Shown here: positions 1 through 57,178 of the stretch, piece by piece
Layout: the number at the start of each line of letters is the position of its first letter
How positions within the stretch are numbered: the stretch's first letter is position 1
Source: Nitrospinota bacterium
GTDB taxonomy: Bacteria; Nitrospinota_A; UBA7883; JACRGQ01
Assembly: GCA_029881495.1 (NCBI GenBank)
Contig: JAOUMJ010000005.1
Location: 73,042 to 130,219, forward strand
Direction: 5' to 3'
DNA length: 57,178 nucleotides
Notes under the pieces: model-generated
What the model was told of the DNA's origin: nothing
Seen by the model: the letters and a program-made list of their open reading frames with translations, nothing else
Databases searched by the model: none
Made by a program: the position numbers and the translations under genes

Positions 1-1
1 C

Positions 2-118
2 TGCACCCCTCCTCATAGCTTCGCTAAGGAGGGGAAAGGAAGCGGGGACTCCGCTTCGTATGCAGAGGGGAGAGGAAATGAGAATCACGTTTCGAAATCG
101 GGGGAGAGTGAGGGGAGG
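2..118 (+). repeat. Palindrome-rich in-frame insertion in the GT2 gene
   Basis: Two hairpins lie back to back: CCCCTCCT (6-13) pairs with AGGAGGGG (27-34) with TAGC/GCTA inside, and GAAGCGG (39-45) pairs with CCGCTTC (51-57). The peptide encoded here does not resemble any GT2 segment. It looks like a mobile palindromic element tolerated inside a protein loop, comparable in principle to Rickettsia palindromic elements. The assignment is inference. Confidence 0.4.
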
Positions 119-1018
119 TTTTCCATTGAGGTAATAGTTGTGGACGACGCGTCGGAGGACGGCACTGCCGATATTGCCGGAAAGTTTCCGTGCAGAGTCA
201 TCACGTTGCCGGTACATTCCGGCGCGGCAAAGGCGCGCAACGCAGGGGCGTCTCAGGCTAAGGGTGAGATACTCTTCTTTACTGACGCAGATTGCGTTTT
301 TACGCCGGGTCTGCTCGGCCTGATCCTGAACTCTATCAAGGATGTAAATGAGGAAATCGTTCTCGGCGGGACATATACGGAGTTGTCTTACGACCGACGC
401 TTCTTTTCAGATTTTCAATCGCTCTTCATAAACTATTCGGAAACAAAGCATGCCGACAATCCTGACTATGTCGCGTCGCACGCGATGGCGATGCCGGCCC
501 GGCTCTTCAGGGAGCACGGCGGGTTCAGGGATAACCGCTTGCCGATAGTAGAAGATGTGGAATTCAGCCACAGGTTGCGGAGGAGCGGGGCGAGGCTTCG
601 CATAGATCCCGAGATGAAAGTGGGGCATATCTTTAATTTCAATTTATTCAGATCGCTTAAAAACGCCTTCAGGAAAAGCAGGTACTGGGTCGTCTATTCA
701 ATCGGAAACAGGGATCTCTTTGCCGATTCGGGAACAGCTTCAATTGAATTGAAAGCGGATGTCGCCGCGCTAATTCTGTCTTTGTTGCTCCTTGCGCAAG
801 GGGGCTTCGGATATTTAAATTTTATTGCCGCTCTTCAGGCATTGAACATCTATATCAGCAGGGGGATTCTTTCCTCCTTCTTCCGCGCGGGCGGGAAATT
901 GTTCGGTCTTGGCTCCGCGCTATATTATCTGACGCTATATCCTCTCGCCGTTGGAGCCGGAGCTTTTGCCGGGGTGGTAGAATATCTCCTTGGAGAACGG
1001 AGGAGCGCTCAAGGATGA
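2..1018 (+). CDS. Glycosyltransferase family 2, membrane-anchored (5' end outside window)
   Basis: GT-A fold glycosyltransferase expected to move a sugar from a nucleotide-sugar onto a lipid or glycan at the inner membrane. Visible are the second strand IEVIVVDDASEDGT (from about nt 125), the metal-binding TDAD motif (about nt 280) and a VEDVEFSHRL acceptor-side motif (about nt 550). The C-terminal 80 residues hold two or three membrane segments. The frame is open to the window edge, so the start lies upstream; the first methionine-type codon at nt 140 is far too late because the GT-A core has already begun. Residues encoded by nt 2-118 are low-complexity (Gly, Ser, Glu, Lys) and replace the usual short loop before that strand, so they look inserted. 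The stop overlaps the next start by 4 nt (ATGA). Family is firm; substrate unknown. Confidence 0.85.
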   Translation, partial: CTPPHSFAKEGKGSGDSASYAEGRGNENHVSKSGESEGRFSIEVIVVDDASEDGTADIAGKFPCRVITLPVHSGAAKARNAGASQAKGEILFFTDADCVFTPGLLGLILNSIKDVNEEIVLGGTYTELSYDRRFFSDFQSLFINYSETKHADNPDYVASHAMAMPARLFREHGGFRDNRLPIVEDVEFSHRLRRSGARLRIDPEMKVGHIFNFNLFRSLKNAFRKSRYWVVYSIGNRDLFADSGTASIELKADVAALILSLLLLAQGGFGYLNFIAALQALNIYISRGILSSFFRAGGKLFGLGSALYYLTLYPLAVGAGAFAGVVEYLLGERRSAQG

Positions 1019-2190
1019 AATATTCACCATTCCGGCATATGAGCTCGGTGATCTGGAAGCGAAGGCCGATCCAGTTTACCTTTTTCGTCACGAGGAGATG
1101 CAACGCTGAATGCGGCCACTGCTTTTATCTCTCAAAGGGGAGGAGGGGCAGCATGAAGGAGGAGACTCGCCGCGGCGAGTTTCATTTGCGCTCTGCCAAT
1201 GTGGAATACTCTGTTTCGCGTGGCGAAGATGATCCTTCAAGACAAGAAAACGGTAACGAGTTGTCGCTCGCAGAAATCGAAAAAATATCGTCGTCACTTG
1301 GCTCACTCCTCTGGCTGGCGTTTTCCGGCGGTGAAATATTCCTGCGGAGCGATATCGCGGAGATAGCAAAGATATTTTACAGGGAGAACAGGCCGACATT
1401 CATTCTTCTGCCGACGAACGGTCTTTTGCCGGAAGTGATAGCCGAAAAGACGGAGGAGATTCTCCGCGCCTGTGAAAAGAGCAATATCGTGGTGAAACTT
1501 TCCATCGACGGTATTGGAGAGGAGAACGATGCGCTCCGCGGCGTGAAAGGGGCGTTCGAAAAAACATTAATGACATGCGAGATGCTTGCGAAACTTCAGG
1601 AGAGGTACAGAAACATCGATCTGGGTGTGAACACGGTATTTACCTCCGCGAATCAGGAGAGGATGGGGGATATCCTCGATTTCGTAAAAGGCATGAAAGG
1701 GGTGCGAACCCATACCGTTTCGCTCGCAAGGGGCGATCTCTCCGATGAATCGCTGAAAAATGTCGACCTCGAAAAATATAATGAAACCATAGGGAAGCTG
1801 GAGTTTTCGCACAAGAACGAGAAGCGCGGCGTGTACGGTTTCAGCGGAGCAAGGCTTAAGACCGCGCAGGATATCGTACAGCGTAGGCTGATCTACGCCA
1901 CAGCGAAGGAGAAGGTGAAGCATACGGAATGCTACGCCGGAAAACTTACCGCAGTGCTTACGGAAACTGGAGACGTATATCCTTGCGAATCGTTCAATAG
2001 CAGGATTGGGAACGTGCGCGAGAGCGGATATGACATCAGGAAAATGCTCAATGGTCCAAAGGGTAGGGAGATCGTCGCCGAGATAGGGGAGAAGGGCTGT
2101 TTCTGCACGCATGAGTGCTATACGATGATGAACACCCTTTTTAATCCCGCATCCTACCCGGCGCTTGCACGGGAATATATGCAGATCTAA
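1015..2190 (+). CDS. Radical SAM/SPASM-type protein
   Basis: Radical SAM enzyme with the [4Fe-4S] motif CNAECGHC (Cys 29, 33, 36), the GGE-like motif FSGGEIFLR, and a cysteine-rich C-terminus (ECYAG, VYPCESFNSRIGN, GCFCTHEC) of the SPASM/twitch kind that binds auxiliary clusters. Such proteins modify peptides or small molecules; standing between two glycosyltransferases it probably acts on a surface-glycan or lipid precursor, which is inference. Residues 41-80 (nt 1135-1254) look inserted: relatives normally run from CxxCFYLS straight to NELSLEEIEKIS. That segment contains a perfect 16-bp palindrome. It overlaps the upstream gene by 4 nt, so the two are probably translated together. Confidence 0.85.
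   Translation: MKYSPFRHMSSVIWKRRPIQFTFFVTRRCNAECGHCFYLSKGRRGSMKEETRRGEFHLRSANVEYSVSRGEDDPSRQENGNELSLAEIEKISSSLGSLLWLAFSGGEIFLRSDIAEIAKIFYRENRPTFILLPTNGLLPEVIAEKTEEILRACEKSNIVVKLSIDGIGEENDALRGVKGAFEKTLMTCEMLAKLQERYRNIDLGVNTVFTSANQERMGDILDFVKGMKGVRTHTVSLARGDLSDESLKNVDLEKYNETIGKLEFSHKNEKRGVYGFSGARLKTAQDIVQRRLIYATAKEKVKHTECYAGKLTAVLTETGDVYPCESFNSRIGNVRESGYDIRKMLNGPKGREIVAEIGEKGCFCTHECYTMMNTLFNPASYPALAREYMQI
1135..1254 (+). repeat. Palindrome-bearing in-frame insertion in the radical SAM gene
   Basis: Contains the perfect palindrome ACTCGCCGCGGCGAGT (1165-1180) and a shorter TTCGC/GCGAA hairpin near 1217. The encoded stretch is charged and low-complexity and falls between the iron-sulfur motif and the next helix. 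It resembles the insertion at the start of the preceding gene in character, though not clearly in sequence. Confidence 0.4.
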
Positions 2191-2231
2191 CAGCGGGCGA
2201 TTTCGGAGTGGAAGCAGAGGGGATTGGCAGG

Positions 2232-3905
2232 ATGAAACTAAAATCAGATGACAAGATCGTTCTATCGGCGATCCTCATAATAGTGTCGGTATTTATTCAG
2301 TTCATCTTCAGGAGATTCGACGATAACACCCTGGCTCGATGGGGATGGGTATTCTACGGCGCGGAAATGGGGGAGGTATATCTATTTTTAGTACTTGCTC
2401 TTGCCGTGGCGTTTATGGTTTCAAAGCTGGAATCTCCCGGCAGATATCCGCGCACTTTTCTGTTTGCACTCTCATTTTTTGCCGCTGTGCCGGCTATGGG
2501 GATGCCTGAAATCATCTTGGACGCGGGGAGGTATTTTCTTGAAGCAAAGCACCTGGAGATGTATGGGGCCGGATATTTTTTAAGCGAATGGGGGGGCGGA
2601 ATACCTGTATGGACAGATATGCCTCTTGTCCCGATGATATACGGTTTGCTTTTCAGTCTGTTCGGGGAAGAGAGAATATATGTTCAGCTTTTCAACATGG
2701 TTCTCTTCTCATCGACTGTCGTAATTACATTTCTTATTGGAAAGGAGCTTTGGGACGAGGAGCGGGGTTTTTACGCAGGCCTGTTTCTGCTAGCTATTCC
2801 CTATCTCCTTACGCAGGTTCCGCTGATGATGGTGGATATCCCGACGATGTTCATGACCACCGCTTCATACTACGTTTTTATCATCGCGGTTCGAGAGGGG
2901 AGCACACAATATCTTTTGTTGTCGCCTTTTATGATATTTCTAGCTGTGTTGACGAAATACTCCGCGATACTCCTCCTTGCCCCTTTGCCTGCACTCGCCT
3001 TTGTTATAAGCGACCATGAGGCAAAAGTTGTGCTTAAAAGGGTGGCCCTGGTATCTGCCGCTCTTCTCCTGTTGGCATCTCTTGCCGTTCTCGGTATGGG
3101 GGAGACGATATTAAAGCAGGCAAGACTGTTCATGGAGTATCAGGCTCCAAGGCTCGATTCTTGGGGAGAGAGCCATGTATCAACCTTCCTTTTTCAGGTT
3201 TCCCCCTTTCTTGCGATATTTTCCCTGATAGGCGCCTATACATCCTATAGGGAAAGGGATAAAAAGTTTCTTGTCGTTCTCTGGATAGCAGTGATCGCGT
3301 TCCTGCTGGAACTAAAAAGGATACGGTATCTGCTCCCTCTTTTTCCGATGCTTGCCTTGGCGGCTTCCTGTGGAGTGTGCAGCCTGGGGGAGAGAGAAGT
3401 GAGGCGGTTTGCCGGATTTGGGATAGTGTCCGTTTCGCTGGCCATTTTTTACCTGCTATATCTTCCGTTCCTCGGGTCGATAAGCACAGCCAATATAAAG
3501 GATGCTGGGGAATTTATCGATACGCTTAAATGCGGTTCGGTAGGCGTTTATATATTGCCGCAAAAAAATTCCAAGGCTAATACGGAGATAGCAATACCGC
3601 TTCTCGACATATTCAGCGATAAGGAGATGGTAAATATTCCGAACATGGAGATGAGGGCCGATGATGAAGCTCAGGCATCGTCACTGAGGTTCACCTGGGC
3701 GCCCGACTGGGGGAAGTTCGCAAGGAGGATCTCTCCTGATGAAAAACTTCCAATAGCCGTTGTATCGAGCGAAAAACTTATTGAGGCGCCTATAGAAATT
3801 ATTAATAACCTCGAAGAGCATGGGACTTTGGCTCTTTTCGAAAAGTCGACAAATGCTTTTAAATTTAAAACATATGTGACCATTTTCGGGAAAGAGTGTT
3901 CTTGA
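2232..3905 (+). CDS. GT-C membrane glycosyltransferase (PMT/ArnT-like, GT39/83 type)
   Basis: About 557 residues with roughly ten hydrophobic helices and a C-terminal periplasmic domain of about 130 residues. This is the layout of dolichyl/undecaprenyl-phosphate-sugar transferases of the PMT_2 superfamily, which glycosylate lipid A, proteins or glycans on the periplasmic side. The acidic DMP motif in the first loop (PVWTDMPLVPMIYGLLFSLF) and the MMVDIPTMF segment fit that family. I place the start at the ATG at 2232, which has a purine-rich AGAGGGG shortly upstream; a GTG at 2208 in the same frame is possible. Substrate not predictable. Confidence 0.8.
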   Translation: MKLKSDDKIVLSAILIIVSVFIQFIFRRFDDNTLARWGWVFYGAEMGEVYLFLVLALAVAFMVSKLESPGRYPRTFLFALSFFAAVPAMGMPEIILDAGRYFLEAKHLEMYGAGYFLSEWGGGIPVWTDMPLVPMIYGLLFSLFGEERIYVQLFNMVLFSSTVVITFLIGKELWDEERGFYAGLFLLAIPYLLTQVPLMMVDIPTMFMTTASYYVFIIAVREGSTQYLLLSPFMIFLAVLTKYSAILLLAPLPALAFVISDHEAKVVLKRVALVSAALLLLASLAVLGMGETILKQARLFMEYQAPRLDSWGESHVSTFLFQVSPFLAIFSLIGAYTSYRERDKKFLVVLWIAVIAFLLELKRIRYLLPLFPMLALAASCGVCSLGEREVRRFAGFGIVSVSLAIFYLLYLPFLGSISTANIKDAGEFIDTLKCGSVGVYILPQKNSKANTEIAIPLLDIFSDKEMVNIPNMEMRADDEAQASSLRFTWAPDWGKFARRISPDEKLPIAVVSSEKLIEAPIEIINNLEEHGTLALFEKSTNAFKFKTYVTIFGKECS

Positions 3906-4145
3906 GTGAGGAAAAATATAAGATGATTGGATAACCCCGGCAGATATTTCCTTCATCGGGAAATATAAAACATGGTATTCTGATACCGCAAACAGGGGAT
4001 GTTGAATAGTCGATTGCCTGAAATGCGAATCGTGTTCCAGCTTGCTGAATACGAAATAGAGCAGGAACGACATTGGCGTTTACACTGGGTTTTTTCAAGT
4101 GGGGCTCATTTGCGCGACTCAAATAATGCGGAGGGAAGATAACAG

Positions 4146-5564
4146 GTGGACGAAAGCATAAGAAGAAAATGGATAATCGTCATCCTCTCCATTTTTTCAA
4201 TAGGGAGTGTGATCGCTCTTTTATATGACGAGTACAACATGTATTTCGTCGCCTACATATGGTTCGGCTTCATATACGGGATGTGCCTGCAATACGGCAG
4301 ATTTTGCTTTTCATCAGCGTTTCGCGACCTTTTTGCGGTAGGGGTGCCGCGAATGGTGGTTGGCATTATGATCGCCACGATACTTTTCAGTTTCGTGTCA
4401 TCATTCGTGATGGCCTCCGGGATGAGCGGTTTCCACTCCGCGCCTTTCGGGATCCATTCCATAATTGCTGGGCTGATTTTCGGTGTCGGGATGGTTCTTG
4501 CCGGCGGTTGCGCCTCCGGCTCGCTCTACAAGACGGGTGAGGGGAATGGAACCTCCCTGCTGGTTGTGATTTCACTCGCGACGACTCTCGCGATTTTCGT
4601 CGACATTGGAGGTTTTGCAAATTATTTCGTTCCAAAAAAATGGGCCGAGTCGGCCTTGACCAAGAACCTTCCAGATTCAATTACTGTAAACGATGGATGG
4701 ATAGATCAATTCCTTGCCGGTCATATCTGGAATCTTCCCACAACCAGGATCTCAAAAATGCTGGGGATGGATAGTGAAAGTTTTTCAGGTGTATTCTTTG
4801 GAGATTTCCTGATAGGGACAACCGTTCCGGCAGTTCTTCTCCTTATCATCGTCTATTATTTCTGGGCCAGGAAACAGCACCTGAAGAAGGTTAAGAAGGA
4901 GAGGGGGGCTGAGCCGGTCCTCAGAGACGACATTCAAGGCTTTTGGACTATGGTTATCTCATCTAAAAGGACCTCGATTGCGGGTTTGGTGCTCGGAGTG
5001 ACAGCTGGACTTCATATATATGTAATGCAGGGGTTGCGAGTAAAATTCGGCATAGACAACGGCGGAACCCTGCTAAAAAAAATGGGATGGGATTCGGGGT
5101 TGTCGATCAATGGCACGGTATTCGACCCCGGCTACTGGTATGTGACCTCACAGGAGGGGCAGTGGGCGGCATGGGTAATGGACAAACTTGGAATAAATGT
5201 GATGGACAACATATTTTTCGGATATGTGAACGGCATACCGAATCCTCTCGTGAACGGGCCGGGGTGGATGTCGATCGCCCTTATTTTCGGCGCGGCTGTC
5301 ATTGCCCTTATCAATAATGAATTCAAGCTGAAAATGCCTACAAGAGAACTAGCTGTATGGGCCATACTCGGAGGTTTTCTCATGGGTGTCGGCTCCAGGA
5401 TAGGGCTTGGATGCAACGTAGGAGCGTTTTTCGTAAGGACTGCAAACGGCGATCCCAACGGCTGGTTCTTCGGCATTGGGATGATAGGCGGAGCATATAT
5501 CGGAGTCAAATTCTTTGCATGGTGGACGGAACGGCAGATGGCGAAGGAGATGGCCGCTTTTTAA
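4146..5564 (+). CDS. YeeE/YedE-family sulfur-compound transporter (TsuA-like)
   Basis: Integral membrane protein with two repeated halves, typical of the YeeE/YedE (sulf_transp) family, whose characterised member TsuA imports thiosulfate. Conserved cysteines thought to relay thiosulfate by hydrogen bonding are visible in GRFCFSSAF, AGGCASGSLYK and GLGCNVGAFF. At 472 residues it is longer than bacterial TsuA (about 350); the extra length is a loop between the halves that includes two tryptophan-rich segments. Start is GTG, preceded by GGAGGGAAG. The next gene is a TusA carrier 33 nt downstream, a pairing well known for this transporter, so imported or exported sulfane sulfur is probably handed to TusA. 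Confidence 0.9.
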   Translation: MDESIRRKWIIVILSIFSIGSVIALLYDEYNMYFVAYIWFGFIYGMCLQYGRFCFSSAFRDLFAVGVPRMVVGIMIATILFSFVSSFVMASGMSGFHSAPFGIHSIIAGLIFGVGMVLAGGCASGSLYKTGEGNGTSLLVVISLATTLAIFVDIGGFANYFVPKKWAESALTKNLPDSITVNDGWIDQFLAGHIWNLPTTRISKMLGMDSESFSGVFFGDFLIGTTVPAVLLLIIVYYFWARKQHLKKVKKERGAEPVLRDDIQGFWTMVISSKRTSIAGLVLGVTAGLHIYVMQGLRVKFGIDNGGTLLKKMGWDSGLSINGTVFDPGYWYVTSQEGQWAAWVMDKLGINVMDNIFFGYVNGIPNPLVNGPGWMSIALIFGAAVIALINNEFKLKMPTRELAVWAILGGFLMGVGSRIGLGCNVGAFFVRTANGDPNGWFFGIGMIGGAYIGVKFFAWWTERQMAKEMAAF

Positions 5565-5597
5565 TGAAATAAACGGATAATATAGGAGGGATACAAA

Positions 5598-5855
5598 ATG
5601 GCGATGACGTTTGAAAAGAAAGGCGATGGGTTGTACGAACTCAATGTTCAGGGATTCGTATGCCCGCATCCGCAGTTATACACAAAAAAATCGCTGGAAA
5701 AGGTGAATCCCGGCGATGTCATAAATGTGATATTCGATAATCCCTCCTCAGGAGAATCGATCGCTTCAATGTGTGAATCACAGGGGAACGAAATTATCGA
5801 GAAAAAGGAAGAGGGCGGGAAACTGATTTGGTCAATAAAGAAATCAGAGGATTGA
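5598..5855 (+). CDS. TusA/SirA-like sulfur carrier protein
   Basis: 85-residue protein with the TusA signature GFVCPHPQLYTKK; the cysteine of the CPxP motif carries persulfide sulfur. TusA proteins pass sulfur between rhodaneses, DsrE-type proteins and biosynthetic or oxidation enzymes in the cytoplasm. It has a strong ribosome site (TAGGAGGGATACAAA) and follows the YeeE/YedE transporter, the usual partner. DsrE-like and rhodanese genes 5-10 kb downstream are plausible further partners. Confidence 0.93.
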   Translation: MAMTFEKKGDGLYELNVQGFVCPHPQLYTKKSLEKVNPGDVINVIFDNPSSGESIASMCESQGNEIIEKKEEGGKLIWSIKKSED

Positions 5856-5883
5856 TTTCCTCAGAATATTGCCGGGAGAATAT

Positions 5884-6015
5884 ATGAGCAGAGATCTCTG
5901 GATCGTAATTATTATCGTTATGGCATTTTTAGGTTTCCTGCTTGGATACAGTTCGTCCGCGTTTGTGTCCGGTACTGATGCGGGGCACAAGGTTGAATCA
6001 TCCGGTTATAAATAA
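5884..6015 (+). CDS. 43-residue single-span membrane protein
   Basis: Short gene starting ATG with GGGAGAA just upstream, 28 nt after the TusA gene. The peptide starts MSRDLW, has one hydrophobic helix (IVIIIVMAFLGFLLGYSSSAF) and a polar tail. No family recognised. Its place right after transporter and carrier suggests a small accessory subunit of the transporter, which is inference. No signal-peptidase site is evident, so it probably stays anchored. Confidence 0.6.
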   Translation: MSRDLWIVIIIVMAFLGFLLGYSSSAFVSGTDAGHKVESSGYK

Positions 6016-6082
6016 TCACTCGGCATGACAGAAGCGCTCAGAACCGGAGAGGCTTGCTGAATGGATACTTTACGGTTTTAAC

Positions 6083-7462
6083 ATGAATATAATTCTTGGC
6101 GGGGGTCTTGCCGGGCTTTCCGCCGCCCACCTCCTTTCGAAATCATCAGCCAATATTACCCTGTTCGAAGAGGGTGAAACCGTTGGCGGCCTCGCGAGAA
6201 CCATTGAGCATAACCGGTTCAGATTCGACCTCGGCGGACACAGGTTTATAACACGAAACAAGAGGATCATGGATTTCGTATCGTCGATCCTGAATGACAG
6301 CTATCTGACGGTCCCGAGGAAAAGCAGTATATACATGTTCGGGAAATATTTCGACTACCCCCTTAGGCCGGCAAATGCGGTGTTCGGTCTCGGTTTGCGT
6401 ACAACATTACAAATTCTCGGTGACTACATCGCCGCCACGGCAATGAACGGTATCGCGCCAAAAGAGATAAGATCGCTTGAAGATTGGGTTGTAAGCAGAT
6501 TCGGGCGGAAGATGTTCAACCTCTATTTCAAGGGATACAGCGAAAAGGTTTGGGGGATAGAGAGTAGCAGGATAAGCCAGGAGTGGGTATCGCAGAGGAT
6601 AAAAGGGCTTTCCATGTGGTCGGCCCTCAAGAACGCATTCTTCAAGTTTTCAGGGGGCGACATAGATACTCTTGCCGACTCTTTCATCTATCCTGAAACG
6701 GGGATCGGGGAGATATCGGATAATCTCATGCGGTCGCTTGGAAACGGTAACGCCGTATTTTCAGGCGCGAGGGTGGAGAAGGTGTTCCACGAAAATTTCA
6801 CCGTAAAGTACGTTAAAGTAAGAACCGCAAGCGATACGATTGAAGCGGAAGGGGGGGATTTTGTTTCCACAATCCCGCTTACCGAGCTTTTAGGGATGCT
6901 GGATCCCGCTCCGCCGGAGGATATTCTTGTTTCCGCGAAGAGGCTTAAATTCAGGGATCTTATAGTTGCGGCGGTGATGCTGGAGAAGCCCGCTGTCAGC
7001 GACCTCACATGGCTCTATCTTCCTGAGAAGGACGTGAAGATAGGAAGGATCCACGAACCTAACAACTGGAGCCGCGCGATGTCCCCTGCCGGATTCACCA
7101 GCATAGTTGCAGAGTATTTCTGCAACAGGGATGAACCTCTCTGGAAGGAAAGGGATGAAACGATCGCGGAGAATACAGCCGACCTGCTTGAGAAACTCAA
7201 TTTCATTTCGAAGAGGGAAGTTGCAGGAAGCAAGGTTGTAAGAGTGCCTTACGCCTATCCTATTTTGGATGTCGGGTACAGGGAGAGCTATGATAGGGTC
7301 ATGCGATACCTCGGCTGTTTCTCAAATCTTCACCTCGCGGGGAGAGGGGGGACCTTCCGGTATCTAAATATGGATAGCGCAATAGAGTCGGGACTGATAG
7401 CGGCTGAAACAATATTGGATAGAGGGCCGCGCGTAAAGGAAGAATCCCTTTTGCCGGTATAG
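6083..7462 (+). CDS. FAD-dependent oxidoreductase, UDP-galactopyranose-mutase/amine-oxidase-like
   Basis: Begins with an FAD Rossmann motif, NIILGGGLAGLSAAHLL, followed by the second FAD-binding signature EEGETVGGLARTI and the FDLGGHRFI segment shared by protoporphyrinogen oxidases, UDP-galactopyranose mutases and relatives. The FDYPLRPANA segment is typical of the subgroup found in polysaccharide and lipid gene clusters. 459 residues is normal. It probably catalyses redox rearrangement of a nucleotide sugar or isoprenoid-linked precursor in the cytoplasm; exact substrate unknown. The next gene starts 7 nt after its stop, so they are likely co-transcribed. Confidence 0.8.
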   Translation: MNIILGGGLAGLSAAHLLSKSSANITLFEEGETVGGLARTIEHNRFRFDLGGHRFITRNKRIMDFVSSILNDSYLTVPRKSSIYMFGKYFDYPLRPANAVFGLGLRTTLQILGDYIAATAMNGIAPKEIRSLEDWVVSRFGRKMFNLYFKGYSEKVWGIESSRISQEWVSQRIKGLSMWSALKNAFFKFSGGDIDTLADSFIYPETGIGEISDNLMRSLGNGNAVFSGARVEKVFHENFTVKYVKVRTASDTIEAEGGDFVSTIPLTELLGMLDPAPPEDILVSAKRLKFRDLIVAAVMLEKPAVSDLTWLYLPEKDVKIGRIHEPNNWSRAMSPAGFTSIVAEYFCNRDEPLWKERDETIAENTADLLEKLNFISKREVAGSKVVRVPYAYPILDVGYRESYDRVMRYLGCFSNLHLAGRGGTFRYLNMDSAIESGLIAAETILDRGPRVKEESLLPV

Positions 7463-7469
7463 ATGAATA

Positions 7470-8924
7470 ATGAAATGTGCCCTGGTAATACCCCCCTGGC
7501 AACCCGGCGATATTTTCCCGGAGAAAACCGCATCATCCCAGATTAACTACTGGCAGCCACTCGGGACCCTGTATGTAGGGGCCGTTCTGAAAAACGCGGG
7601 GCATGATGTGGTCTTCCTGAATGGGGCGTTCCTCTCGAATGAAGAGATTCTCGAAAAACTGCATCAATTCAAACCCGGTTTCGCCGGAATATATTCCACA
7701 GCCTTTGGGTGGAAAGGGGCGGTGCGCCTCGCTTCCGATATCAGGAAAAGAACCAGCAACGTCTTTATCACTGCCGGAGGGCCTTACCCGTCCGCGGCAA
7801 AAGGGGGAGCGTTAAATGGTGCGGAGGATATCGACGCCGTTGTGACAGGTGAAGGGGAAGTGACAGTTCCGGAACTGGTGAAGAGGCTTGAAAAGGGGGA
7901 GAGCCTCGCAGGATTGGAAGGGGTTATTTACAGGGAGAGTGGGGAGATAGTCAGCAACAACGAACGGAAACTGATAGACGACCTGGATTCCATCCCTTTT
8001 CCGGCCCGGGAACTGCTTGGCGATTTCGAAAAATATCTCCCGGCCCCCGCGACATACAGAAGGAAGCCGGTAGCGGTGATGATGACGTCAAGAGGGTGCG
8101 ACAGAAAGTGCATTTTCTGTTTCCAGTTCGACAGGGAGAGGAAGAGCGGCATCAGGTACAGGAGCGTTGAGAATGTCATGGAGGAGATTGAGTCGTGTCT
8201 CAGGGCGGGGTACAGGGAGATAAAGTTCATCGACGATACCTTCACATCAGATTACGACAGGGCTATGCGGATAGCATCGGAGATAAAGCGAAGGAAGCTT
8301 GATTTCACTTGGTTTGCCTCGGCAATAGTCAACCAGGTGGATAAACCGCTTCTCAAGGCTTTCAAGGAAGCGGGGTGCTGGGCAATACTCTTTGGGGCTG
8401 AAAGCGGGGTTCAGGCGAATCTGAATACTCTCAGGAAAGGGACCACCGTAGAACAGGTCAGAAAAGGGGTCAGGGAAGCAAAAGAGGCCGGTTTAAAGGT
8501 ATTTACCCCGTTTTTAATAGGAATTCCCGGGGAAACAAGGGAAAACCTCCAGAAAACGATAGATTTCACTCTCGAAATAGACCCTGATGTGGTCAATTTC
8601 CACTACCTCACACCATTTCCGGGGACGGAACTGCACGACAACATCGCGAAATACGGCTCCATGTCGGACGACCTTACGGAGTACACCTATCAGGGGGGGG
8701 CGTTTGTCCCGCACTCCATGAGCAGGGGGGAGATGGCCGAGATGCGAAACCTTGCTTTCAGGAAGTTCTATACAAGGCCGAGGTTCCTATTTCGCAGGAC
8801 GCTTGGACTCCGTTCAGCCGACGATCTGAAAGCGGCCTTTAGTGGACTGAAAAGTCTCTTTTGGATACTGAAGGAGAAAGCCCTGTTCAGGCGGAAAAAG
8901 GAAAAGCTTTCAGGAAGCTGGTAG
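7470..8924 (+). CDS. B12-binding-domain radical SAM protein
   Basis: N-terminal cobalamin-binding-type domain (residues 1-150, with GTLYVGAVLKNAGHDVVFL and the TGEGEVTVPEL segment), then a radical SAM core with CDRKCIFC (cluster cysteines near 210-217) and KFIDDTFTSD, then an Elp3/MiaB-like C-terminal part. Class-B type enzymes of this kind methylate or rearrange unactivated carbons in lipids, hopanoids, pigments or natural products. The neighbouring flavoprotein and glycosyltransferases point to a lipid or glycan substrate; inference only. Basic C-terminus. Confidence 0.85.
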   Translation: MKCALVIPPWQPGDIFPEKTASSQINYWQPLGTLYVGAVLKNAGHDVVFLNGAFLSNEEILEKLHQFKPGFAGIYSTAFGWKGAVRLASDIRKRTSNVFITAGGPYPSAAKGGALNGAEDIDAVVTGEGEVTVPELVKRLEKGESLAGLEGVIYRESGEIVSNNERKLIDDLDSIPFPARELLGDFEKYLPAPATYRRKPVAVMMTSRGCDRKCIFCFQFDRERKSGIRYRSVENVMEEIESCLRAGYREIKFIDDTFTSDYDRAMRIASEIKRRKLDFTWFASAIVNQVDKPLLKAFKEAGCWAILFGAESGVQANLNTLRKGTTVEQVRKGVREAKEAGLKVFTPFLIGIPGETRENLQKTIDFTLEIDPDVVNFHYLTPFPGTELHDNIAKYGSMSDDLTEYTYQGGAFVPHSMSRGEMAEMRNLAFRKFYTRPRFLFRRTLGLRSADDLKAAFSGLKSLFWILKEKALFRRKKEKLSGSW

Positions 8925-9041
8925 ATCGGCTGCATCCTTCTGTATGTAATAACAATACCCAGATATCCAGAATCACAAATTTCCCGAATATTGGCGATCC
9001 CTTGAGTTAGGCCCCTTGCCGGGAAAACCGTAATGAAGCGG

Positions 9042-9200
9042 TCAGTATCCGCCAGTGTCTGTAGTGGTATTCGTCGATGTGTTAGTGGATGTGGCCGTGT
9101 AGGTCTTATCCTCGTATTCGCTTCCACAGGAAAAGAGGACAAGTGCGACAATGCCTGTAACGGAGATGAATTTAAAAATATCAGAAAAGATACTCTTCAT
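9042..9200 (-). CDS. Small lipoprotein, 52 residues
   Basis: Reading the minus strand from ATG at 9200 gives a 52-residue protein: basic start, hydrophobic core, lipobox-like LFSC at residue 23-26, then a Thr/Ser/Asn-rich tail (repeated TxT, TNT) ending GGY. The C-x-x-E-D-K-T linker is like those of the two larger lipoproteins at 9466 and 15132. No function can be named. The ribosome site is weak (AGGA 11 nt before the start). Confidence 0.55.
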   Translation of the reverse strand: MKSIFSDIFKFISVTGIVALVLFSCGSEYEDKTYTATSTNTSTNTTTDTGGY

Positions 9201-9465
9201 TATTTTTTGCGCATCCTAATCAGTTTTTATTCAAAATTAAAATTCACTTATCAATATAATATAACATAGCCAAAATGAGCCGTCATCGAAAAAATACGAT
9301 TTAACTATTTCATTTTCGCGATAGAGGCCGACTCTAAAAGAATATTTAATGCAAACATAAATATAATTGTCAGTTGTTTGCCGGTTGGTGTTTGTGTAGG
9401 ATACGGTTTAATGGTGCAATTAGGTGTTTTACAGGTGTACTTAAAACAGAGAGGGAGGGTTTAAA

Positions 9466-10734
9466 ATGGGAAATTTCAGGAAATATCTTAGCACGCGTAT
9501 TACGCTATCAATATTCACAGCTGTGGCTTTGGCCACCGGAATAGCGGTATACGCTGGTTGCGCAAAGACCGAAGATGAGAAGACCACGAATACTACCTAT
9601 GAAGGGAGATTGTTTGTCGCGTCAACCGATGGCGCACACGTTGCCGTTGCAAAGGTGACTATTGATCCTTCGGCAACACCATACATAACCGTGAACGAAC
9701 TGAAAAGAATAAAAATCGCTGAACAGGCATATGCCACTGCCAAGACTCACAACATCCATGACGTCAGGCTCAACGCCGATGCTTCAAAGCTGTACTACTC
9801 TTCCATAAAAGAGGATGCCGCAGGTGGAGCGACAAACGGCAGGACGCATGTCGGATATGTTGACCTGACCAATATTGATAGCGCAGACTTTTTTACAACT
9901 GCACCAACAATCGTAGATGCTTCCGTTGATACTGCCACTTCATCGGTAGGAAAGCTGGCATACTGCGCCTCCGGCCACACCACAGATGTGCATATTCCGG
10001 TAGGAATGGCAACCCCGGCGTATTTCGACGCAATACCCAAAAGTGCAATTACTGCAGGCGCGACATTGACTTCAGGTTCCAATATTAAAAGGACTGATGT
10101 ATCTTCATTCTATGACAATACGGACTACACTTGGGCACACGGTAGTTCGAACGCCGATGGTAGCAAGCTTTACCTGGCAATGGGGAAAACCACAGCAGGA
10201 AACGGCGGGGCTTCTACCGCGTTCAACGGCACCTGGGATGTTAGGATCCTGAAAATGGCTGACGTAACAGCAGGTACTGTGGGTTCAACCTCGGTGCTTG
10301 ATTCCGGCTCATTAACAGGCCTTACGGCAGCCGCTTCCGGCGTACTTCCTTCAATGGCGTTCCGCTCATCATGGACGCCCGATGATTCAAAGATATTCCA
10401 GGCTGGTGTTGACAGGTTCGTGGTATTCGATGCTACAGACCTTTCCAAGGCCCCGCTTGTAAACACCAAAGAAATCGGTGGAACAAGGGTAAAGGTTGAG
10501 AATCACGATGCGGCATCAACACCGGACGGCAAATACGCGGTTCTTACTATCCGATCAAGGGCAACTGCAACCGGTGTTGAGGATGGCGGGGTACAGCTCT
10601 TCGACATTGCGAACGGTAAACAGCTTGGCGAACCGGTAAGTGTATGTAATGCATGTCACGAACTTACAGGTCCGGTTACAACAGACAGGAAGCTCTGCGG
10701 TATTACCGTTGATCTGACAGCTGTCACGAAATAA
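9466..10734 (+). CDS. Secreted lipoprotein with a CxxCH motif, beta-propeller-like
   Basis: Signal peptide with lipobox VYAGC (Cys 32), then a polar linker and about 380 residues of Gly/Thr/Ser/Asp-rich repeats resembling beta-propeller surface proteins (for example DGAHVAVAKV, DASKLYYSS, ADGSKLYLAM, DGKYAVLTI). Near the C-terminus VCNACHELTGP gives one CxxCH, a haem c attachment motif, about 30 residues before the end. Strong ribosome site (GAGAGGGAGGG) and a perfect terminator follow. The genes around it handle sulfur and electrons, so a periplasmic or surface redox role is plausible. No named family recognised. Confidence 0.7.
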   Translation: MGNFRKYLSTRITLSIFTAVALATGIAVYAGCAKTEDEKTTNTTYEGRLFVASTDGAHVAVAKVTIDPSATPYITVNELKRIKIAEQAYATAKTHNIHDVRLNADASKLYYSSIKEDAAGGATNGRTHVGYVDLTNIDSADFFTTAPTIVDASVDTATSSVGKLAYCASGHTTDVHIPVGMATPAYFDAIPKSAITAGATLTSGSNIKRTDVSSFYDNTDYTWAHGSSNADGSKLYLAMGKTTAGNGGASTAFNGTWDVRILKMADVTAGTVGSTSVLDSGSLTGLTAAASGVLPSMAFRSSWTPDDSKIFQAGVDRFVVFDATDLSKAPLVNTKEIGGTRVKVENHDAASTPDGKYAVLTIRSRATATGVEDGGVQLFDIANGKQLGEPVSVCNACHELTGPVTTDRKLCGITVDLTAVTK

Positions 10735-10757
10735 AGAAGGATCAGTTTTTCCTGATG

Positions 10758-10790
10758 GGGAGCGGCGAAAGCCGCTCCCTTTTTTTTTTT
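10758..10790 (+). terminator. Rho-independent terminator
   Basis: GGGAGCGGC (10758-10766), GAAA tetraloop, GCCGCTCCC (10771-10779) and a run of T. It ends the lipoprotein gene at 9466. Confidence 0.95.
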
Positions 10791-10837
10791 ACACTTAAGA
10801 CCGCGGTCGTCTGGCGGTTCGGCGAAAGCCGCTCCCT
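10763..10837 (+). repeat. Duplicated terminator core
   Basis: The 18-mer CGGCGAAAGCCGCTCCCT occurs at 10763-10780 and again at 10820-10837. The second copy has only a short stem (CGGC/GCCG) and no T run, so it is probably a degenerate duplicate. Confidence 0.7.
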
Positions 10838-10875
10838 ATATAGATTTATAAACTGGTTTTGGTTCCAGGGATGTC

Positions 10876-10895
10876 ATTCCCGCGGAAGCGGGAAT
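10876..10895. repeat. REP-like palindrome
   Basis: ATTCCCGC, GGAA loop, GCGGGAAT: perfect 8-bp stem. This type of palindrome is widespread as an extragenic element. It sits 11 nt past the stop of the minus-strand DsrE gene and may also stabilise or end that transcript. Confidence 0.7.
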
Positions 10896-10905
10896 TCAGT
10901 GGAAA

Positions 10906-11208
10906 CTAAAGGACGATTACCTTGTCCGATTCGTTGAACATGATCGCGTTGTTCAGCTGGCTGGAAGCCTTTATCTCTGCCGGAATGTTGCTCTCGTCGA
11001 AATTCATGGATTTTGCGCTGTGCTCGCAGAAGCTCATGGAGATTTTCTCATTTTTGGAGAGTCCTGAAAACGCTGCATCGTTCAGAAGATGAAGCCCGGC
11101 ATCCATGATGAAGAATGTAACCTCGTCACCACGTTTCACAGCGGCATTTGCCAAGCCGACGGCGGCATCGCGGTATTTGTCAGTATTGAGATGAATTCCA
11201 AGTTTCAT
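10906..11208 (-). CDS. DsrE/DsrF-like sulfur-relay protein (second copy)
   Basis: 100-residue protein of the DsrE-like fold: MKLGIHLNTDKYRDAAVGLANAA, then TFFIMDAGLHLL and the conserved-cysteine segment SFCEHSAKSM. DsrE-type proteins accept persulfide sulfur from TusA or rhodanese in the cytoplasm. The start at 11208 is chosen because GGGAGG lies 7 nt before it; an upstream in-frame codon at 11241 lacks a site. It is the last gene of a minus-strand set of cytochrome, porin, rhodanese, DsrE, 55-aa peptide and this gene. Confidence 0.85.
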   Translation of the reverse strand: MKLGIHLNTDKYRDAAVGLANAAVKRGDEVTFFIMDAGLHLLNDAAFSGLSKNEKISMSFCEHSAKSMNFDESNIPAEIKASSQLNNAIMFNESDKVIVL

Positions 11209-11227
11209 AATATGCCTCCCTTCGCCG

Positions 11228-11395
11228 TTACCATGAGACAATCTTGTCGCTGGCGTCTATCAGTTCGATGATCTTCGCGTAATCCTTTTCGCTGTTGAGG
11301 TCGATCTTAGTCACATCCCCCTCCTTTTCCAGCGCTTCAATGATCTCTTTCATATCCTTGTCAGGCTGTTTCTTCTGCATGAACAAAATTTTCAT
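11228..11395 (-). CDS. 55-residue protein between two DsrE-like genes
   Basis: Starts ATG with GAGGAGAGAAGAGG upstream; stop is 19 nt before the next gene. Sequence begins MKILFMQKKQPD and alternates Lys/Glu/Asp in a likely alpha/beta mini-fold (EIIEALEKEGDVTKIDL). It has no cysteine, so it cannot carry persulfide. Size and position recall DsrH/TusB partners of DsrEF complexes, but the sequence does not convincingly match; a structural partner of the flanking DsrE proteins is inferred. Confidence 0.65.
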   Translation of the reverse strand: MKILFMQKKQPDKDMKEIIEALEKEGDVTKIDLNSEKDYAKIIELIDASDKIVSW

Positions 11396-11407
11396 CCTCT
11401 TCTCTCC

Positions 11408-11674
11408 TCAGTAGGGGGCCACAATGTCGGCCTCGGCGAGCCTTTTGGCTATTTCCGAGTTTGATATGGTGGTGAATCCGGGATTGTCGCTGTTTGAAAA
11501 AACTTCCACATCCATCATCTGCATTGTTTCAAGATTGTGGAGGTTCTGCTCGCTGTTTTCGAGTTTGCCAAGAAGAAAAAGGGTCGGGACGTCATCAGCC
11601 AGGAGCAGTCCAAGGGTCATCCTCAAAGCTTCCCCCTGTCTGTCAGTTGCAATTACCGCGATTTTTTTTGGCAT
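11408..11674 (-). CDS. DsrE-like protein (first copy)
   Basis: 88 residues with the opening KKIAVIATDRQGEALRMTLGLLLADDVPTLFLLGKL typical of DsrE/PTPS-like sulfur-relay subunits. Unlike the second copy, no cysteine is present, so it may act as the non-catalytic subunit. I start at 11674, where GAGG is spaced 9 nt; an ATG at 11681 has that GAGG touching it. It lies 25 nt after the tandem rhodanese stop. Confidence 0.75.
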   Translation of the reverse strand: MPKKIAVIATDRQGEALRMTLGLLLADDVPTLFLLGKLENSEQNLHNLETMQMMDVEVFSNSDNPGFTTISNSEIAKRLAEADIVAPY

Positions 11675-11698
11675 GTTCTGCATCCTCACAAATAATTT

Positions 11699-12928
11699 TC
11701 ATTTACCGTAGCCGCCGGTTTCGGCCTGTCCAATCTCCTCGCTTAGAGACTGTATTCCAGTTTTGGTAGATACGACGTAACCGAATAAATAGCCTGAGAA
11801 GAGGGTAAGTACCGCGATCAATATCCATGTCGCGGTGGTCATGCTGTGATCCTTCCTTCCAAGAAGGACGATAAATCCGGCATAGACCGTGATGGCTCCG
11901 AAGAGAAGGAAGAGGGTGTTCACATTGGATGCGTCGCTGATTGCCTTCTGTTCGGCTTTAAGCCTGTTGTTTTCCGCTGTGATGTCGTTCATCTTCATCT
12001 GCGCGCCAAAGAAGTCAAAAAATGTCTGGCCTTCCACCGGCAGGCTGAGGTTGCTTCCCCAGTCCTTCCACGATTCCGGATAGAGGCGGACATCGCTGAA
12101 GCCGGCGGCTTTCATCGCAAGGAGGGCCATGCTTGCCCTTGCGCCTGTCTGGCAGTAGACAACGACAGGTTTATCCTTTGGAACTGAAGCAAAGAGCTGA
12201 TTCAATCTCTTTACGGGGGCCAAGTCGCCTGTCTGGGGATTTATCGTCAACATCCAGTCAATGTTTATTGCTCCGGGGATATGCCCCCCTCTCAGAGCCC
12301 GTATGTCCTGTCCAAGGAATTCACGGTCCGACCGCGAGTCGACAACCGCAATTTTTCCGCTCCCAGCGTTCTGTTTCAGGAATTCCGCGTCGACCCTCAT
12401 ATTCTCGCGAAGTTCAGGCTCGAAGTCGGCCGGCTCGGCCTCTATCGTATCGGTGGAGAGTATGCCGCCGATTTCCTGCCAATCTTCGATCCCCCCGGTA
12501 TAGACAAGTACGTTTTTTGATCCGAGGTATTCGAGCACCCACCCCATGTATGAGGCGAACATTGAGCCTCTCTCTCCGTGAACAATTACGGTCATATCAC
12601 GGCCTACCCCGTAATCGCCGAGGATGGCGGCTATTTCATCAGGGGGGTAGAGGTGCTGGGTGCTGTCCATAAGTTCGAAGAACGGTGCGTTTACTGCGCC
12701 CGGAATATGTCCCTTGGAGAACTCCCCATATCCGCGAACATCCAGAAGAAGCGCACCCTCTCTGGCTGCCGATTTTACATTTTCGCTACTGCCAAGAGAG
12801 AGGGCGTATGAAGTCTCCGGCAGGAGAGCCAAAACGAAAAACAGGAGCGGGAAGAGTAGCGGCAATCTCCTCGCTCTGGTCCAAAGAGGTATGGGACGTG
12901 AGAGTATCGCGCGAAGCCCCTTCTTCAT
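11699..12928 (-). CDS. Tandem rhodanese with C-terminal membrane anchor
   Basis: Signal peptide (basic start, LPLLFPLLFFVLALL, cleavage near SYA) puts the protein outside the cytoplasm. Two rhodanese domains follow. The first (about residues 45-165) has HIPGAVNAPF but its active loop reads HGERGSMFA without cysteine, so it is inactive. The second (about 180-300) has HIPGAINIDW and the active loop CQTGARASM, with the catalytic cysteine. A coiled segment and two membrane helices near the C-terminus (TLFLLFGAITVYAGFIVLL; TWILIAVLTLFSGYLFGYVV) anchor it. Likely role: periplasmic thiosulfate or polysulfide sulfurtransfer at the inner membrane, feeding cytoplasmic DsrE/TusA. Start chosen at the only ATG giving a clean signal peptide. 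Confidence 0.88.
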   Translation of the reverse strand: MKKGLRAILSRPIPLWTRARRLPLLFPLLFFVLALLPETSYALSLGSSENVKSAAREGALLLDVRGYGEFSKGHIPGAVNAPFFELMDSTQHLYPPDEIAAILGDYGVGRDMTVIVHGERGSMFASYMGWVLEYLGSKNVLVYTGGIEDWQEIGGILSTDTIEAEPADFEPELRENMRVDAEFLKQNAGSGKIAVVDSRSDREFLGQDIRALRGGHIPGAINIDWMLTINPQTGDLAPVKRLNQLFASVPKDKPVVVYCQTGARASMALLAMKAAGFSDVRLYPESWKDWGSNLSLPVEGQTFFDFFGAQMKMNDITAENNRLKAEQKAISDASNVNTLFLLFGAITVYAGFIVLLGRKDHSMTTATWILIAVLTLFSGYLFGYVVSTKTGIQSLSEEIGQAETGGYGK

Positions 12929-13148
12929 GCGGAGTAAGAGCCTGTCTGTATGTTTTGACCTCGCGACCGGCTGATGCGCCTGTCTGCGGAGAGGCGTATG
13001 AAACCTGGGGAATTTGGCAAAATGCGCGGGGTGGACATGAAACGACCCAAAATAATTCCTTCCCACTATTATTATTCCTCCATCCTTGTTCCTGATGCTT
13101 TTCTGTCTATCGTGCCTTATTGTTTCAGAGCTGTATGCGATCCGGTAC

Positions 13149-14372
13149 CTAGAAGATCATTTGAACCTGGAAAGTAGTCGTATTGAAATCCTGATATGCC
13201 GGATATGTCGGATCGGTTTTCAGTTCCTTCTTTTTGTAGGCGGTCATGGAGTAGTCGAGGGTGAATTTCATGACGCCGATGAAGTAATTGATCCCCCCCT
13301 CGGTCTGGTTCAGCCCCTGATTTCCAACCGTGCCGATCCTCGCGAATTTCCAATCCTCATACTTGACGAAAACCTGTATCTCTCCGGAACCGATCTTTGT
13401 TCTCGGCATGAAGGCGGCGTCCACATAGTATCCGTTTCGTTCGCCGGAAAGGCCGTACGAGGTCGTATCGGGCTCCTTCCCCTTGTATGCGCCGTCCCAC
13501 GAGAAATCGAACATTGCGCTGGTGAAGGTAAACGTTCCCGGCAGCATCGGATATTCGAAAAAGAGGTCAACGGTTGTTGCGGTGTAGTCTTTTTCATCGC
13601 TAGGTTCGACACCGCCAAGGTTGCCGAACACTGCGGAAGGCTCGTACGAGACCCCCGCTCCGATTGTAAGCACTTTCCTTCCTCCAAGGTAGGTGGCAAG
13701 ATACCCGTAGTCTGCTTCCGGGTCGAGCAGCGAGAGATGAAGCCTCCCCTGATAGCGGAAATTGGAATGCGGTTCCAGGTTGGAGCCGTAATCGCCATCT
13801 CTCCCTTCAAGGAGGCCAAGCCGGTAGCTCAATTTCGCGTCGAGAAGGTTCCCCCATACCGCGAAACCGTTGTCCCTGCTGAGGCGGTACGGTTCGTATA
13901 TGTAAGCAGATCTCTCCAGGGTAAGGGCAGAACTGCAACCTTCATTGTTCGAGCGGCTGAAAGGGGGTTTGAACATCCCTGCCTGGAGCTGGAAAGCGTC
14001 TGTCAGATAGAAACTGAGGGCCGAATCGAGTAGTTTCATCCCCTCGTTACCGCCGGCGGGGTAAACGCCGTTGGAGCGTATCCGTCTGTCGGGGGTATGT
14101 TCGTATTGGGCCTGGACGTAGTATGAGATGACATCGCTAACTTCGCCTGTAAAGCCGAGCCTGTTGCGTCGGAAATGCATGTCGTTCGTAGCTTCTGTCT
14201 TGTCCGGGCCGGAGCCGGTATCGCGCGACTGTAGCCAGAACTGGAAATAGTAGAAGATCTTCGGTATCTGCTCCTCCTGGGGGAACGCCGTTCCCGGGGT
14301 TGCCAAAAGGAAAAGCAGGGAAAATCCGGCAATAATTCTTGAACAGTATCTGTTGCGAAACAAGCTTGTCAT
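13149..14372 (-). CDS. Outer-membrane porin (OprO/OprP-like)
   Basis: 407 residues: signal peptide ending TAFPQ, then alternating amphipathic beta strands with many aromatic residues and a terminal phenylalanine (TTFQVQMIF), the export signal of outer-membrane barrels. Segments such as RRNRLGFTGEVSDVISYYVQAQYE and FQLQAGMFKPPFSRSN are like the phosphate-selective porin O/P superfamily. Between a periplasmic trihaem cytochrome and a periplasmic rhodanese, it probably admits an anionic sulfur compound rather than phosphate; inference. Confidence 0.85.
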   Translation of the reverse strand: MTSLFRNRYCSRIIAGFSLLFLLATPGTAFPQEEQIPKIFYYFQFWLQSRDTGSGPDKTEATNDMHFRRNRLGFTGEVSDVISYYVQAQYEHTPDRRIRSNGVYPAGGNEGMKLLDSALSFYLTDAFQLQAGMFKPPFSRSNNEGCSSALTLERSAYIYEPYRLSRDNGFAVWGNLLDAKLSYRLGLLEGRDGDYGSNLEPHSNFRYQGRLHLSLLDPEADYGYLATYLGGRKVLTIGAGVSYEPSAVFGNLGGVEPSDEKDYTATTVDLFFEYPMLPGTFTFTSAMFDFSWDGAYKGKEPDTTSYGLSGERNGYYVDAAFMPRTKIGSGEIQVFVKYEDWKFARIGTVGNQGLNQTEGGINYFIGVMKFTLDYSMTAYKKKELKTDPTYPAYQDFNTTTFQVQMIF

Positions 14373-14393
14373 CCGCTATCCCCTTTCCCTGTT

Positions 14394-14819
14394 TTACATG
14401 CTAATGAGTTGTGCCGTGCGAACCTCTTGATCTATTGAAGAGGTATTGTAATCCTTCGATTTATCGGGGATCCCCTCCATGTGGCATGAACCGCAGGAAG
14501 AGGCTGTATCGGTCATAGGCTTGTTTCTCATCTCCGCGTGGGCGGCATCCTTTGATTTGCTCCAAGGCTTCCCGCCGTGACAGCCGGGGCATGAGTTCTG
14601 AACCTTTGAATGATCCTTGTGCCATTGAACAGAGTCTGTATACCCCGCCTTTTTCTTTTGGACATGACAGGTAAAGCATGATGTCAGCTTCCCGGCGGTA
14701 TATGCCGCTGAAGCTACGGAGCCTCCGAAATCAGACGTAGAGCTTGGAAGCAGTGTCGCAAGGAAATAAAGCATTATCGCAAAAGCGCCAGTCAAGCCGA
14801 ATCGAAAATTTGCGCTCAT
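14394..14819 (-). CDS. Periplasmic trihaem cytochrome c
   Basis: 141 residues with an N-terminal signal/anchor helix and three CxxCH haem motifs: CFTCH, CPGCH and CGSCH. Additional histidines (QWHKDH, AAHAEM) can serve as distal ligands, as in small class III / NapC-like cytochromes. It probably shuttles electrons between the quinone pool or a sulfur oxidoreductase and other carriers. It is the first gene of the minus-strand block and is divergent from the rhodanese lipoprotein at 15132. Confidence 0.88.
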   Translation of the reverse strand: MSANFRFGLTGAFAIMLYFLATLLPSSTSDFGGSVASAAYTAGKLTSCFTCHVQKKKAGYTDSVQWHKDHSKVQNSCPGCHGGKPWSKSKDAAHAEMRNKPMTDTASSCGSCHMEGIPDKSKDYNTSSIDQEVRTAQLISM

Positions 14820-15131
14820 CGAAAAGACCCCCCTTTACAAAAAAAGATATTGTCTGCAAACCTTTTGAAAAAACATCCCAAGGGCATAATTCGTTTACCA
14901 AAACGATTGTTATCCTACTCAGAAATTATATGACAACTATAATTGTATAGCTATTCAAAATATTCTTTATGCTACCTGCAAATTAAATATTCCCTACATA
15001 TATAACCGAGTGGTAAAAGAGTTATTTGCATTGGACTTTTTATGGGATATAGCTAAAATGATGCTTGACACTTGGGAGTGTTATTAGTGTTCTATTGGAT
15101 ATGCTTCATTTTTTAGGAGAGGGGAAATTTC
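14820..15131. promoter_or_regulatory. Divergent intergenic region
   Basis: AT-rich 312-bp gap between the cytochrome (minus) and the rhodanese lipoprotein (plus). A TTGACA hexamer lies at 15065-15070 facing the plus gene but the matching -10 is poor; TATAAT-like hexamers occur near 14925-14943. No gene seen. The ribosome site of the plus gene is AGGAGAGGGG. Confidence 0.4.
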
Positions 15132-16466
15132 ATGGATTCGAAATACTTTGTACCGGGGAAATTGTGGCGATCTTTCGGAATTTTGTCAGTAGCGCTTGTG
15201 CTCGGGGGCCTTATGGCGCTTAGCGGATGCGCGAAGGACGAGGATACAACAGACACAACGTCAAAATGGGATTCTGCCGCAAATATTGTCCAGACATCCG
15301 ATGCGGATTACGACAATAACACCAACGGTATTATCACAGCTGCTACCCTTAAAACATGGATCGATGACTGGGCCACGAACAAGCCGACAGGCATTACCGG
15401 CAATCTCGTTATTATGAGCGTGTCCGATGGCGGTACCGGAAGGGAATTTCTTGCGTCGGGAACCGGCATTAAGTCCTATAAAGTAACAACTTCAGGTCTG
15501 GTAGAGACACGATCAAACGGCGTGACCGAAACCCCTTCAATGGTACTTAGCGGCGCCAAAATGGACCTGTTTCTTAAATTGTACGGAATTGATCCTTCGG
15601 CAGACATGATCGTCTGGGTTATGGGATCCGCAACGAATGGTGGTCCAGCCATGCAGGCAGGCCGCGGCTGGTACCTCTTCCGATACTGGGGCGTAGAAAA
15701 GGAGCACCTTGCGCTACTCAATGGCGCGCTTGCTGTCCACACTACCGATCTTCCTGATTCATACTTCACGGCAACCGCGGATACGGCTCCTGATACTGGT
15801 ACATTCTCGGTTAAATCTCTTTCAGCTGACAACACCGCTCTACAGGCAAGCCTTGGCGAAATGTTCGACGTTGCGCAGGGGAAGAACCTCCCTTCGGGTG
15901 GAGCATTCCTCTGGGATGCGAGGAGCGCAGCCGAGTATAACGGCGATGCGGCAAAAACAACAGGTACAACAGCAACTCAGGGATGCGGAACTGGAACCAA
16001 CCCGCCGTGTATTTATGTAGCCTTCGAAGGGACCATCAAGGGTGCTGTGAACCTCGAATACACGAATCTCTTGGATGCTACAGCGGGTTATGCGTACAAG
16101 AGCAAAGCTGATATTTCGACTTTGGTCACCACATTGGGCTACACCTCCGGTGAAACTGTTTACACCTGGTGCAGGACTTCATACCGAGCGATGGTAACGA
16201 TGATTGCGAGCAACGTCATACTTGGCAATCCGGCAAAGGTATACGATGGCGCGTGGATAGAGTGGGGTCAGCTTTCGACCAATCCAGATAAGGCCGGGAA
16301 TCCTGTGATGCCATCCACATCCCCGTGGCTTACCGATGTTGCGGCTCTCTCCGACAACATTACCAAAAACACATCTGCTAACGTAGAGCCTCTTGCTGTC
16401 ATTACTAACGCCGCCGCTGCAAGCGCGGACGCGATAATCGTGGCTGACAAGGCTTACAAGAACTAG
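15132..16466 (+). CDS. Secreted lipoprotein with tandem rhodanese domains
   Basis: Signal peptide with lipobox ALSGC (Cys 33) and the same C-A-K-x-E/D-D linker as the lipoprotein at 9466. Two rhodanese-like domains follow. Domain 1 (about 60-220) keeps the fold signature GRGWYLFRYWGVE and LLNGAL but has no catalytic cysteine. Domain 2 (about 250-410) has LWDARSAAEYNG, IKGAVNLEY and the active loop YTWCRTSYRAM. This matches the SseA-like plan of inactive plus active domain, here displayed on the cell surface or periplasmic face. A strong terminator follows. Likely extracellular or periplasmic sulfur transfer together with the divergent cytochrome/porin/rhodanese genes. Confidence 0.85.
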   Translation: MDSKYFVPGKLWRSFGILSVALVLGGLMALSGCAKDEDTTDTTSKWDSAANIVQTSDADYDNNTNGIITAATLKTWIDDWATNKPTGITGNLVIMSVSDGGTGREFLASGTGIKSYKVTTSGLVETRSNGVTETPSMVLSGAKMDLFLKLYGIDPSADMIVWVMGSATNGGPAMQAGRGWYLFRYWGVEKEHLALLNGALAVHTTDLPDSYFTATADTAPDTGTFSVKSLSADNTALQASLGEMFDVAQGKNLPSGGAFLWDARSAAEYNGDAAKTTGTTATQGCGTGTNPPCIYVAFEGTIKGAVNLEYTNLLDATAGYAYKSKADISTLVTTLGYTSGETVYTWCRTSYRAMVTMIASNVILGNPAKVYDGAWIEWGQLSTNPDKAGNPVMPSTSPWLTDVAALSDNITKNTSANVEPLAVITNAAAASADAIIVADKAYKN

Positions 16467-16481
16467 TTTTTAAATTCGTTT

Positions 16482-16520
16482 CAGCCCCTCTTCCCGTAAA
16501 GGGAAGGGGGGCTTTTTTTT
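16482..16520 (+). terminator. Rho-independent terminator
   Basis: AGCCCC...CTTCCC, GTAA loop, GGGAAG...GGGGCT and a run of eight T. Ends the rhodanese lipoprotein transcript. Confidence 0.93.
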
Positions 16521-16597
16521 GGCGTTCGGACGTTCCCGATTCTCTATTCACATCCTATGATTGTGTAAAGTTCCTCATGGGTGCTAACATTGAACGT

Positions 16598-16927
16598 ATG
16601 AAGCATTTATGCAGAACCTATTCGATACTCCTTATATTCTCGCTATCCATTCCCCTTTTCACGCTATCCGTCAACGCAGAGGAGAAAAAAATATCGACCA
16701 TTCCCCTTACGGTAAAAGGGATGATCTGCGGACAGTGCGAACGTCCCGTCAAACGGGCAATAAAGAATCTCGACGGCGTAAGCGGAGTGAAAGTAAAGAT
16801 TGACCGCGCCAAGAGGGAAGGGGACGTAACGGTCACCTACGATCCGGAAAAGGTCACCCCCGAACAGGTCATCGATGCTGTAAACAAATCCGGCTATCAG
16901 GCGGAACTGAATAGCCCTTCCCGGTAA
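16598..16927 (+). CDS. Periplasmic heavy-metal-associated (HMA) domain protein, MerP-like
   Basis: Signal peptide (CRTYSILLIFSLSIPLFTLSVNA) followed by a single HMA domain with the metal site GMICGQCERPV (CxxC) and the ferredoxin-like pattern ending ITPEQV-type and SGYQAEL. Such proteins bind Cu+, Hg2+ or Zn2+ and hand it to a transporter. No transporter gene is adjacent. An in-frame ATG at 16577 is an alternative start; neither has a good ribosome site. Confidence 0.85.
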   Translation: MKHLCRTYSILLIFSLSIPLFTLSVNAEEKKISTIPLTVKGMICGQCERPVKRAIKNLDGVSGVKVKIDRAKREGDVTVTYDPEKVTPEQVIDAVNKSGYQAELNSPSR

Positions 16928-17041
16928 TCTGTTTTATAGTCTCAATCTTGAACTTTTTCGTAAAACGTTTCCCGCTAAAAGGAGACCGCCTTCAAAGCTT
17001 TAATTGTATGATTTAAAGGTTTCTGCAAAACCAAGAGTGAT

Positions 17042-18259
17042 TCATAAAGATTTGCAAACTTTCATACATTTCTCAAAACATTCTATCCGATATTGCATCA
17101 ATATCGAATTAATGTCGTTTGGTTTTATGCTTTCAAATCTTTTGGGATTAATGCCTAGCATCTTGGTGGTCTTTTTACATACTTTGACGGCAGTCTCCCA
17201 TTCTTTAATATCAAGTGTTCCATGATCTGCTTCAATAACATCCGGCAACCAACCCTCAATTCCGGCTTTTAAGGCATGCATGACCTTTTTCAATTTGCTG
17301 GAAGTTCTCATCTTCGACCACTCATTTAGTGACTGGTGTAAACGGCAAGTACATTTGACTGATTTCCTGATTAACGATGAGAGACGAAGTCGATCGCACG
17401 TTTCACCGGCAATTTGGAAACCAGCCTCGTCGTGACCAAAATGGTGAGGATAATTGCCAGGATCTGTACCCAGTTTGCCGATATCATGGAGAAATGCCGC
17501 CAGCCTGGCTATTGCATTGTTTGTAAGGCTGACTGCCCTATCTAATACTTCGCAAGAGTGTGAAAACAGGTCTCCTTCCGGGTGGTATTTTTCCGGACCT
17601 GCTGGAACCTTTTGCATTTGAAATATTTCCGGGAAGTAACACCCTCCAATCCCTGTCTCCACCATTCGTTTGAAAAACAGGCTGGGATTCATCCCTTCCA
17701 TGGCTTTTAGCATTTCCCTGGTAAAGCGCTCTACAGGGATGTCATTTAGCGCAATTTTCCAGTTTATTGAGTCCACTAGATATTTGGTCTCTTCAGTTGC
17801 CGTCCAGCCATTTGCCTCAAATCGAAACATCCGGAAAATTCTGGCCGGATCATTTATGAACGTATTTTTGGTACATGCTTTTAAAGAACGGTTCTTTAAA
17901 TCGATTAACCCTTCCAATGGATCTATAAATTCTCCGGATAGATTGATTGCTATTGCATTTACGGTAAAATCCCTTCGTTGCAATTCTTCGTTTAACGTTA
18001 CGCCTTCTGCGGGAATAGTTGCTTCAACGACCCCTATTGCTGGTATTTTTTGTACGTAAATCGGATCAGTGGATTTTCCTAGAATCTTCCTGAAGCCTAG
18101 CTGGGTAATTTGGTCTTTGGATAAAAAAGTGATGATATCTACATCTTCACGATCCTCGCCAAGCATATCGTCCCGAATTGCTCCACCAGTTATAAAGACA
18201 TTTTTACAGCACTCTGGTGGGAAAAATTCTCGAAAAATTCTAATTGTATTTGTCAGCAT
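17042..18259 (-). CDS. CCA-adding / poly(A) nucleotidyltransferase family with HD domain
   Basis: N-terminal nucleotidyltransferase core: ITGGAIRDDMLG and DVDIIT (metal aspartates), then QRRDFTVNAIAI and FIDPLEGLIDL, the class II signature, and a basic helical region. The middle carries a full HD phosphohydrolase motif AAFLHDIGKLG with GHDEAG downstream. This architecture repairs tRNA 3'-CCA ends or tails RNA. The 405-residue length is normal. The gene overlaps no neighbour and is followed on the minus strand by nothing until the HMA gene. Confidence 0.9.
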   Translation of the reverse strand: MLTNTIRIFREFFPPECCKNVFITGGAIRDDMLGEDREDVDIITFLSKDQITQLGFRKILGKSTDPIYVQKIPAIGVVEATIPAEGVTLNEELQRRDFTVNAIAINLSGEFIDPLEGLIDLKNRSLKACTKNTFINDPARIFRMFRFEANGWTATEETKYLVDSINWKIALNDIPVERFTREMLKAMEGMNPSLFFKRMVETGIGGCYFPEIFQMQKVPAGPEKYHPEGDLFSHSCEVLDRAVSLTNNAIARLAAFLHDIGKLGTDPGNYPHHFGHDEAGFQIAGETCDRLRLSSLIRKSVKCTCRLHQSLNEWSKMRTSSKLKKVMHALKAGIEGWLPDVIEADHGTLDIKEWETAVKVCKKTTKMLGINPKRFESIKPNDINSILMQYRIECFEKCMKVCKSL

Positions 18260-18273
18260 AGGATTTAAAGCAC

Positions 18274-18954
18274 TTATTCAATCAGTGTTTCGTGATCTTT
18301 TATCTTGTTAGTCGATTTGTAGTCGTCAACGTAATATACATTAGCATATGCGCCCATGTATTCTTTGAGGCTTGTGGCAATGTTTCGTCCAGTCTCGATA
18401 AATTCATTAATTTCTTTACTGTCGGGGGGGGATTCGGAATTTACATGTGGTGGGATTTTTCCATGAGACCAGTGAAAATCATCAATTCTCTCAACATACC
18501 AATCATTCCAATCATCAAGTCGTTTTTGAATATCGGAGGGGAGCTCTAAACCCCCGCCAATAATATCTCCTTTGTAATAAGTCCAGACACAACATCCAAT
18601 GTCTGGCATTACCCTGAGCATCATTGGAACCGGATTGTTTTTATATTCAACATATGTTTCGCAGTCCAGGTAGTTTTTTAATTGTGTTGCAAGTTTGTAT
18701 CCCTCTTTATCAAAAGCTTCCCAGTTGAAATTATCACCCTGCAGATCAGGCTGGCAGTTCCAATGCCATTCGATCCATTTGTTGAAATCCATGCAAAGTT
18801 CTTTTGGTAGCTTAAGGCAAGAATGTTCAATCATTTTTCCTGCTGATGTCTGCAAAGGTTCATCGAGGATCCAAATGCCAGAGCTCCCAAATTCTGGCCA
18901 AACGCGGTAGTAAGGAGGTTTTGGCTTGTACTTTTTAAATTCCATTAGTCCCAT
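18274..18954 (-). CDS. Uncharacterised 226-residue protein with internal duplication
   Basis: No family recognised. The protein contains two similar units: GIWILDEP...LPKELCMDFNKWIEWHW...EGYKLATQLKNYL...YVEY (about 25-105) and CCVWTYYKG...LPSDIQKRLDDWNDWYV...TGRNIATSLKEYM...NVYYVDD (about 120-215). Each has a Trp-rich helix (LxxWxxW) and a later LAxxLKxYL helix. The look is that of small cytosolic immunity or SMI1-like proteins, but that is only a resemblance. Start ATG has AGAGG ahead. It is 14 nt upstream of the nucleotidyltransferase gene, so the two are likely co-transcribed. Confidence 0.7.
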   Translation of the reverse strand: MGLMEFKKYKPKPPYYRVWPEFGSSGIWILDEPLQTSAGKMIEHSCLKLPKELCMDFNKWIEWHWNCQPDLQGDNFNWEAFDKEGYKLATQLKNYLDCETYVEYKNNPVPMMLRVMPDIGCCVWTYYKGDIIGGGLELPSDIQKRLDDWNDWYVERIDDFHWSHGKIPPHVNSESPPDSKEINEFIETGRNIATSLKEYMGAYANVYYVDDYKSTNKIKDHETLIE

Positions 18955-19472
18955 GATCCTCTCGACTTAAATATCATTTTCATATTGTTGCATTTTGGGC
19001 AAATGCAGATAGTGTAATATGTATTTCGCACATTCTGTGCCCGTGACAAGCTACAGTGATAATGCAGGGTTCACTGACGGCAATAATGAGAAGAGGAACC
19101 AAGGCAGATGCCCTCCCAAAAGGAGTCCCCTAGCCATACGTCCTAAGCCGACAGTTCCCCTAATAAATATTCATCGCAATAAATCTATTTAAATATAAAT
19201 GAGTAAACTAAAAAATGCAAAAAATATCGATAACTGGTCAGATTGAAGTGGAGAAAACCAAAAGAATATCTTTGCGACCGGAGGGATTCTATTGAAAGGC
19301 ATGAATTTGCTAACGCGACAGCATCGTGGTGCCGCTGTTCTTTGCTTCCCGTTCGCATAAAGGACGTCCTGTCCGTGAACGCTCCCTGTTCGGTCGCGTA
19401 CGCTCACTCTGCTTCGAATCTCGTTTTCATGGGATTTGTCAAAAACATCTCCCTTTTCGAGGCAGATTTATT
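18955..19472. other. Intergenic stretch without a supported gene
   Basis: 518 bp between a protein gene start and the tRNA-Arg 3' end. GC-rich fragments around 19290-19430 resemble degraded sequence next to tRNA genes: they share short pieces such as ATTCGAA and ACAGGACGT (minus strand) with 35067-35215, which also lies beside a tRNA fragment. No coding signal or clear promoter. Confidence 0.4.
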
Positions 19473-19549
19473 TGGCGCGCCCGAGAGGATTCGAACCTCT
19501 GATCTTCGGAACCGGAATCCGGCGCTCTATCCAGCTGAGCCACGGGCGC
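19473..19549 (-). tRNA. tRNA-Arg (anticodon CCG)
   Basis: 77 nt including encoded CCA. Acceptor GCGCCCG pairs with CGGGCGC, D arm GCTCAGCTGGATAGAGC, anticodon loop TTCCGGT (CCG), T arm AGAGG-TTCGAAT-CCTCT. The only imperfection is the first pair of the anticodon stem. Confidence 0.97.
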
Positions 19550-19611
19550 ACATTAAGACAAAGTATATCGTTAAACCTTCAACTTTTGCAGAATTTTAAG
19601 ATAACAGCTTT

Positions 19612-20184
19612 TCAGATCAAAAGAGGGGTGATCGCGCCCCATATCTCGTTTCGTCCCTGCTTGCTCAGTGTTGATGAGAGGATCGGTTTTGCACCGAGTA
19701 TTCTCTCGATGATGGCGGAGGATTGGGCGCATTTGTTTTTTGAAAGTTTGTCCGCCTTGTTCGCGACAAGTATATGCGGAATATTCTTGTGCCGGACCCA
19801 TTCCGCCAGCATGACTTCCAGATCGTTAGGTTCTCTCCTTACGTCGACAATATGGATCAGCGCCTTCAGCGTCTCCCTTTTGGAGAGGTATTCCTCTATC
19901 ATCGGTTTCCATTTTGCTATTTCAGATTTATCACCTTTGGCGAATCCGTAGCCGGGGAGATCTGTGAGGATGAACTTTTCGTTTATTTCGAAAAAATTGA
20001 TAGAGCGGGTCTTTCCAGGTGAAGAGGAGGTTTTTACAAGTTTTTGCCTGTTCAGAAGTAGGTTCATGAGGCTCGATTTTCCGACGTTTGAGCGCCCCGC
20101 GAATGCGATCTCCGGCATGCCGGTTTTGGGCCATCCCCCTTTATCAAAGGCGCTGGTTATAAAATTCGCAGATACAATTTTCAA
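19612..20184 (-). CDS. engB: Ribosome-biogenesis GTP-binding protein EngB (YsxC/YihA)
   Basis: GTPase with G1 GRSNVGKSSL, G3 DLPGYGFA, G4 NKADK and the EngB opening SANFITSAFDKGGWP. EngB helps assemble the large ribosomal subunit. 190 residues is the usual length. I place the start at the TTG at 20184 (AGGA 9 nt upstream) because a longer frame would begin at a TTG (20247) lying in the T run of the terminator of the preceding gene. It stands 63 nt downstream of tRNA-Arg on the same strand order. Confidence 0.93.
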   Translation of the reverse strand: MKIVSANFITSAFDKGGWPKTGMPEIAFAGRSNVGKSSLMNLLLNRQKLVKTSSSPGKTRSINFFEINEKFILTDLPGYGFAKGDKSEIAKWKPMIEEYLSKRETLKALIHIVDVRREPNDLEVMLAEWVRHKNIPHILVANKADKLSKNKCAQSSAIIERILGAKPILSSTLSKQGRNEIWGAITPLLI

Positions 20185-20245
20185 GTTAACGATCCTGTCA
20201 AATATATGGAGCCGCAGGGCGGAAATGGAAGAGGCCGTTTCCGCC

Positions 20246-20282
20246 AAAAAAAAGGAGTTGCCTTGATAGTAAAGGCAACTCC
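20246..20282 (-). terminator. Rho-independent terminator
   Basis: On the minus strand GGAGTTGCCTT, 7-nt loop, AAGGCAACTCC and eight T: a perfect 11-bp stem. Ends the DUF1015 transcript and separates it from engB. Confidence 0.95.
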
Positions 20283-20293
20283 ATCAAAATATG

Positions 20294-21583
20294 CTAGTAA
20301 AGAGGATTAATAACGAGGCCGCTGACAAGTTTTGGATAGAAGTAAGTCGACTTCTGCGGCATCTTGAGCCCCGCTGATGTGACCTTCTGCATATGCTCGA
20401 CAGGCGTGGGATTGAGGAAGAACGCGAGCTGGAAACCTTCCGAATCGACCTTTTCAGCGGTCTTCTGTATCTCCTGCGAATATTTTACGTTCGACTGCGC
20501 GGCAAGCTCCTTCTGTCCTATTCCAAGATGTGCTTCAAGTATCTTGTTGTGCAGGATACCGACATCCAATTCGTCAAGAGGATCCGAAGAGGCTTTTCCT
20601 TTATACTTGAGGAAGTGGTAATTGCCGTTTCCAGAATAGAGGCCAAATACTCCATGGGGAGATAGCGCCATTTTTTCGGAAAGGCCTGTTTCCGCATCGT
20701 CGTTCCTGTTTCCATTTTGGGAAGATATCTTTTCGATAGAGAATTCGGATTCGAGTTTTTTCAGGAAATCGTCCAGGTTGAAATTCTTGAGGTTGAAAAT
20801 CAGGCGGTGCGTTGGGAGTATGGTAAGACCTTCCGACTCTGTATTGGTGAAGTACATCATAACGTATTTCACGTCTTCGGTAGCTTCCCCCTTGGCGACC
20901 ATCTCCTTGTAGTAGTTAAGTGCGGTTTCATACCTGTGATGTCCGTCGGCTATCAGGATGGATTTTCCCGACACGATAGAAGCAAGGCGGGAAATCCAGT
21001 TAGTGTCGGTAACCCCCCAGAGGGAGTGCGTTAATCCGTCGTTTGTGGTGGTGGTGATATCTGGAGCGGTCGATGATATTTCACTCAGAAGCGCGTCGCT
21101 CTTTTTTTCCTTGTCCGTATACAGCCCAAATATCTGGCTGAAATTGCACCTGCAGGCTCTAGTGAGGTTTAAGCGATCCGCCTTCGGGCCGGCGAGAGTC
21201 TTTTCGTGAGGGACGATTGAACCCCCGAAATCCTCAAGTATTTTCCTGGCGACAAAGCCGATACGCGTCTTTTTTGTCCCTTCCACTTCGTATGACTGGG
21301 CGTACACATAGATGGCTTCGGTTTCGTCCCGCTTCAGTATCTCTTTTTTGAGCCAGCTTTCCAGATCGGCGGCGGAGCGGGTATATCTGTTGTTATTTGG
21401 TGTGTCGGTGTCGAATTCCTTGCCGAGGATCAGTCTGACAATATTATATTCATTTAATTTGTACAGTTCGTCCTGCTGAGCTGGTGATATAACGTCGTAA
21501 GGGGGAGCTAGCAGGGTCTCCGGTTTTCCTGCCATGTCGAAATTGTAGCGCAATCCCCTGAACGGTTTTATCGAATCGGTCAT
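20294..21583 (-). CDS. DUF1015 family protein
   Basis: 429 residues with the DUF1015 hallmarks: N-terminal KPFRGLRYN...LLAPPYDVIS, a middle LIADGHHRYETAL motif, and EGLTILPTHRL. The family is widespread and is related to ParB/sulfiredoxin-fold kinases; some archaeal relatives are serine kinases, so an ATP-using role is possible. Cytoplasmic, no signal. Start ATG has AAGGGATG ahead. The SPOR protein gene lies 16 nt upstream on the same strand. Confidence 0.9.
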   Translation of the reverse strand: MTDSIKPFRGLRYNFDMAGKPETLLAPPYDVISPAQQDELYKLNEYNIVRLILGKEFDTDTPNNNRYTRSAADLESWLKKEILKRDETEAIYVYAQSYEVEGTKKTRIGFVARKILEDFGGSIVPHEKTLAGPKADRLNLTRACRCNFSQIFGLYTDKEKKSDALLSEISSTAPDITTTTNDGLTHSLWGVTDTNWISRLASIVSGKSILIADGHHRYETALNYYKEMVAKGEATEDVKYVMMYFTNTESEGLTILPTHRLIFNLKNFNLDDFLKKLESEFSIEKISSQNGNRNDDAETGLSEKMALSPHGVFGLYSGNGNYHFLKYKGKASSDPLDELDVGILHNKILEAHLGIGQKELAAQSNVKYSQEIQKTAEKVDSEGFQLAFFLNPTPVEHMQKVTSAGLKMPQKSTYFYPKLVSGLVINPLY

Positions 21584-21599
21584 TTGTGTTCATCCCTTC

Positions 21600-23273
21600 C
21601 TACGGTGTTAAAATTTTAAAGGAAAATTCGTTTTCCCTGATGTTGTTGTATGCTTCGAGGGCTTTCTCCCTAGACGCGAAAGCTCCAAGATAAACGCCAT
21701 ACCTTGTCTTACCCAAATAGCTCTTCTCCAGAAGGTAAGGGGAGTATCCGTATTCCCTGAGCTTGTTGTACACAAACTCGGCATCTGCCCTTTCCGCCGA
21801 AAGATTAGCCTCCAAAGCGAAAGGGAATTCTAACACTTTTGTGAATTTTTTTCCCAGTCCTTTTAAGTTGCGTGCAATTTCTTCAGCTTCTGAGCGGGAT
21901 TTTGCCCTTCCGATAATGGTGCGGAATCCTTTAGAGGGGAAAATATATGAGCTCGCCTCGTATGCCTCAAATCCTGCCGCCCTGAGGCGCTCAATGCCGG
22001 ATTTGGTTTTTTCCGCTTCGGTTGAATACCCGAGGTAGACAACCCATGGGCGCTTATTGTCTTCACTCTTTTTCGGGATGAAGTCTTCACTCGCTATCTT
22101 CAGGCCGTTGGAAGTGTCTTTGATCATCATTTTCTTCAGGCCGAAAGAGGCGAAGGTATCGCTTTGGAACCACTGCTTGAAATGGACCTTTACCAAATCC
22201 CCTTCTCTTTTAATGGCGGGATTTTCTATTTCTATTTCGATATTGGTTTTATTCCTGTTAAAGGCAATTCTCCTGCCGAGAAAGTCGTCCCTCCCCAGTC
22301 CGCGTGAATCGTTGAAATCGGTAGAGTAGTAATTTGCAAGAGCCTCCTCGTCTTTTCCTTTCCAGTCGGCCTTCCACCTGTCGATGAATTTTAAAACCTC
22401 ACCGTCCGGGATGAATCTTGCCAGCGGAACATCAGCCTCAAAATCTCTGGGATCAGGCCTCGCTTTAAGTTTTTCGAGATGGGCATCCAGAACCACCTTT
22501 GCTTCCATAAAGGTATACTGTGCCGCCTTTGATTCAATATTTTCATAGGAAATCGTTTCGCCTACTTTTAGCTTGTGAATGTTTTCGTCAATAAAGGCAT
22601 GTTTGTTGTTGTTATAGAGGGCAAGGGCGACATGCGGTCGAATGCTGACAGGGATGTCAAGTGACCTGATTATTGCCAAAAGCGTATCACCTTCATGAAT
22701 AACACGGGATCTTTCGCGTTTTTCGACGCCGGAATATTGTGCCGGGTTCTTCCTGACAAGCGCATTGCTGATCTTCGGGGGGAGAGTGGAGACTTTTATA
22801 GGAGGCCTATCTTCAAGAGGGAGAGGCTTCTTCCCGGCATCGGCAATCGTTTCATCTCCCGGGAGCTCAAGAGAGAGGCTCTTTCGGAAATTCATTGCCA
22901 GAAAAAAGTTCTCCATTATCGTTCCGTTTCCGGAGCTTGCCTTGATGACAAGGTTGAAAGTGGATTCCGGGACTGGTTTGTCGGAATAGACAAGAATTCT
23001 CTGCCTTGCGGGGTTGGAAGGGTCGTTTTTGATCTTTACAACCAGATTATCCATGAAATCGGGTCTTTTTATCTGCATCATCTGGTAATCGAGAGGGGTG
23101 CCTACTTCGGCTTTCAGTTCCGTTTCGCCGGGGTCGGTTATCACAGGTATTTCAGCTGTAAGGGTTTTACCCTTTGAAGCCTTTACTTCAATGTTCCCAA
23201 GCCCGAGCGCAGATGCGTGGTCTGCGGAAAATCCCGCCCAAAAGAGCAGCAAAAACAAAGTTTTAAAGCGCAT
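21600..23273 (-). CDS. FimV-like envelope protein with NTF2-like and tandem SPOR domains
   Basis: Signal peptide (FKTLFLLLFWAGFSADHASA), then a FimV N-terminal domain beginning LGLGNIEVKASKGKTLTAEI, a LysM-like region (VIHEGDTLLAIIRSLDI), an NTF2/Cds6-like domain (FIDRWKADWKGKDEEALANYYS, about 300-400), and two SPOR repeats at the C-terminus (RPWVVYLGYSTEAEKTKSGIERLRAAGFEAY; GKTRYGVYLGAFASREKALEAY). SPOR binds denuded peptidoglycan glycan strands. It is probably a periplasmic cell-wall scaffold or regulator. This mix of FimV, NTF2-like and SPOR domains is uncommon. Confidence 0.8.
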   Translation of the reverse strand: MRFKTLFLLLFWAGFSADHASALGLGNIEVKASKGKTLTAEIPVITDPGETELKAEVGTPLDYQMMQIKRPDFMDNLVVKIKNDPSNPARQRILVYSDKPVPESTFNLVIKASSGNGTIMENFFLAMNFRKSLSLELPGDETIADAGKKPLPLEDRPPIKVSTLPPKISNALVRKNPAQYSGVEKRERSRVIHEGDTLLAIIRSLDIPVSIRPHVALALYNNNKHAFIDENIHKLKVGETISYENIESKAAQYTFMEAKVVLDAHLEKLKARPDPRDFEADVPLARFIPDGEVLKFIDRWKADWKGKDEEALANYYSTDFNDSRGLGRDDFLGRRIAFNRNKTNIEIEIENPAIKREGDLVKVHFKQWFQSDTFASFGLKKMMIKDTSNGLKIASEDFIPKKSEDNKRPWVVYLGYSTEAEKTKSGIERLRAAGFEAYEASSYIFPSKGFRTIIGRAKSRSEAEEIARNLKGLGKKFTKVLEFPFALEANLSAERADAEFVYNKLREYGYSPYLLEKSYLGKTRYGVYLGAFASREKALEAYNNIRENEFSFKILTP

Positions 23274-23551
23274 TATGCCCCATATGCAATTCGTTTACAT
23301 TCAGCAGTGAATACATTTGCAACTCCTCAATACACGCAAATGTCTAACTGCGCTATTTTATTCAATTTTTCAGGTAATTCCAATAACAGAATTACCGACA
23401 ATTTGTGCAGAAAATTTGTCATCGGCGCATTTTGAATATTTCGTTGGATAGGGGGGAGGGGAGACGACATAATCATACAATATCCAATTTTATGGATATC
23501 TATCCATACGGACATGCGATAATGTCGTAAAATTGGCATTTAAGGAATTAT

Positions 23552-23950
23552 ATGAATACAGATTCAGAAGACGTTATCCCTTTAGACAGACAACCCGATC
23601 TGCGTGTTCTTGCAATGCCGAGGGACGCGAACTCGTTTGGTGACATTTTCGGAGGCTGGATAATGGCGCAGGTCGATATCGCAGGCGCAGTTGTCGCGAG
23701 TAAAAAAGTGAAGGGGAGGGTTGTTACCGTAGCAGTAACCGAATTCCAGTTCAAGAAGCCAGTGTTTGTGGGGGACCTCGTAAGCTGTTTCGGCGAGATA
23801 GTAAAAATCGGCAAAACCTCCATTACGGTAGACGTCTGCGTATATGCGGAACGGGGGATGAGGGCAGGCGAGACAATAAAGGTCACCGAAGCTCAGCTGG
23901 TTTATGTTGCAGTTAATCCAAATGGAGAACCGATACCTATCCCGGCATAA
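23552..23950 (+). CDS. Acyl-CoA thioesterase, YciA-like hotdog fold
   Basis: 132 residues with the hotdog-thioesterase opening RVLAMPRDANSFGDIFGGWIMAQVDIAGAVVA, where the Asp of GDIFGGWIMAQVD is catalytic, followed by FQFKKPVFVGDLVSCFGEI. It hydrolyses acyl-CoA in the cytoplasm. Stand-alone gene with AAGGAA ahead of the start. Confidence 0.92.
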   Translation: MNTDSEDVIPLDRQPDLRVLAMPRDANSFGDIFGGWIMAQVDIAGAVVASKKVKGRVVTVAVTEFQFKKPVFVGDLVSCFGEIVKIGKTSITVDVCVYAERGMRAGETIKVTEAQLVYVAVNPNGEPIPIPA

Positions 23951-24089
23951 ATCAGGATGAGTCGTGAAAGCCAGGAACAAAACCGATCTATGTCTGAGAT
24001 AATAGTCTCAGGATATTCGTCTAACATATTGATACGACCAAAAAAGCGAAAATGAGAGCAGGCCCGAAAAGGAATACAGGAGCTGAATC

Positions 24090-25499
24090 ATGAAAACGGC
24101 CCTGATAATTGCCAGAACCAGCGGTGAGTCGGGAGTAATCGGCACTTGCCTAGCCGATAATTACATCATCGACAAGGTGGAAGATAAGGAGACCTGCCTG
24201 ACAAAACTGAGGAACAAGCGGTACGAACTGATTTTTATCGACATTGATCTGCTTCTTTCGCGCGAGGAAGATACAGGTCCGACAAATTATAAGAAGATCC
24301 TCAGTCCGTTTTGGCAAACATTTCCAAGTGCTGAAATTATTGTCCTTGCTCCTCAGGAGCAGGTTCGCCTGGCTGTAAATGCCGTTAAAGCCGGGGCAAG
24401 CAACTATCTGACCTATCCTTTAAGCGAAGCCGAAATCAGGTTCGTTACGGAGAGCCTGCATGAGGCGCAAAGGATGCAGTCGGAACTTGATTATCTAAGG
24501 AAGGAGTTTTGGCAGAGCGATTCGCTGGAAGTCGTTCGGACCAACAGCCCGACAATGAAGGCGGTTTTCGATAAGGTTCGCTCCGTCTCCGCAACAAACT
24601 CCTCGGTACTTATAAATGGTGAAACGGGGGTCGGAAAAGGGGTTATCGCCAGGATCATTCACCGGCACAGTGAAAAATATGAAAATCAGTTCGTTTCGGT
24701 TCATTGCGGCGCTATTCCAGAAACGCTTATTGAAAGCGAGCTTTTTGGTCATGAAAAAGGCTCATTTACCGGAGCGATAAAAAGGAAACTTGGCAAATTC
24801 GAAATAGCTGACCGCGGCACGATTTTTCTCGATGAAATCGGAACCATTCCGCGCGCGGCGCAGATAAAGCTCTTGAGTGTTCTTCAGGACCATGTATTCA
24901 GCCGAGTGGGAGGGGTGGAAGTAATCGAAACCGGAGCAAGGGTGATCGCCGCCACAAACGTAAATCTTGAGGAACTGTGCGATGCAGGTGAATTCAGAAG
25001 GGATCTTTTCTACAGGCTGAATGTTTTTCCGATAGATGTCCCCCCGCTTCGGCAAAGAATTGAGGATATCCCTTTGCTTGTAGACGGGTTTCTTAAAAAA
25101 CTAAACAGGCTACAGACAAAAGAGATACATGATATACAGCCGGAGGTCATGGAGGCTTTTGAATTATATCAGTGGCCAGGAAATATTAGGGAGCTTGAAA
25201 ATCTAATCGAAAGAGCATATATCCTTGAAACATCTTCTGTTCTCACTACTGAAAGCTTTCCGGGTGAACTTTTCGCAAAAAAAGCCCCTTCTGCGAAGTT
25301 GACAGTCGACACGGCCTATACGATCTCTCACGTAAAAAAGAGGGCGATGGAAAATATTGAAAGGCAGTATCTAAAAGAGTTGCTGACGCTGAAAAAGGGG
25401 AAAATTGCAGAAAGCGCTGATGTTGCTGGAATCACCACAAGACAGTTGAACAAGCTAATGAATAAATATAGCCTGAAGAAAGAGATGTTCAAAAATTAG
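24090..25499 (+). CDS. Sigma-54-dependent activator with degenerate receiver (NtrC family)
   Basis: Residues 1-125 look like a receiver domain (FIDIDLL, NYLTYPLSEAEI) but lack the acidic pair of strand 1 (ARTSGES instead), the Thr of strand 4 and the Lys of strand 5 (Tyr here), so phosphorylation is unlikely. Residues 145-380 form an AAA+ domain: Walker A GETGVGKG, GSFTGA (a variant of GAFTGA that contacts sigma-54), Walker B IFLDEIG and the arginine-finger segment RRDLFYRLNVFPI. A Fis-type helix-turn-helix ends the protein (QYLKELLTLKKGKIAESADVAG). It lies next to a perfect -24/-12 promoter and two repeat sites, so it probably controls the downstream operon. Confidence 0.92.
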   Translation: MKTALIIARTSGESGVIGTCLADNYIIDKVEDKETCLTKLRNKRYELIFIDIDLLLSREEDTGPTNYKKILSPFWQTFPSAEIIVLAPQEQVRLAVNAVKAGASNYLTYPLSEAEIRFVTESLHEAQRMQSELDYLRKEFWQSDSLEVVRTNSPTMKAVFDKVRSVSATNSSVLINGETGVGKGVIARIIHRHSEKYENQFVSVHCGAIPETLIESELFGHEKGSFTGAIKRKLGKFEIADRGTIFLDEIGTIPRAAQIKLLSVLQDHVFSRVGGVEVIETGARVIAATNVNLEELCDAGEFRRDLFYRLNVFPIDVPPLRQRIEDIPLLVDGFLKKLNRLQTKEIHDIQPEVMEAFELYQWPGNIRELENLIERAYILETSSVLTTESFPGELFAKKAPSAKLTVDTAYTISHVKKRAMENIERQYLKELLTLKKGKIAESADVAGITTRQLNKLMNKYSLKKEMFKN

Positions 25500-25539
25500 T
25501 TTTGCCAGATAAGAACAAAAAATTCCTACCGCCGAATAA

Positions 25540-25559
25540 CAGGAACTGGCAGTTCTTGT
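25540..25559 (+). promoter_or_regulatory. Likely activator-binding site 1 (upstream repeat)
   Basis: CAGGAACTGGCAGTTCTTGT contains the perfect dyad GAACTG-G-CAGTTC. A close copy lies at 25714. Both follow a CGCCGAAT tag. Expected place for the enhancer of a sigma-54 promoter, about 240 bp upstream. Confidence 0.65.
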
Positions 25560-25713
25560 TAGTCGGCAAATATTAAATCCTCAATTTCTTGTCGATATCT
25601 ATTTGTATTTTCAGATAAAAATATAAATATTTGCATATATGTGTTTTTAGAATTCCTGTTTTTAGCTTAAAGGTGCTGAATTCGAATATATCGCCGAATC
25701 ATTTTTGGGTAAA

Positions 25714-25733
25714 CAGGAATCAGTAGTTCTTGT
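25714..25733 (+). promoter_or_regulatory. Likely activator-binding site 2
   Basis: CAGGAATCAGTAGTTCTTGT matches site 1 at 16 of 20 positions with the ends fully conserved. It lies about 70 bp upstream of the -12 box. Confidence 0.65.
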
Positions 25734-25781
25734 ATGAATCCTTAAGGCGCATAATTCCCTGAAAAATCAATATGATAGCTC

Positions 25782-25797
25782 TGGCACATCTGTTGCA
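25782..25797 (+). promoter_or_regulatory. Sigma-54 (-24/-12) promoter
   Basis: TGGCACATCTGTTGCA is an exact match to the sigma-54 consensus TGGCAC-N5-TTGCA with correct spacing. Transcription should begin near 25808, so any reading frame starting at 25772 cannot be translated from this transcript. Confidence 0.9.
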
Positions 25798-25870
25798 ACT
25801 CAATATCCTTCAATTGGGGTATGAGTGCGCTGGTTGCGCAAACGCGAAACAAAAATGTGAGGAATTTAAA

Positions 25871-26029
25871 TTGAAAAGCCTGGTTATTCAGAAAATGGAA
25901 GTGCCGGATGTAATTGACAGCTTGTCTAACCCTATTTATGAGATTACCGCAAATGATTTCATGTATTTGAAATCCACCAATCTGAAAGATTATCGGAAAT
26001 ATTCTGCCAAGGACGGTGCAGGGAGATGA
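25871..26029 (+). CDS. 52-residue leader/precursor-like peptide
   Basis: First gene of the sigma-54 operon. I start at TTG 25871, which has GAGGAA 6 nt upstream; an in-frame ATG at 25895 is possible. The peptide opens (M)KSLVIQKMEVPDVIDSLS and ends KDYRKYSAKDGAGR: mixed charge, no signal peptide, no cysteine. Its stop overlaps the KamA start by 4 nt (ATGA), so they are translationally coupled. Size and coupling to a radical SAM gene fit a precursor or a small partner protein of the aminomutase; inference. Confidence 0.6.
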   Translation: MKSLVIQKMEVPDVIDSLSNPIYEITANDFMYLKSTNLKDYRKYSAKDGAGR

Positions 26030-27303
26030 AGAGCGCTACGGTAAACTCCGGGCAAAAAACCGAACTCTGTCATACCGAAAAGGAAACGGCTGGCTTTGAA
26101 AGCATACCAGAGGTCCTATTCCCCTCTGTTGAAGAGGCAGGAATTTCATCTGGCGAATTCAGCAATACAGGGGAATATACCAAGGCTGCATTCAGGAAAA
26201 AATATTTTCCGGACGCAACATCAAGGGAGTGGAACGACTGGAAATGGCAGTTGAGGAACAGGTTTAAGAATGCTGAGCAGCTTGAAAGGATAATTCAAAT
26301 ATCCCAGGAAGAAGCGATAGCGCTCAGAAATGGCGCGGGGCAACTTCCCGTAGGGATAACTCCGTATTATGCGAGCATGATCGACCCGGTAAACAGCAAT
26401 CATCCTATTAGGCGGATGGTTGTTCCGGTCTATAACGAAAGAATAATAACAGAAGGCGAGGATATTGATCCTCTTTCAGAAAATAACATGAATCCGGTTC
26501 CAGGCATAGTGCACCGTTACAAGGACAGAGTTCTATTTCTGGTGACCGGTTTTTGCTCAACATACTGCAGGTATTGCACGAGATCCCGGATAGTAGGGCA
26601 TGAAGGGAGGATTCAGGCCGGAAAAGAAACATGGCTTCGCGCCATAGAGTATATAGAGTCAACCCCGACAATACGGGATGTGCTGATCTCAGGTGGCGAT
26701 CCACTTACGCTGGATGACGATAAGCTGGAGTGGCTCCTTTTCAGGCTGAAAAAAATTCCTCATCTCGAGATTGTTAGGATTGGTACCAAGGTTAACGCGG
26801 TTTTACCGCAAAGGATTACCAAAGGTTTGCTGAAGGTATTAAGAAAGCATAAACCGGTCTGGATGAGCCTTCATTTTTCCCACCCGATGGAGCTGACAAG
26901 GGAGTCGATTGAGGCTTGCGGAAAGCTGGCCGATTCAGGCGTTCCGCTCGGTAGCCAGACAGTGCTGTTGAAAGGGGTGAACGATGATCCGGCGACGCTG
27001 AAAAAACTATTTCATGGTCTTTTGGCGGCGAGGGTACGCCCGTATTACCTGTACCAGTGTGACCCAATCCTTGGTTCATCACATTTCAGGACGCCTGTTC
27101 AGACAGGAATAAAGATCATTCAAAGTCTCAGGGGGCACACCACAGGATATGCGGTGCCTCAATACGTCATTGATGCTCCTGGAGGTGGCGGAAAAATACC
27201 GGTAACTGCTGAAAATATTTTCGGTTTCGATAAAAACAAAATACTTCTTCGAAACTTTGAGGGGAAAATCTACGAATACCCAGATCCAGGAACGTGTAAA
27301 TAA
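26026..27303 (+). CDS. Lysine-2,3-aminomutase-like radical SAM enzyme (KamA family)
   Basis: Catalyses, in the family, PLP- and SAM-dependent migration of an amino group from alpha to beta carbon. Seen: radical SAM motif CSTYCRYC (Cys 177, 181, 184), ISGGDPLTL, and the PLP-lysine motif DAPGGGGK (Lys 390). The two aspartates that hold the side-chain amino group of lysine in characterised enzymes are present (QCDP Asp 346; DAPGGGGK Asp 383), arguing for lysine over glutamate as substrate. The N-terminus has about 50 extra residues before the FFPDATSREWNDWKWQL core. Strong ribosome site GCAGGGAG. Expected product: beta-lysine. Confidence 0.9.
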   Translation: MKSATVNSGQKTELCHTEKETAGFESIPEVLFPSVEEAGISSGEFSNTGEYTKAAFRKKYFPDATSREWNDWKWQLRNRFKNAEQLERIIQISQEEAIALRNGAGQLPVGITPYYASMIDPVNSNHPIRRMVVPVYNERIITEGEDIDPLSENNMNPVPGIVHRYKDRVLFLVTGFCSTYCRYCTRSRIVGHEGRIQAGKETWLRAIEYIESTPTIRDVLISGGDPLTLDDDKLEWLLFRLKKIPHLEIVRIGTKVNAVLPQRITKGLLKVLRKHKPVWMSLHFSHPMELTRESIEACGKLADSGVPLGSQTVLLKGVNDDPATLKKLFHGLLAARVRPYYLYQCDPILGSSHFRTPVQTGIKIIQSLRGHTTGYAVPQYVIDAPGGGGKIPVTAENIFGFDKNKILLRNFEGKIYEYPDPGTCK

Positions 27304-27403
27304 TCGAACAAATAATAGAAAGGAGGAAAGAGGACGGGTCGCAAGCAGGTAGAAGGAAGATTGTGTTGTGTCTAATGTTCAAATTTTTAAATAGGAATGG
27401 TAT

Positions 27404-27643
27404 ATGAAAAATAGCATTAAATTAATCACGGTGTTTATTGTTGGTATTTTTATCCTTGCAATTGGTTTTTCAAACCTGGCGATGGCACAGACCACAACAG
27501 GATCGGAAGATTTAATGATCGTAGCGTCATCGGATGAGGAGACCACTTCGGATGATGAAGAGACAACCGATGAAGGTTCCGGCGACGAGGAAGGCGGAGA
27601 TGAGGGCGAGGGTGAAGGTTCGGAAGACGCCCCAGAGGAGTAA
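27404..27643 (+). CDS. Secreted hyper-acidic peptide, 79 residues
   Basis: Signal peptide (MKNSIKLITVFIVGIFILAIGFSNLAMA, cleavage after AMA) followed by about 50 residues made almost only of Glu, Asp, Gly, Ser and Thr, with 22 acidic and no basic residues. No cysteine. Start has AATAGGAAT ahead. No known family. It may be a metal- or cation-binding peptide, a scaffold for peptide ligation, or a precursor modified by neighbouring ligases. Set between the aminomutase and the ATP-grasp genes in the same operon. Confidence 0.65.
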   Translation: MKNSIKLITVFIVGIFILAIGFSNLAMAQTTTGSEDLMIVASSDEETTSDDEETTDEGSGDEEGGDEGEGEGSEDAPEE

Positions 27644-27664
27644 TCCCCCCTGTTCATTCGCGAG

Positions 27665-27759
27665 GCAAATCGATAGCGTGGATGATTTGCACAGTTTTGA
27701 ATAAAGCAGGGAATGCCGAATACCTTGGAAGCCTGTTATCGCAGGAATCGGCATTCCCT
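27665..27759 (+). promoter_or_regulatory. Two stem-loops between acidic-peptide and ligase genes
   Basis: GCAAATC (27665-27671) pairs with GATTTGC (27684-27690); AGGGAATGCCGA (27708-27719) pairs perfectly with TCGGCATTCCCT (27748-27759) with an inner CCTG/CAGG. No T run follows, so RNA processing or stabilisation of the upstream message is more likely than termination. Confidence 0.65.
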
Positions 27760-27797
27760 ATGAATCCGATAAGAGGAGAGGAGTAGTAGATATAATT

Positions 27798-28805
27798 TTG
27801 GACAGAAATACCGTTATTGGATTGACTTATGATTTGCGTAGCCATTACCAGATGCTTGGATATACCCTTGAAGAGACAGCGGAGTTTGATTCCGATTCTA
27901 CCATTGATGCAATAGAGGAGTCCCTGAATATTCTCGGTTTTAAAACCGAGAGGATAGGTAATGTAAAAGACCTTGTCACATCCCTGGCAGAAGGGAGAAG
28001 GTGGTCCATGGTCTTTAATATTGCCGAGGGTCTTCTGGGGATCGGAAGGGAATCGCAGGTGCCGGCAATTCTAGACGCATATGGCATACCTTATACCTTT
28101 TCCGATCCGCTCGTTACTTCAATTTGCTTCCATAAAGGTGTTGCAAAAAGATTCGTTCGAGACGCGGGCTTTCCAACGACCGATTTTGAAGTTCTCGATA
28201 GCGCGGATGAAGCAGATAGCGTAAATCTCGGGTTTCCGCTTTTCATAAAACCTGTCGCGGAAGGAACCAGCAAAGGAATTGATGCAAGCTCAAAAGTAGG
28301 CAATTTAAAAGAGCTGAAAGAGAGCGTCGCTAAAAAGATAGCGGAATGCAGACAGCCGGTGATAGTTGAAACATATCTGCCAGGAAGGGAATTTACGGTT
28401 GGGATCACGGGCACAGGTCAGTCAGCCAAAATTGTCGGAGTCCTTGAAATACTATACAAGGACGGAGCCGAGCAGAACGGTTATACCCTTATTAATAAGG
28501 AACGTTACGAAGAGTTTGTTGAATATCGCCTGGCTGATGATGATGAGGCGATGACTGCCGCTGATACCGCTTTGAAAATATGGAGGAAGCTGGGGTGTCA
28601 CGACGGCGGAAGGGTCGACTTGCGGTCGGATGCCGATGGCATACCTAATTTTATGGAAGTAAACACACTCCCTGGGCTGGATCCGAAAAAATCCGACCTG
28701 CCGATTCTCTGCACGAAGAAGGGGATCAAATATCTAAGCCTGATAGAGGCGATCATTGAATCGGCTTTTGAAAGAACCGGGGGCGGCAAGGTGAATAAAG
28801 TGTAG
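27798..28805 (+). CDS. ATP-grasp ligase, D-Ala-D-Ala-ligase-like (1)
   Basis: 335 residues with the ATP-grasp fold: central FPLFIKPVAEGTSKGID (ATP lysine and the following loop), E-x-x-L-x-G-R-E-F-T-V (IVETYLPGREFTVGI) and the metal-binding end FMEVNTLPGLDP. Ddl-type enzymes join a carboxylate, via acyl-phosphate, to an amine, giving a dipeptide or amide. It is not a cell-wall Ddl: the context has no peptidoglycan genes and substrate-loop residues differ. Starts with TTG; the ribosome site GAGGAG is some distance away, so the start is uncertain. Confidence 0.85.
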   Translation: MDRNTVIGLTYDLRSHYQMLGYTLEETAEFDSDSTIDAIEESLNILGFKTERIGNVKDLVTSLAEGRRWSMVFNIAEGLLGIGRESQVPAILDAYGIPYTFSDPLVTSICFHKGVAKRFVRDAGFPTTDFEVLDSADEADSVNLGFPLFIKPVAEGTSKGIDASSKVGNLKELKESVAKKIAECRQPVIVETYLPGREFTVGITGTGQSAKIVGVLEILYKDGAEQNGYTLINKERYEEFVEYRLADDDEAMTAADTALKIWRKLGCHDGGRVDLRSDADGIPNFMEVNTLPGLDPKKSDLPILCTKKGIKYLSLIEAIIESAFERTGGGKVNKV

Positions 28806-28829
28806 CATGGAAAATGGAAGAGTTGTCGC

Positions 28830-29843
28830 GTGAAAGTTTCTGTTTTGCACGATTGTCGGGATATTTACGGCAATCCTGACGAACGGGATACTTTTCATCA
28901 GGTGATGTATGTTTCGGAATGTCTTGGTAAGATGGGGTTTATCCCGAAAATAGACCTTTATAGCGGGCGCGGCGGCGACCTTCTTTCTGCTATCCACTCG
29001 GGAAATATCGAATTGGTATTCAACCTCGTGGAAAATTTTTCAACTGGTGGCTTTCGCCCTGAGGCGGTTCCGGAACTGCTCGAAAAACATGGCATACCGT
29101 TTACCGGGTCTGGGAGCCGTGCGGTCATTGAAACAACCGACAAAGTCCTGGCGAAAGAGAAGATGAAGGAGAATGGCATACCTACGGCTGACTGGATCAA
29201 TATCGACGGAACCTTTGGCAGGAGCGCCGGTACGGGGAAATATATCATAAAGCCGGTCTCGGAGGATGCCTCGGTAGGGATCGATTCAGCAAGTGTGGTT
29301 GAAGTCGCGGATATCGACGAGTTTGTAAAGATGCTTAAGAAACGAAGCATGAAGGAAGGGAAGAAATATTTCGGCGAGAAATATATCGGCGGCAGAGAGT
29401 TCAATGTTTCTCTTATAAGCTCTCCATGCGGTGTTGAGGTATTGCCGGTAGCGGAACTTCTGTTCAATGATTGGGGAATTGACGAACCCCGGATTCTTGA
29501 TTATGACGCGAAATGGGAGAGCGAAAGCGAGTCATATATAAAAGTCACCAGGAGTTTCGATTTTGCCGAAGAGGAAAAACCGCTTATCGACAAGATCTCG
29601 GGAATTGCCGAAGAGTGCTGGAAGATATTTGGTATTGGCGGTTATGGCAGGGTTGATTTCAGGGTAGATGAAAGCGGACGCCCATACGTGCTGGAAGTGA
29701 ATACAAATCCATGCCTTTCGCCTGATGCCGGGTTTTTCGCGGCATCGGAAAGAAACAGGATGTCGTTTGAGGAAGTTCTAAAGAGAATAGTTGAAGATGC
29801 TTTTGCGTGCCATGAGAAGAGGCTCGCGGAAAGCGCGGGGTAG
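28830..29843 (+). CDS. ATP-grasp ligase, D-Ala-D-Ala-ligase-like (2)
   Basis: 337 residues, same fold as its neighbour: KYIIKPVSEDASVGID, FGEKYIGGREFNVSLI and the metal-binding YVLEVNTNPCLSP. The two are only distantly alike, so they likely perform successive ligations. Gap of 24 nt to the upstream ligase and 3 nt to the next gene, so it sits inside one operon. GTG start. Confidence 0.85.
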   Translation: MKVSVLHDCRDIYGNPDERDTFHQVMYVSECLGKMGFIPKIDLYSGRGGDLLSAIHSGNIELVFNLVENFSTGGFRPEAVPELLEKHGIPFTGSGSRAVIETTDKVLAKEKMKENGIPTADWINIDGTFGRSAGTGKYIIKPVSEDASVGIDSASVVEVADIDEFVKMLKKRSMKEGKKYFGEKYIGGREFNVSLISSPCGVEVLPVAELLFNDWGIDEPRILDYDAKWESESESYIKVTRSFDFAEEEKPLIDKISGIAEECWKIFGIGGYGRVDFRVDESGRPYVLEVNTNPCLSPDAGFFAASERNRMSFEEVLKRIVEDAFACHEKRLAESAG

Positions 29844-29846
29844 GTA

Positions 29847-30416
29847 ATGATGAGGAAAAAAGCGAGGAAAAGCGTACCTGGCAAACACGCCGGACAGCAT
29901 ACCCTGATATCCTTTTTCAGTTTTAACGCGAGGGAAAATATCCATGCTGATGATGTGGAGAGAATACGACAGCTGGTAAGGGATGCGGTGGTATTTTCGG
30001 AAGAAGAGATAGATATCTCGGCAGAACTGGTTCGTGAAAGACTGGAAAAGGGGGTAGCGAGCGGATACTATTTCATAATGGGAGAACTGGAAAACCGTTT
30101 CTGCGGATATACCTGTTTCGGGCCGGTGCCGGCAAGCAAGGAGAGCTTTTCACTTTATTGGATAGTGCTTGAAAATTCATTCAGGAGCCAGGGGGTAGGG
30201 AAGAGGCTTCTTGATATCACAGAAAAAAGAGTGCTGGAGATGGGGGGGAGGAGGCTGTATGCCGAAACCTCATCAAGAGAGGTGTACGCACCCGCGAGAA
30301 AATTTTATCTTTCCAACGGTTTTGAGCAGGTAGCGTTGTTTGACCAGTACTACGCTCCAGATGATGATAAGATCGTATATCTGAAAATACTTGGAAAAGA
30401 GAAGAATCCCGATTGA
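29847..30416 (+). CDS. GNAT-family N-acetyltransferase
   Basis: 189 residues with the acetyl-CoA loop RSQGVGKRLL and the terminal FYLSNGFEQVALF...DDDKIVYLKIL. It would acetylate an amine, most simply the product of the aminomutase and ligases. In archaea N-acetyl-beta-lysine is made by an aminomutase plus an acetyltransferase (AblA/AblB); this protein is shorter than AblB, so only the chemistry is comparable. Last gene of the plus operon; it converges on the hydrolase operon 15 nt away. Confidence 0.88.
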   Translation: MMRKKARKSVPGKHAGQHTLISFFSFNARENIHADDVERIRQLVRDAVVFSEEEIDISAELVRERLEKGVASGYYFIMGELENRFCGYTCFGPVPASKESFSLYWIVLENSFRSQGVGKRLLDITEKRVLEMGGRRLYAETSSREVYAPARKFYLSNGFEQVALFDQYYAPDDDKIVYLKILGKEKNPD

Positions 30417-30431
30417 CATGCAATTCGGATA

Positions 30432-31121
30432 TTATTGAATACTTCGAACCCAAGACTCTATAGCTGAAAATACCTTTCTCCGCTTTTCTGCATTGGTCAT
30501 GAATTGTCCGCGCGAAACCTCTATCTGTATCCAGGGTATTTCTGAAAAGTGTTTCCTGATAATGTACCCGCCTGAAAAAGGATCGTTGATTAGAACATTT
30601 GTTTCGCCAAATTGTTTCCTGAAACAGTTTGCCATTTCCTCGATCCAATTAACAGGGCAGGTTCCATCTCCGTTACCAAGACAGATATGAGGTCGTGGAA
30701 TGCCAGGGACGGCTGAATTCGGCGGGCTGGTTGCGAACATTGTGTGGCAGTCGATTCCGGCGGCAACGTTACGCGATAGTGCGGTCAGGCGTTCATGGTA
30801 TGGGGTATGGTATTTTGCGATCACTTTGTTGATCAGCATTTCCGGAAGAGGAGCGTTGTATATGGGAGCATTCATGCAGGTTTTCGTTTTTACCACTCCG
30901 TCGTCCCTTATATCGTCCGGAGCCCTGTTGATATCTATAAATGCCCGGGCAATATCTGTCGTAACATATGATTCAACAGTGTCATTGAAGTTGAAAATTT
31001 CATCTGCCCCTTCGTCGCCGTCTTCGACAATTTGTTCGTGAGTGAGCAGGTTGTATTCCATTACCTCCTTTGGAACGGATGTTCCTGCATGAGGAAGGGA
31101 TAATATCAGAGGCAGTTTCAA
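30432..31121 (-). CDS. N-formylglutamate amidohydrolase-like protein
   Basis: 229 residues with the family's LILSLPHAGTSVPKEV opening (His, metal site), DIARAFIDINRAPDD (Arg substrate contact), GIDCHTMFA (His) and a C-terminal QIEVSRGQFM. Members release formate or other acyl groups from N-acyl-glutamate. Here it may hydrolyse an N-acylated peptide intermediate. Overlaps the upstream gamma-glutamyltransferase stop by 4 nt. Confidence 0.88.
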   Translation of the reverse strand: MKLPLILSLPHAGTSVPKEVMEYNLLTHEQIVEDGDEGADEIFNFNDTVESYVTTDIARAFIDINRAPDDIRDDGVVKTKTCMNAPIYNAPLPEMLINKVIAKYHTPYHERLTALSRNVAAGIDCHTMFATSPPNSAVPGIPRPHICLGNGDGTCPVNWIEEMANCFRKQFGETNVLINDPFSGGYIIRKHFSEIPWIQIEVSRGQFMTNAEKRRKVFSAIESWVRSIQ

Positions 31122-32731
31122 GATTCCGGCCCGCAGGCGGAGCCGTCCCGTCTAGGATCGGCAACACCGATAAAATTCTTTCCTTCACGCAATACCATCT
31201 GCACACACCCAAGGTAAAAGGAGTACGGCTCTTTCTCTATGACGGTATATCCATGTTTTTTAAGAGCGGAAATTACGTCATCTCTTATCCGGGAAGATTC
31301 AAGCGAAACATTTTTATCTATTGAGCAGTGCATGCGAGGCGCGCTTACCGCCTCAAGGGGGGAGCGGTTCTCCATGCGAAGCAGCACCTGAAGAATGGAG
31401 GAGGCTATGCGTTCACTTCCGGGAGAACCGATAGATACCCACGGGCGTTTTCCTTTGAAGATAATTGTTGGCGCCACGCTTGCCCATGGAACTGCGTTTG
31501 GTCGCAGGTAGTATGGATGGCCGATATCGTCGTATTCAAACGCGCTCATGTAGTTGTTGAATAGAAAACCGTATTCAGAGGAAATTTCGCAAGACCCGTA
31601 GACCCTTTCTATTGACTGCGTTAACGAAACTACATTTCCATTTTTGTCCATTACGGAGAGGTGCGTTGTTTCGCCGCTTGTGCGTATGCCTTTATAGATA
31701 TTTTTTGAAACCTTTTCAGCGTATTCCACGCTTAACATCTTTTCCTGAACGACCTGGGGGAAGAAATCGGGATTTCTCGGCCGGTCATTCCGGTCGATGT
31801 TGCACTGTCTTATAACCTCGGCAAGAGCCAAGGCTCCTTCGGGTTTGTCCAGGTCTCGGAATTTTGCCGGAAGATGTGAAAAGAGATTGAGCATTTCTAT
31901 CAGCACTCTCCCGGCGCCGGGAGGCGGAAATGTGATAACGCGCATCGCTCCAAATTTGGTTGATATAGGCTTTCTTTCAATAGGGAGCGGGATTTGAGCC
32001 AGATCATCCCTTCGGATAAATCCCCCATGTTTTATCATGTCATTCGCTATCGAACGGGCTATCTTCCCGCGGTAAAAGGTCTTTGAACCATGCTTTGAAA
32101 GTCTTTTCAGCGCTGTGGCAAGTTCAGGTTGTTTGAAAATATGCCCCGCAGGATATGCTTTCTGGCCGTTCCTTAAGAAGAGGGCGCCAGCCGATCCTTT
32201 CCTTAGATTTTTTATCTCCCTTTTTGTCAGTGCATGCTGTAGAGGGGATATCGGGTATCCGTCTATGGCTAGTGAAATGGCGGGCTGGAAAACATATTCG
32301 TGCGGGAGTTCGCCGTACCTTTTTTGGACATATTCAAGAACAGCAGGGGTGCTTGGCACGGTAGAAGCACGGAAACCGGTAATCAATTCCGATTTGGAAA
32401 AAGTGCCAGGTATAATTCTATGAGGTGCGCGCGACGAACCGTCAAGCGCGACTGTTTTTCCTGTCTTGCTGTTGTAAATGAGGATCATGGTCTGTCCGCC
32501 CAGACCGGACGCGTGAGGCTCGCAGACCCCCAGCGCGTAGGCGGTTGCGACAGCGGCATCAACCGCGTTCCCCCCTTTTTTAAGCATTTCGACCCCCGCC
32601 TTGGTTGCCAGGTAATGCGCGGAAGACACCATGCCGCGAGGGGAAGCGGATATTCTCTGCGGTTTCGGGATGCCGGAATTATTCAGTTCAAACTCTTCCG
32701 TGTCGCCAACGTAATGAGATTTCAGGGTCAT
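31118..32731 (-). CDS. Gamma-glutamyltransferase-like hydrolase
   Basis: 537-residue Ntn hydrolase with GGNAVDAAVATAYALGVCEPHASGLGG near the start and the maturation threonine in GETTHLSVMD, then GSPGSERIASSILQVLLRM. The family cleaves gamma-glutamyl bonds or transfers the glutamyl group. It lacks a signal peptide, unlike typical periplasmic GGT, so it should act in the cytoplasm. It begins 4 nt after the ATP-grasp/M20 fusion ends. Confidence 0.9.
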   Translation of the reverse strand: MTLKSHYVGDTEEFELNNSGIPKPQRISASPRGMVSSAHYLATKAGVEMLKKGGNAVDAAVATAYALGVCEPHASGLGGQTMILIYNSKTGKTVALDGSSRAPHRIIPGTFSKSELITGFRASTVPSTPAVLEYVQKRYGELPHEYVFQPAISLAIDGYPISPLQHALTKREIKNLRKGSAGALFLRNGQKAYPAGHIFKQPELATALKRLSKHGSKTFYRGKIARSIANDMIKHGGFIRRDDLAQIPLPIERKPISTKFGAMRVITFPPPGAGRVLIEMLNLFSHLPAKFRDLDKPEGALALAEVIRQCNIDRNDRPRNPDFFPQVVQEKMLSVEYAEKVSKNIYKGIRTSGETTHLSVMDKNGNVVSLTQSIERVYGSCEISSEYGFLFNNYMSAFEYDDIGHPYYLRPNAVPWASVAPTIIFKGKRPWVSIGSPGSERIASSILQVLLRMENRSPLEAVSAPRMHCSIDKNVSLESSRIRDDVISALKKHGYTVIEKEPYSFYLGCVQMVLREGKNFIGVADPRRDGSACGPES

Positions 32732-32735
32732 AAAT

Positions 32736-34889
32736 TCATATTTTTTTTAATTCCGTGGCGAGGAATTCTGTTAAGAGTAATGTTCTTTGCACAAGGCTAA
32801 TACGCTGAACCGATTCCTGCGTTGTATAAAGATCCTGCGCCACCGGTCCGATCCCGCACAAAACCCCTTTATCTTTTGGTGCCAGACCCGCCACTGAGGG
32901 CCAGACGGAAGAATCAAGTTCCAGCGGAATTTCCCACTGGGAGGCGATATCCACAAACTCTTTAGCCAGAACATCGGTCTGTTTTCTTTTCAGCATAGGA
33001 GGCCTTTCTGCGATCATCTCAAGTTTCCATTTGAGATCGGTTTTGCCTAGAATGGAAAAAATCTCCTTTTCAAGAGACTGGGCATGTTCTTCATCCGGGT
33101 ATGATATCTGCAAAAGAGCGGTAACTCGGTGTGGGAGCAACATCGGAAACGCATCTAGCTTGATGTCGATTATGGAAACCGCGGTGCGATTCTTCTTGGA
33201 TGTCAGCGGAAAGATATCTTTCATTTTTGTCATAAGCCAGTTGAGAGGCTCCGGCTGTTTCAAGCTCTGACCAAGCCTCCGTTTTTTTCCTTCTATCACA
33301 AGACGGAAATTTTTCTGCCCTCTCCTGTTCGTGATTATCTTGCAGTCAGGCGTTCCGGGGCGAAGAACAATTATTTTATTTGCCTCGCTCATCGCCTTTC
33401 TTATGATATCTCTGCTATAGCGGTAGTCTTCCCCCTCATCCGCGTAATAAAGAACTCCAAGCGGGACGTTTCTAAGTACCTTTAGACTGCGAAGGGAGCG
33501 TAAAGCGTACATCATTGATACCAGCGGAGCGCGGGAAATCCCGATCCCCTCGCCGTAAAGTAGTTCAGGATCTTTCCTGAACATCTGGCGAGGGGCTGAT
33601 TCGTCTATCGGCACGTCTAGATGTCCAACGATAAGGACGCCTTTTTCCATACCTTTTTTTGTCTCCCAGGTCCAAACAGAATTGTTGTTCGTAAACCTGG
33701 GAACCTGCGACATCGCAATCTGATTAAAGAATTCGTCAAGTTTGTTGGCGATGTTTTGAATCTCGACAGGTTCTGATGTCCTGCTTGGAAGGTTCGTCCA
33801 TTCCTGCAGGGATTTTTCAATTTGGTCGCGGCGTTCCGTAAGGTAATTGAAAGCGCCGGTACCTATCGACTCCTTCGTTGTTTCAAATGGGGGTGGATTT
33901 GGAGTTCCGAAGTATCTTGCGCTTGCTACTTCCACGAGTCTGTTTACCAGCGCGTCGAAATCAAGCCCCATATTCGCGGCGGCGGCGACAAATGAGCCGT
34001 TCTCTCCCAGGCTGGGAAGACTGTTTATCTCAAGTATATAAATGTTCCCAGATGAGTCGATACGCATATCCACTCTAGCGCAATCGGCGCAGTTCAACGC
34101 CTTGAATGCCTTCAGGGCGAGCTCCTTTGCCTTTAGCGCGGTTTCTTCGGATATGCGCGCTGGGCATCGAGGTCTTACGGTTCTGTCGGATCTGTGAGTT
34201 TTGTCTTCCCATGTATATATCGCCGGTCCTCCACCCTCGAACACAATTTCGGCGGGGACGAACGCCTCTGTTGGCATGTTCCCCAGGAGGCCAACGTTAA
34301 TTTCAATACCGTCGATGTACGCCTCCGCGAGAACAGGTTGATTGAACATCTCGAATATTTTACCAGCGGCCTCGCGGAGCTCTTCCTTGTTGTAAACGAT
34401 GCGAAGCCCCAATGAGACAGCTTCGTTTTTGGGTTTTACGATAATCGGATATTCGAGAGGGGGATCTTCGAAATCGGGATCGTCAAGAACGGCAAAATCG
34501 GGGGTAGGCAATCCATGTTGCCTGAAAATCATTTTGGCGACAACTTTATCGAGGCAAAGAGAGTGTGAAAGAGGGCCTGATCCAATGTAGGGAACGCCGA
34601 CCATCTCGAGGATCCCTGGCACATGAGTGTATCTCGCCTGCCCCTGTATCCCGTAAGAAAGGTTGAAAACCATTCCTGGCCGTTCGCCTTTTAGCGCCCT
34701 GGGCATGAAGTTTTCCAGCTGTTTTATGAGATCTTTATCCCCTTCAACAGCAATTGCCTGATGCCCCCCTTTTTTAAGGGAGTCGAGAATTCTTTTTATC
34801 GCTTTAAGGCCATACTTTTCGCGGTTGGGCGTGCCAAAAAGGTTTATTACACTTTTGCTGTCACGGTTGTAAACTACTGCAATCTTCAT
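32736..34889 (-). CDS. ATP-grasp ligase fused to M20-like peptidase domain
   Basis: 717 residues. Residues 1-310: Ddl-type ATP-grasp (IIVKPKNEAVSLGLRIV, LAEAYIDGIEINVGL, IYILEINSLPSLGENG). Residues 350-715: M20/M28-like region with GVLIVGHLDVPID (zinc His-x-Asp), YYADEGEDY (acidic pair) and GLAPKDKGVLCGIGPVAQDLYT. The bridging zinc Asp of M20 (usually in GxGxxD) appears missing: the site reads LYGEGIGISRAP. So the domain may bind rather than cleave. Fusion of a ligase with a peptidase-type domain suggests one protein handles both making and salvaging of the peptide. First gene of the minus operon; TTAGGGAT precedes its ATG. Confidence 0.88.
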   Translation of the reverse strand: MKIAVVYNRDSKSVINLFGTPNREKYGLKAIKRILDSLKKGGHQAIAVEGDKDLIKQLENFMPRALKGERPGMVFNLSYGIQGQARYTHVPGILEMVGVPYIGSGPLSHSLCLDKVVAKMIFRQHGLPTPDFAVLDDPDFEDPPLEYPIIVKPKNEAVSLGLRIVYNKEELREAAGKIFEMFNQPVLAEAYIDGIEINVGLLGNMPTEAFVPAEIVFEGGGPAIYTWEDKTHRSDRTVRPRCPARISEETALKAKELALKAFKALNCADCARVDMRIDSSGNIYILEINSLPSLGENGSFVAAAANMGLDFDALVNRLVEVASARYFGTPNPPPFETTKESIGTGAFNYLTERRDQIEKSLQEWTNLPSRTSEPVEIQNIANKLDEFFNQIAMSQVPRFTNNNSVWTWETKKGMEKGVLIVGHLDVPIDESAPRQMFRKDPELLYGEGIGISRAPLVSMMYALRSLRSLKVLRNVPLGVLYYADEGEDYRYSRDIIRKAMSEANKIIVLRPGTPDCKIITNRRGQKNFRLVIEGKKRRLGQSLKQPEPLNWLMTKMKDIFPLTSKKNRTAVSIIDIKLDAFPMLLPHRVTALLQISYPDEEHAQSLEKEIFSILGKTDLKWKLEMIAERPPMLKRKQTDVLAKEFVDIASQWEIPLELDSSVWPSVAGLAPKDKGVLCGIGPVAQDLYTTQESVQRISLVQRTLLLTEFLATELKKI

Positions 34890-35215
34890 AATATCCCTAA
34901 CGAGATTTTATCCCAGATTTAAACAGTAGGGTTACGGTTATCTTGAAAAAGATGGAACACTCCTGCCGTATTTGAAAGTGTGATGTCTTTCCAGTTCGCA
35001 CGCAATAATGAAGGTCACCATGAAAAGTGGGGTTGTTGTAAGTTTATTGGTAGTCCCAACGGGAATTGGCTCCTCTCGCGTCAACGTCCTGTTGCCGCGC
35101 CATTAGCCGCGATTCGCTTGCTATTCACTCGCGCCGCAAGCTCACATTCGATTCCCCGTGCTTATTTATTAAGATACTGATATCCCACCGCAGTTGAGAA
35201 AGAGATAAGAATATT
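34890..35215. other. Intergenic region at the element boundary
   Basis: 326 bp upstream of the minus operon. It holds a 20-bp copy of a tRNA-Glu 3' end (35047-35066) and a GC-rich patch (35067-35170) of tRNA-flank character. Nothing else recognised. Confidence 0.5.
35047..35066 (-). repeat. Minor direct repeat of tRNA-Glu 3' end (old att scar)
   Basis: TTGGTAGTCCCAACGGGAAT is identical to 35215-35234. Suggests an earlier integration or excision at the same tRNA-Glu site, or a second att core. Confidence 0.65.
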
Positions 35216-35264
35216 TGGTAGTCCCAACGGGAATCGAACCCGTGTTACCGCCGTGAGAGGGCGG
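35216..35264 (-). other. 3' fragment of tRNA-Glu (CTC); element attachment site
   Basis: Minus-strand 49 nt: anticodon arm CCGCC-CTCTCAC-GGCGG (anticodon CTC), variable loop, T arm ACGGG-TTCGATT-CCCGT, acceptor 3' strand and encoded CCA. The D arm and acceptor 5' half are absent and replaced by unrelated AT-rich sequence. This is the displaced end left when an integrase inserts into a tRNA gene; the restored gene should be at the far right end, outside the window. Confidence 0.9.
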
Positions 35265-35299
35265 ATTATATTAATGTAACTGATTGAATACAAAGGGAT

Positions 35300-36409
35300 T
35301 TAGCCTTTCGGATTTTCGATATGGGGCACATGCGGGGCACTGTTTTTCCCGATCGGCAGATTTCTCATTATCTCGACGGCATTCATCAGATTGCTTGGAG
35401 CAAGGTGAGCGTACTTTTGAGTCTCTTTTATATCTTTATGGCCAAGTAATTCCTTCACGACGTAAAGGTCAACACCGGCTTGAACTAGTCGGGATGCAAA
35501 ATCGTGTCTTAGATCATGCCATCTAAGATTTTCAATTCCTGTATTGTTTGGAGATTTACTTACGATAGGAGGTTTCGAAGTTCGATCCAAAGCGGTTAAC
35601 CACGCCTTTCTAAGTTTGCTTTCGTGTATCTTCTTCCCATCCGGCTCTGCAAAAATGTAATCAGAACGAATATGCTTAAGCTTGGAAAGTTTGAGCAGAA
35701 TATCGTGAAATTCGTCGAAAATGGGGATACCCAGCGGTTCACCATTTTTTGTTTTTCCGATGAGTATCCAGCGTTTAAACAGATTCACCTGTGACCATTT
35801 CAGTTCGAGAAGATTCCCGCGTCGAAGCCCGGAATGGCGTGCACCGATAATAAGATTTTTAAGCCATTCAGGAGATGCCTCATAAAGTGCCTGGATCTCC
35901 CATTCTTCTAAAAAACGTATTCTGCTTTTCCCAGGCTTGTTCTTTTTAACTGCTTCAGCGGGATTTTTTTCTATCCACTCAAGCTCTTTTAAGGCAACAT
36001 TCAGGCACGTTTTTAATAGTGTCAATTCCTTATTAACGGTGTCAAGGGATCCAGCAATTTTGCTACGGTTGATTTTATATTTTTGAATATCGCTTGGCTC
36101 AATAAACCTTAGAATAAAGTCACCAAAAAAAGGGAGGAGATGGTTTTTAAAGATCCCTTCGTCGCGAAGCTGTGACTTGTGGGATTTTTTAGTGGAGTAA
36201 TCTTTCAGATATTCTCTTGCAAGATCTGAAAATGTTTTGTTAGCACCTTTTGAAAATCCAAAAAACTTGCCTTCCGCAATCTGGGCTTTTATTCTTATCG
36301 CAATTTTTTCGGCTTCACGTTTTGAAGATGTTCCTAGATTTATTTTTTTAAACTTACCTTGGTACCTGATCGTAATATGGTAAGTTGAGCCGCCTGGTTT
36401 TTTATACAT
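35300..36409 (-). CDS. Tyrosine site-specific integrase
   Basis: 369 residues. N-terminal arm-binding domain (YKKPGGSTYHITIRYQGKFKK), SAM-like core-binding domain, then the catalytic domain with Arg in SGLRRGN, HDLRHDFAS (His, Arg), LGHKDI (His) and QKYAHL (nucleophile Tyr). Its stop lies 36 bp from the tRNA-Glu attachment fragment, the usual arrangement for integrases that use that tRNA. Confidence 0.96.
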   Translation of the reverse strand: MYKKPGGSTYHITIRYQGKFKKINLGTSSKREAEKIAIRIKAQIAEGKFFGFSKGANKTFSDLAREYLKDYSTKKSHKSQLRDEGIFKNHLLPFFGDFILRFIEPSDIQKYKINRSKIAGSLDTVNKELTLLKTCLNVALKELEWIEKNPAEAVKKNKPGKSRIRFLEEWEIQALYEASPEWLKNLIIGARHSGLRRGNLLELKWSQVNLFKRWILIGKTKNGEPLGIPIFDEFHDILLKLSKLKHIRSDYIFAEPDGKKIHESKLRKAWLTALDRTSKPPIVSKSPNNTGIENLRWHDLRHDFASRLVQAGVDLYVVKELLGHKDIKETQKYAHLAPSNLMNAVEIMRNLPIGKNSAPHVPHIENPKG

Positions 36410-36456
36410 AACTGCCTAATATGATAAAAATATAACGCAATTAAATCAAATGCCAG

Positions 36457-36711
36457 TTATAGCATTCCAACGAGATCTTGCGCTTTCTTTTTTAAATCGG
36501 GTTTTCGCTTGTCTGCAATCCTTTTTGACACTAAAAAATTGTCGAGGTCTTTCATATCGAAAAGAATCTTACATTTTTTACCTTTCCCGTGTCCTGCAAT
36601 CTTTATCGCTGGAATTATAATACCTGCCCAGTCGTACAAAGTGCCGGTCGGAATACCAGTATAGATGGAGGCTTCCTTCACACTGTAGAATCTTTTCGCG
36701 ATTGTGGTCAT
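36457..36711 (-). CDS. Excisionase-like helix-turn-helix protein
   Basis: 84 residues with a MerR/excisionase-type winged helix: YSVKEASIYTGIPTGTLYDWAG...KKCKILFDMKDLDNFL. It sits 47 nt upstream of the integrase on the same strand and probably steers integration versus excision. ATG start without a strong ribosome site. Confidence 0.8.
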   Translation of the reverse strand: MTTIAKRFYSVKEASIYTGIPTGTLYDWAGIIIPAIKIAGHGKGKKCKILFDMKDLDNFLVSKRIADKRKPDLKKKAQDLVGML

Positions 36712-37064
36712 TTTGACAGAGTAGGGAGAATTGAAATGAAATCATTGCAATGAAGGGTAGCATCGTTGAATATTTTATTTTCAAAGATCATTCTGCCCGT
36801 CCTCATTTTGGGACAGGTCCGTAACAGCACCGTAATTAGAGCATAAGAAAATGGTGAGAGCAAGAAATAATTACAGAACTGCTACAGATTTAGATTTGCA
36901 CGAAATTATTGAAAATGATTTGTAACAAGTTGTGTAAAAGAATGCTTCTGGTAGTAGATTGGATTATACGAAGAATAGTGTAAAAAATAATACAGTGTAG
37001 GAATACAAGGAATTATCCGAAGGATAAAAGATATTCATTGGGTCAGTATAAAATATGGAGATTA
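36712..37064. promoter_or_regulatory. Control region upstream of excisionase and integrase
   Basis: 353 bp, AT-rich. Contains an 18-mer shared with the structured RNA region (36812-36829). No larger gene. Expected to carry the integrase operon promoter (minus strand) and that of the 45-residue gene (plus strand). Confidence 0.5.
36812..36829. repeat. 18-bp repeat GACAGGTCCGTAACAGCA (copy 1)
   Basis: Exact copy at 39392-39409 inside the structured RNA region. Any minus-strand leader of the excisionase gene would carry its complement here. Confidence 0.8.
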
Positions 37065-37202
37065 ATGATGTCGAGTCTTGATGCCGTCAGGGAATTTGTT
37101 ATTTCGGTTCGGGTGTTTGAAAGGTTCCTGAGACTTAAAGATCTTGAGTTGCGGGAAATAGTTTTGAGAATTCTTGGGTTAAAAGGTAATGAAAATACCT
37201 GA
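37065..37202 (+). CDS. 45-residue protein, unknown
   Basis: ATG ATG start with GGAG 5 nt upstream. The peptide (MMSSLDAVREFVISVRVFERFLRL, ending LKGNENT) is a likely amphipathic helix pair rich in Leu, Arg and Glu, like small phage regulators. Unknown function; support is ribosome site and position only. Confidence 0.4.
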   Translation: MMSSLDAVREFVISVRVFERFLRLKDLELREIVLRILGLKGNENT

Positions 37203-37280
37203 GTTAACATAAAGAACAAGATAACATCGGTGTTACATTACAGAGTATTTCAAATATATTTGCATGCTTGAAAAATACAT

Positions 37281-37838
37281 TTAATCTAAATTGAATCCCA
37301 TCCCCTTTAACACCCATCTGCTTGTTGATTTATCTAAAGATTTACCAGCGCCGGTTAGACCCCTAAGATTACTAAAGGGCTTGAATCCGCATTTCTGATC
37401 TACTTGTTCGTTTATCTTGCTGCTATAGTCAAGTACCCTACCTATTGCTTCAATCATTTGGGTAGTCTTGATATCTTTTCCATGCATAAGGTAGTCTCTG
37501 AATTTTTCTGCGATTTTTAAATCGTCTTTTGCATATTTTTTAATAGGAAAACCATAAATAATTTTAAAAAGGTTCATAAAATCCTTGCGTTTTAAGTCAT
37601 GAGTCTCAATTGCATCCCACGTGAGCTCTGAGTTTGTTTTATGTAATTTACGAACTCCTGAATACAAAATTAACCTTTGTCCATATTCCAGCCTAAAAAA
37701 CACATAAGCTAATACGATATCAATGCCTAATGAACTATCGATCAGAACTGGAACCTTTTCGAAAAAATTTCTCACATAGTCTGATTTGTTTCCAAAATAG
37801 GTTCTCAGTCCATCCGTCCGTGTTGGTCCGGAAATCAT
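37281..37838 (-). CDS. HEPN-like protein, 185 residues
   Basis: No firm family. The helical protein has an R-x4-H motif in KFRDYLMHGKD, the catalytic signature of HEPN RNases, and a preceding long helix, as in many abortive-infection proteins. I start at 37838 because GGAGG lies 7 nt upstream; a longer form from 37868 lacks a site. Located in the element control region, so a defence or toxin role is plausible but unproven. Confidence 0.55.
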   Translation of the reverse strand: MISGPTRTDGLRTYFGNKSDYVRNFFEKVPVLIDSSLGIDIVLAYVFFRLEYGQRLILYSGVRKLHKTNSELTWDAIETHDLKRKDFMNLFKIIYGFPIKKYAKDDLKIAEKFRDYLMHGKDIKTTQMIEAIGRVLDYSSKINEQVDQKCGFKPFSNLRGLTGAGKSLDKSTSRWVLKGMGFNLD

Positions 37839-37884
37839 ACTGTTACCTCCAAAAAATAAGATCGGCAATTCAGATATTTTTGTT

Positions 37885-38586
37885 TCATTTATGAGTTTCT
37901 ATCCATTTTTTAGTAAGTTTTTGAGACTCTGAAATCTGTGCCTGACTCATCCGTTTTTCGATAACATTTATGTTATCTTTACCATTCGCATTTCCATTTA
38001 ATGCGGCAATGGTAAACCACATATGTGCTTGAATATTATCCTGAACAACCCCCTGTCCCATGGCGTATTTCATGCCACTTTCATTCTGTGCTACATCATT
38101 TCCTTGCTCAGCAGATTTTAAAAACCACTTCATGGCCTCTTTATTATCTTTAATGACTCCATCACCCCTTACATACATTAAAGCCAATTCGAGTTGAGAC
38201 TCTGAGTGCCCTCTTTCAGCACCCTTTCGATACCATTTGAGGGCTTCTTTATAGTCCTGTGAGACCCCCCCCTTGCCATTGGAATACATAAAACCAAGAG
38301 AATATTGTGCAAATATGCATTCTTCCGCAACTTTGCTATGCAAGCGGAATGCTACTTCGTAGTCTTGAGCAACTCCAACCCCCTCAGCATACATAACACC
38401 TAATAAGCACTGAGAGCTTTTGTCTCCTTGACTAGAGGCGATAGTAAAATTTTGTAGAGCATTTTTATAATCACGTTTATAGAAAGCCGCTACACCCTTT
38501 ACATAAAAAGCATTTTCATCCGCTAGTGCAATAGAAGGGGCAAATAGGGGCAAACAAAAGAGTAAAAATGGCACGAATCTAAACAT
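37885..38586 (-). CDS. Secreted Sel1-repeat protein
   Basis: Signal peptide (FVPFLLFCLPLFAPSIALA) then five or six Sel1-like repeats, each with AxxxLGxMYxxGxGVxQDYxxAxxWxxKAAE (for example CLLGVMYAEGVGVAQDY, YSLGFMYSNGKGGVSQDY, MKYAMGQGVVQDN). Sel1 repeats are helical scaffolds for protein contacts. 233 residues. Function in the element unclear, perhaps envelope modification or exclusion. Confidence 0.9.
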   Translation of the reverse strand: MFRFVPFLLFCLPLFAPSIALADENAFYVKGVAAFYKRDYKNALQNFTIASSQGDKSSQCLLGVMYAEGVGVAQDYEVAFRLHSKVAEECIFAQYSLGFMYSNGKGGVSQDYKEALKWYRKGAERGHSESQLELALMYVRGDGVIKDNKEAMKWFLKSAEQGNDVAQNESGMKYAMGQGVVQDNIQAHMWFTIAALNGNANGKDNINVIEKRMSQAQISESQKLTKKWIETHK

Positions 38587-38636
38587 AACTGTAAAACCTC
38601 CAAATGACTGGTAAGAGAAATTATGCCGGTATAATA

Positions 38637-38996
38637 CTACTTCAGTTTACCTTTTGGTAAAGAAGATTTTCTAATTTTCAAAGCGAGATCTACGATGGTT
38701 TTTGTGTTGTCGTCGGCATTTCTATAGGTTTCCAGCAGGTTGCGTTCTTCGGTAGTTGCCTGGATAGTTTCCGGGTGTTTGCCAGTCAGAAGGTAGTAGA
38801 TATCGTTTGGCCATTTACTAGCTATTCCAATTATTAACTTTACACCGACATTTGAACCTTTTTCAGCTTCATGAATAGTAGGTCCAGAAACCCCTATTAA
38901 TTCAGCTACTTTACTTTGAGATAGATTAAGATTCTCTCGCCATGCACGTAATCGATGACCAAAACCACTAAAAATAACTAATAAATTATTTGACAT
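38637..38996 (-). CDS. XRE-family transcriptional repressor
   Basis: 119 residues. Helix-turn-helix at 12-66 (GHRLRAWRENLNLSQSKVAELIGVSGPTIHEAEKG) followed by a short dimerising tail. Its start overlaps the -35 box of the rightward promoter at 38990, so it probably controls that promoter and its own gene, as in phage immunity regions. Confidence 0.88.
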   Translation of the reverse strand: MSNNLLVIFSGFGHRLRAWRENLNLSQSKVAELIGVSGPTIHEAEKGSNVGVKLIIGIASKWPNDIYYLLTGKHPETIQATTEERNLLETYRNADDNTKTIVDLALKIRKSSLPKGKLK

Positions 38997-39018
38997 CGAT
39001 AGGAATTCTTAGTAAATA
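38990..39018 (+). promoter_or_regulatory. Sigma-70 promoter for the structured RNA
   Basis: TTGACA (38990-38995), 17-bp spacer, TAAATA (39013-39018). The perfect -35 and ideal spacing point to a start near 39025, just ahead of the first helix. The -35 box overlaps the repressor start codon on the other strand. Confidence 0.7.
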
Positions 39019-39024
39019 TATCCC

Positions 39025-39705
39025 TATGCTGATATGTAGGTCTTGTTTATCAAGAGAAAAAAAGGGAGCTGGGGCGAGTGGATTGCCTGTAGAGACTACG
39101 GGCCTACTTGTCAGCAACGAGAACCCATGGCGGAACACGAGCCCCCTCCTGATTTTTCTGCTGAAAGATATCCCGCAAAAATTCGAGCAATTAATAAGTA
39201 TTCCCTCACTGGATAAGAGCCTTTGCCGAGGCACTTCCGTTAAAAAAGTTATAACAATGGCGGACGTATTACATCCAGTGAGGGATTTTACCACATATTG
39301 CACAGATATGGCGAATATCAATCTGCATTCCGAGTCAGTATTAAAGTCACTAACCGTGAGATCGTTGGCGGGCGGGAACGGAAATGTTAACGACAGGTCC
39401 GTAACAGCAATCCCGTCCGCCGTTATAAAAGGCCTCATGTATCCGGGGGGCATCCTCAAAACCGTACGGATACTTTTTAAGAAATGCGCGGGGGAAATTC
39501 TTAAAACTCGACGTATACCCCCGCGCAAAATTAAGAAAATATTAAATTGGGCAGCGATTGGATCCCTCCCTAAAAAGCTGAAGGCCGTGCCGGGTAACGC
39601 TGGCACGGCATCAGCTGAAAGATCTTTAACAGTTGGACTTATTGAAACACTCTCCTCTCATTACGCAAGGAGACGGGGGTTCTGGATGCCCCCGTCTCCA
39701 CCCCC
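39025..39705 (+). ncRNA. Candidate large structured noncoding RNA
   Basis: About 680 nt with nine strong helices: TCTTG/CAAGA (39041-39055); GCCTGTAG/CTACGGGC (39085-39103); 13-bp stem 39202-39214 with 39273-39285 enclosing GCCT/AGGC; GATAT/ATATC (39305-39319); 11-bp stem 39367-39377 with 39411-39421 enclosing ACGGA/TCCGT; GTATCCG/CGGATAC (39439-39473); TGCGCGGGGG/CCCCCGCGCA (39485-39527); GCCGTGCC/GGCACGGC inside AGCTGA/TCAGCT (39576-39616); GGAGACGGGGG/CCCCCGTCTCC (39669-39699). Two stems contain G-U pairs that would be A-C clashes on the minus strand, so the transcript is plus. Size and density recall phage-borne ornate RNAs (GOLLD, ROOL), but no class is assigned. Frames crossing it show no protein-like sequence. 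Confidence 0.7.
39392..39409. repeat. 18-bp repeat (copy 2), inside the RNA
   Basis: GACAGGTCCGTAACAGCA, same orientation as at 36812. Within the RNA it covers the TCCGT side of the inner stem and the adjoining single-stranded AACAGCA, a place suited to pairing with another RNA. Confidence 0.8.
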
Positions 39706-39824
39706 TTCAAAAGGAAATGGATTGAGTCAGCGGTACCAATACAACTTTTGTATAGGGATGGGCTGTTAAAGGTTAATTACAAAACACTTATGTAATTAGA
39801 AATCGGAATAAAGGTTATCGATGT

Positions 39825-40172
39825 TTGAGAAAGAAAGTCAGTTTAAAGGAAGTAGATGAAGTCATTTCGGAATGCGGGAGAACTATAAAGAAGACCAGGG
39901 ATTTCATAAATGAGATGGAAAAAGAGATGAGCCGAGCGGTCGGCCAGTTTAATAAACCGCATGTTGTATTCAGGGGATTGCGGATATATTTCCCTGAAGA
40001 GATATTAAAAATCAATTCGGTTAATCCAGGTTCAGAGATTGCCAAAAACCAGCTGTTCGAAATATTAAAAAGTCATGCGTTGAAAATTAATCCAGCAAAA
40101 GTAATCAGGTTTTTAACAAGGGGGTCCAATGGGAATCAAAGAAAGGGAAAGTGGAAACGTAAAGTGCATTAG
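39825..40172 (+). CDS. Small phage-like protein, 115 residues
   Basis: Unrecognised. First half is a coiled, charged helix (VDEVISECGRTIKKTRDFINEMEKEMSRAVG); the end is strongly basic (TRGSNGNQRKGKWKRK), which fits nucleic-acid binding. Starts with TTG (start uncertain). First gene after the structured RNA and likely in one rightward transcript with the replication genes. Confidence 0.55.
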   Translation: MRKKVSLKEVDEVISECGRTIKKTRDFINEMEKEMSRAVGQFNKPHVVFRGLRIYFPEEILKINSVNPGSEIAKNQLFEILKSHALKINPAKVIRFLTRGSNGNQRKGKWKRKVH

Positions 40173-40392
40173 GTGCGGTTGCACTGATGAGCAAGCCTGC
40201 ATAAACGATGTTGGCGAAACGTGCGAATGGGAAATTGTAAACAGTGATGCAGGTCTTGGTATCTGTACCTTCTGCGTAGACGAAGACGATTCCGGCGATC
40301 TATCACGCACTGAGGAGATAGAGCCGGGTTGGGAGCAAAGGCCGTCAGGGCTGATCGTTCCGGCGAACCATTTTCCAGAATTATCCATATAG
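40129..40392 (+). CDS. Zinc-ribbon phage protein, 87 residues
   Basis: CIRCGCTDEQAC...CEWEI...GICTFC: six or seven cysteines in the pattern of small phage zinc-binding proteins encoded near replication genes. Overlaps the previous gene by 44 nt in another frame. Acidic tail. Role unknown. Confidence 0.75.
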   Translation: MGIKERESGNVKCIRCGCTDEQACINDVGETCEWEIVNSDAGLGICTFCVDEDDSGDLSRTEEIEPGWEQRPSGLIVPANHFPELSI

Positions 40393-40469
40393 TGCGGAAA
40401 ACTTACTAACAGACCATGAACCATCACGAGAAAAAGGTTAAGCGCTAGAAAGTATAAAGGGGGTTTGCA

Positions 40470-42251
40470 ATGGTATTACGAATTCGTAGTGTAAAGCCGG
40501 AGTACTTCTTCGACGAGAATTTGGCTGACATGCCTGCGCTTTGCCGGATCTTTTATCTTGGCCTAAAAGGCGCAGCGGACCGGAAGGGGAGGCTGGAAGA
40601 CAGGCCGAGAATGCTTAAGGCAATGATATTGCCATACGATGAAGCGGACGCGGATGAGTTCCTGAAATATTTAAGTGAATACAATAACCGGTTCGGTCAA
40701 CCTTATATAACGAGGTACAAGGTTAACGATACTGGATATATTCAGATAAATAACTTTCTGTCTGAAGAGATCCCGGGGAAATACGAACCATCAAGCCGTA
40801 TACCTTCAATGGAAGGGCTTGTGGAGGAAGTTGTTGATTCTCTCAAAATCGATCAGAACCTGAGACGCGAGATATATGGCCGCGATTCATTTGAATGCAA
40901 GTATTGCGGCCTGGACATGAAGAGCGAACCGCGCAAGATCTGTATTGATCTTGTAATACCGGCAATGAAAAGCGGATCGCTCACAAAGAAGAACATTGTC
41001 ACCTCATGCAAGCGTTGTCATGGGCGCAAGGGTGATCGTACACCTGATGAAGCGGGTATGACCTGGCCGGAAGGTTTCGGCGAAAAGGTAGCCGAAAAGC
41101 GAGTTGACGGGGTCGTGACCCCCGTCAGCGGAACGTCTGACCCCCGTCCGACCCCCGTCAGTAATGGTCAAAATGACGATGCGGACAACGGCTTATCGAA
41201 TATTGTCCAATTAAAGCTAAGTAGCGGAAATAATGATACTTATAATACTGTTAACGGTGTTCAACCCCCCGTTAACCCTACGTTAACCCCCCGTCAAAGG
41301 GGGGTCATGGGGGGTGAGGATACCGTCGTGACCCGTCGTGACGGGGTCGCAAGGGGTCATGACCCCGTTAAAACGTCTGAAAATCAAGGTCAACCAACGG
41401 ATGGCTTAGTTAAATTAATTGATAACGGCACGCAACCCCCTTTAAAGACGGTAACTACTGGAAATAATAGGGGAAACGGGCATAAAGACGAAGGTATTCA
41501 TACTGACTTCCCACCCCCGTTAACGGGGGGTAAACCCCCTGTTAACCCCCCTTTAACAACAGGTCAACGTAGATGTCGCCAACCGTCGGTAGGAAAGGAA
41601 AGGAAAGGAAAGGAGAGGAAAGGACTCTCTCTAAAAGGGGAAAATCATGCGTTAACCGGGATACTTGGGAGTTTTGTTGAAGAGCAGGACGTAAACGTAA
41701 GAGAGAGAAAAATTGCAGTAGGTGGAAGAAGTTATAAAAAGCAGGTTCGTAGCAAGTTTGATTATCAGGAACTGGAATGGTTATCCAAAACAAACCGTGA
41801 TGCAGAGCTGGCGTTAACGTTGGCAAAGCATGTAAAGGAATTCACAAAAGAAGATTTATCCGGGAAAGATTTTTCGATGTGGATCGAGGATATGCGTCAG
41901 ATGCGGGAATCGGAAAACAGAACCCATGAACGTATGCTCGAAGTGATCAATTTTGCGATAAAAGACAGCTTCTGGCGAAAGGTGACGCTTTCGCCGTCGA
42001 GATTGCAGAAGAATTTCACGGAAATAGCAAGTCGACTGGAAGCTGAAAAACAGGATCCAAAAAAAATTGAGGAAACCAAAAATAACAAAGCAGTAGAGAA
42101 AATGAACGAATTAAGAGAAAAGTGCTTAAAAATACATTCAGAAATGGAACCTGGAAAGGATAGGGACTCGTTCAAATTCGATTTTGAAATGAGTTATGAA
42201 AACTGTCAGGGATTAAAAAGAATTCTTGAAGAACATGATAAGGGGACATAG
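40470..42251 (+). CDS. Phage-type replication initiator with embedded HNH domain
   Basis: 593 residues. Residues 1-115 form the winged-helix replisome-organiser domain (RIRSVKPEYFFDENLADMPALCRIFYLGLKGAADRKGRLED...). Next comes an HNH-like module with FECKYCGLDM and SCKRCHGRKGDRTPDEAGM (two CxxC pairs). Then about 200 residues of low-complexity, proline/threonine-rich sequence coded by palindromic DNA, and a C-terminal helical helicase-loader-like part (KEDLSGKDFSMWIEDMRQM...). Known initiators such as lambda O contain their origin in the gene; the repeats fit that. The HNH module in the middle is unusual and could be a nicking activity. Good ribosome site AAAGGGGG. Confidence 0.75.
   Translation: MVLRIRSVKPEYFFDENLADMPALCRIFYLGLKGAADRKGRLEDRPRMLKAMILPYDEADADEFLKYLSEYNNRFGQPYITRYKVNDTGYIQINNFLSEEIPGKYEPSSRIPSMEGLVEEVVDSLKIDQNLRREIYGRDSFECKYCGLDMKSEPRKICIDLVIPAMKSGSLTKKNIVTSCKRCHGRKGDRTPDEAGMTWPEGFGEKVAEKRVDGVVTPVSGTSDPRPTPVSNGQNDDADNGLSNIVQLKLSSGNNDTYNTVNGVQPPVNPTLTPRQRGVMGGEDTVVTRRDGVARGHDPVKTSENQGQPTDGLVKLIDNGTQPPLKTVTTGNNRGNGHKDEGIHTDFPPPLTGGKPPVNPPLTTGQRRCRQPSVGKERKGKERKGLSLKGENHALTGILGSFVEEQDVNVRERKIAVGGRSYKKQVRSKFDYQELEWLSKTNRDAELALTLAKHVKEFTKEDLSGKDFSMWIEDMRQMRESENRTHERMLEVINFAIKDSFWRKVTLSPSRLQKNFTEIASRLEAEKQDPKKIEETKNNKAVEKMNELREKCLKIHSEMEPGKDRDSFKFDFEMSYENCQGLKRILEEHDKGT
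41100..41580. repeat. Palindromic iteron-like array inside the initiator gene
   Basis: Repeated CCCCCGTC / GACGGGG and CCCCGTTAAC-type words, several pairing with each other: GACGGGG with CCCCGTC near 41107-41128, CCCCCCGTCAAAGGGGGG near 41286-41305, ACCCCCGTTAACGGGGGG near 41513-41530. Resembles an origin of replication. A GGAAA pentamer run (41591-41625) follows. Confidence 0.6.
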
Positions 42252-42253
42252 TC

Positions 42254-42769
42254 ATGAATCTAGCGTTGAAAAAAAATTGCAGTAAAGCGATGTGGGATGC
42301 AGCAATCAGCTGGGTTGATGAGCGCCGTTCAATGATTGCGTCCGTATCAAAGAGGTACCAAGTTTATACAGCGTATGACATCGAGGATTACTTAAGTCAG
42401 GCGTATTTAATCGCATACGAAACGCTTATGGAAATCGGCGGGCCGGGAAAGAAGTTTGAGCAGTTCTTCTGGGTCCGCTTCAAGGGACATGCTTTCAAGG
42501 TATCGATGAATCCGATCCCGCCAGAAGAGATAAAGCCTTCGCAGGATATTGACAAAGACGTTATTAAAAAAATGTTGGACATCATGACGCAAAAGGAGCG
42601 TGAAGTCTGGGAGTGTTATCTGGGCGGATCCACGACTAAAGGGCAGGTGGCAGGAGAGCTTGGCAAGAAATCCCAACACAGGGTGAAGATGCTCAAGCGC
42701 CGAGGTTTTCAGCGTGTAGCCAGATCCGCAGAAAGGCGTGAGTTGCTAGAAAGTATTCGTTGTTCATAG
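42254..42769 (+). CDS. Sigma-factor-like regulatory protein
   Basis: 171 residues with a region-2-like helix (YDIEDYLSQAYLIAYETLM) and a region-4-like helix-turn-helix (MTQKEREVWECYLGGSTTKGQVAGELGKKSQHRVKMLKRRG). Probably directs transcription of element genes, as in phage sigma-like regulators. Starts 3 nt after the initiator stop. Confidence 0.7.
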   Translation: MNLALKKNCSKAMWDAAISWVDERRSMIASVSKRYQVYTAYDIEDYLSQAYLIAYETLMEIGGPGKKFEQFFWVRFKGHAFKVSMNPIPPEEIKPSQDIDKDVIKKMLDIMTQKEREVWECYLGGSTTKGQVAGELGKKSQHRVKMLKRRGFQRVARSAERRELLESIRCS

Positions 42770-42777
42770 GGGATTAT

Positions 42778-43641
42778 ATGGCAAGCAAATCAAAAATTGC
42801 ATGGACCGATAGCACGTTGAATATTGTATCGGGTTGCACGAAAGTATCGCTCGGATGCGATAACTGTTATGCAAAGGCGATTGCGAATCGCTTTCATGGT
42901 AGTGGAGGTTATCCGAAAGACGATCCATTCAAGGTCACCTTACATCCCGGCAGATTGGAGCAACCGCTACATTGGAAAAAGTCGAGAAAGATCTTTCTCT
43001 GTTCAATGGGGGATATATTTCATGAAGATGTTCCTGATGAATTTCTTGATAAAGCATTCGCCATGATGGGCCTTGCATCCTGGCATACGTTTCAGGTGCT
43101 CACAAAACGTCCTGAAAGGATGAGGCGGTATTTGGATGTAGTCACAGATAATCGTGAACATTCCATAGGCGCAGAGATAATGAAAATCTCAGGCGGTTTA
43201 CATCATGGAATTATAGAGCTTCCATTCCCAAACGTATGGCTTGGCGCGACTGTCGAAAATCAGGAGATGTTCAATAAGCGATGGCAACACTTAAAACATA
43301 TTTCGGCAAAGATATTGTTCATCAGTTATGAACCTGCATTGGGACCGTTGATACTGCCTGCCGATTTTCTGGAACGCGGTCAAAAAGTATGGGTGATCAT
43401 CGGCGGGGAATCTGGCCCTAATGCAAGATATATGCGATGGGAATGGGCTTATTCAGTACAAAAGCAGTGCAAGGATGCAAACGTCCCTGTGTTCATGAAA
43501 CAGATGTCGAGGAAAGAGCCTATACCGGATCAACTGCTGATAAGGGAATTCCCTGGACAGGTATTACAGATGAAAAATAATGATGGGGTATTAAAAGAAG
43601 AGGGAAGGTTAATTAAAAATAACTTTGGCGCGGGGAAATGA
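42778..43641 (+). CDS. DUF5131 family (phage Gp37/Gp68-like) protein
   Basis: SKIAWTDSTLNIVSGCTKVSLGCDNCYAKAIANRF and ...FLCSMGDIFHEDVPDEFLDKAF... HTFQVLTKRPERM, then WLGATVENQ and VIIGGESGPNARYM: all DUF5131 hallmarks. The CxxCYA cysteines may bind a cluster and the fold is radical-SAM-like, though activity is unknown. The start at 42778 has AGGGGAT upstream. 4-nt overlap with the next gene. Confidence 0.93.
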   Translation: MASKSKIAWTDSTLNIVSGCTKVSLGCDNCYAKAIANRFHGSGGYPKDDPFKVTLHPGRLEQPLHWKKSRKIFLCSMGDIFHEDVPDEFLDKAFAMMGLASWHTFQVLTKRPERMRRYLDVVTDNREHSIGAEIMKISGGLHHGIIELPFPNVWLGATVENQEMFNKRWQHLKHISAKILFISYEPALGPLILPADFLERGQKVWVIIGGESGPNARYMRWEWAYSVQKQCKDANVPVFMKQMSRKEPIPDQLLIREFPGQVLQMKNNDGVLKEEGRLIKNNFGAGK

Positions 43642-44096
43642 CATTTAAGGAAGTAAGCGAGATATATGGACTTCCTCAAAAGCTTTTGATCCGGCTAAAG
43701 GAGATGGGTTTGATAGGTGAACCACTTGACGCGGAGAGTGAGCGAAAGATTGAATTCCTTTCAGCGTTCTGGGGGAAGGAGTGGTTCATCAAGCTTGAAC
43801 TGTCAGGATACTCAGTTAAAAAGCGCCAGATGATGGCCAGGAAGGCCGAGCTGAACAAATGGGAAAGTTATGTATACCAACGCTACTTGAACGCATTAAC
43901 AGACGGAAAATCGAAGCGGATAATGATTAATGAGATTGTAGAGGAGTTGAACAGGAATTATAAAATTCCGGTGGAGCATATCTCGATACTGCGTATACGC
44001 CAGTTAAGAAAAAGAGCGTGGAATCACCACATGAAAATGGCTAAAGAGACAGGTAAAAGGACGGGAGAATGGCTAAAAACCGGTGGAGTAAAATAA
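43638..44096 (+). CDS. MerR-like DNA-binding phage protein, 152 residues
   Basis: FKEVSEIYGLPQKLLIRLKEMGLIGEPLDAESERKIEFL suggests a MerR-type helix-turn-helix at the N-terminus. The C-terminal half is basic (LRKRAWNHHMKMAKETGKRTG). No further identity. Translationally coupled to the DUF5131 gene. Confidence 0.6.
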   Translation: MTFKEVSEIYGLPQKLLIRLKEMGLIGEPLDAESERKIEFLSAFWGKEWFIKLELSGYSVKKRQMMARKAELNKWESYVYQRYLNALTDGKSKRIMINEIVEELNRNYKIPVEHISILRIRQLRKRAWNHHMKMAKETGKRTGEWLKTGGVK

Positions 44097-44180
44097 AAAT
44101 AAGATATTTTATGGGCCATGAATGGCTAAGGTTGCCGGAAAAGGGAAAGTTCAGCTCTGCATGCTGTTGGCGGGGTTCTT

Positions 44181-44960
44181 ATGCGTAAGCAACTTTCGCT
44201 TTTGGGCGAAGATAAACCTGCGGAAGCGATAGAATTTCTGCGTATGCAGGAGCCTGCCGAAGGCTACGCTGTAAAGTTCAGTGGCGGCAAGGACAGCATA
44301 GTCCTTTATTCATTGGTGCTTCTGTCAGGGGTAAAGCATAGGGCTTTTTACAATGTCACGACGATAGATCCCCCGGAGCTCGCCCGTTTTATAAAGTTGA
44401 ATTATCCAGAGGTGATCTGGTTATATCCGAAAAAGAATTTTTTTCAGCTATCGATGCAGAAAGGTATCCCTACCGTTGCCAAGCGGTGGTGTTGTGAAAA
44501 GCTGAAACACAAAGGGAATAAAAGGGCATACGGAACAAAACATATTGTCACCGGCATACGGTCCGATGAAAGCCGTATGAGGGCTGGGCGTGCAAGGATT
44601 ACACAGATGGAAGGCCAGTTTCTCTACGCGCCGATATTCAATTTTACCGAAGAAGATGTCTGGAGTTATATCCGGTCGAAAGGTCTGGCGTATCCGAAGC
44701 TTTATGACGAAGGGTTTGCACGGTTGGGTTGCGTGATATGTCCGTTCATATGCAGGCCGGGGATTCTGGATAAACACAGGAAACGCTGGCCAGCAACGTA
44801 CAGGCGGTTCGAGAAGGTCTTTGCCGAGTACTACAAATTGAAAAAAAGTTATTACGACATGCGCGGGATTAAGAATGCGGAAGAGCTTTTAAGGTTGTGG
44901 TACGGGGGGAAGCCGCTGCCTGCGATGAACAGGAACCAGATAGGTTTATGGAGAAGGTAG
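44181..44960 (+). CDS. PAPS-reductase-family protein (phage type, 1)
   Basis: PP-loop ATP pyrophosphatase: SGGKDSIVLYSL at 33-45, then RWCCEKLK and GCVICPFICRPG giving four cysteines for an iron-sulfur cluster, and TGIRSDESRMRAGR. Phage members may modify nucleic acid sulfur or reduce sulfate; function in mobile elements is unknown. A short 25-residue frame at 44111 overlaps its start. Confidence 0.85.
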   Translation: MRKQLSLLGEDKPAEAIEFLRMQEPAEGYAVKFSGGKDSIVLYSLVLLSGVKHRAFYNVTTIDPPELARFIKLNYPEVIWLYPKKNFFQLSMQKGIPTVAKRWCCEKLKHKGNKRAYGTKHIVTGIRSDESRMRAGRARITQMEGQFLYAPIFNFTEEDVWSYIRSKGLAYPKLYDEGFARLGCVICPFICRPGILDKHRKRWPATYRRFEKVFAEYYKLKKSYYDMRGIKNAEELLRLWYGGKPLPAMNRNQIGLWRR

Positions 44961-44961
44961 C

Positions 44962-45777
44962 GTGAGCAAGTTACAGTCACTTAACTTTGATAACAAAATA
45001 CTCCTTTCGGTAAACAGGATTAAGAGGTGGTATCAGCATTGGCAGGGAGAGGTTTTTATATCCTTCTCTGGCGGCAAATACTCTACGGTCCTTTTGCATA
45101 TGGTGAGATCGATTTATCCAGGTATTCCTGCTGTATTTGTAGATACAGGGATCGAGTATCCCGAAGTGGTCGAGTATGTGAAGACGGTTCCAGATGTTGT
45201 TTGGCTGAAGCCGGAGAAGAGTTTTAAGGAGATTGTGGAGGAGTATGGTTATCCGGTTGTGAGCGGCAGGGTATCGAGGAACGTAAAGAGGATCCGTGAG
45301 GGGAAGCCGGGGAATTTGCCGGTTGCCTGGAATTATCTTTTGAATGCGCCGTTTAAAATTTCGGATCAGTGTTGTTACTTCCTGAAGTCGGGGGTGTTGA
45401 GAAAATATCAGCGGGAAACAGGGTGGGGTGAACTGGCTGGCCGCAGAATAGGGGAGAGAGGAGATCGATTGCGAAGAGATTGCGCTGGGTGGATGTCAAA
45501 GCAGACTGTTCTAAATCCTTTGGCATTCTGGGGATCGGAAGATATCTGGAACTATCTAAAAACCAAGGAAATTCGGTATCCTCGCACATACGAAGAGGGG
45601 GAAACCCGCTCTGTTTGCATGTTCTGTCTGTACGGACGTGCTGGCAGCCGCTTTGAGCGTTTAAGGGTCACACATCCTGAAATCTGGTCCCGAGCCATGA
45701 CCAATCTGAATCTTGCCACTGTCCTCAATTACACGCATGGCCAGCAAATGGTACTTATTAAGGGGATGGAGGATTAA
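44962..45777 (+). CDS. PAPS-reductase-family protein (2) with altered PP-loop
   Basis: Same family as its neighbour but the signature reads SGGKYSTVLLHM, with Tyr in place of the usual Asp. Other family parts remain: VFVDTGIEYPEVVEYVK, SDQCCYFLK, RRDCAGWMSK and SVCMFCLYG. The lost Asp may weaken adenylation, so this may be a regulatory partner of the first copy. GTG start 1 nt after the first gene. Confidence 0.8.
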   Translation: MSKLQSLNFDNKILLSVNRIKRWYQHWQGEVFISFSGGKYSTVLLHMVRSIYPGIPAVFVDTGIEYPEVVEYVKTVPDVVWLKPEKSFKEIVEEYGYPVVSGRVSRNVKRIREGKPGNLPVAWNYLLNAPFKISDQCCYFLKSGVLRKYQRETGWGELAGRRIGERGDRLRRDCAGWMSKQTVLNPLAFWGSEDIWNYLKTKEIRYPRTYEEGETRSVCMFCLYGRAGSRFERLRVTHPEIWSRAMTNLNLATVLNYTHGQQMVLIKGMED

Positions 45778-45780
45778 TTT

Positions 45781-45954
45781 ATGGTATATATCATACCTAA
45801 ATGGGCAAGGCGGTTTCAAGATTTCAGCGCAACACTTATGGTAGGTTTTATCATGGAGGTGTTGCATGGTCAGGTACAATCGATTGTCAATAAAGCAAGG
45901 AGACGGCGTAATGAGTGCGAACGGAGGCGACAATGGCTAGAGCCGATTTACTGA
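45781..45954 (+). pseudogene. Truncated element gene at the left scar of the defence island
   Basis: Strong ribosome site (GGAGGATTAATTT) and MVYIIPKWARRFQDFSATLMVGFIMEVLHG, then an arginine-rich run (KARRRRNECERRR) that looks like out-of-frame reading of foreign DNA from about 45890. Probably a host gene cut by the island. Confidence 0.45.
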
Positions 45955-46094
45955 CCGACCTCGTTCGCTTCGGAATGGCTGGTCATAAGATCGCCTTCTT
46001 GGAAGTCTTGGACCGCCGTCGTTACGAACAGAATCTGACAAAAGGCTCGACGGAGCGATTCAAAGCCACGGGGCGAAGGAAGCTGAATGGATAA
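45933..46094 (+). pseudogene. N-terminal fragment of a defence-type AAA ATPase
   Basis: ATG with GGAGG 5 nt upstream; MARADLLTDLVRFGMAGHKIAFLEVLDRRR... The opening resembles the N-terminus of AAA ATPases that pair with proteases in defence loci, which I recall only roughly. After residue 30 the sequence loses that likeness and stops at residue 53. Best read as a truncated remnant. Confidence 0.4.
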
Positions 46095-46161
46095 CATTTA
46101 CTTCAACCGTGCCGACCATGGTTTTACCGGCATTGCCGATCAGACAGAGGTTGCGGCATGA
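46087..46161 (+). pseudogene. 24-residue frame coupled to hamA
   Basis: ATG at 46087 overlaps the preceding stop, and its own stop overlaps the hamA start by 4 nt (ATGA). It may be the tail of a lost upstream gene, kept because it couples translation of hamA. Confidence 0.35.
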
Positions 46162-46952
46162 CAGAGCCTGCCCTTGCTACCGTCAGCTACGAAAGCCAGA
46201 ACGGACAAGTGTCCTGGCGCGGCGTAAGCATGGTGGACGGCAACGGCTTCAACACATTTATGACCAACGATGTCGCATCACGGCTTCACGACACAGAAGG
46301 CCACGCCGAATTTGAAGCGCATCTGCGGGGATTGGCCAATACCGGATTCGCTCGCGACAGCCTCAACGCCATTCTAGCGGCCGAAGTCCCTGAAGAACGA
46401 GACTGGGCAGTCGGCGAAGCCATGGCGGAAGCCTACCTGAGTCACGAACATGAAATCACTTGGCCCTGGAACATGGAGCGCGATAAGCGAAATCCCAAAG
46501 CAAGCCTTCAAGGAGCCGATCTAGTCGGATTTGAGATCGACGGCGACAATGCGCGCCTTGCGCTTGGGGAAGTCAAGACATCTACCGATGCAAACACACC
46601 ACCCGGAGTAATGAACGGCAGGAGTGGCATGACCCACCAGATTGACAATCTGGCGAATAACCTATCCCTGATTTGTCAACTGCTCAAATGGCTCTTGCCC
46701 CGTTGCAAAGGCACGACACACGAGACATCCTTCAATACGGCAGTAGGGCTTTTCTTGAATTCTGGAAACAAGGCGATTTCACTCTTTGGGGTTCTAATCC
46801 GGGACACGCAGCCGAATGATCTGGATTTGAAGGCACGGGGTGAAACCCTGACATCAGTACTGCAAGCTCCGACGACGTGCCGTTTGATAGCAATATACCT
46901 GCCATGCCCCATTTCTGACCTTCCTTCTCGCGTAGCGGGAGGTGAGTCATGA
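46158..46952 (+). CDS. hamA: Hachiman defence nuclease HamA (DUF1837)
   Basis: 264 residues with the DUF1837 plan: a helical N-terminus and a PD-(D/E)xK-like core GADLVGFEIDGDNARLALGEVKTS, with Asp near 121, Glu 138 and Lys 140 as catalytic candidates. In characterised Hachiman systems HamA is a nuclease held inactive by the HamB helicase and released on phage infection to degrade DNA. Stop overlaps hamB start by 4 nt (ATGA), so the pair is coupled. Base composition is richer in GC than the surrounding element. Confidence 0.88.
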   Translation: MTEPALATVSYESQNGQVSWRGVSMVDGNGFNTFMTNDVASRLHDTEGHAEFEAHLRGLANTGFARDSLNAILAAEVPEERDWAVGEAMAEAYLSHEHEITWPWNMERDKRNPKASLQGADLVGFEIDGDNARLALGEVKTSTDANTPPGVMNGRSGMTHQIDNLANNLSLICQLLKWLLPRCKGTTHETSFNTAVGLFLNSGNKAISLFGVLIRDTQPNDLDLKARGETLTSVLQAPTTCRLIAIYLPCPISDLPSRVAGGES

Positions 46953-49900
46953 GCCATTGGCTGTTTGACAACTTGGCCAGCACACGCCAGGAAGCCCTAA
47001 AACAGGCCGGACGTGCGCAACTGTTTCAAGAGCTGCTCAACGTGCCGTCCGTGGTGGATCACGAACTGATCCGGCGTACCGCCGAGGCGTTGGAGATGGT
47101 TGTTCTCGATCTTGTCATGGAAGATATTTCCGACAACGAAGAGAAACAGAAAGAGTTGAAGCTCGCCGCCGCCGACGCATTCCGATTGCTTCGCGCCCTG
47201 CCGCCGCCGAAAGAATCGCTCGACGCAGGAATGTTTCTATTGCGCGCCGGAACTCTCGCCGTGTTGGGTGACAAAGGTTCTGACGCCGCACGGTGGATGA
47301 GAGAGACGCCTTGGCCCGATCTTCCGATAGATTCGGAAGACTGGAGCAAACGCACCTGGGCGACGGTCATAGACATCTGGCTACGCCTCATTCGCAAACA
47401 TGGGTGGTCGGACCGCGACGCGGTATTGGAGCGAATTGCCCGCTTGCGTAGGGCTCAATCTGATTTTGAACAAACCCATCTCCAAGGACGGGAACCTGCT
47501 CATGCAAAGGCGACCGCCTTGGAATTGATCGGGCTTTACCACTTGGCTAAGGCGGCTGAGATTTTCGCTCACTACATAACCGATGGTGTAGTGGATAAGA
47601 AATACCAAATCCACCAATTGCTTGAGACGCATTTTGACCGTGTTATGGCCGTCTGCAAGCATGCGCAGATGATCGACCTGGAACCACTGAGTCGGCTTCT
47701 TGCAGCAAGTGCTTCGCAAATGGCGGAAAACTCGATCTGGAACGTTACGCGAGCGGTCAACTCTCGTGTCACGCAGTTCGTGCGCAACCTTGTTGATCGA
47801 GGCCGGGGCGACCGAGCCATTTTCGACGTACTCCCACCGCAGCGTCGGACCTTGGCGGAAAAGGGCCTCCTTGGCTCAAGTCGCCGAGCCGTCGTTGTCA
47901 GCTTGCCCACCTCCAGCGGAAAGACGCTAATAGCCGAATTTCGATTGCTACAGGCCCTGAACCAATTCGACCATGAGCGCGGCTGGGTAGCTTATTTGGC
48001 TCCGACACGAACATTGGTGAATCAAATCGCGCGGCAACTTCGCCGAGACTTGGAACCACTCAACATTATCGTTGAGCAGGTCAGCCCCGCACTTGAAATA
48101 GACAACATTGAAGCGGAGCTACTGCATCAACGCGATCAGGCTAATGCCTTTCGGGTCCTGGTTACAACCCCCGAAAAGTTGGACCTCATGCTTCGCCAAG
48201 GCTGGGAGGCCGAAATAGGTCGCCCGTTGACCCTGGTGATTGTCGATGAGGCGCACAATATTCAAAGTGTGCGGCGAGGACTGAAACTGGAACTTTTGCT
48301 CGCTACGATCAACAGCGAGTGCCAGCGCGCGCAATTTCTACTGCTTACCCCGTTTATCGACAATGCGCGTGAAGTCGCACGCTGGCTGGGAGGGCAGAAT
48401 TCCGAGGACATCAGCCTGGCCCTTGATTGGCAACCCAATGACCGGGTAATTGGAATTATCCAGGCTGAACAGGGTGACGCAATCAACGGCCACAGTTACG
48501 ACTACCAGCTTCGCATGGAGACTGTTCACACTACGCGGCAGACTCTGGTTGTGGATGAGTTACTTGTGCTTCCTAAAAACGCAAGCATTGCGTCCACTTA
48601 CAGAATGGTCTCCAATCAAGGTTCGTTGGCGGCCGTTGCTGCACAAAAGCTACAGGAGCGCGGACCTGTAATTGTTATGCATCAAAGACCAGATTGGGTG
48701 TGGGCTCTTGCCAAGAAGCTCAAGATCGAAACGAACCGAAAGGCACCGACGCAAAAGATTGAGTTGGTCCAGGAATTCCTCAGATTGGAATTTGGCTCCG
48801 ATTTCCCCCTAGTTGATTTGATTGCTTATGGCGTTGGTGTTCATCATGCTGGACTCTCCGATGAAGTACGGGCGCTCATGGAATGGTTGTTTGAGGAAGA
48901 GGAGCTCCGCTTTCTTGTCGCAACAACAACAATAGCGCAAGGTGTTAATTTCCCGGTCTCAGGCGTTGTGATGGCTTCGCATCAGTATCCCTATGGCGAA
49001 GATATGCCGCCCGAAGACTTCTGGAATATCGCGGGACGAGCCGGTCGTATTTCGCAAGGAAGCCTTGGGGTTGTCGCATTAGTGGCGGGCGATCCGTCAA
49101 AGGCAGATGCACTCCGGGGATTCGTCCAAAAGCAATCGGGCGAACTAAACTCAGCACTCATCTCATTGGCACGGGAAGCAGGTGAAAAATTAGGTGATCT
49201 CGGGGCGATTGTTTACAGCGATCCAGAATGGTCAACCTTTGTTCAGTATTTGGCGCACACTTATCGGCAAATGGGGCAGCCGGAAGGGTTCTCGGATGAG
49301 ATTGAACAGGTGCTTCGGAATACGTTCGGCTTTGAAAAATTACGCTCCGAGTCTCCCGCGCTGGCCAATCGCCTTTTGGAAGGCATTCATGCCTACACGC
49401 TATATCTTCAAGAACCGGGCCAGCCGATCAAGCTGGTAGACAGTACGGGATTTTCGCTTCAGAGTATCCGAACTGTTCTGGGTGCAGCGGGCCAGGCAGG
49501 TATCGAATCGGGTACGTGGAATGCGGATTCTCTTTTTAGCCAAGGGAACAGCGACCTACAAGCCATGATGGGTGTGTTACTACGAGTCCCTGAACTGCGA
49601 GAGAATCTGGAGGCGGTAACAGGCGGCCATGCACCTGACAGTGACAAACTGGCGTTAATCGTCAAAGAATGGGTAAATGGTGCGTCGGTGCCTGATATTG
49701 CGAGCCGTTACTTTATGGGGGACGACGGCGACGTGATGCAGGCGATGACAAAGTGTGGTAAGAATTTGTTTGGTCGGTTAACGCAAACCGCAGCATGGGG
49801 GCTTGGAGCCTTACTTTCGATCACAGGCGGCAGACTTTCCGAAAAGGAGATGAGCACGCTTAGAAACCTTCCATCATGGGTTTATTACGGCGTCAATTCC

Positions 49901-50110
49901 GACAAAGCCATCGCCCTTCGCTTGCTCGGTATACCCAGAACGGCGGCGGTGCGACTTGCGGGAAGCATGGGGGACTTTCTTGGCGGACCGATCACTAATG
50001 TAAGAAGCCGTCTACGTGAGATGGACGAAGCAGCGTGGCGAAAGGCGCTCGGTGAGAGCGAGGGAGGAATCTATCGAGAAGTATGGCGCGTGCTGGAAGG
50101 GTTAGAGTAG
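46949..50110 (+). CDS. hamB: Hachiman helicase HamB (Ski2-like SF2)
   Basis: 1053 residues. Walker A PTSSGKTLIAEF (about 320), DEAH box VIVDEAHNI (about 431), GVGVHHAGLSDEVRALMEWLFEEEELRFLVATTTIAQGVNFP (C-terminal RecA motifs, about 630-670) and FWNIAGRAGR. These give a Ski2/HEL308-like DExH helicase with a long helical C-terminal extension, as in HamB/AbpB. It senses aberrant DNA and holds HamA. Full length, no frameshift seen. Confidence 0.9.
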   Translation: MSHWLFDNLASTRQEALKQAGRAQLFQELLNVPSVVDHELIRRTAEALEMVVLDLVMEDISDNEEKQKELKLAAADAFRLLRALPPPKESLDAGMFLLRAGTLAVLGDKGSDAARWMRETPWPDLPIDSEDWSKRTWATVIDIWLRLIRKHGWSDRDAVLERIARLRRAQSDFEQTHLQGREPAHAKATALELIGLYHLAKAAEIFAHYITDGVVDKKYQIHQLLETHFDRVMAVCKHAQMIDLEPLSRLLAASASQMAENSIWNVTRAVNSRVTQFVRNLVDRGRGDRAIFDVLPPQRRTLAEKGLLGSSRRAVVVSLPTSSGKTLIAEFRLLQALNQFDHERGWVAYLAPTRTLVNQIARQLRRDLEPLNIIVEQVSPALEIDNIEAELLHQRDQANAFRVLVTTPEKLDLMLRQGWEAEIGRPLTLVIVDEAHNIQSVRRGLKLELLLATINSECQRAQFLLLTPFIDNAREVARWLGGQNSEDISLALDWQPNDRVIGIIQAEQGDAINGHSYDYQLRMETVHTTRQTLVVDELLVLPKNASIASTYRMVSNQGSLAAVAAQKLQERGPVIVMHQRPDWVWALAKKLKIETNRKAPTQKIELVQEFLRLEFGSDFPLVDLIAYGVGVHHAGLSDEVRALMEWLFEEEELRFLVATTTIAQGVNFPVSGVVMASHQYPYGEDMPPEDFWNIAGRAGRISQGSLGVVALVAGDPSKADALRGFVQKQSGELNSALISLAREAGEKLGDLGAIVYSDPEWSTFVQYLAHTYRQMGQPEGFSDEIEQVLRNTFGFEKLRSESPALANRLLEGIHAYTLYLQEPGQPIKLVDSTGFSLQSIRTVLGAAGQAGIESGTWNADSLFSQGNSDLQAMMGVLLRVPELRENLEAVTGGHAPDSDKLALIVKEWVNGASVPDIASRYFMGDDGDVMQAMTKCGKNLFGRLTQTAAWGLGALLSITGGRLSEKEMSTLRNLPSWVYYGVNSDKAIALRLLGIPRTAAVRLAGSMGDFLGGPITNVRSRLREMDEAAWRKALGESEGGIYREVWRVLEGLE

Positions 50111-50125
50111 GTCGGGGACGAAAGC

Positions 50126-50365
50126 ATGGGATCACTGAACGAAAATACACTCGAACTGGCCACCGTGGATTACTTCCGCACGCTCGGCTATCAGTACGCC
50201 CACGGTCCGGAGATTGCCCCCGATGGCGCGTCCCCTGAGCGGGAGAACTACGCCCAAGTCGTGCTCCTCGGGCGGCTGCGGAACACGCTTGGACGGATAA
50301 ATCCGGGCGTGCCGACGAAGAAGCCGTTCGCAAGGTTATCCGCCCCGATATCCCGTCGCTCATAG
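50126..50365 (+). pseudogene. Type I restriction HsdR N-terminal remnant
   Basis: LNENTLELATVDYFRTLGYQYAHGPEIAPDG...ENYAQVVLLGRLRNTLGRINPG matches the start of HsdR. After GVP the frame slips: one base later DEEAVRKVIRPDIPSLI continues the HsdR sequence, then it ends. The remaining about 900 residues are absent, so only a broken left end is left. Confidence 0.8.
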
Positions 50366-50412
50366 TCAAAATCGCACCTTATATATCTTGCTTTTCTTCA
50401 AATTAATTAACC

Positions 50413-50440
50413 AAAAGGGTACCCCCGTAGCGTATTGAGG
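50413..50440 (+). promoter_or_regulatory. GGGTACCC element upstream of parM-like gene (copy 1)
   Basis: AAAAGGGTACCCCC followed by GCGTATTGAGG; 24 of 28 positions are identical to 53050-53077. Similarity continues weakly another 20 nt. A shared operator or promoter element. Confidence 0.65.
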
Positions 50441-50514
50441 GGTGAAAGGTTAATTAATATTGCCCGAAAGGCCGTTTCAGGACGGTATTCAGGCAACAAT
50501 CTATGGAGGAAAAG

Positions 50515-51555
50515 ATGAATCGAGTATTTGGGCTGGATATTGGTTTCGGAGACGTGAAGGCCGTTTTCGAAAACGGCGAAAAGATAAGTATGCCTACGGC
50601 TGTGGTCCATGCGAAAGCGGGGACGGTCGAACTTGGAGAGTACGCCGGTAGCAACGAAGAGTGCCTCTACCAGGGGAAGAGTTTCCTTGTAGGCAAAGGT
50701 GCTCTGGAAAAATCTCTCTCTACGCGTAGTTTCGATTTCCTGAAAAAATACGCCCCTCTCCTTGCCTACAAAGTCATGAAGGATGCAATGTCTGGCAAGC
50801 AATCGGCAGATACTCAAAACGCTTCGCGCAAGGAGCGGTCCAAAAAAGCCAAAGGTTCCGTGAAGGAAACCGATAACGGTATCCCAGATAGCCTTGCTAT
50901 CGGGCTTCCACTCGCATATTACACCCAGCAGAACCGGGACTTCTTCGTATCCGCTCTCAGGAGATTTGAGGTCAACGGAGAATCTTTCCGGTTCGACGAT
51001 ATAGAAGTTTTCCCGCAAGGGGTAGGGATACTTCTCGATTATCGCCTTAACGACGAAGGGCATGAGAAACCCGGCACGGACGTGGATGGGTTGGTAGTCG
51101 ATATAGGGTTCAACACGGTAGATGTTGTGGCGTTCAGCGGCGGATCTGCGATCAAGGGGGAGTCAGCCATGTTTGAACGTGCGGGCGTATCGAGGATTGC
51201 ACAGGATCTCATGCAGAAGATCCAGTCGGATACGGGACTGAACCTGTCGGAGCAGGAGGCGAAGCAGGTACTTTTGGAAGGGAAGATAAAAGTCTACGGC
51301 GCCGAGAAAGATTTTTCCGTTTCGATCGAGGAGATCGTTGAGGACTACCTGGAAGGGATACTGAATACGCTGACATCAAGATGGGAAGACAGGTTGCAGA
51401 GGTCGAGCGTACTGCTCATCGGGGGAGGCGGGGCGCATTATATGAAAGCGTTTCTGCCGGAGAGGTACAGGAACATCGTGCATATCCCGGACGATCCTGA
51501 ATTTTCTAATGCGCGGGGTTTCCGTAAAGCGTTTATGGCAAAGAAGTTTAAGTGA
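50515..51555 (+). CDS. ParM/StbA-like plasmid segregation actin
   Basis: 346 residues of actin fold: phosphate-1 loop GLDIGFGDVK, phosphate-2 VDIGFNTVDVV, adenosine motif LLIGGGGAHYM. Such proteins polymerise to pull plasmid or ICE copies apart. The start at 50515 has GGAGG 8 nt upstream; an ATG at 50503 is part of that site. A 73-residue gene follows after 3 nt as the likely adaptor. Confidence 0.88.
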   Translation: MNRVFGLDIGFGDVKAVFENGEKISMPTAVVHAKAGTVELGEYAGSNEECLYQGKSFLVGKGALEKSLSTRSFDFLKKYAPLLAYKVMKDAMSGKQSADTQNASRKERSKKAKGSVKETDNGIPDSLAIGLPLAYYTQQNRDFFVSALRRFEVNGESFRFDDIEVFPQGVGILLDYRLNDEGHEKPGTDVDGLVVDIGFNTVDVVAFSGGSAIKGESAMFERAGVSRIAQDLMQKIQSDTGLNLSEQEAKQVLLEGKIKVYGAEKDFSVSIEEIVEDYLEGILNTLTSRWEDRLQRSSVLLIGGGGAHYMKAFLPERYRNIVHIPDDPEFSNARGFRKAFMAKKFK

Positions 51556-51558
51556 TAA

Positions 51559-51780
51559 ATGGTGAAGAAGAAAAAGCTCATCGTGACGCTACAGGAAGAG
51601 GGTCTGCTTGAAAAAGTGAACTCTCTTCCGAAGTCTGCCAGGGGTAGAGTAGTGGAAGCTTCGCTCAGGGCCTATTTCGATTCCCCTGCCGGTAAAAGCG
51701 TCCTGGATGTATTCGCCAAATCTGTGCCGAGGACGACACCTTCCAAGCCAGCCAAAGGCGTCCTCGGCGATTTTGGTTAG
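51559..51780 (+). CDS. Small ParR-like adaptor, 73 residues
   Basis: MVKKKKLIVTLQEEGLLEKVNSLPKSARGRVVEASLRAYFDSPAG looks like a ribbon-helix-helix DNA-binding region, then a proline-rich tail (TTPSKPAKGVLGDFG) that could contact the actin. Typical partition partner; direct matching to ParR is not possible by eye. Confidence 0.7.
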   Translation: MVKKKKLIVTLQEEGLLEKVNSLPKSARGRVVEASLRAYFDSPAGKSVLDVFAKSVPRTTPSKPAKGVLGDFG

Positions 51781-51809
51781 TTGTACAATTTAAAGTGAAT
51801 TCTTATTGA

Positions 51810-52958
51810 TTATCCAATTATGTCTAGATCTAAAATACCTTCAAACTTCAATTCAGCTCTTTCTATAATATCTCGAATATTTGCTTCATTCGGTTTACGT
51901 TTTTTTACCTCTTCAATGTCAACTTTTAAAGAAATATCTGAAGCCACATTTATATCAAAGTACTCTTGTACCTCAATTATGTGTTCCATTTGATCATCAC
52001 TTACAGATATCTTTTCAACTTTCTCATCACTCAATGTATAAAATTGGGATTTCAACAGGGTATAGTCGACCAAAGTTTCTGGCATGTCAAAAGTTATCGG
52101 AATACTTAAAAGACCATTACCGAAATAATTGGCATTGGTGGTATCAATTTCAATATTTATAGGATCCGGTATCATAGAAATAAGCGCATCGTTATTGTCA
52201 TTCGGAATAAGAGGGCTATGAATTTCCATCCAAGCTAACTCAGACAGAGAAAGGTTGGTGACTTTATCATTTAAAATAGAATCATTCTGCTTAAGAAAAT
52301 TCAAAATATTTTGATAGTAAGGAAGCTCATCAATTTTCTTCAGTATATCCTGGCAATTCTTATTACCAAGGAAAGCCTTTAAGGTATCGAATACCATTAT
52401 TGTCCCCTCACCGTTATTATCAACCATTTCTCTAAAAGGCTTATCTCTGCTGATAAAAACTAGATCGCCATATACTTTTCCTTTTAATTCTTCTAAAAAG
52501 TACCAAATAAAAGCATCGGGGAAATCAGCACGATTTTTGATTGATTTAAAAGGAGGGGAGCCATTGAAATATGCCGCGATAACATCATCCGCATAGGCGG
52601 TACTTGTTTTAGATACCGTAATGTTCAATTCTGCAATCAAGTCATCAAAATCTTTTACATATTTCTGATCGTTATAATTAGATATTTTATTAGAATTATT
52701 TACCCACAAGTCGAATTCTCTTTTAATGCTTGGGGATAACCGTAAAATATTTTCAGACTTTTTTACTAGTTTTTGAAAATCTTTTATGGTCGACCGGCAG
52801 GAATTTTGAATGGAGGTTGTGACTTCACGATACACCACATATGGTAGGTGTATCTTTATTTCTTGGTTTTGGGTTAGAGTTTTTAAGGCATTAAAAATAG
52901 ACGGACTGAAAAGAGTACCAGATATAATTTCAGAAGAATCGATAACAAGATAAATCAT
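51810..52958 (-). CDS. PIN-domain protein, 382 residues
   Basis: N-terminal PIN-like nuclease: VIDSSEIISG (first acidic), a helical middle, DFPDAFIWYFLEEL and LVFISRDKPFREM (further acidic residues), as in DUF4935-type proteins. The C-terminal 180 residues are unassigned. AT-rich relative to its neighbours and on the opposite strand, so likely cargo, perhaps defence or toxin. Confidence 0.7.
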   Translation of the reverse strand: MIYLVIDSSEIISGTLFSPSIFNALKTLTQNQEIKIHLPYVVYREVTTSIQNSCRSTIKDFQKLVKKSENILRLSPSIKREFDLWVNNSNKISNYNDQKYVKDFDDLIAELNITVSKTSTAYADDVIAAYFNGSPPFKSIKNRADFPDAFIWYFLEELKGKVYGDLVFISRDKPFREMVDNNGEGTIMVFDTLKAFLGNKNCQDILKKIDELPYYQNILNFLKQNDSILNDKVTNLSLSELAWMEIHSPLIPNDNNDALISMIPDPINIEIDTTNANYFGNGLLSIPITFDMPETLVDYTLLKSQFYTLSDEKVEKISVSDDQMEHIIEVQEYFDINVASDISLKVDIEEVKKRKPNEANIRDIIERAELKFEGILDLDIIG

Positions 52959-53049
52959 TTTATTGATTCTATACGAAATGACATACCTCGTCGAATTTTT
53001 ATTAACTCATGTAAAAAGCAAATACATTCTCACCTTATGAAATCCCATA

Positions 53050-53077
53050 AAAAGGGTACCCCCTTTGCGCATTAAGG
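53050..53077 (+). promoter_or_regulatory. GGGTACCC element upstream of the conjugation operon (copy 2)
   Basis: AAAAGGGTACCCCC then GCGCATTAAGG, about 38 nt before the first conjugation gene; a copy precedes the parM-like gene. Confidence 0.65.
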
Positions 53078-53114
53078 TTATGGAAGGTAATCGAATGCTG
53101 GAAAGGGGGAGAAT

Positions 53115-53852
53115 TTGAAGAAAAACCTGATTTTACTGATATTTGCCGGTTTATCAATTGGTATCGCGCTCAATACCGCAGAGGCGTGCGGGGAGTGCGG
53201 GGGATGCAATGAAGATGAATCGGGCGGGTTCGCCTGTGGCGAAAGCAATTCATCCTGTGACGGATCAGGTATCGAAGTAGTTGGATTGCCCGAAGTTCCA
53301 GATCGAAAATGGGCAACTCTTCAAAAGGTGCGATATCGATACCAGGGAAATCTACTTGCCGTACAAGATGGACAGTACCCAACGGATGTTATCTGTGAAA
53401 GATGTCCTTCACCGGTATCGCCGGAACTGGAACCCGTTATCACGGTACCTTTCAAAAACAGGATGTGCGAAGCTCCAGTCAGTTCATTTGAGCGAAAGCT
53501 TGTTGCAAAGATTTTCTTCCCTTCCGGTGAAATAGATCCCATCAATGAACAAAAAGACCTTCTATTGAAGGCTTTCCAGGTTCTGGATGGATATCCAATC
53601 AGAAATATTTCCGTTACGGGCCATGCATGTGAATATTCAGAAAATCTTCTTAACAGTCAATTATCAATTGAACGTGCCAGATCAATATCAAACATGTTAT
53701 GGAGCGAGGGTTTCCGTGTAGATCGTTTTTCAGGGAACGGATCGAACTTCCCTTTGACAGGGAAAGTTGAGGATGTCGAGTTAAACAGGCGGGTAGAGGT
53801 ATACGCCGAGATTTCTGATTTTAATTGCATAGGAGAAGATGATGGGAAATAG
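53115..53852 (+). CDS. Secreted OmpA-family domain protein
   Basis: Signal peptide (KKNLILLIFAGLSIGIALNTAEA), a cysteine-rich stretch (CGECGGCNEDESGGFACGESNSSCDG), then a C-terminal OmpA-like peptidoglycan-binding domain: IFFPSGEIDPIN...VTGHACEYSENLLNSQLSIERARSISNML...NRRVEVYAE. Probably anchors or supports the conjugation apparatus at the wall. TTG start with AGGGGGAG upstream. Overlaps the next gene by 14 nt. Confidence 0.82.
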   Translation: MKKNLILLIFAGLSIGIALNTAEACGECGGCNEDESGGFACGESNSSCDGSGIEVVGLPEVPDRKWATLQKVRYRYQGNLLAVQDGQYPTDVICERCPSPVSPELEPVITVPFKNRMCEAPVSSFERKLVAKIFFPSGEIDPINEQKDLLLKAFQVLDGYPIRNISVTGHACEYSENLLNSQLSIERARSISNMLWSEGFRVDRFSGNGSNFPLTGKVEDVELNRRVEVYAEISDFNCIGEDDGK

Positions 53853-54582
53853 GTTTAAGTCAGTTCTGGGAATTTTGTGTGTCGTTTCCATGCTGGCAAC
53901 CACTGGGAGCCAGGCATTCAGCCTTAAAGGGGATGCAAAAGATGCAAAGGTAAAAGAAAAGCTACAAAAAGAATTCGGTATTTCTTTCAGCAGCATCAAG
54001 GCGATGGAGATACCGGGACTTTTCGAAGTTGTGGCGGGACCTGAAATCTTTTATTACTTCGAAAAGACCGATTGGATATTTCAAGGGGCCATATACGACA
54101 AAGAAAACAACATAACAGAGAAACGCAAAGCAGAACTGGCAGCCGAGAAATTGAAAACCCTTCCGCTGGATAAGGCGATGAAAATCGGCAACGGTAAAAA
54201 TATAGTTGTTGAGTTTTCAGATCCTGACTGCCCCTACTGCAGGAAGGCGGCTGAATTTCTAGATGCAAGGAACGATGTTACTAGGTACGTTTTCTGGTCG
54301 CCTTTGCCGATCCATCCTGACGCACCTAAAAAAGCTGCATACATTCTATGTGAAAAGGATCAGGCGGCGGCATACACCCATGTGATCAAGGGGAATCTGG
54401 ATTCAATTGGCTACGGCATTGATAAAAGTTGCGAGGCCGATGCTGCCAAAATAGTTGATAGTCATTTGCAGGTAGCCGCTTCAATGGGGGTTCGGGGAAC
54501 TCCTGATTTCTATATCAATGGGGAACATGTGGTTGGAGCGAATATTAACAGGATTAAGGAGTTGTTAGATGAAAAGGAATGA
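53839..54582 (+). CDS. DsbC-like thiol-disulfide isomerase
   Basis: Signal peptide, DsbC-type N-terminal dimerisation region, then a thioredoxin fold with CPYC (FSDPDCPYCRKAAEFL) and GTPDFYINGEHVVG. Conjugation operons of F type often carry such a helper to fold cysteine-rich pilus or assembly proteins. ATGATG start. Confidence 0.9.
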   Translation: MMGNRFKSVLGILCVVSMLATTGSQAFSLKGDAKDAKVKEKLQKEFGISFSSIKAMEIPGLFEVVAGPEIFYYFEKTDWIFQGAIYDKENNITEKRKAELAAEKLKTLPLDKAMKIGNGKNIVVEFSDPDCPYCRKAAEFLDARNDVTRYVFWSPLPIHPDAPKKAAYILCEKDQAAAYTHVIKGNLDSIGYGIDKSCEADAAKIVDSHLQVAASMGVRGTPDFYINGEHVVGANINRIKELLDEKE

Positions 54583-54601
54583 TTTTAAAGGGAGTATTGC
54601 C

Positions 54602-54910
54602 ATGAACAGAACTGAAACATTCGGACTTTTCCTTTTAGCGTTTGTAGCTGTAATGCTTATTCCGGCTGTTCAGGATGTGTATGCGATAACCGCGCCAGCT
54701 ACGGGCACACCTGCCTATGACGTTTACGATCTGGCTGTAAACAAGTTTCTCAAAGGTGCGATTGGATTTTCAGTTGCATCAGGAATGATCGGTTACGCAG
54801 GATTCAAGGCGCTACAAAATGATGTGTTTGGAGCTATCGGCTCAGGTATTGGCGGCGGAATACTGCTCGGCGCTCCTTCAATAGTAGGATCTCTTGGGGC
54901 GCTGATTTAA
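54602..54910 (+). CDS. F-type conjugative pilin (TraA-like)
   Basis: 102 residues: signal segment TFGLFLLAFVAVMLIPAVQDVYA, then a small mature protein with two hydrophobic helices separated by a short loop (LKGAIGFSVASGMIGYAGF; AIGSGIGGGILLGAPSIVGSLGAL). Start at 54602 has AAAGGGAG 7 nt away; an upstream ATG at 54569 is inside the preceding gene. Position right before traL fits. Confidence 0.8.
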   Translation: MNRTETFGLFLLAFVAVMLIPAVQDVYAITAPATGTPAYDVYDLAVNKFLKGAIGFSVASGMIGYAGFKALQNDVFGAIGSGIGGGILLGAPSIVGSLGALI

Positions 54911-54913
54911 ATA

Positions 54914-55183
54914 ATGGAGCGAAAACGATTCCCGCAATATCTGAATTCGCCATTACAGGTCCTGTGGCTGGAATCTGACGAATTTGCGATTTTTTTAATA
55001 TGTCTGGTACTGACGATTACATGCGGTTGGAAATTCTTCATCCTTATGTTTGTTGTTCCATGGGTGTATTCAAAAGCAAAGAGAAAATACCCTAGAGGTT
55101 TCCTGAAGCACTGTCTCTGGTTTGCAGGTCTTGTGAAAATCAAAGGTTACCCGGAATATTTTGAAAAGATATTCAGTGAATAA
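54914..55183 (+). CDS. TraL-like pilus assembly protein
   Basis: 89 residues with RFPQYLNSPLQVLWLESDEFAIFLICLVLTITCGW and YPRGFLKHCLWFAGL, the TraL family pattern of two membrane helices and a YxRG...H motif. Sits 3 nt after the pilin gene. Confidence 0.85.
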   Translation: MERKRFPQYLNSPLQVLWLESDEFAIFLICLVLTITCGWKFFILMFVVPWVYSKAKRKYPRGFLKHCLWFAGLVKIKGYPEYFEKIFSE

Positions 55184-55186
55184 TTG

Positions 55187-55750
55187 ATGAGCTGGTTAAA
55201 CGTATTTCTGCAGAAAGAATCGAATCTCTTTGCTGAAAACAGGTTGTTAAAGTTCAGCGTCGCAGTAATGACTACAGCTTTGGTTTTAGCGATATATTTT
55301 GCGACAGATGCGGCCAGGCATCAGATAGTAGTCCTCGTTCCGCCAAGCGGGCCTTCCATGGAAGTATCTGGAGATACGGCATCGGAGATTTACCTGAAGC
55401 AGATTGTAAGGTACGCGAGTTCGCTTGCCCTGACATATAGCCCTATTACGGCAGAGTCTCAATTCGAGGAGTTGCTTGCTATGTATCATCCGAGTTATTT
55501 CGAGGAAGGGAAGACCAACTTCCTGAACATGCTGGAAGTGATTAAGGGATCTGATGTAAATACCGTTTTCTACATTACGAAAATGGAGGTGGAAAAAACA
55601 AGGGTAATCCTGTCTGGTCGTAAACTTCAAACAGCCAAAGGGATATCGATATTAGACGCGGAGAAAACTTATTACCTCTCATATGTAATTGAATCGGGCC
55701 GGTTTTGGATTACCGGTTTTGAAGAAAAGGTGGAGTCGGTTAATGGCTAG
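55187..55750 (+). CDS. TraE-like conjugal transfer protein
   Basis: 187 residues: N-terminal membrane helix (LLKFSVAVMTTALVLAIYFA) and a periplasmic VirB8-like domain ending SYVIESGRFWITGFEEKVES. TraE links inner-membrane and core complex. Stop overlaps the next start by 8 nt. Confidence 0.88.
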   Translation: MSWLNVFLQKESNLFAENRLLKFSVAVMTTALVLAIYFATDAARHQIVVLVPPSGPSMEVSGDTASEIYLKQIVRYASSLALTYSPITAESQFEELLAMYHPSYFEEGKTNFLNMLEVIKGSDVNTVFYITKMEVEKTRVILSGRKLQTAKGISILDAEKTYYLSYVIESGRFWITGFEEKVESVNG

Positions 55751-56540
55751 AAACAAAATATCCGCTTCAATTCTGTTTGTGACTGCATTGGTAATCTGCC
55801 AAAGCGTATATTCGATTGCCGCAGAAGATGGTATAGAGGCTCCTGATAATGGCATTACTCTTGTCAGGCCAGGTATTTTCACCCATGTTTCCATGTCTTC
55901 AACCGATAACAACAGAGTTGTCTGCAACGAAAATGTTGTTGATGTTGTCTTCTCATCTGAAAAAGGGAACGGGATCGATGTGAAGATAGTAAAGCAGAAC
56001 GCCTTTATCAAGTTCAGAGTGTTGTCCTCAAATGGGAAAAGGAAATACTCAAAAGAGCCTTCCGAGTTCTTTGTCTCATGCTCCAATGAAATATATACCC
56101 TCATAGGGCATCCTAAAAAGATTCCTTCACAGACGATCTATTTAAGTGAAGGGCAGGGGAAAGGGATGAAGGAGAACATAAAAGCGTTCAGCGGAATTCC
56201 TCTTGAGAAAAGCGTCGTAGAGATAATCAAGAAAACTATGATGGAAAACATACCTGAGAGCTGGGAGATTGTTAAAAAGGGTGAAAAGGTCCGGGTATTC
56301 CGGGATCTGGACACGGTTCTTACCAGAGTGATTCGAATCGAAGGAACCGGTCTGCAACTGAAGGAATACGGCTTCGCTATAAGAAGGAATGCTCAAGACG
56401 ATCTTGTGGTCAATCTTAAGGAATCGGATTTTCTAAACAGAAATATCACAGTAAAACCATTAGGGATCGCTCTTGACCAGCATGCATTGAAAAAAGGCGA
56501 ACATGGCCGCGCATTCATCGTAGAGAGAGTTCAGCGTTAA
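55743..56540 (+). CDS. TraK-like outer-core secretin-like protein
   Basis: Signal peptide (KISASILFVTALVICQSVYSIAA), then beta-rich VirB9-like sequence (RPGIFTHVSMSSTDNNRVVCNE; IYTLIGHPKKIPSQTIYL). 265 residues is typical of F-type TraK. Start chosen at the ATG at 55743, which gives a clean signal peptide; an earlier in-frame start would run through traE. Confidence 0.85.
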   Translation: MARNKISASILFVTALVICQSVYSIAAEDGIEAPDNGITLVRPGIFTHVSMSSTDNNRVVCNENVVDVVFSSEKGNGIDVKIVKQNAFIKFRVLSSNGKRKYSKEPSEFFVSCSNEIYTLIGHPKKIPSQTIYLSEGQGKGMKENIKAFSGIPLEKSVVEIIKKTMMENIPESWEIVKKGEKVRVFRDLDTVLTRVIRIEGTGLQLKEYGFAIRRNAQDDLVVNLKESDFLNRNITVKPLGIALDQHALKKGEHGRAFIVERVQR

Positions 56541-57178
56541 TGGACGGCGAAAATAAGAGTGGGAATTTCCTGGTTGAGAGTTTCTCGAAACTAAAACCTG
56601 AAGCCAAGAAGAAGGTTGTCTTCGCAATGCTTACAGGAATATTTCTAATTCTTGTCGGCCTGCTCTGGCAGGGGAGGTCTTCCGAGAATGTTGAAGCTAG
56701 CAAAAGTATTCCTGAAAAAACCAGAACCTTATCATTGGATCCTTTACTCCTCAATAAATCGATTTACGCAGAAGGGATAAAGGCCGATGAAAAGCAGAAC
56801 AGAGCCGTTGAAGATTTAAGAAAAGAGATGGCGGCCCGTGAGGAACGGCTTTACGCCCTGCTCGAAAAAAATAACAGTAAAACTTCTGGATCTGTTCAAG
56901 GCACAGGCGAAAAGAGTCTGGAAGGAACGGGCTTAAAGGGATTTCCGCCTCCAGTTGAGTCTCCCGTAAATCGAGGCACTAACCGAAAATACCAATCCCC
57001 GCAAGGCGGCAGAAACTCATTCAGCGAGCCTCCAACTGTCATAAGCGGGATAGGATATGTCTCATCACCCGACAGTCTCGCCGGAATTGCTAAGGAAGGA
57101 AATGATTCGGGTAAAAAAAAAGAAGAGACGATCTATCTTCCGCCAAGTTTCATGCAGGCAACACTTCTCTCTGGGATG
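56540..57178 (+). CDS. TraB-like conjugation core protein (3' end outside window)
   Basis: 213 residues before the edge. Short cytoplasmic start, one membrane helix (KKVVFAMLTGIFLILVGLLW), coiled region (ADEKQNRAVEDLRKEMAAREERLYALLEK), a proline/glycine-rich linker, then YLPPSFMQATLLSGM, the beginning of the VirB10-like barrel domain. This is the F-type TraB layout. Start overlaps the TraK stop. Confidence 0.85.
   Translation, partial: MDGENKSGNFLVESFSKLKPEAKKKVVFAMLTGIFLILVGLLWQGRSSENVEASKSIPEKTRTLSLDPLLLNKSIYAEGIKADEKQNRAVEDLRKEMAAREERLYALLEKNNSKTSGSVQGTGEKSLEGTGLKGFPPPVESPVNRGTNRKYQSPQGGRNSFSEPPTVISGIGYVSSPDSLAGIAKEGNDSGKKKEETIYLPPSFMQATLLSGM

Follow-up and report, generated by a model that had tools for sequence, protein, structure and literature searches.

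To our knowledge, large ornate RNAs are few, and the best known of them, ROOL and GOLLD, are RNAs of phages and prophages whose functions are unknown. They often lie near tRNA islands, have many helices and pseudoknots, and form homo-oligomeric cages. ROOL measures 659 nt and GOLLD over 800 nt in the phages and prophages where they are found (PMC12286853). P4, a satellite phage, has an immunity RNA, CI, that is processed to a small stable form. Premature termination silences the P4 replication genes when this RNA, cut from the untranslated leader, pairs with the upstream seqA and the downstream seqC (PMC4825925). The C4 antisense RNA (RF01695) and the prophage RNA IsrK also come from phage control regions and pair with leaders. 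IsrK makes the ribosome-binding site of orf45 accessible, and the ribosomes of orf45 then continue into anrP (PMC4825925). RNAs that pair with the leaders of other genes of their own element have precedents in P1, P7, N15, P4 and PLE (PMC7567579). An RNA of the PLE satellites has antisense homology to the leaders of PLE genes, and phage ICP1 has an ORF-less transcript of about 800 nt (PMC7567579).

Here we describe a region of an integrative conjugative element that resembles these systems in part. The window, i.e., the whole stretch of 57,178 nt that was analysed, is the end of a contig in a metagenome-type assembly (2.8 Mb, 72 contigs). Single-sequence tests support well the prediction of a large plus-strand structured RNA adjoining an XRE repressor. 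Our main reading, to which we give a probability of roughly 40%, is that this RNA of about 790 nt would be the leader of the replication operon and probably also serves as a regulatory RNA, either after processing or in its leader form. If this is true, a comparably elaborate RNA stands at the repressor/replication switch of a conjugative element, and a candidate antisense site for the excisionase transcript makes its function directly testable. The rival readings (ALTERNATIVES), which we weighted singly, are a stand-alone RNA like ROOL or GOLLD, a coding gene with a structured mRNA, an element that acts as DNA and an antisense target of the plasmid type.

The structured region lies between a divergent repressor and a replication operon

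Profile matches and gene order place the conjugative element between about 35.2 kb of the window and the contig end. Its minus strand carries, in this order, a tRNA-like sequence with the integrase, an excisionase-like gene (xis), a 195-aa protein, a Sel1-repeat protein and the XRE repressor. The plus-strand genes that follow the structured region encode 115-aa and 87-aa proteins, a 593-aa replication protein, a sigma-like protein and DUF5131; further downstream are two PAPS-reductase proteins, a two-gene Hachiman-like defence system, ParM, and DsbC-, TraE- and TraK-like proteins. The structured region fills the interval between the divergent repressor and the replication operon (Table 1). In the replication protein the HNH domain sits between the initiator-like and DnaD-like parts, and no full-length relative of this protein was found in plasmids, phages or the scanned genomes. 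The defence genes (46158-50110), a PDC-M23A/PDC-M23B candidate, are similar to HamA/HamB of Hachiman, and their helicase matches the PDC-M23B model with an E-value of 0.

The transfer system is related to those of Desulfosarcina, Geobacter and Pelobacter plasmids, in which we found no homologous control region. On one Desulfosarcina plasmid (NZ_CP087953.1, record 78385-81380) the genes are arranged in a comparable way, with a large HTH protein, a sigma factor and a divergent regulator. This likeness comes without sequence similarity, and the divergent gap of the plasmid, no longer than about 110 nt, contains no RNA of this kind.

Table 1. Positions in the window of the structured region, its helices and the neighbouring genes
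Feature	Position	Strand	Basis
Excisionase-like gene (xis)	36457..36711	-	weak excisionase domain match, adjoins integrase
Site matching the 18-mer, directly behind -10 TCTAAT, where the xis transcript is predicted to begin	36812..36829	-	BLAST, promoter score 7.5
XRE-type repressor gene, divergent from the RNA	38637..38996	-	Pfam HTH_3, HTH_31 above cut-off
Candidate promoter TTGACA-17-TAAATA (overlaps the start codon of the repressor; transcription predicted from near 39025)	38990..39018	+	sequence, score 8.3
Open frame from TTG 38990 or ATG 39026, probably not a gene	38990..39769	+	shuffles, codon models, composition, AlphaFold2
Structured RNA or operon leader, ~780-790 nt	39025..39816	+	folding z, stem counts, fold
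5' domain with two crossing helices	39027..39160	+	fold, stem search, forced energies
Helix, 13 WC + 2 GU	39027-42/39101-116	+	strand-symmetric stem search
Helix	39063-70/39140-47	+	strand-symmetric stem search
Helix	39085-92/39096-103	+	strand-symmetric stem search
Helix closing its own domain (39202..39285), 13 bp perfect	39202-14/39273-85	+	stem search
Domain with GGCGGGCGGGA/TCCCGTCCGCC helix and apical hairpin	39355..39439	+	pair probability 0.97-1.0, two main helices
Helix, 10 + 1 GU	39367-77/39411-21	+	strand-symmetric stem search
18-mer GACAGGTCCGTAACAGCA, perfect antisense to the predicted xis mRNA 5' end; AACAGCA predicted unpaired	39392..39409	+	BLAST, fold
Helix	39439-45/39467-73	+	strand-symmetric stem search
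P4-like module: hairpin 39485-39527 and complementary flanks	39475..39537	+	complementarity search, local shuffles
Helix, 10 bp perfect	39485-94/39518-27	+	strand-symmetric stem search
Strong hairpin, -25.1 kcal/mol; on the minus strand 39616-39571 is directly followed by TTTTT, terminator-like	39576..39616		fold
Nested helices, the first within the second	39584-93/39600-09 and 39576-81/39611-16	+	strand-symmetric stem search
Hairpin, 11 bp perfect, no plus-strand T run	39669-79/39689-99	+	stem search, fold
3' arm, paired with 39320-39333 and overlying the AAGG ribosome-binding site of the 115-aa protein gene	39803..39816	+	pair probabilities 0.74-0.77
115-aa basic protein (pI 10.4), first gene after the RNA, family unassigned	39825..40172	+	profile searches, translation
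593-aa replication protein: phage initiator-like N-terminus, HNH, DnaD-like C-terminus	40470..42251	+	profile matches
171-aa sigma-factor-like protein	42254..42769	+	profile matches

The plus strand folds far beyond chance

We compared the folding energy of the region with that of shuffled sequences. Over 39025-39816 the z-score was -10.3 for the plus and -6.0 for the minus strand (40 shuffles), and over 39025-39720 it was -10.4 and -4.1, respectively. Twelve control stretches of the window, folded on both strands against 8 shuffles each, gave values from +1.1 to -5.8. The energy gain over shuffles was 29% in the region versus at most 12% in the control stretches. The region has five perfect stems of at least 9 bp, against a mean of 0.57 and a maximum of 2 in 60 shuffles, and is the 800-nt tile of the window that is richest in perfect stems. 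A strand-symmetric stem search recovered all nine helices described in the initial annotation of this DNA, and the elaborate fold claimed there is larger than it was described to be: the end that it placed at 39705 does not hold, since the helices 39621-34/39761-74 (14 pairs), 39775-81/39791-97 and 39320-33/39803-16 reach the start of the next gene. In the predicted fold, the first of these and the last, which is a long-range helix, close the 3' half of the RNA on the ribosome-binding site of that gene.

Both strands fold better than chance, and the plus strand is clearly preferred in energy. The polarity of the RNA had initially been derived from irregular pairs; in the strand-symmetric search GU pairs exceed AC mismatches by 6 to 2, which is only suggestive, and the z-score of the plus strand argues better for it. 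In the 5' domain the helix 39027-42/39101-116 crosses the next long one (39063-75/39140-150, or 39055-75/39141-59 as the helix that ends in a T run), with forced energies of -40.7 and -50.3 kcal/mol. The two helices may therefore form a pseudoknot or be alternatives, as in a switch.

An operon leader or a stand-alone RNA

The candidate promoter upstream of the region had been taken for a consensus one. Its TTGACA is perfect and a promoter is plausible, but TAAATA matches TATAAT at 3/6 positions and lacks the final T, and a scan for consensus promoters did not call it. Its score compares with a 90th percentile of 7.4 and a 99th of 9.6 among local best scores. Control by the XRE repressor, which was also part of the first description, is plausible only from the geometry. 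At the 3' end of the RNA we found no plus-strand terminator, and between the candidate promoter and 39825 no better plus-strand promoter. Because the helices are also unbroken, the downstream genes are probably read through the RNA, which would make it, provided that the transcript is continuous, probably the leader of the replication operon.

The main competitor is a stand-alone large ornate RNA of an undescribed class which, like ROOL and GOLLD, would be abundant and self-assembling and would not act as a leader. We regard it as unlikely, albeit worth serious consideration. The RNA shares with ROOL and GOLLD the length class (600-850 nt), the many helices (nine or more), a probable pseudoknot (two crossing helices here) and the setting in a mobile element, and its size and helix density match theirs (PMC12286853); the adjoining gene for a basic 115-aa protein also fits. 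However, the leader position in a conjugative element differs from that of a phage tRNA island, since the only tRNA-like remnant (35219-35281, beside the integrase) is about 3.8 kb away, and instead of ending at a terminator of its own the structure continues into the ribosome-binding site of the next gene.

The search for known classes also bears on this comparison. The covariance-model search against Rfam suggested in the initial annotation (4227 models, applied to the window at the gathering threshold and to 38900-39850 at E up to 10) matched no family. The kinship with ROOL and GOLLD proposed there is not supported: neither model matches meaningfully even at the permissive threshold, the position differs too, and the comparison is a resemblance only. 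The C4 antisense RNA was rejected for the same lack of a match, as was the HEARO / IscB omega RNA, considered for the HNH domain, whose protein is initiator-like with a DnaD-like end.

Homologues were found neither by sequence, nor by a covariance model of one domain, nor through the neighbouring proteins, which also counts against the leader reading. Searches with blastn gave none in plasmids and phages or in 145 and then 385 genomes, in which twelve matches of 23-42 nt are scattered over the query and look like chance. The covariance model of 39485-39616 found nothing in the 385 genomes; two scans of about 85,000 species returned only HNH domains of unrelated genes; and viral scans gave nothing with the proteins, and with the 18-mers none and then one chance match lacking the hairpin. 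With one sequence known, this failure fits an undescribed class, and there is a sizeable chance that the RNA is a mobile-element control RNA in a class of its own.

Complementarities to the flanks and to the excisionase leader

The leader reading draws on two complementarities. In the first, the 9-mer TTCTTAAAA (39498-39506), which is part of a 23-nt hairpin loop, is complementary to 39475-39483 (9/9) and to 39531-39537 (7/7). Local shuffles give this double complementarity a joint probability of 4e-4, a post hoc value obtained after several hairpins had been inspected. The same kind of search recovers the known arrangement in the P4 genome (8651-8644, 8464-8456, 8384-8376). The locus may be like P4 in that one segment could pair with an upstream and a downstream site and in that, judging from gene order and annotation, a putative untranslated leader would precede the replication genes of a mobile element. 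In contrast with P4, the complementarity is AT-rich and lies near its hairpin, there is a protein repressor as well, searches of phage records gave no homologue, and the RNA is much larger and more folded: the P4 leader reaches z-scores of only -2.6 to -4.1 by the same test. The pairing, which is short as well as AT-rich, and the weaker folding of the P4 leader both speak against our reading.

In the second, 39392-39409 is identical to 36812-36829; read on the minus strand, the latter would by prediction form the first 18 nt of the transcript for the excisionase. The promoter predicted there (TTGCTC-17-TCTAAT) scores 7.5, above the 90th percentile. This match is the only one within the element longer than 12 nt (BLAST E 0.003 in the window), yet an equally long exact match arises by chance elsewhere in the genome, and the 18-mer could instead be a shared protein-binding site or a recombination footprint. 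The AACAGCA of the RNA, predicted to be unpaired, would meet the 5' terminal bases of the xis mRNA. Duplex energies of the RNA with the gene leaders were not discriminating.

A small ORF closely follows the predicted xis site, and its stop overlaps the start codon of xis; this recalls IsrK, although C4 and IsrK RNAs are far smaller and the RNA here has no Rfam match. The ORF comprises 51 codons (36708-36863, minus strand; overlap ATGA), or 32 codons from an internal ATG near 36805, and the overlap suggests translational coupling of xis to it. The locus also resembles ICP1 and the PLE satellites in its putative long transcript and an antisense match to a predicted gene leader, but those are different elements, and BLAST against phage records gave no match to the RNA.

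Taken together, the position, the P4-like hairpin and the xis antisense match suggest an RNA switch that ties excision to replication, in which every step beyond the sequence itself (transcription, processing, pairing in the cell and direction of control) is one that we infer. Transcription would start from the promoter embedded in the divergent XRE control region, and in the quiescent element the repressor would keep the RNA low. Read-through transcripts would fold compactly and, as a leader, hold down expression of the operon behind them, both by pairing of the loop 39498-39506 with its two flanks, as in P4 immunity, and by the covered ribosome-binding site at 39803-39816. Through 39392-39409 the same RNA could also pair in trans with the start of the excisionase mRNA, which would couple excision to replication. 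As far as a single sequence allows, the RNA probably contributes to the timing of the element's replication and of its departure from the chromosome. The bolder claim, that it represents an undescribed class of large ornate RNA in conjugative elements and, by acting on the replication operon in cis and on the excisionase mRNA in trans, links replication and excision through a single RNA, is speculative and we think it doubtful.

The open frame through the RNA

A stop-free frame that the first description overlooked spans the whole region (38990-39769, 250 codons, or 247 from ATG 39026). This is an anomaly that a purely non-coding RNA leaves unexplained, also under the leader reading: its length is reached in 0/5000 dinucleotide shuffles and 0/20000 structure-preserving permutations. 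The region could accordingly be a protein gene of 247 codons, leaderless from ATG 39026, with an mRNA structured by chance or by selection for both coding and structure. The ATG coincides with the predicted start of transcription, 55 nt separate the stop codon from the next gene, codon modelling based on host genes detects a weak bias (p 0.04-0.07), and the near-repeat GGILKTVRI/GEILKTRRI differs partly at synonymous sites.

We nonetheless hold a protein gene to be improbable, as neither codon usage nor composition looks like that of a gene. When the codon model is trained on the genes of the element itself, no frame is preferred, and D+E make up 5.7% of the translation versus 9.7-15.7% in element proteins and 7.5% in shuffles. 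The predicted protein has no family in PHROGs and no homologue in about 85,000 genome species or in viral contigs. AlphaFold2, run on the single sequence, gives it a mean pLDDT of 32 with no residue above 50, compared with 42 for a real element protein folded without an alignment. Furthermore, permutations preserving both the putative protein and its codon usage fold less stably than the actual sequence (z -5.8, 0/60 as stable). Since such synonymous-codon permutation destroys the structure, the protein does not explain it, and the helices would be left unaccounted for. The structure is a firmer fact than coding by this frame. The minus strand is also stop-free from 38986 to 39606, because TA is rare at codon positions 1-2 of the plus frame.

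Readings at the DNA level and on the minus strand

The palindromes could instead act in DNA and fold as RNA only incidentally; they might bind proteins or serve as an origin, an oriT or a single-strand promoter. The beyond-chance folding of the minus strand, the recurrence of the 18-mer upstream of xis and the adjoining replication operon are all consistent with this, but the plus strand is preferred in energy and in GU over AC pairs, the stems are mutually dissimilar and not repeated sites, and a better origin candidate lies inside the replication gene, so that we judge this reading quite improbable. That candidate (41100-41660, in the linker part of the gene) has many GTTAACCCCCC/GTTAACGGGGGG repeats and inverted repeats and folds well. 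Its arrangement looks like an origin inside an initiator gene, as in lambda O, where the origin is placed within the initiator gene. The least probable reading, a plasmid-type replication-control leader regulated by a minus-strand antisense RNA ending at 39616-39571, has its main hint in the terminator-like hairpin there, along with the downstream replication gene and a weak minus-strand ctRNA match (E 0.15, far below the cut-off), but no convincing minus-strand promoter was found in 39620-39830, where the best score (5.5) is near the median of random tiles.

Elsewhere in the window, at 10755-10790, there is a textbook terminator (GGGAGCGGCGAAAGCCGCTCCC) followed by at least 10 T, with a second, partial copy 57 nt on.
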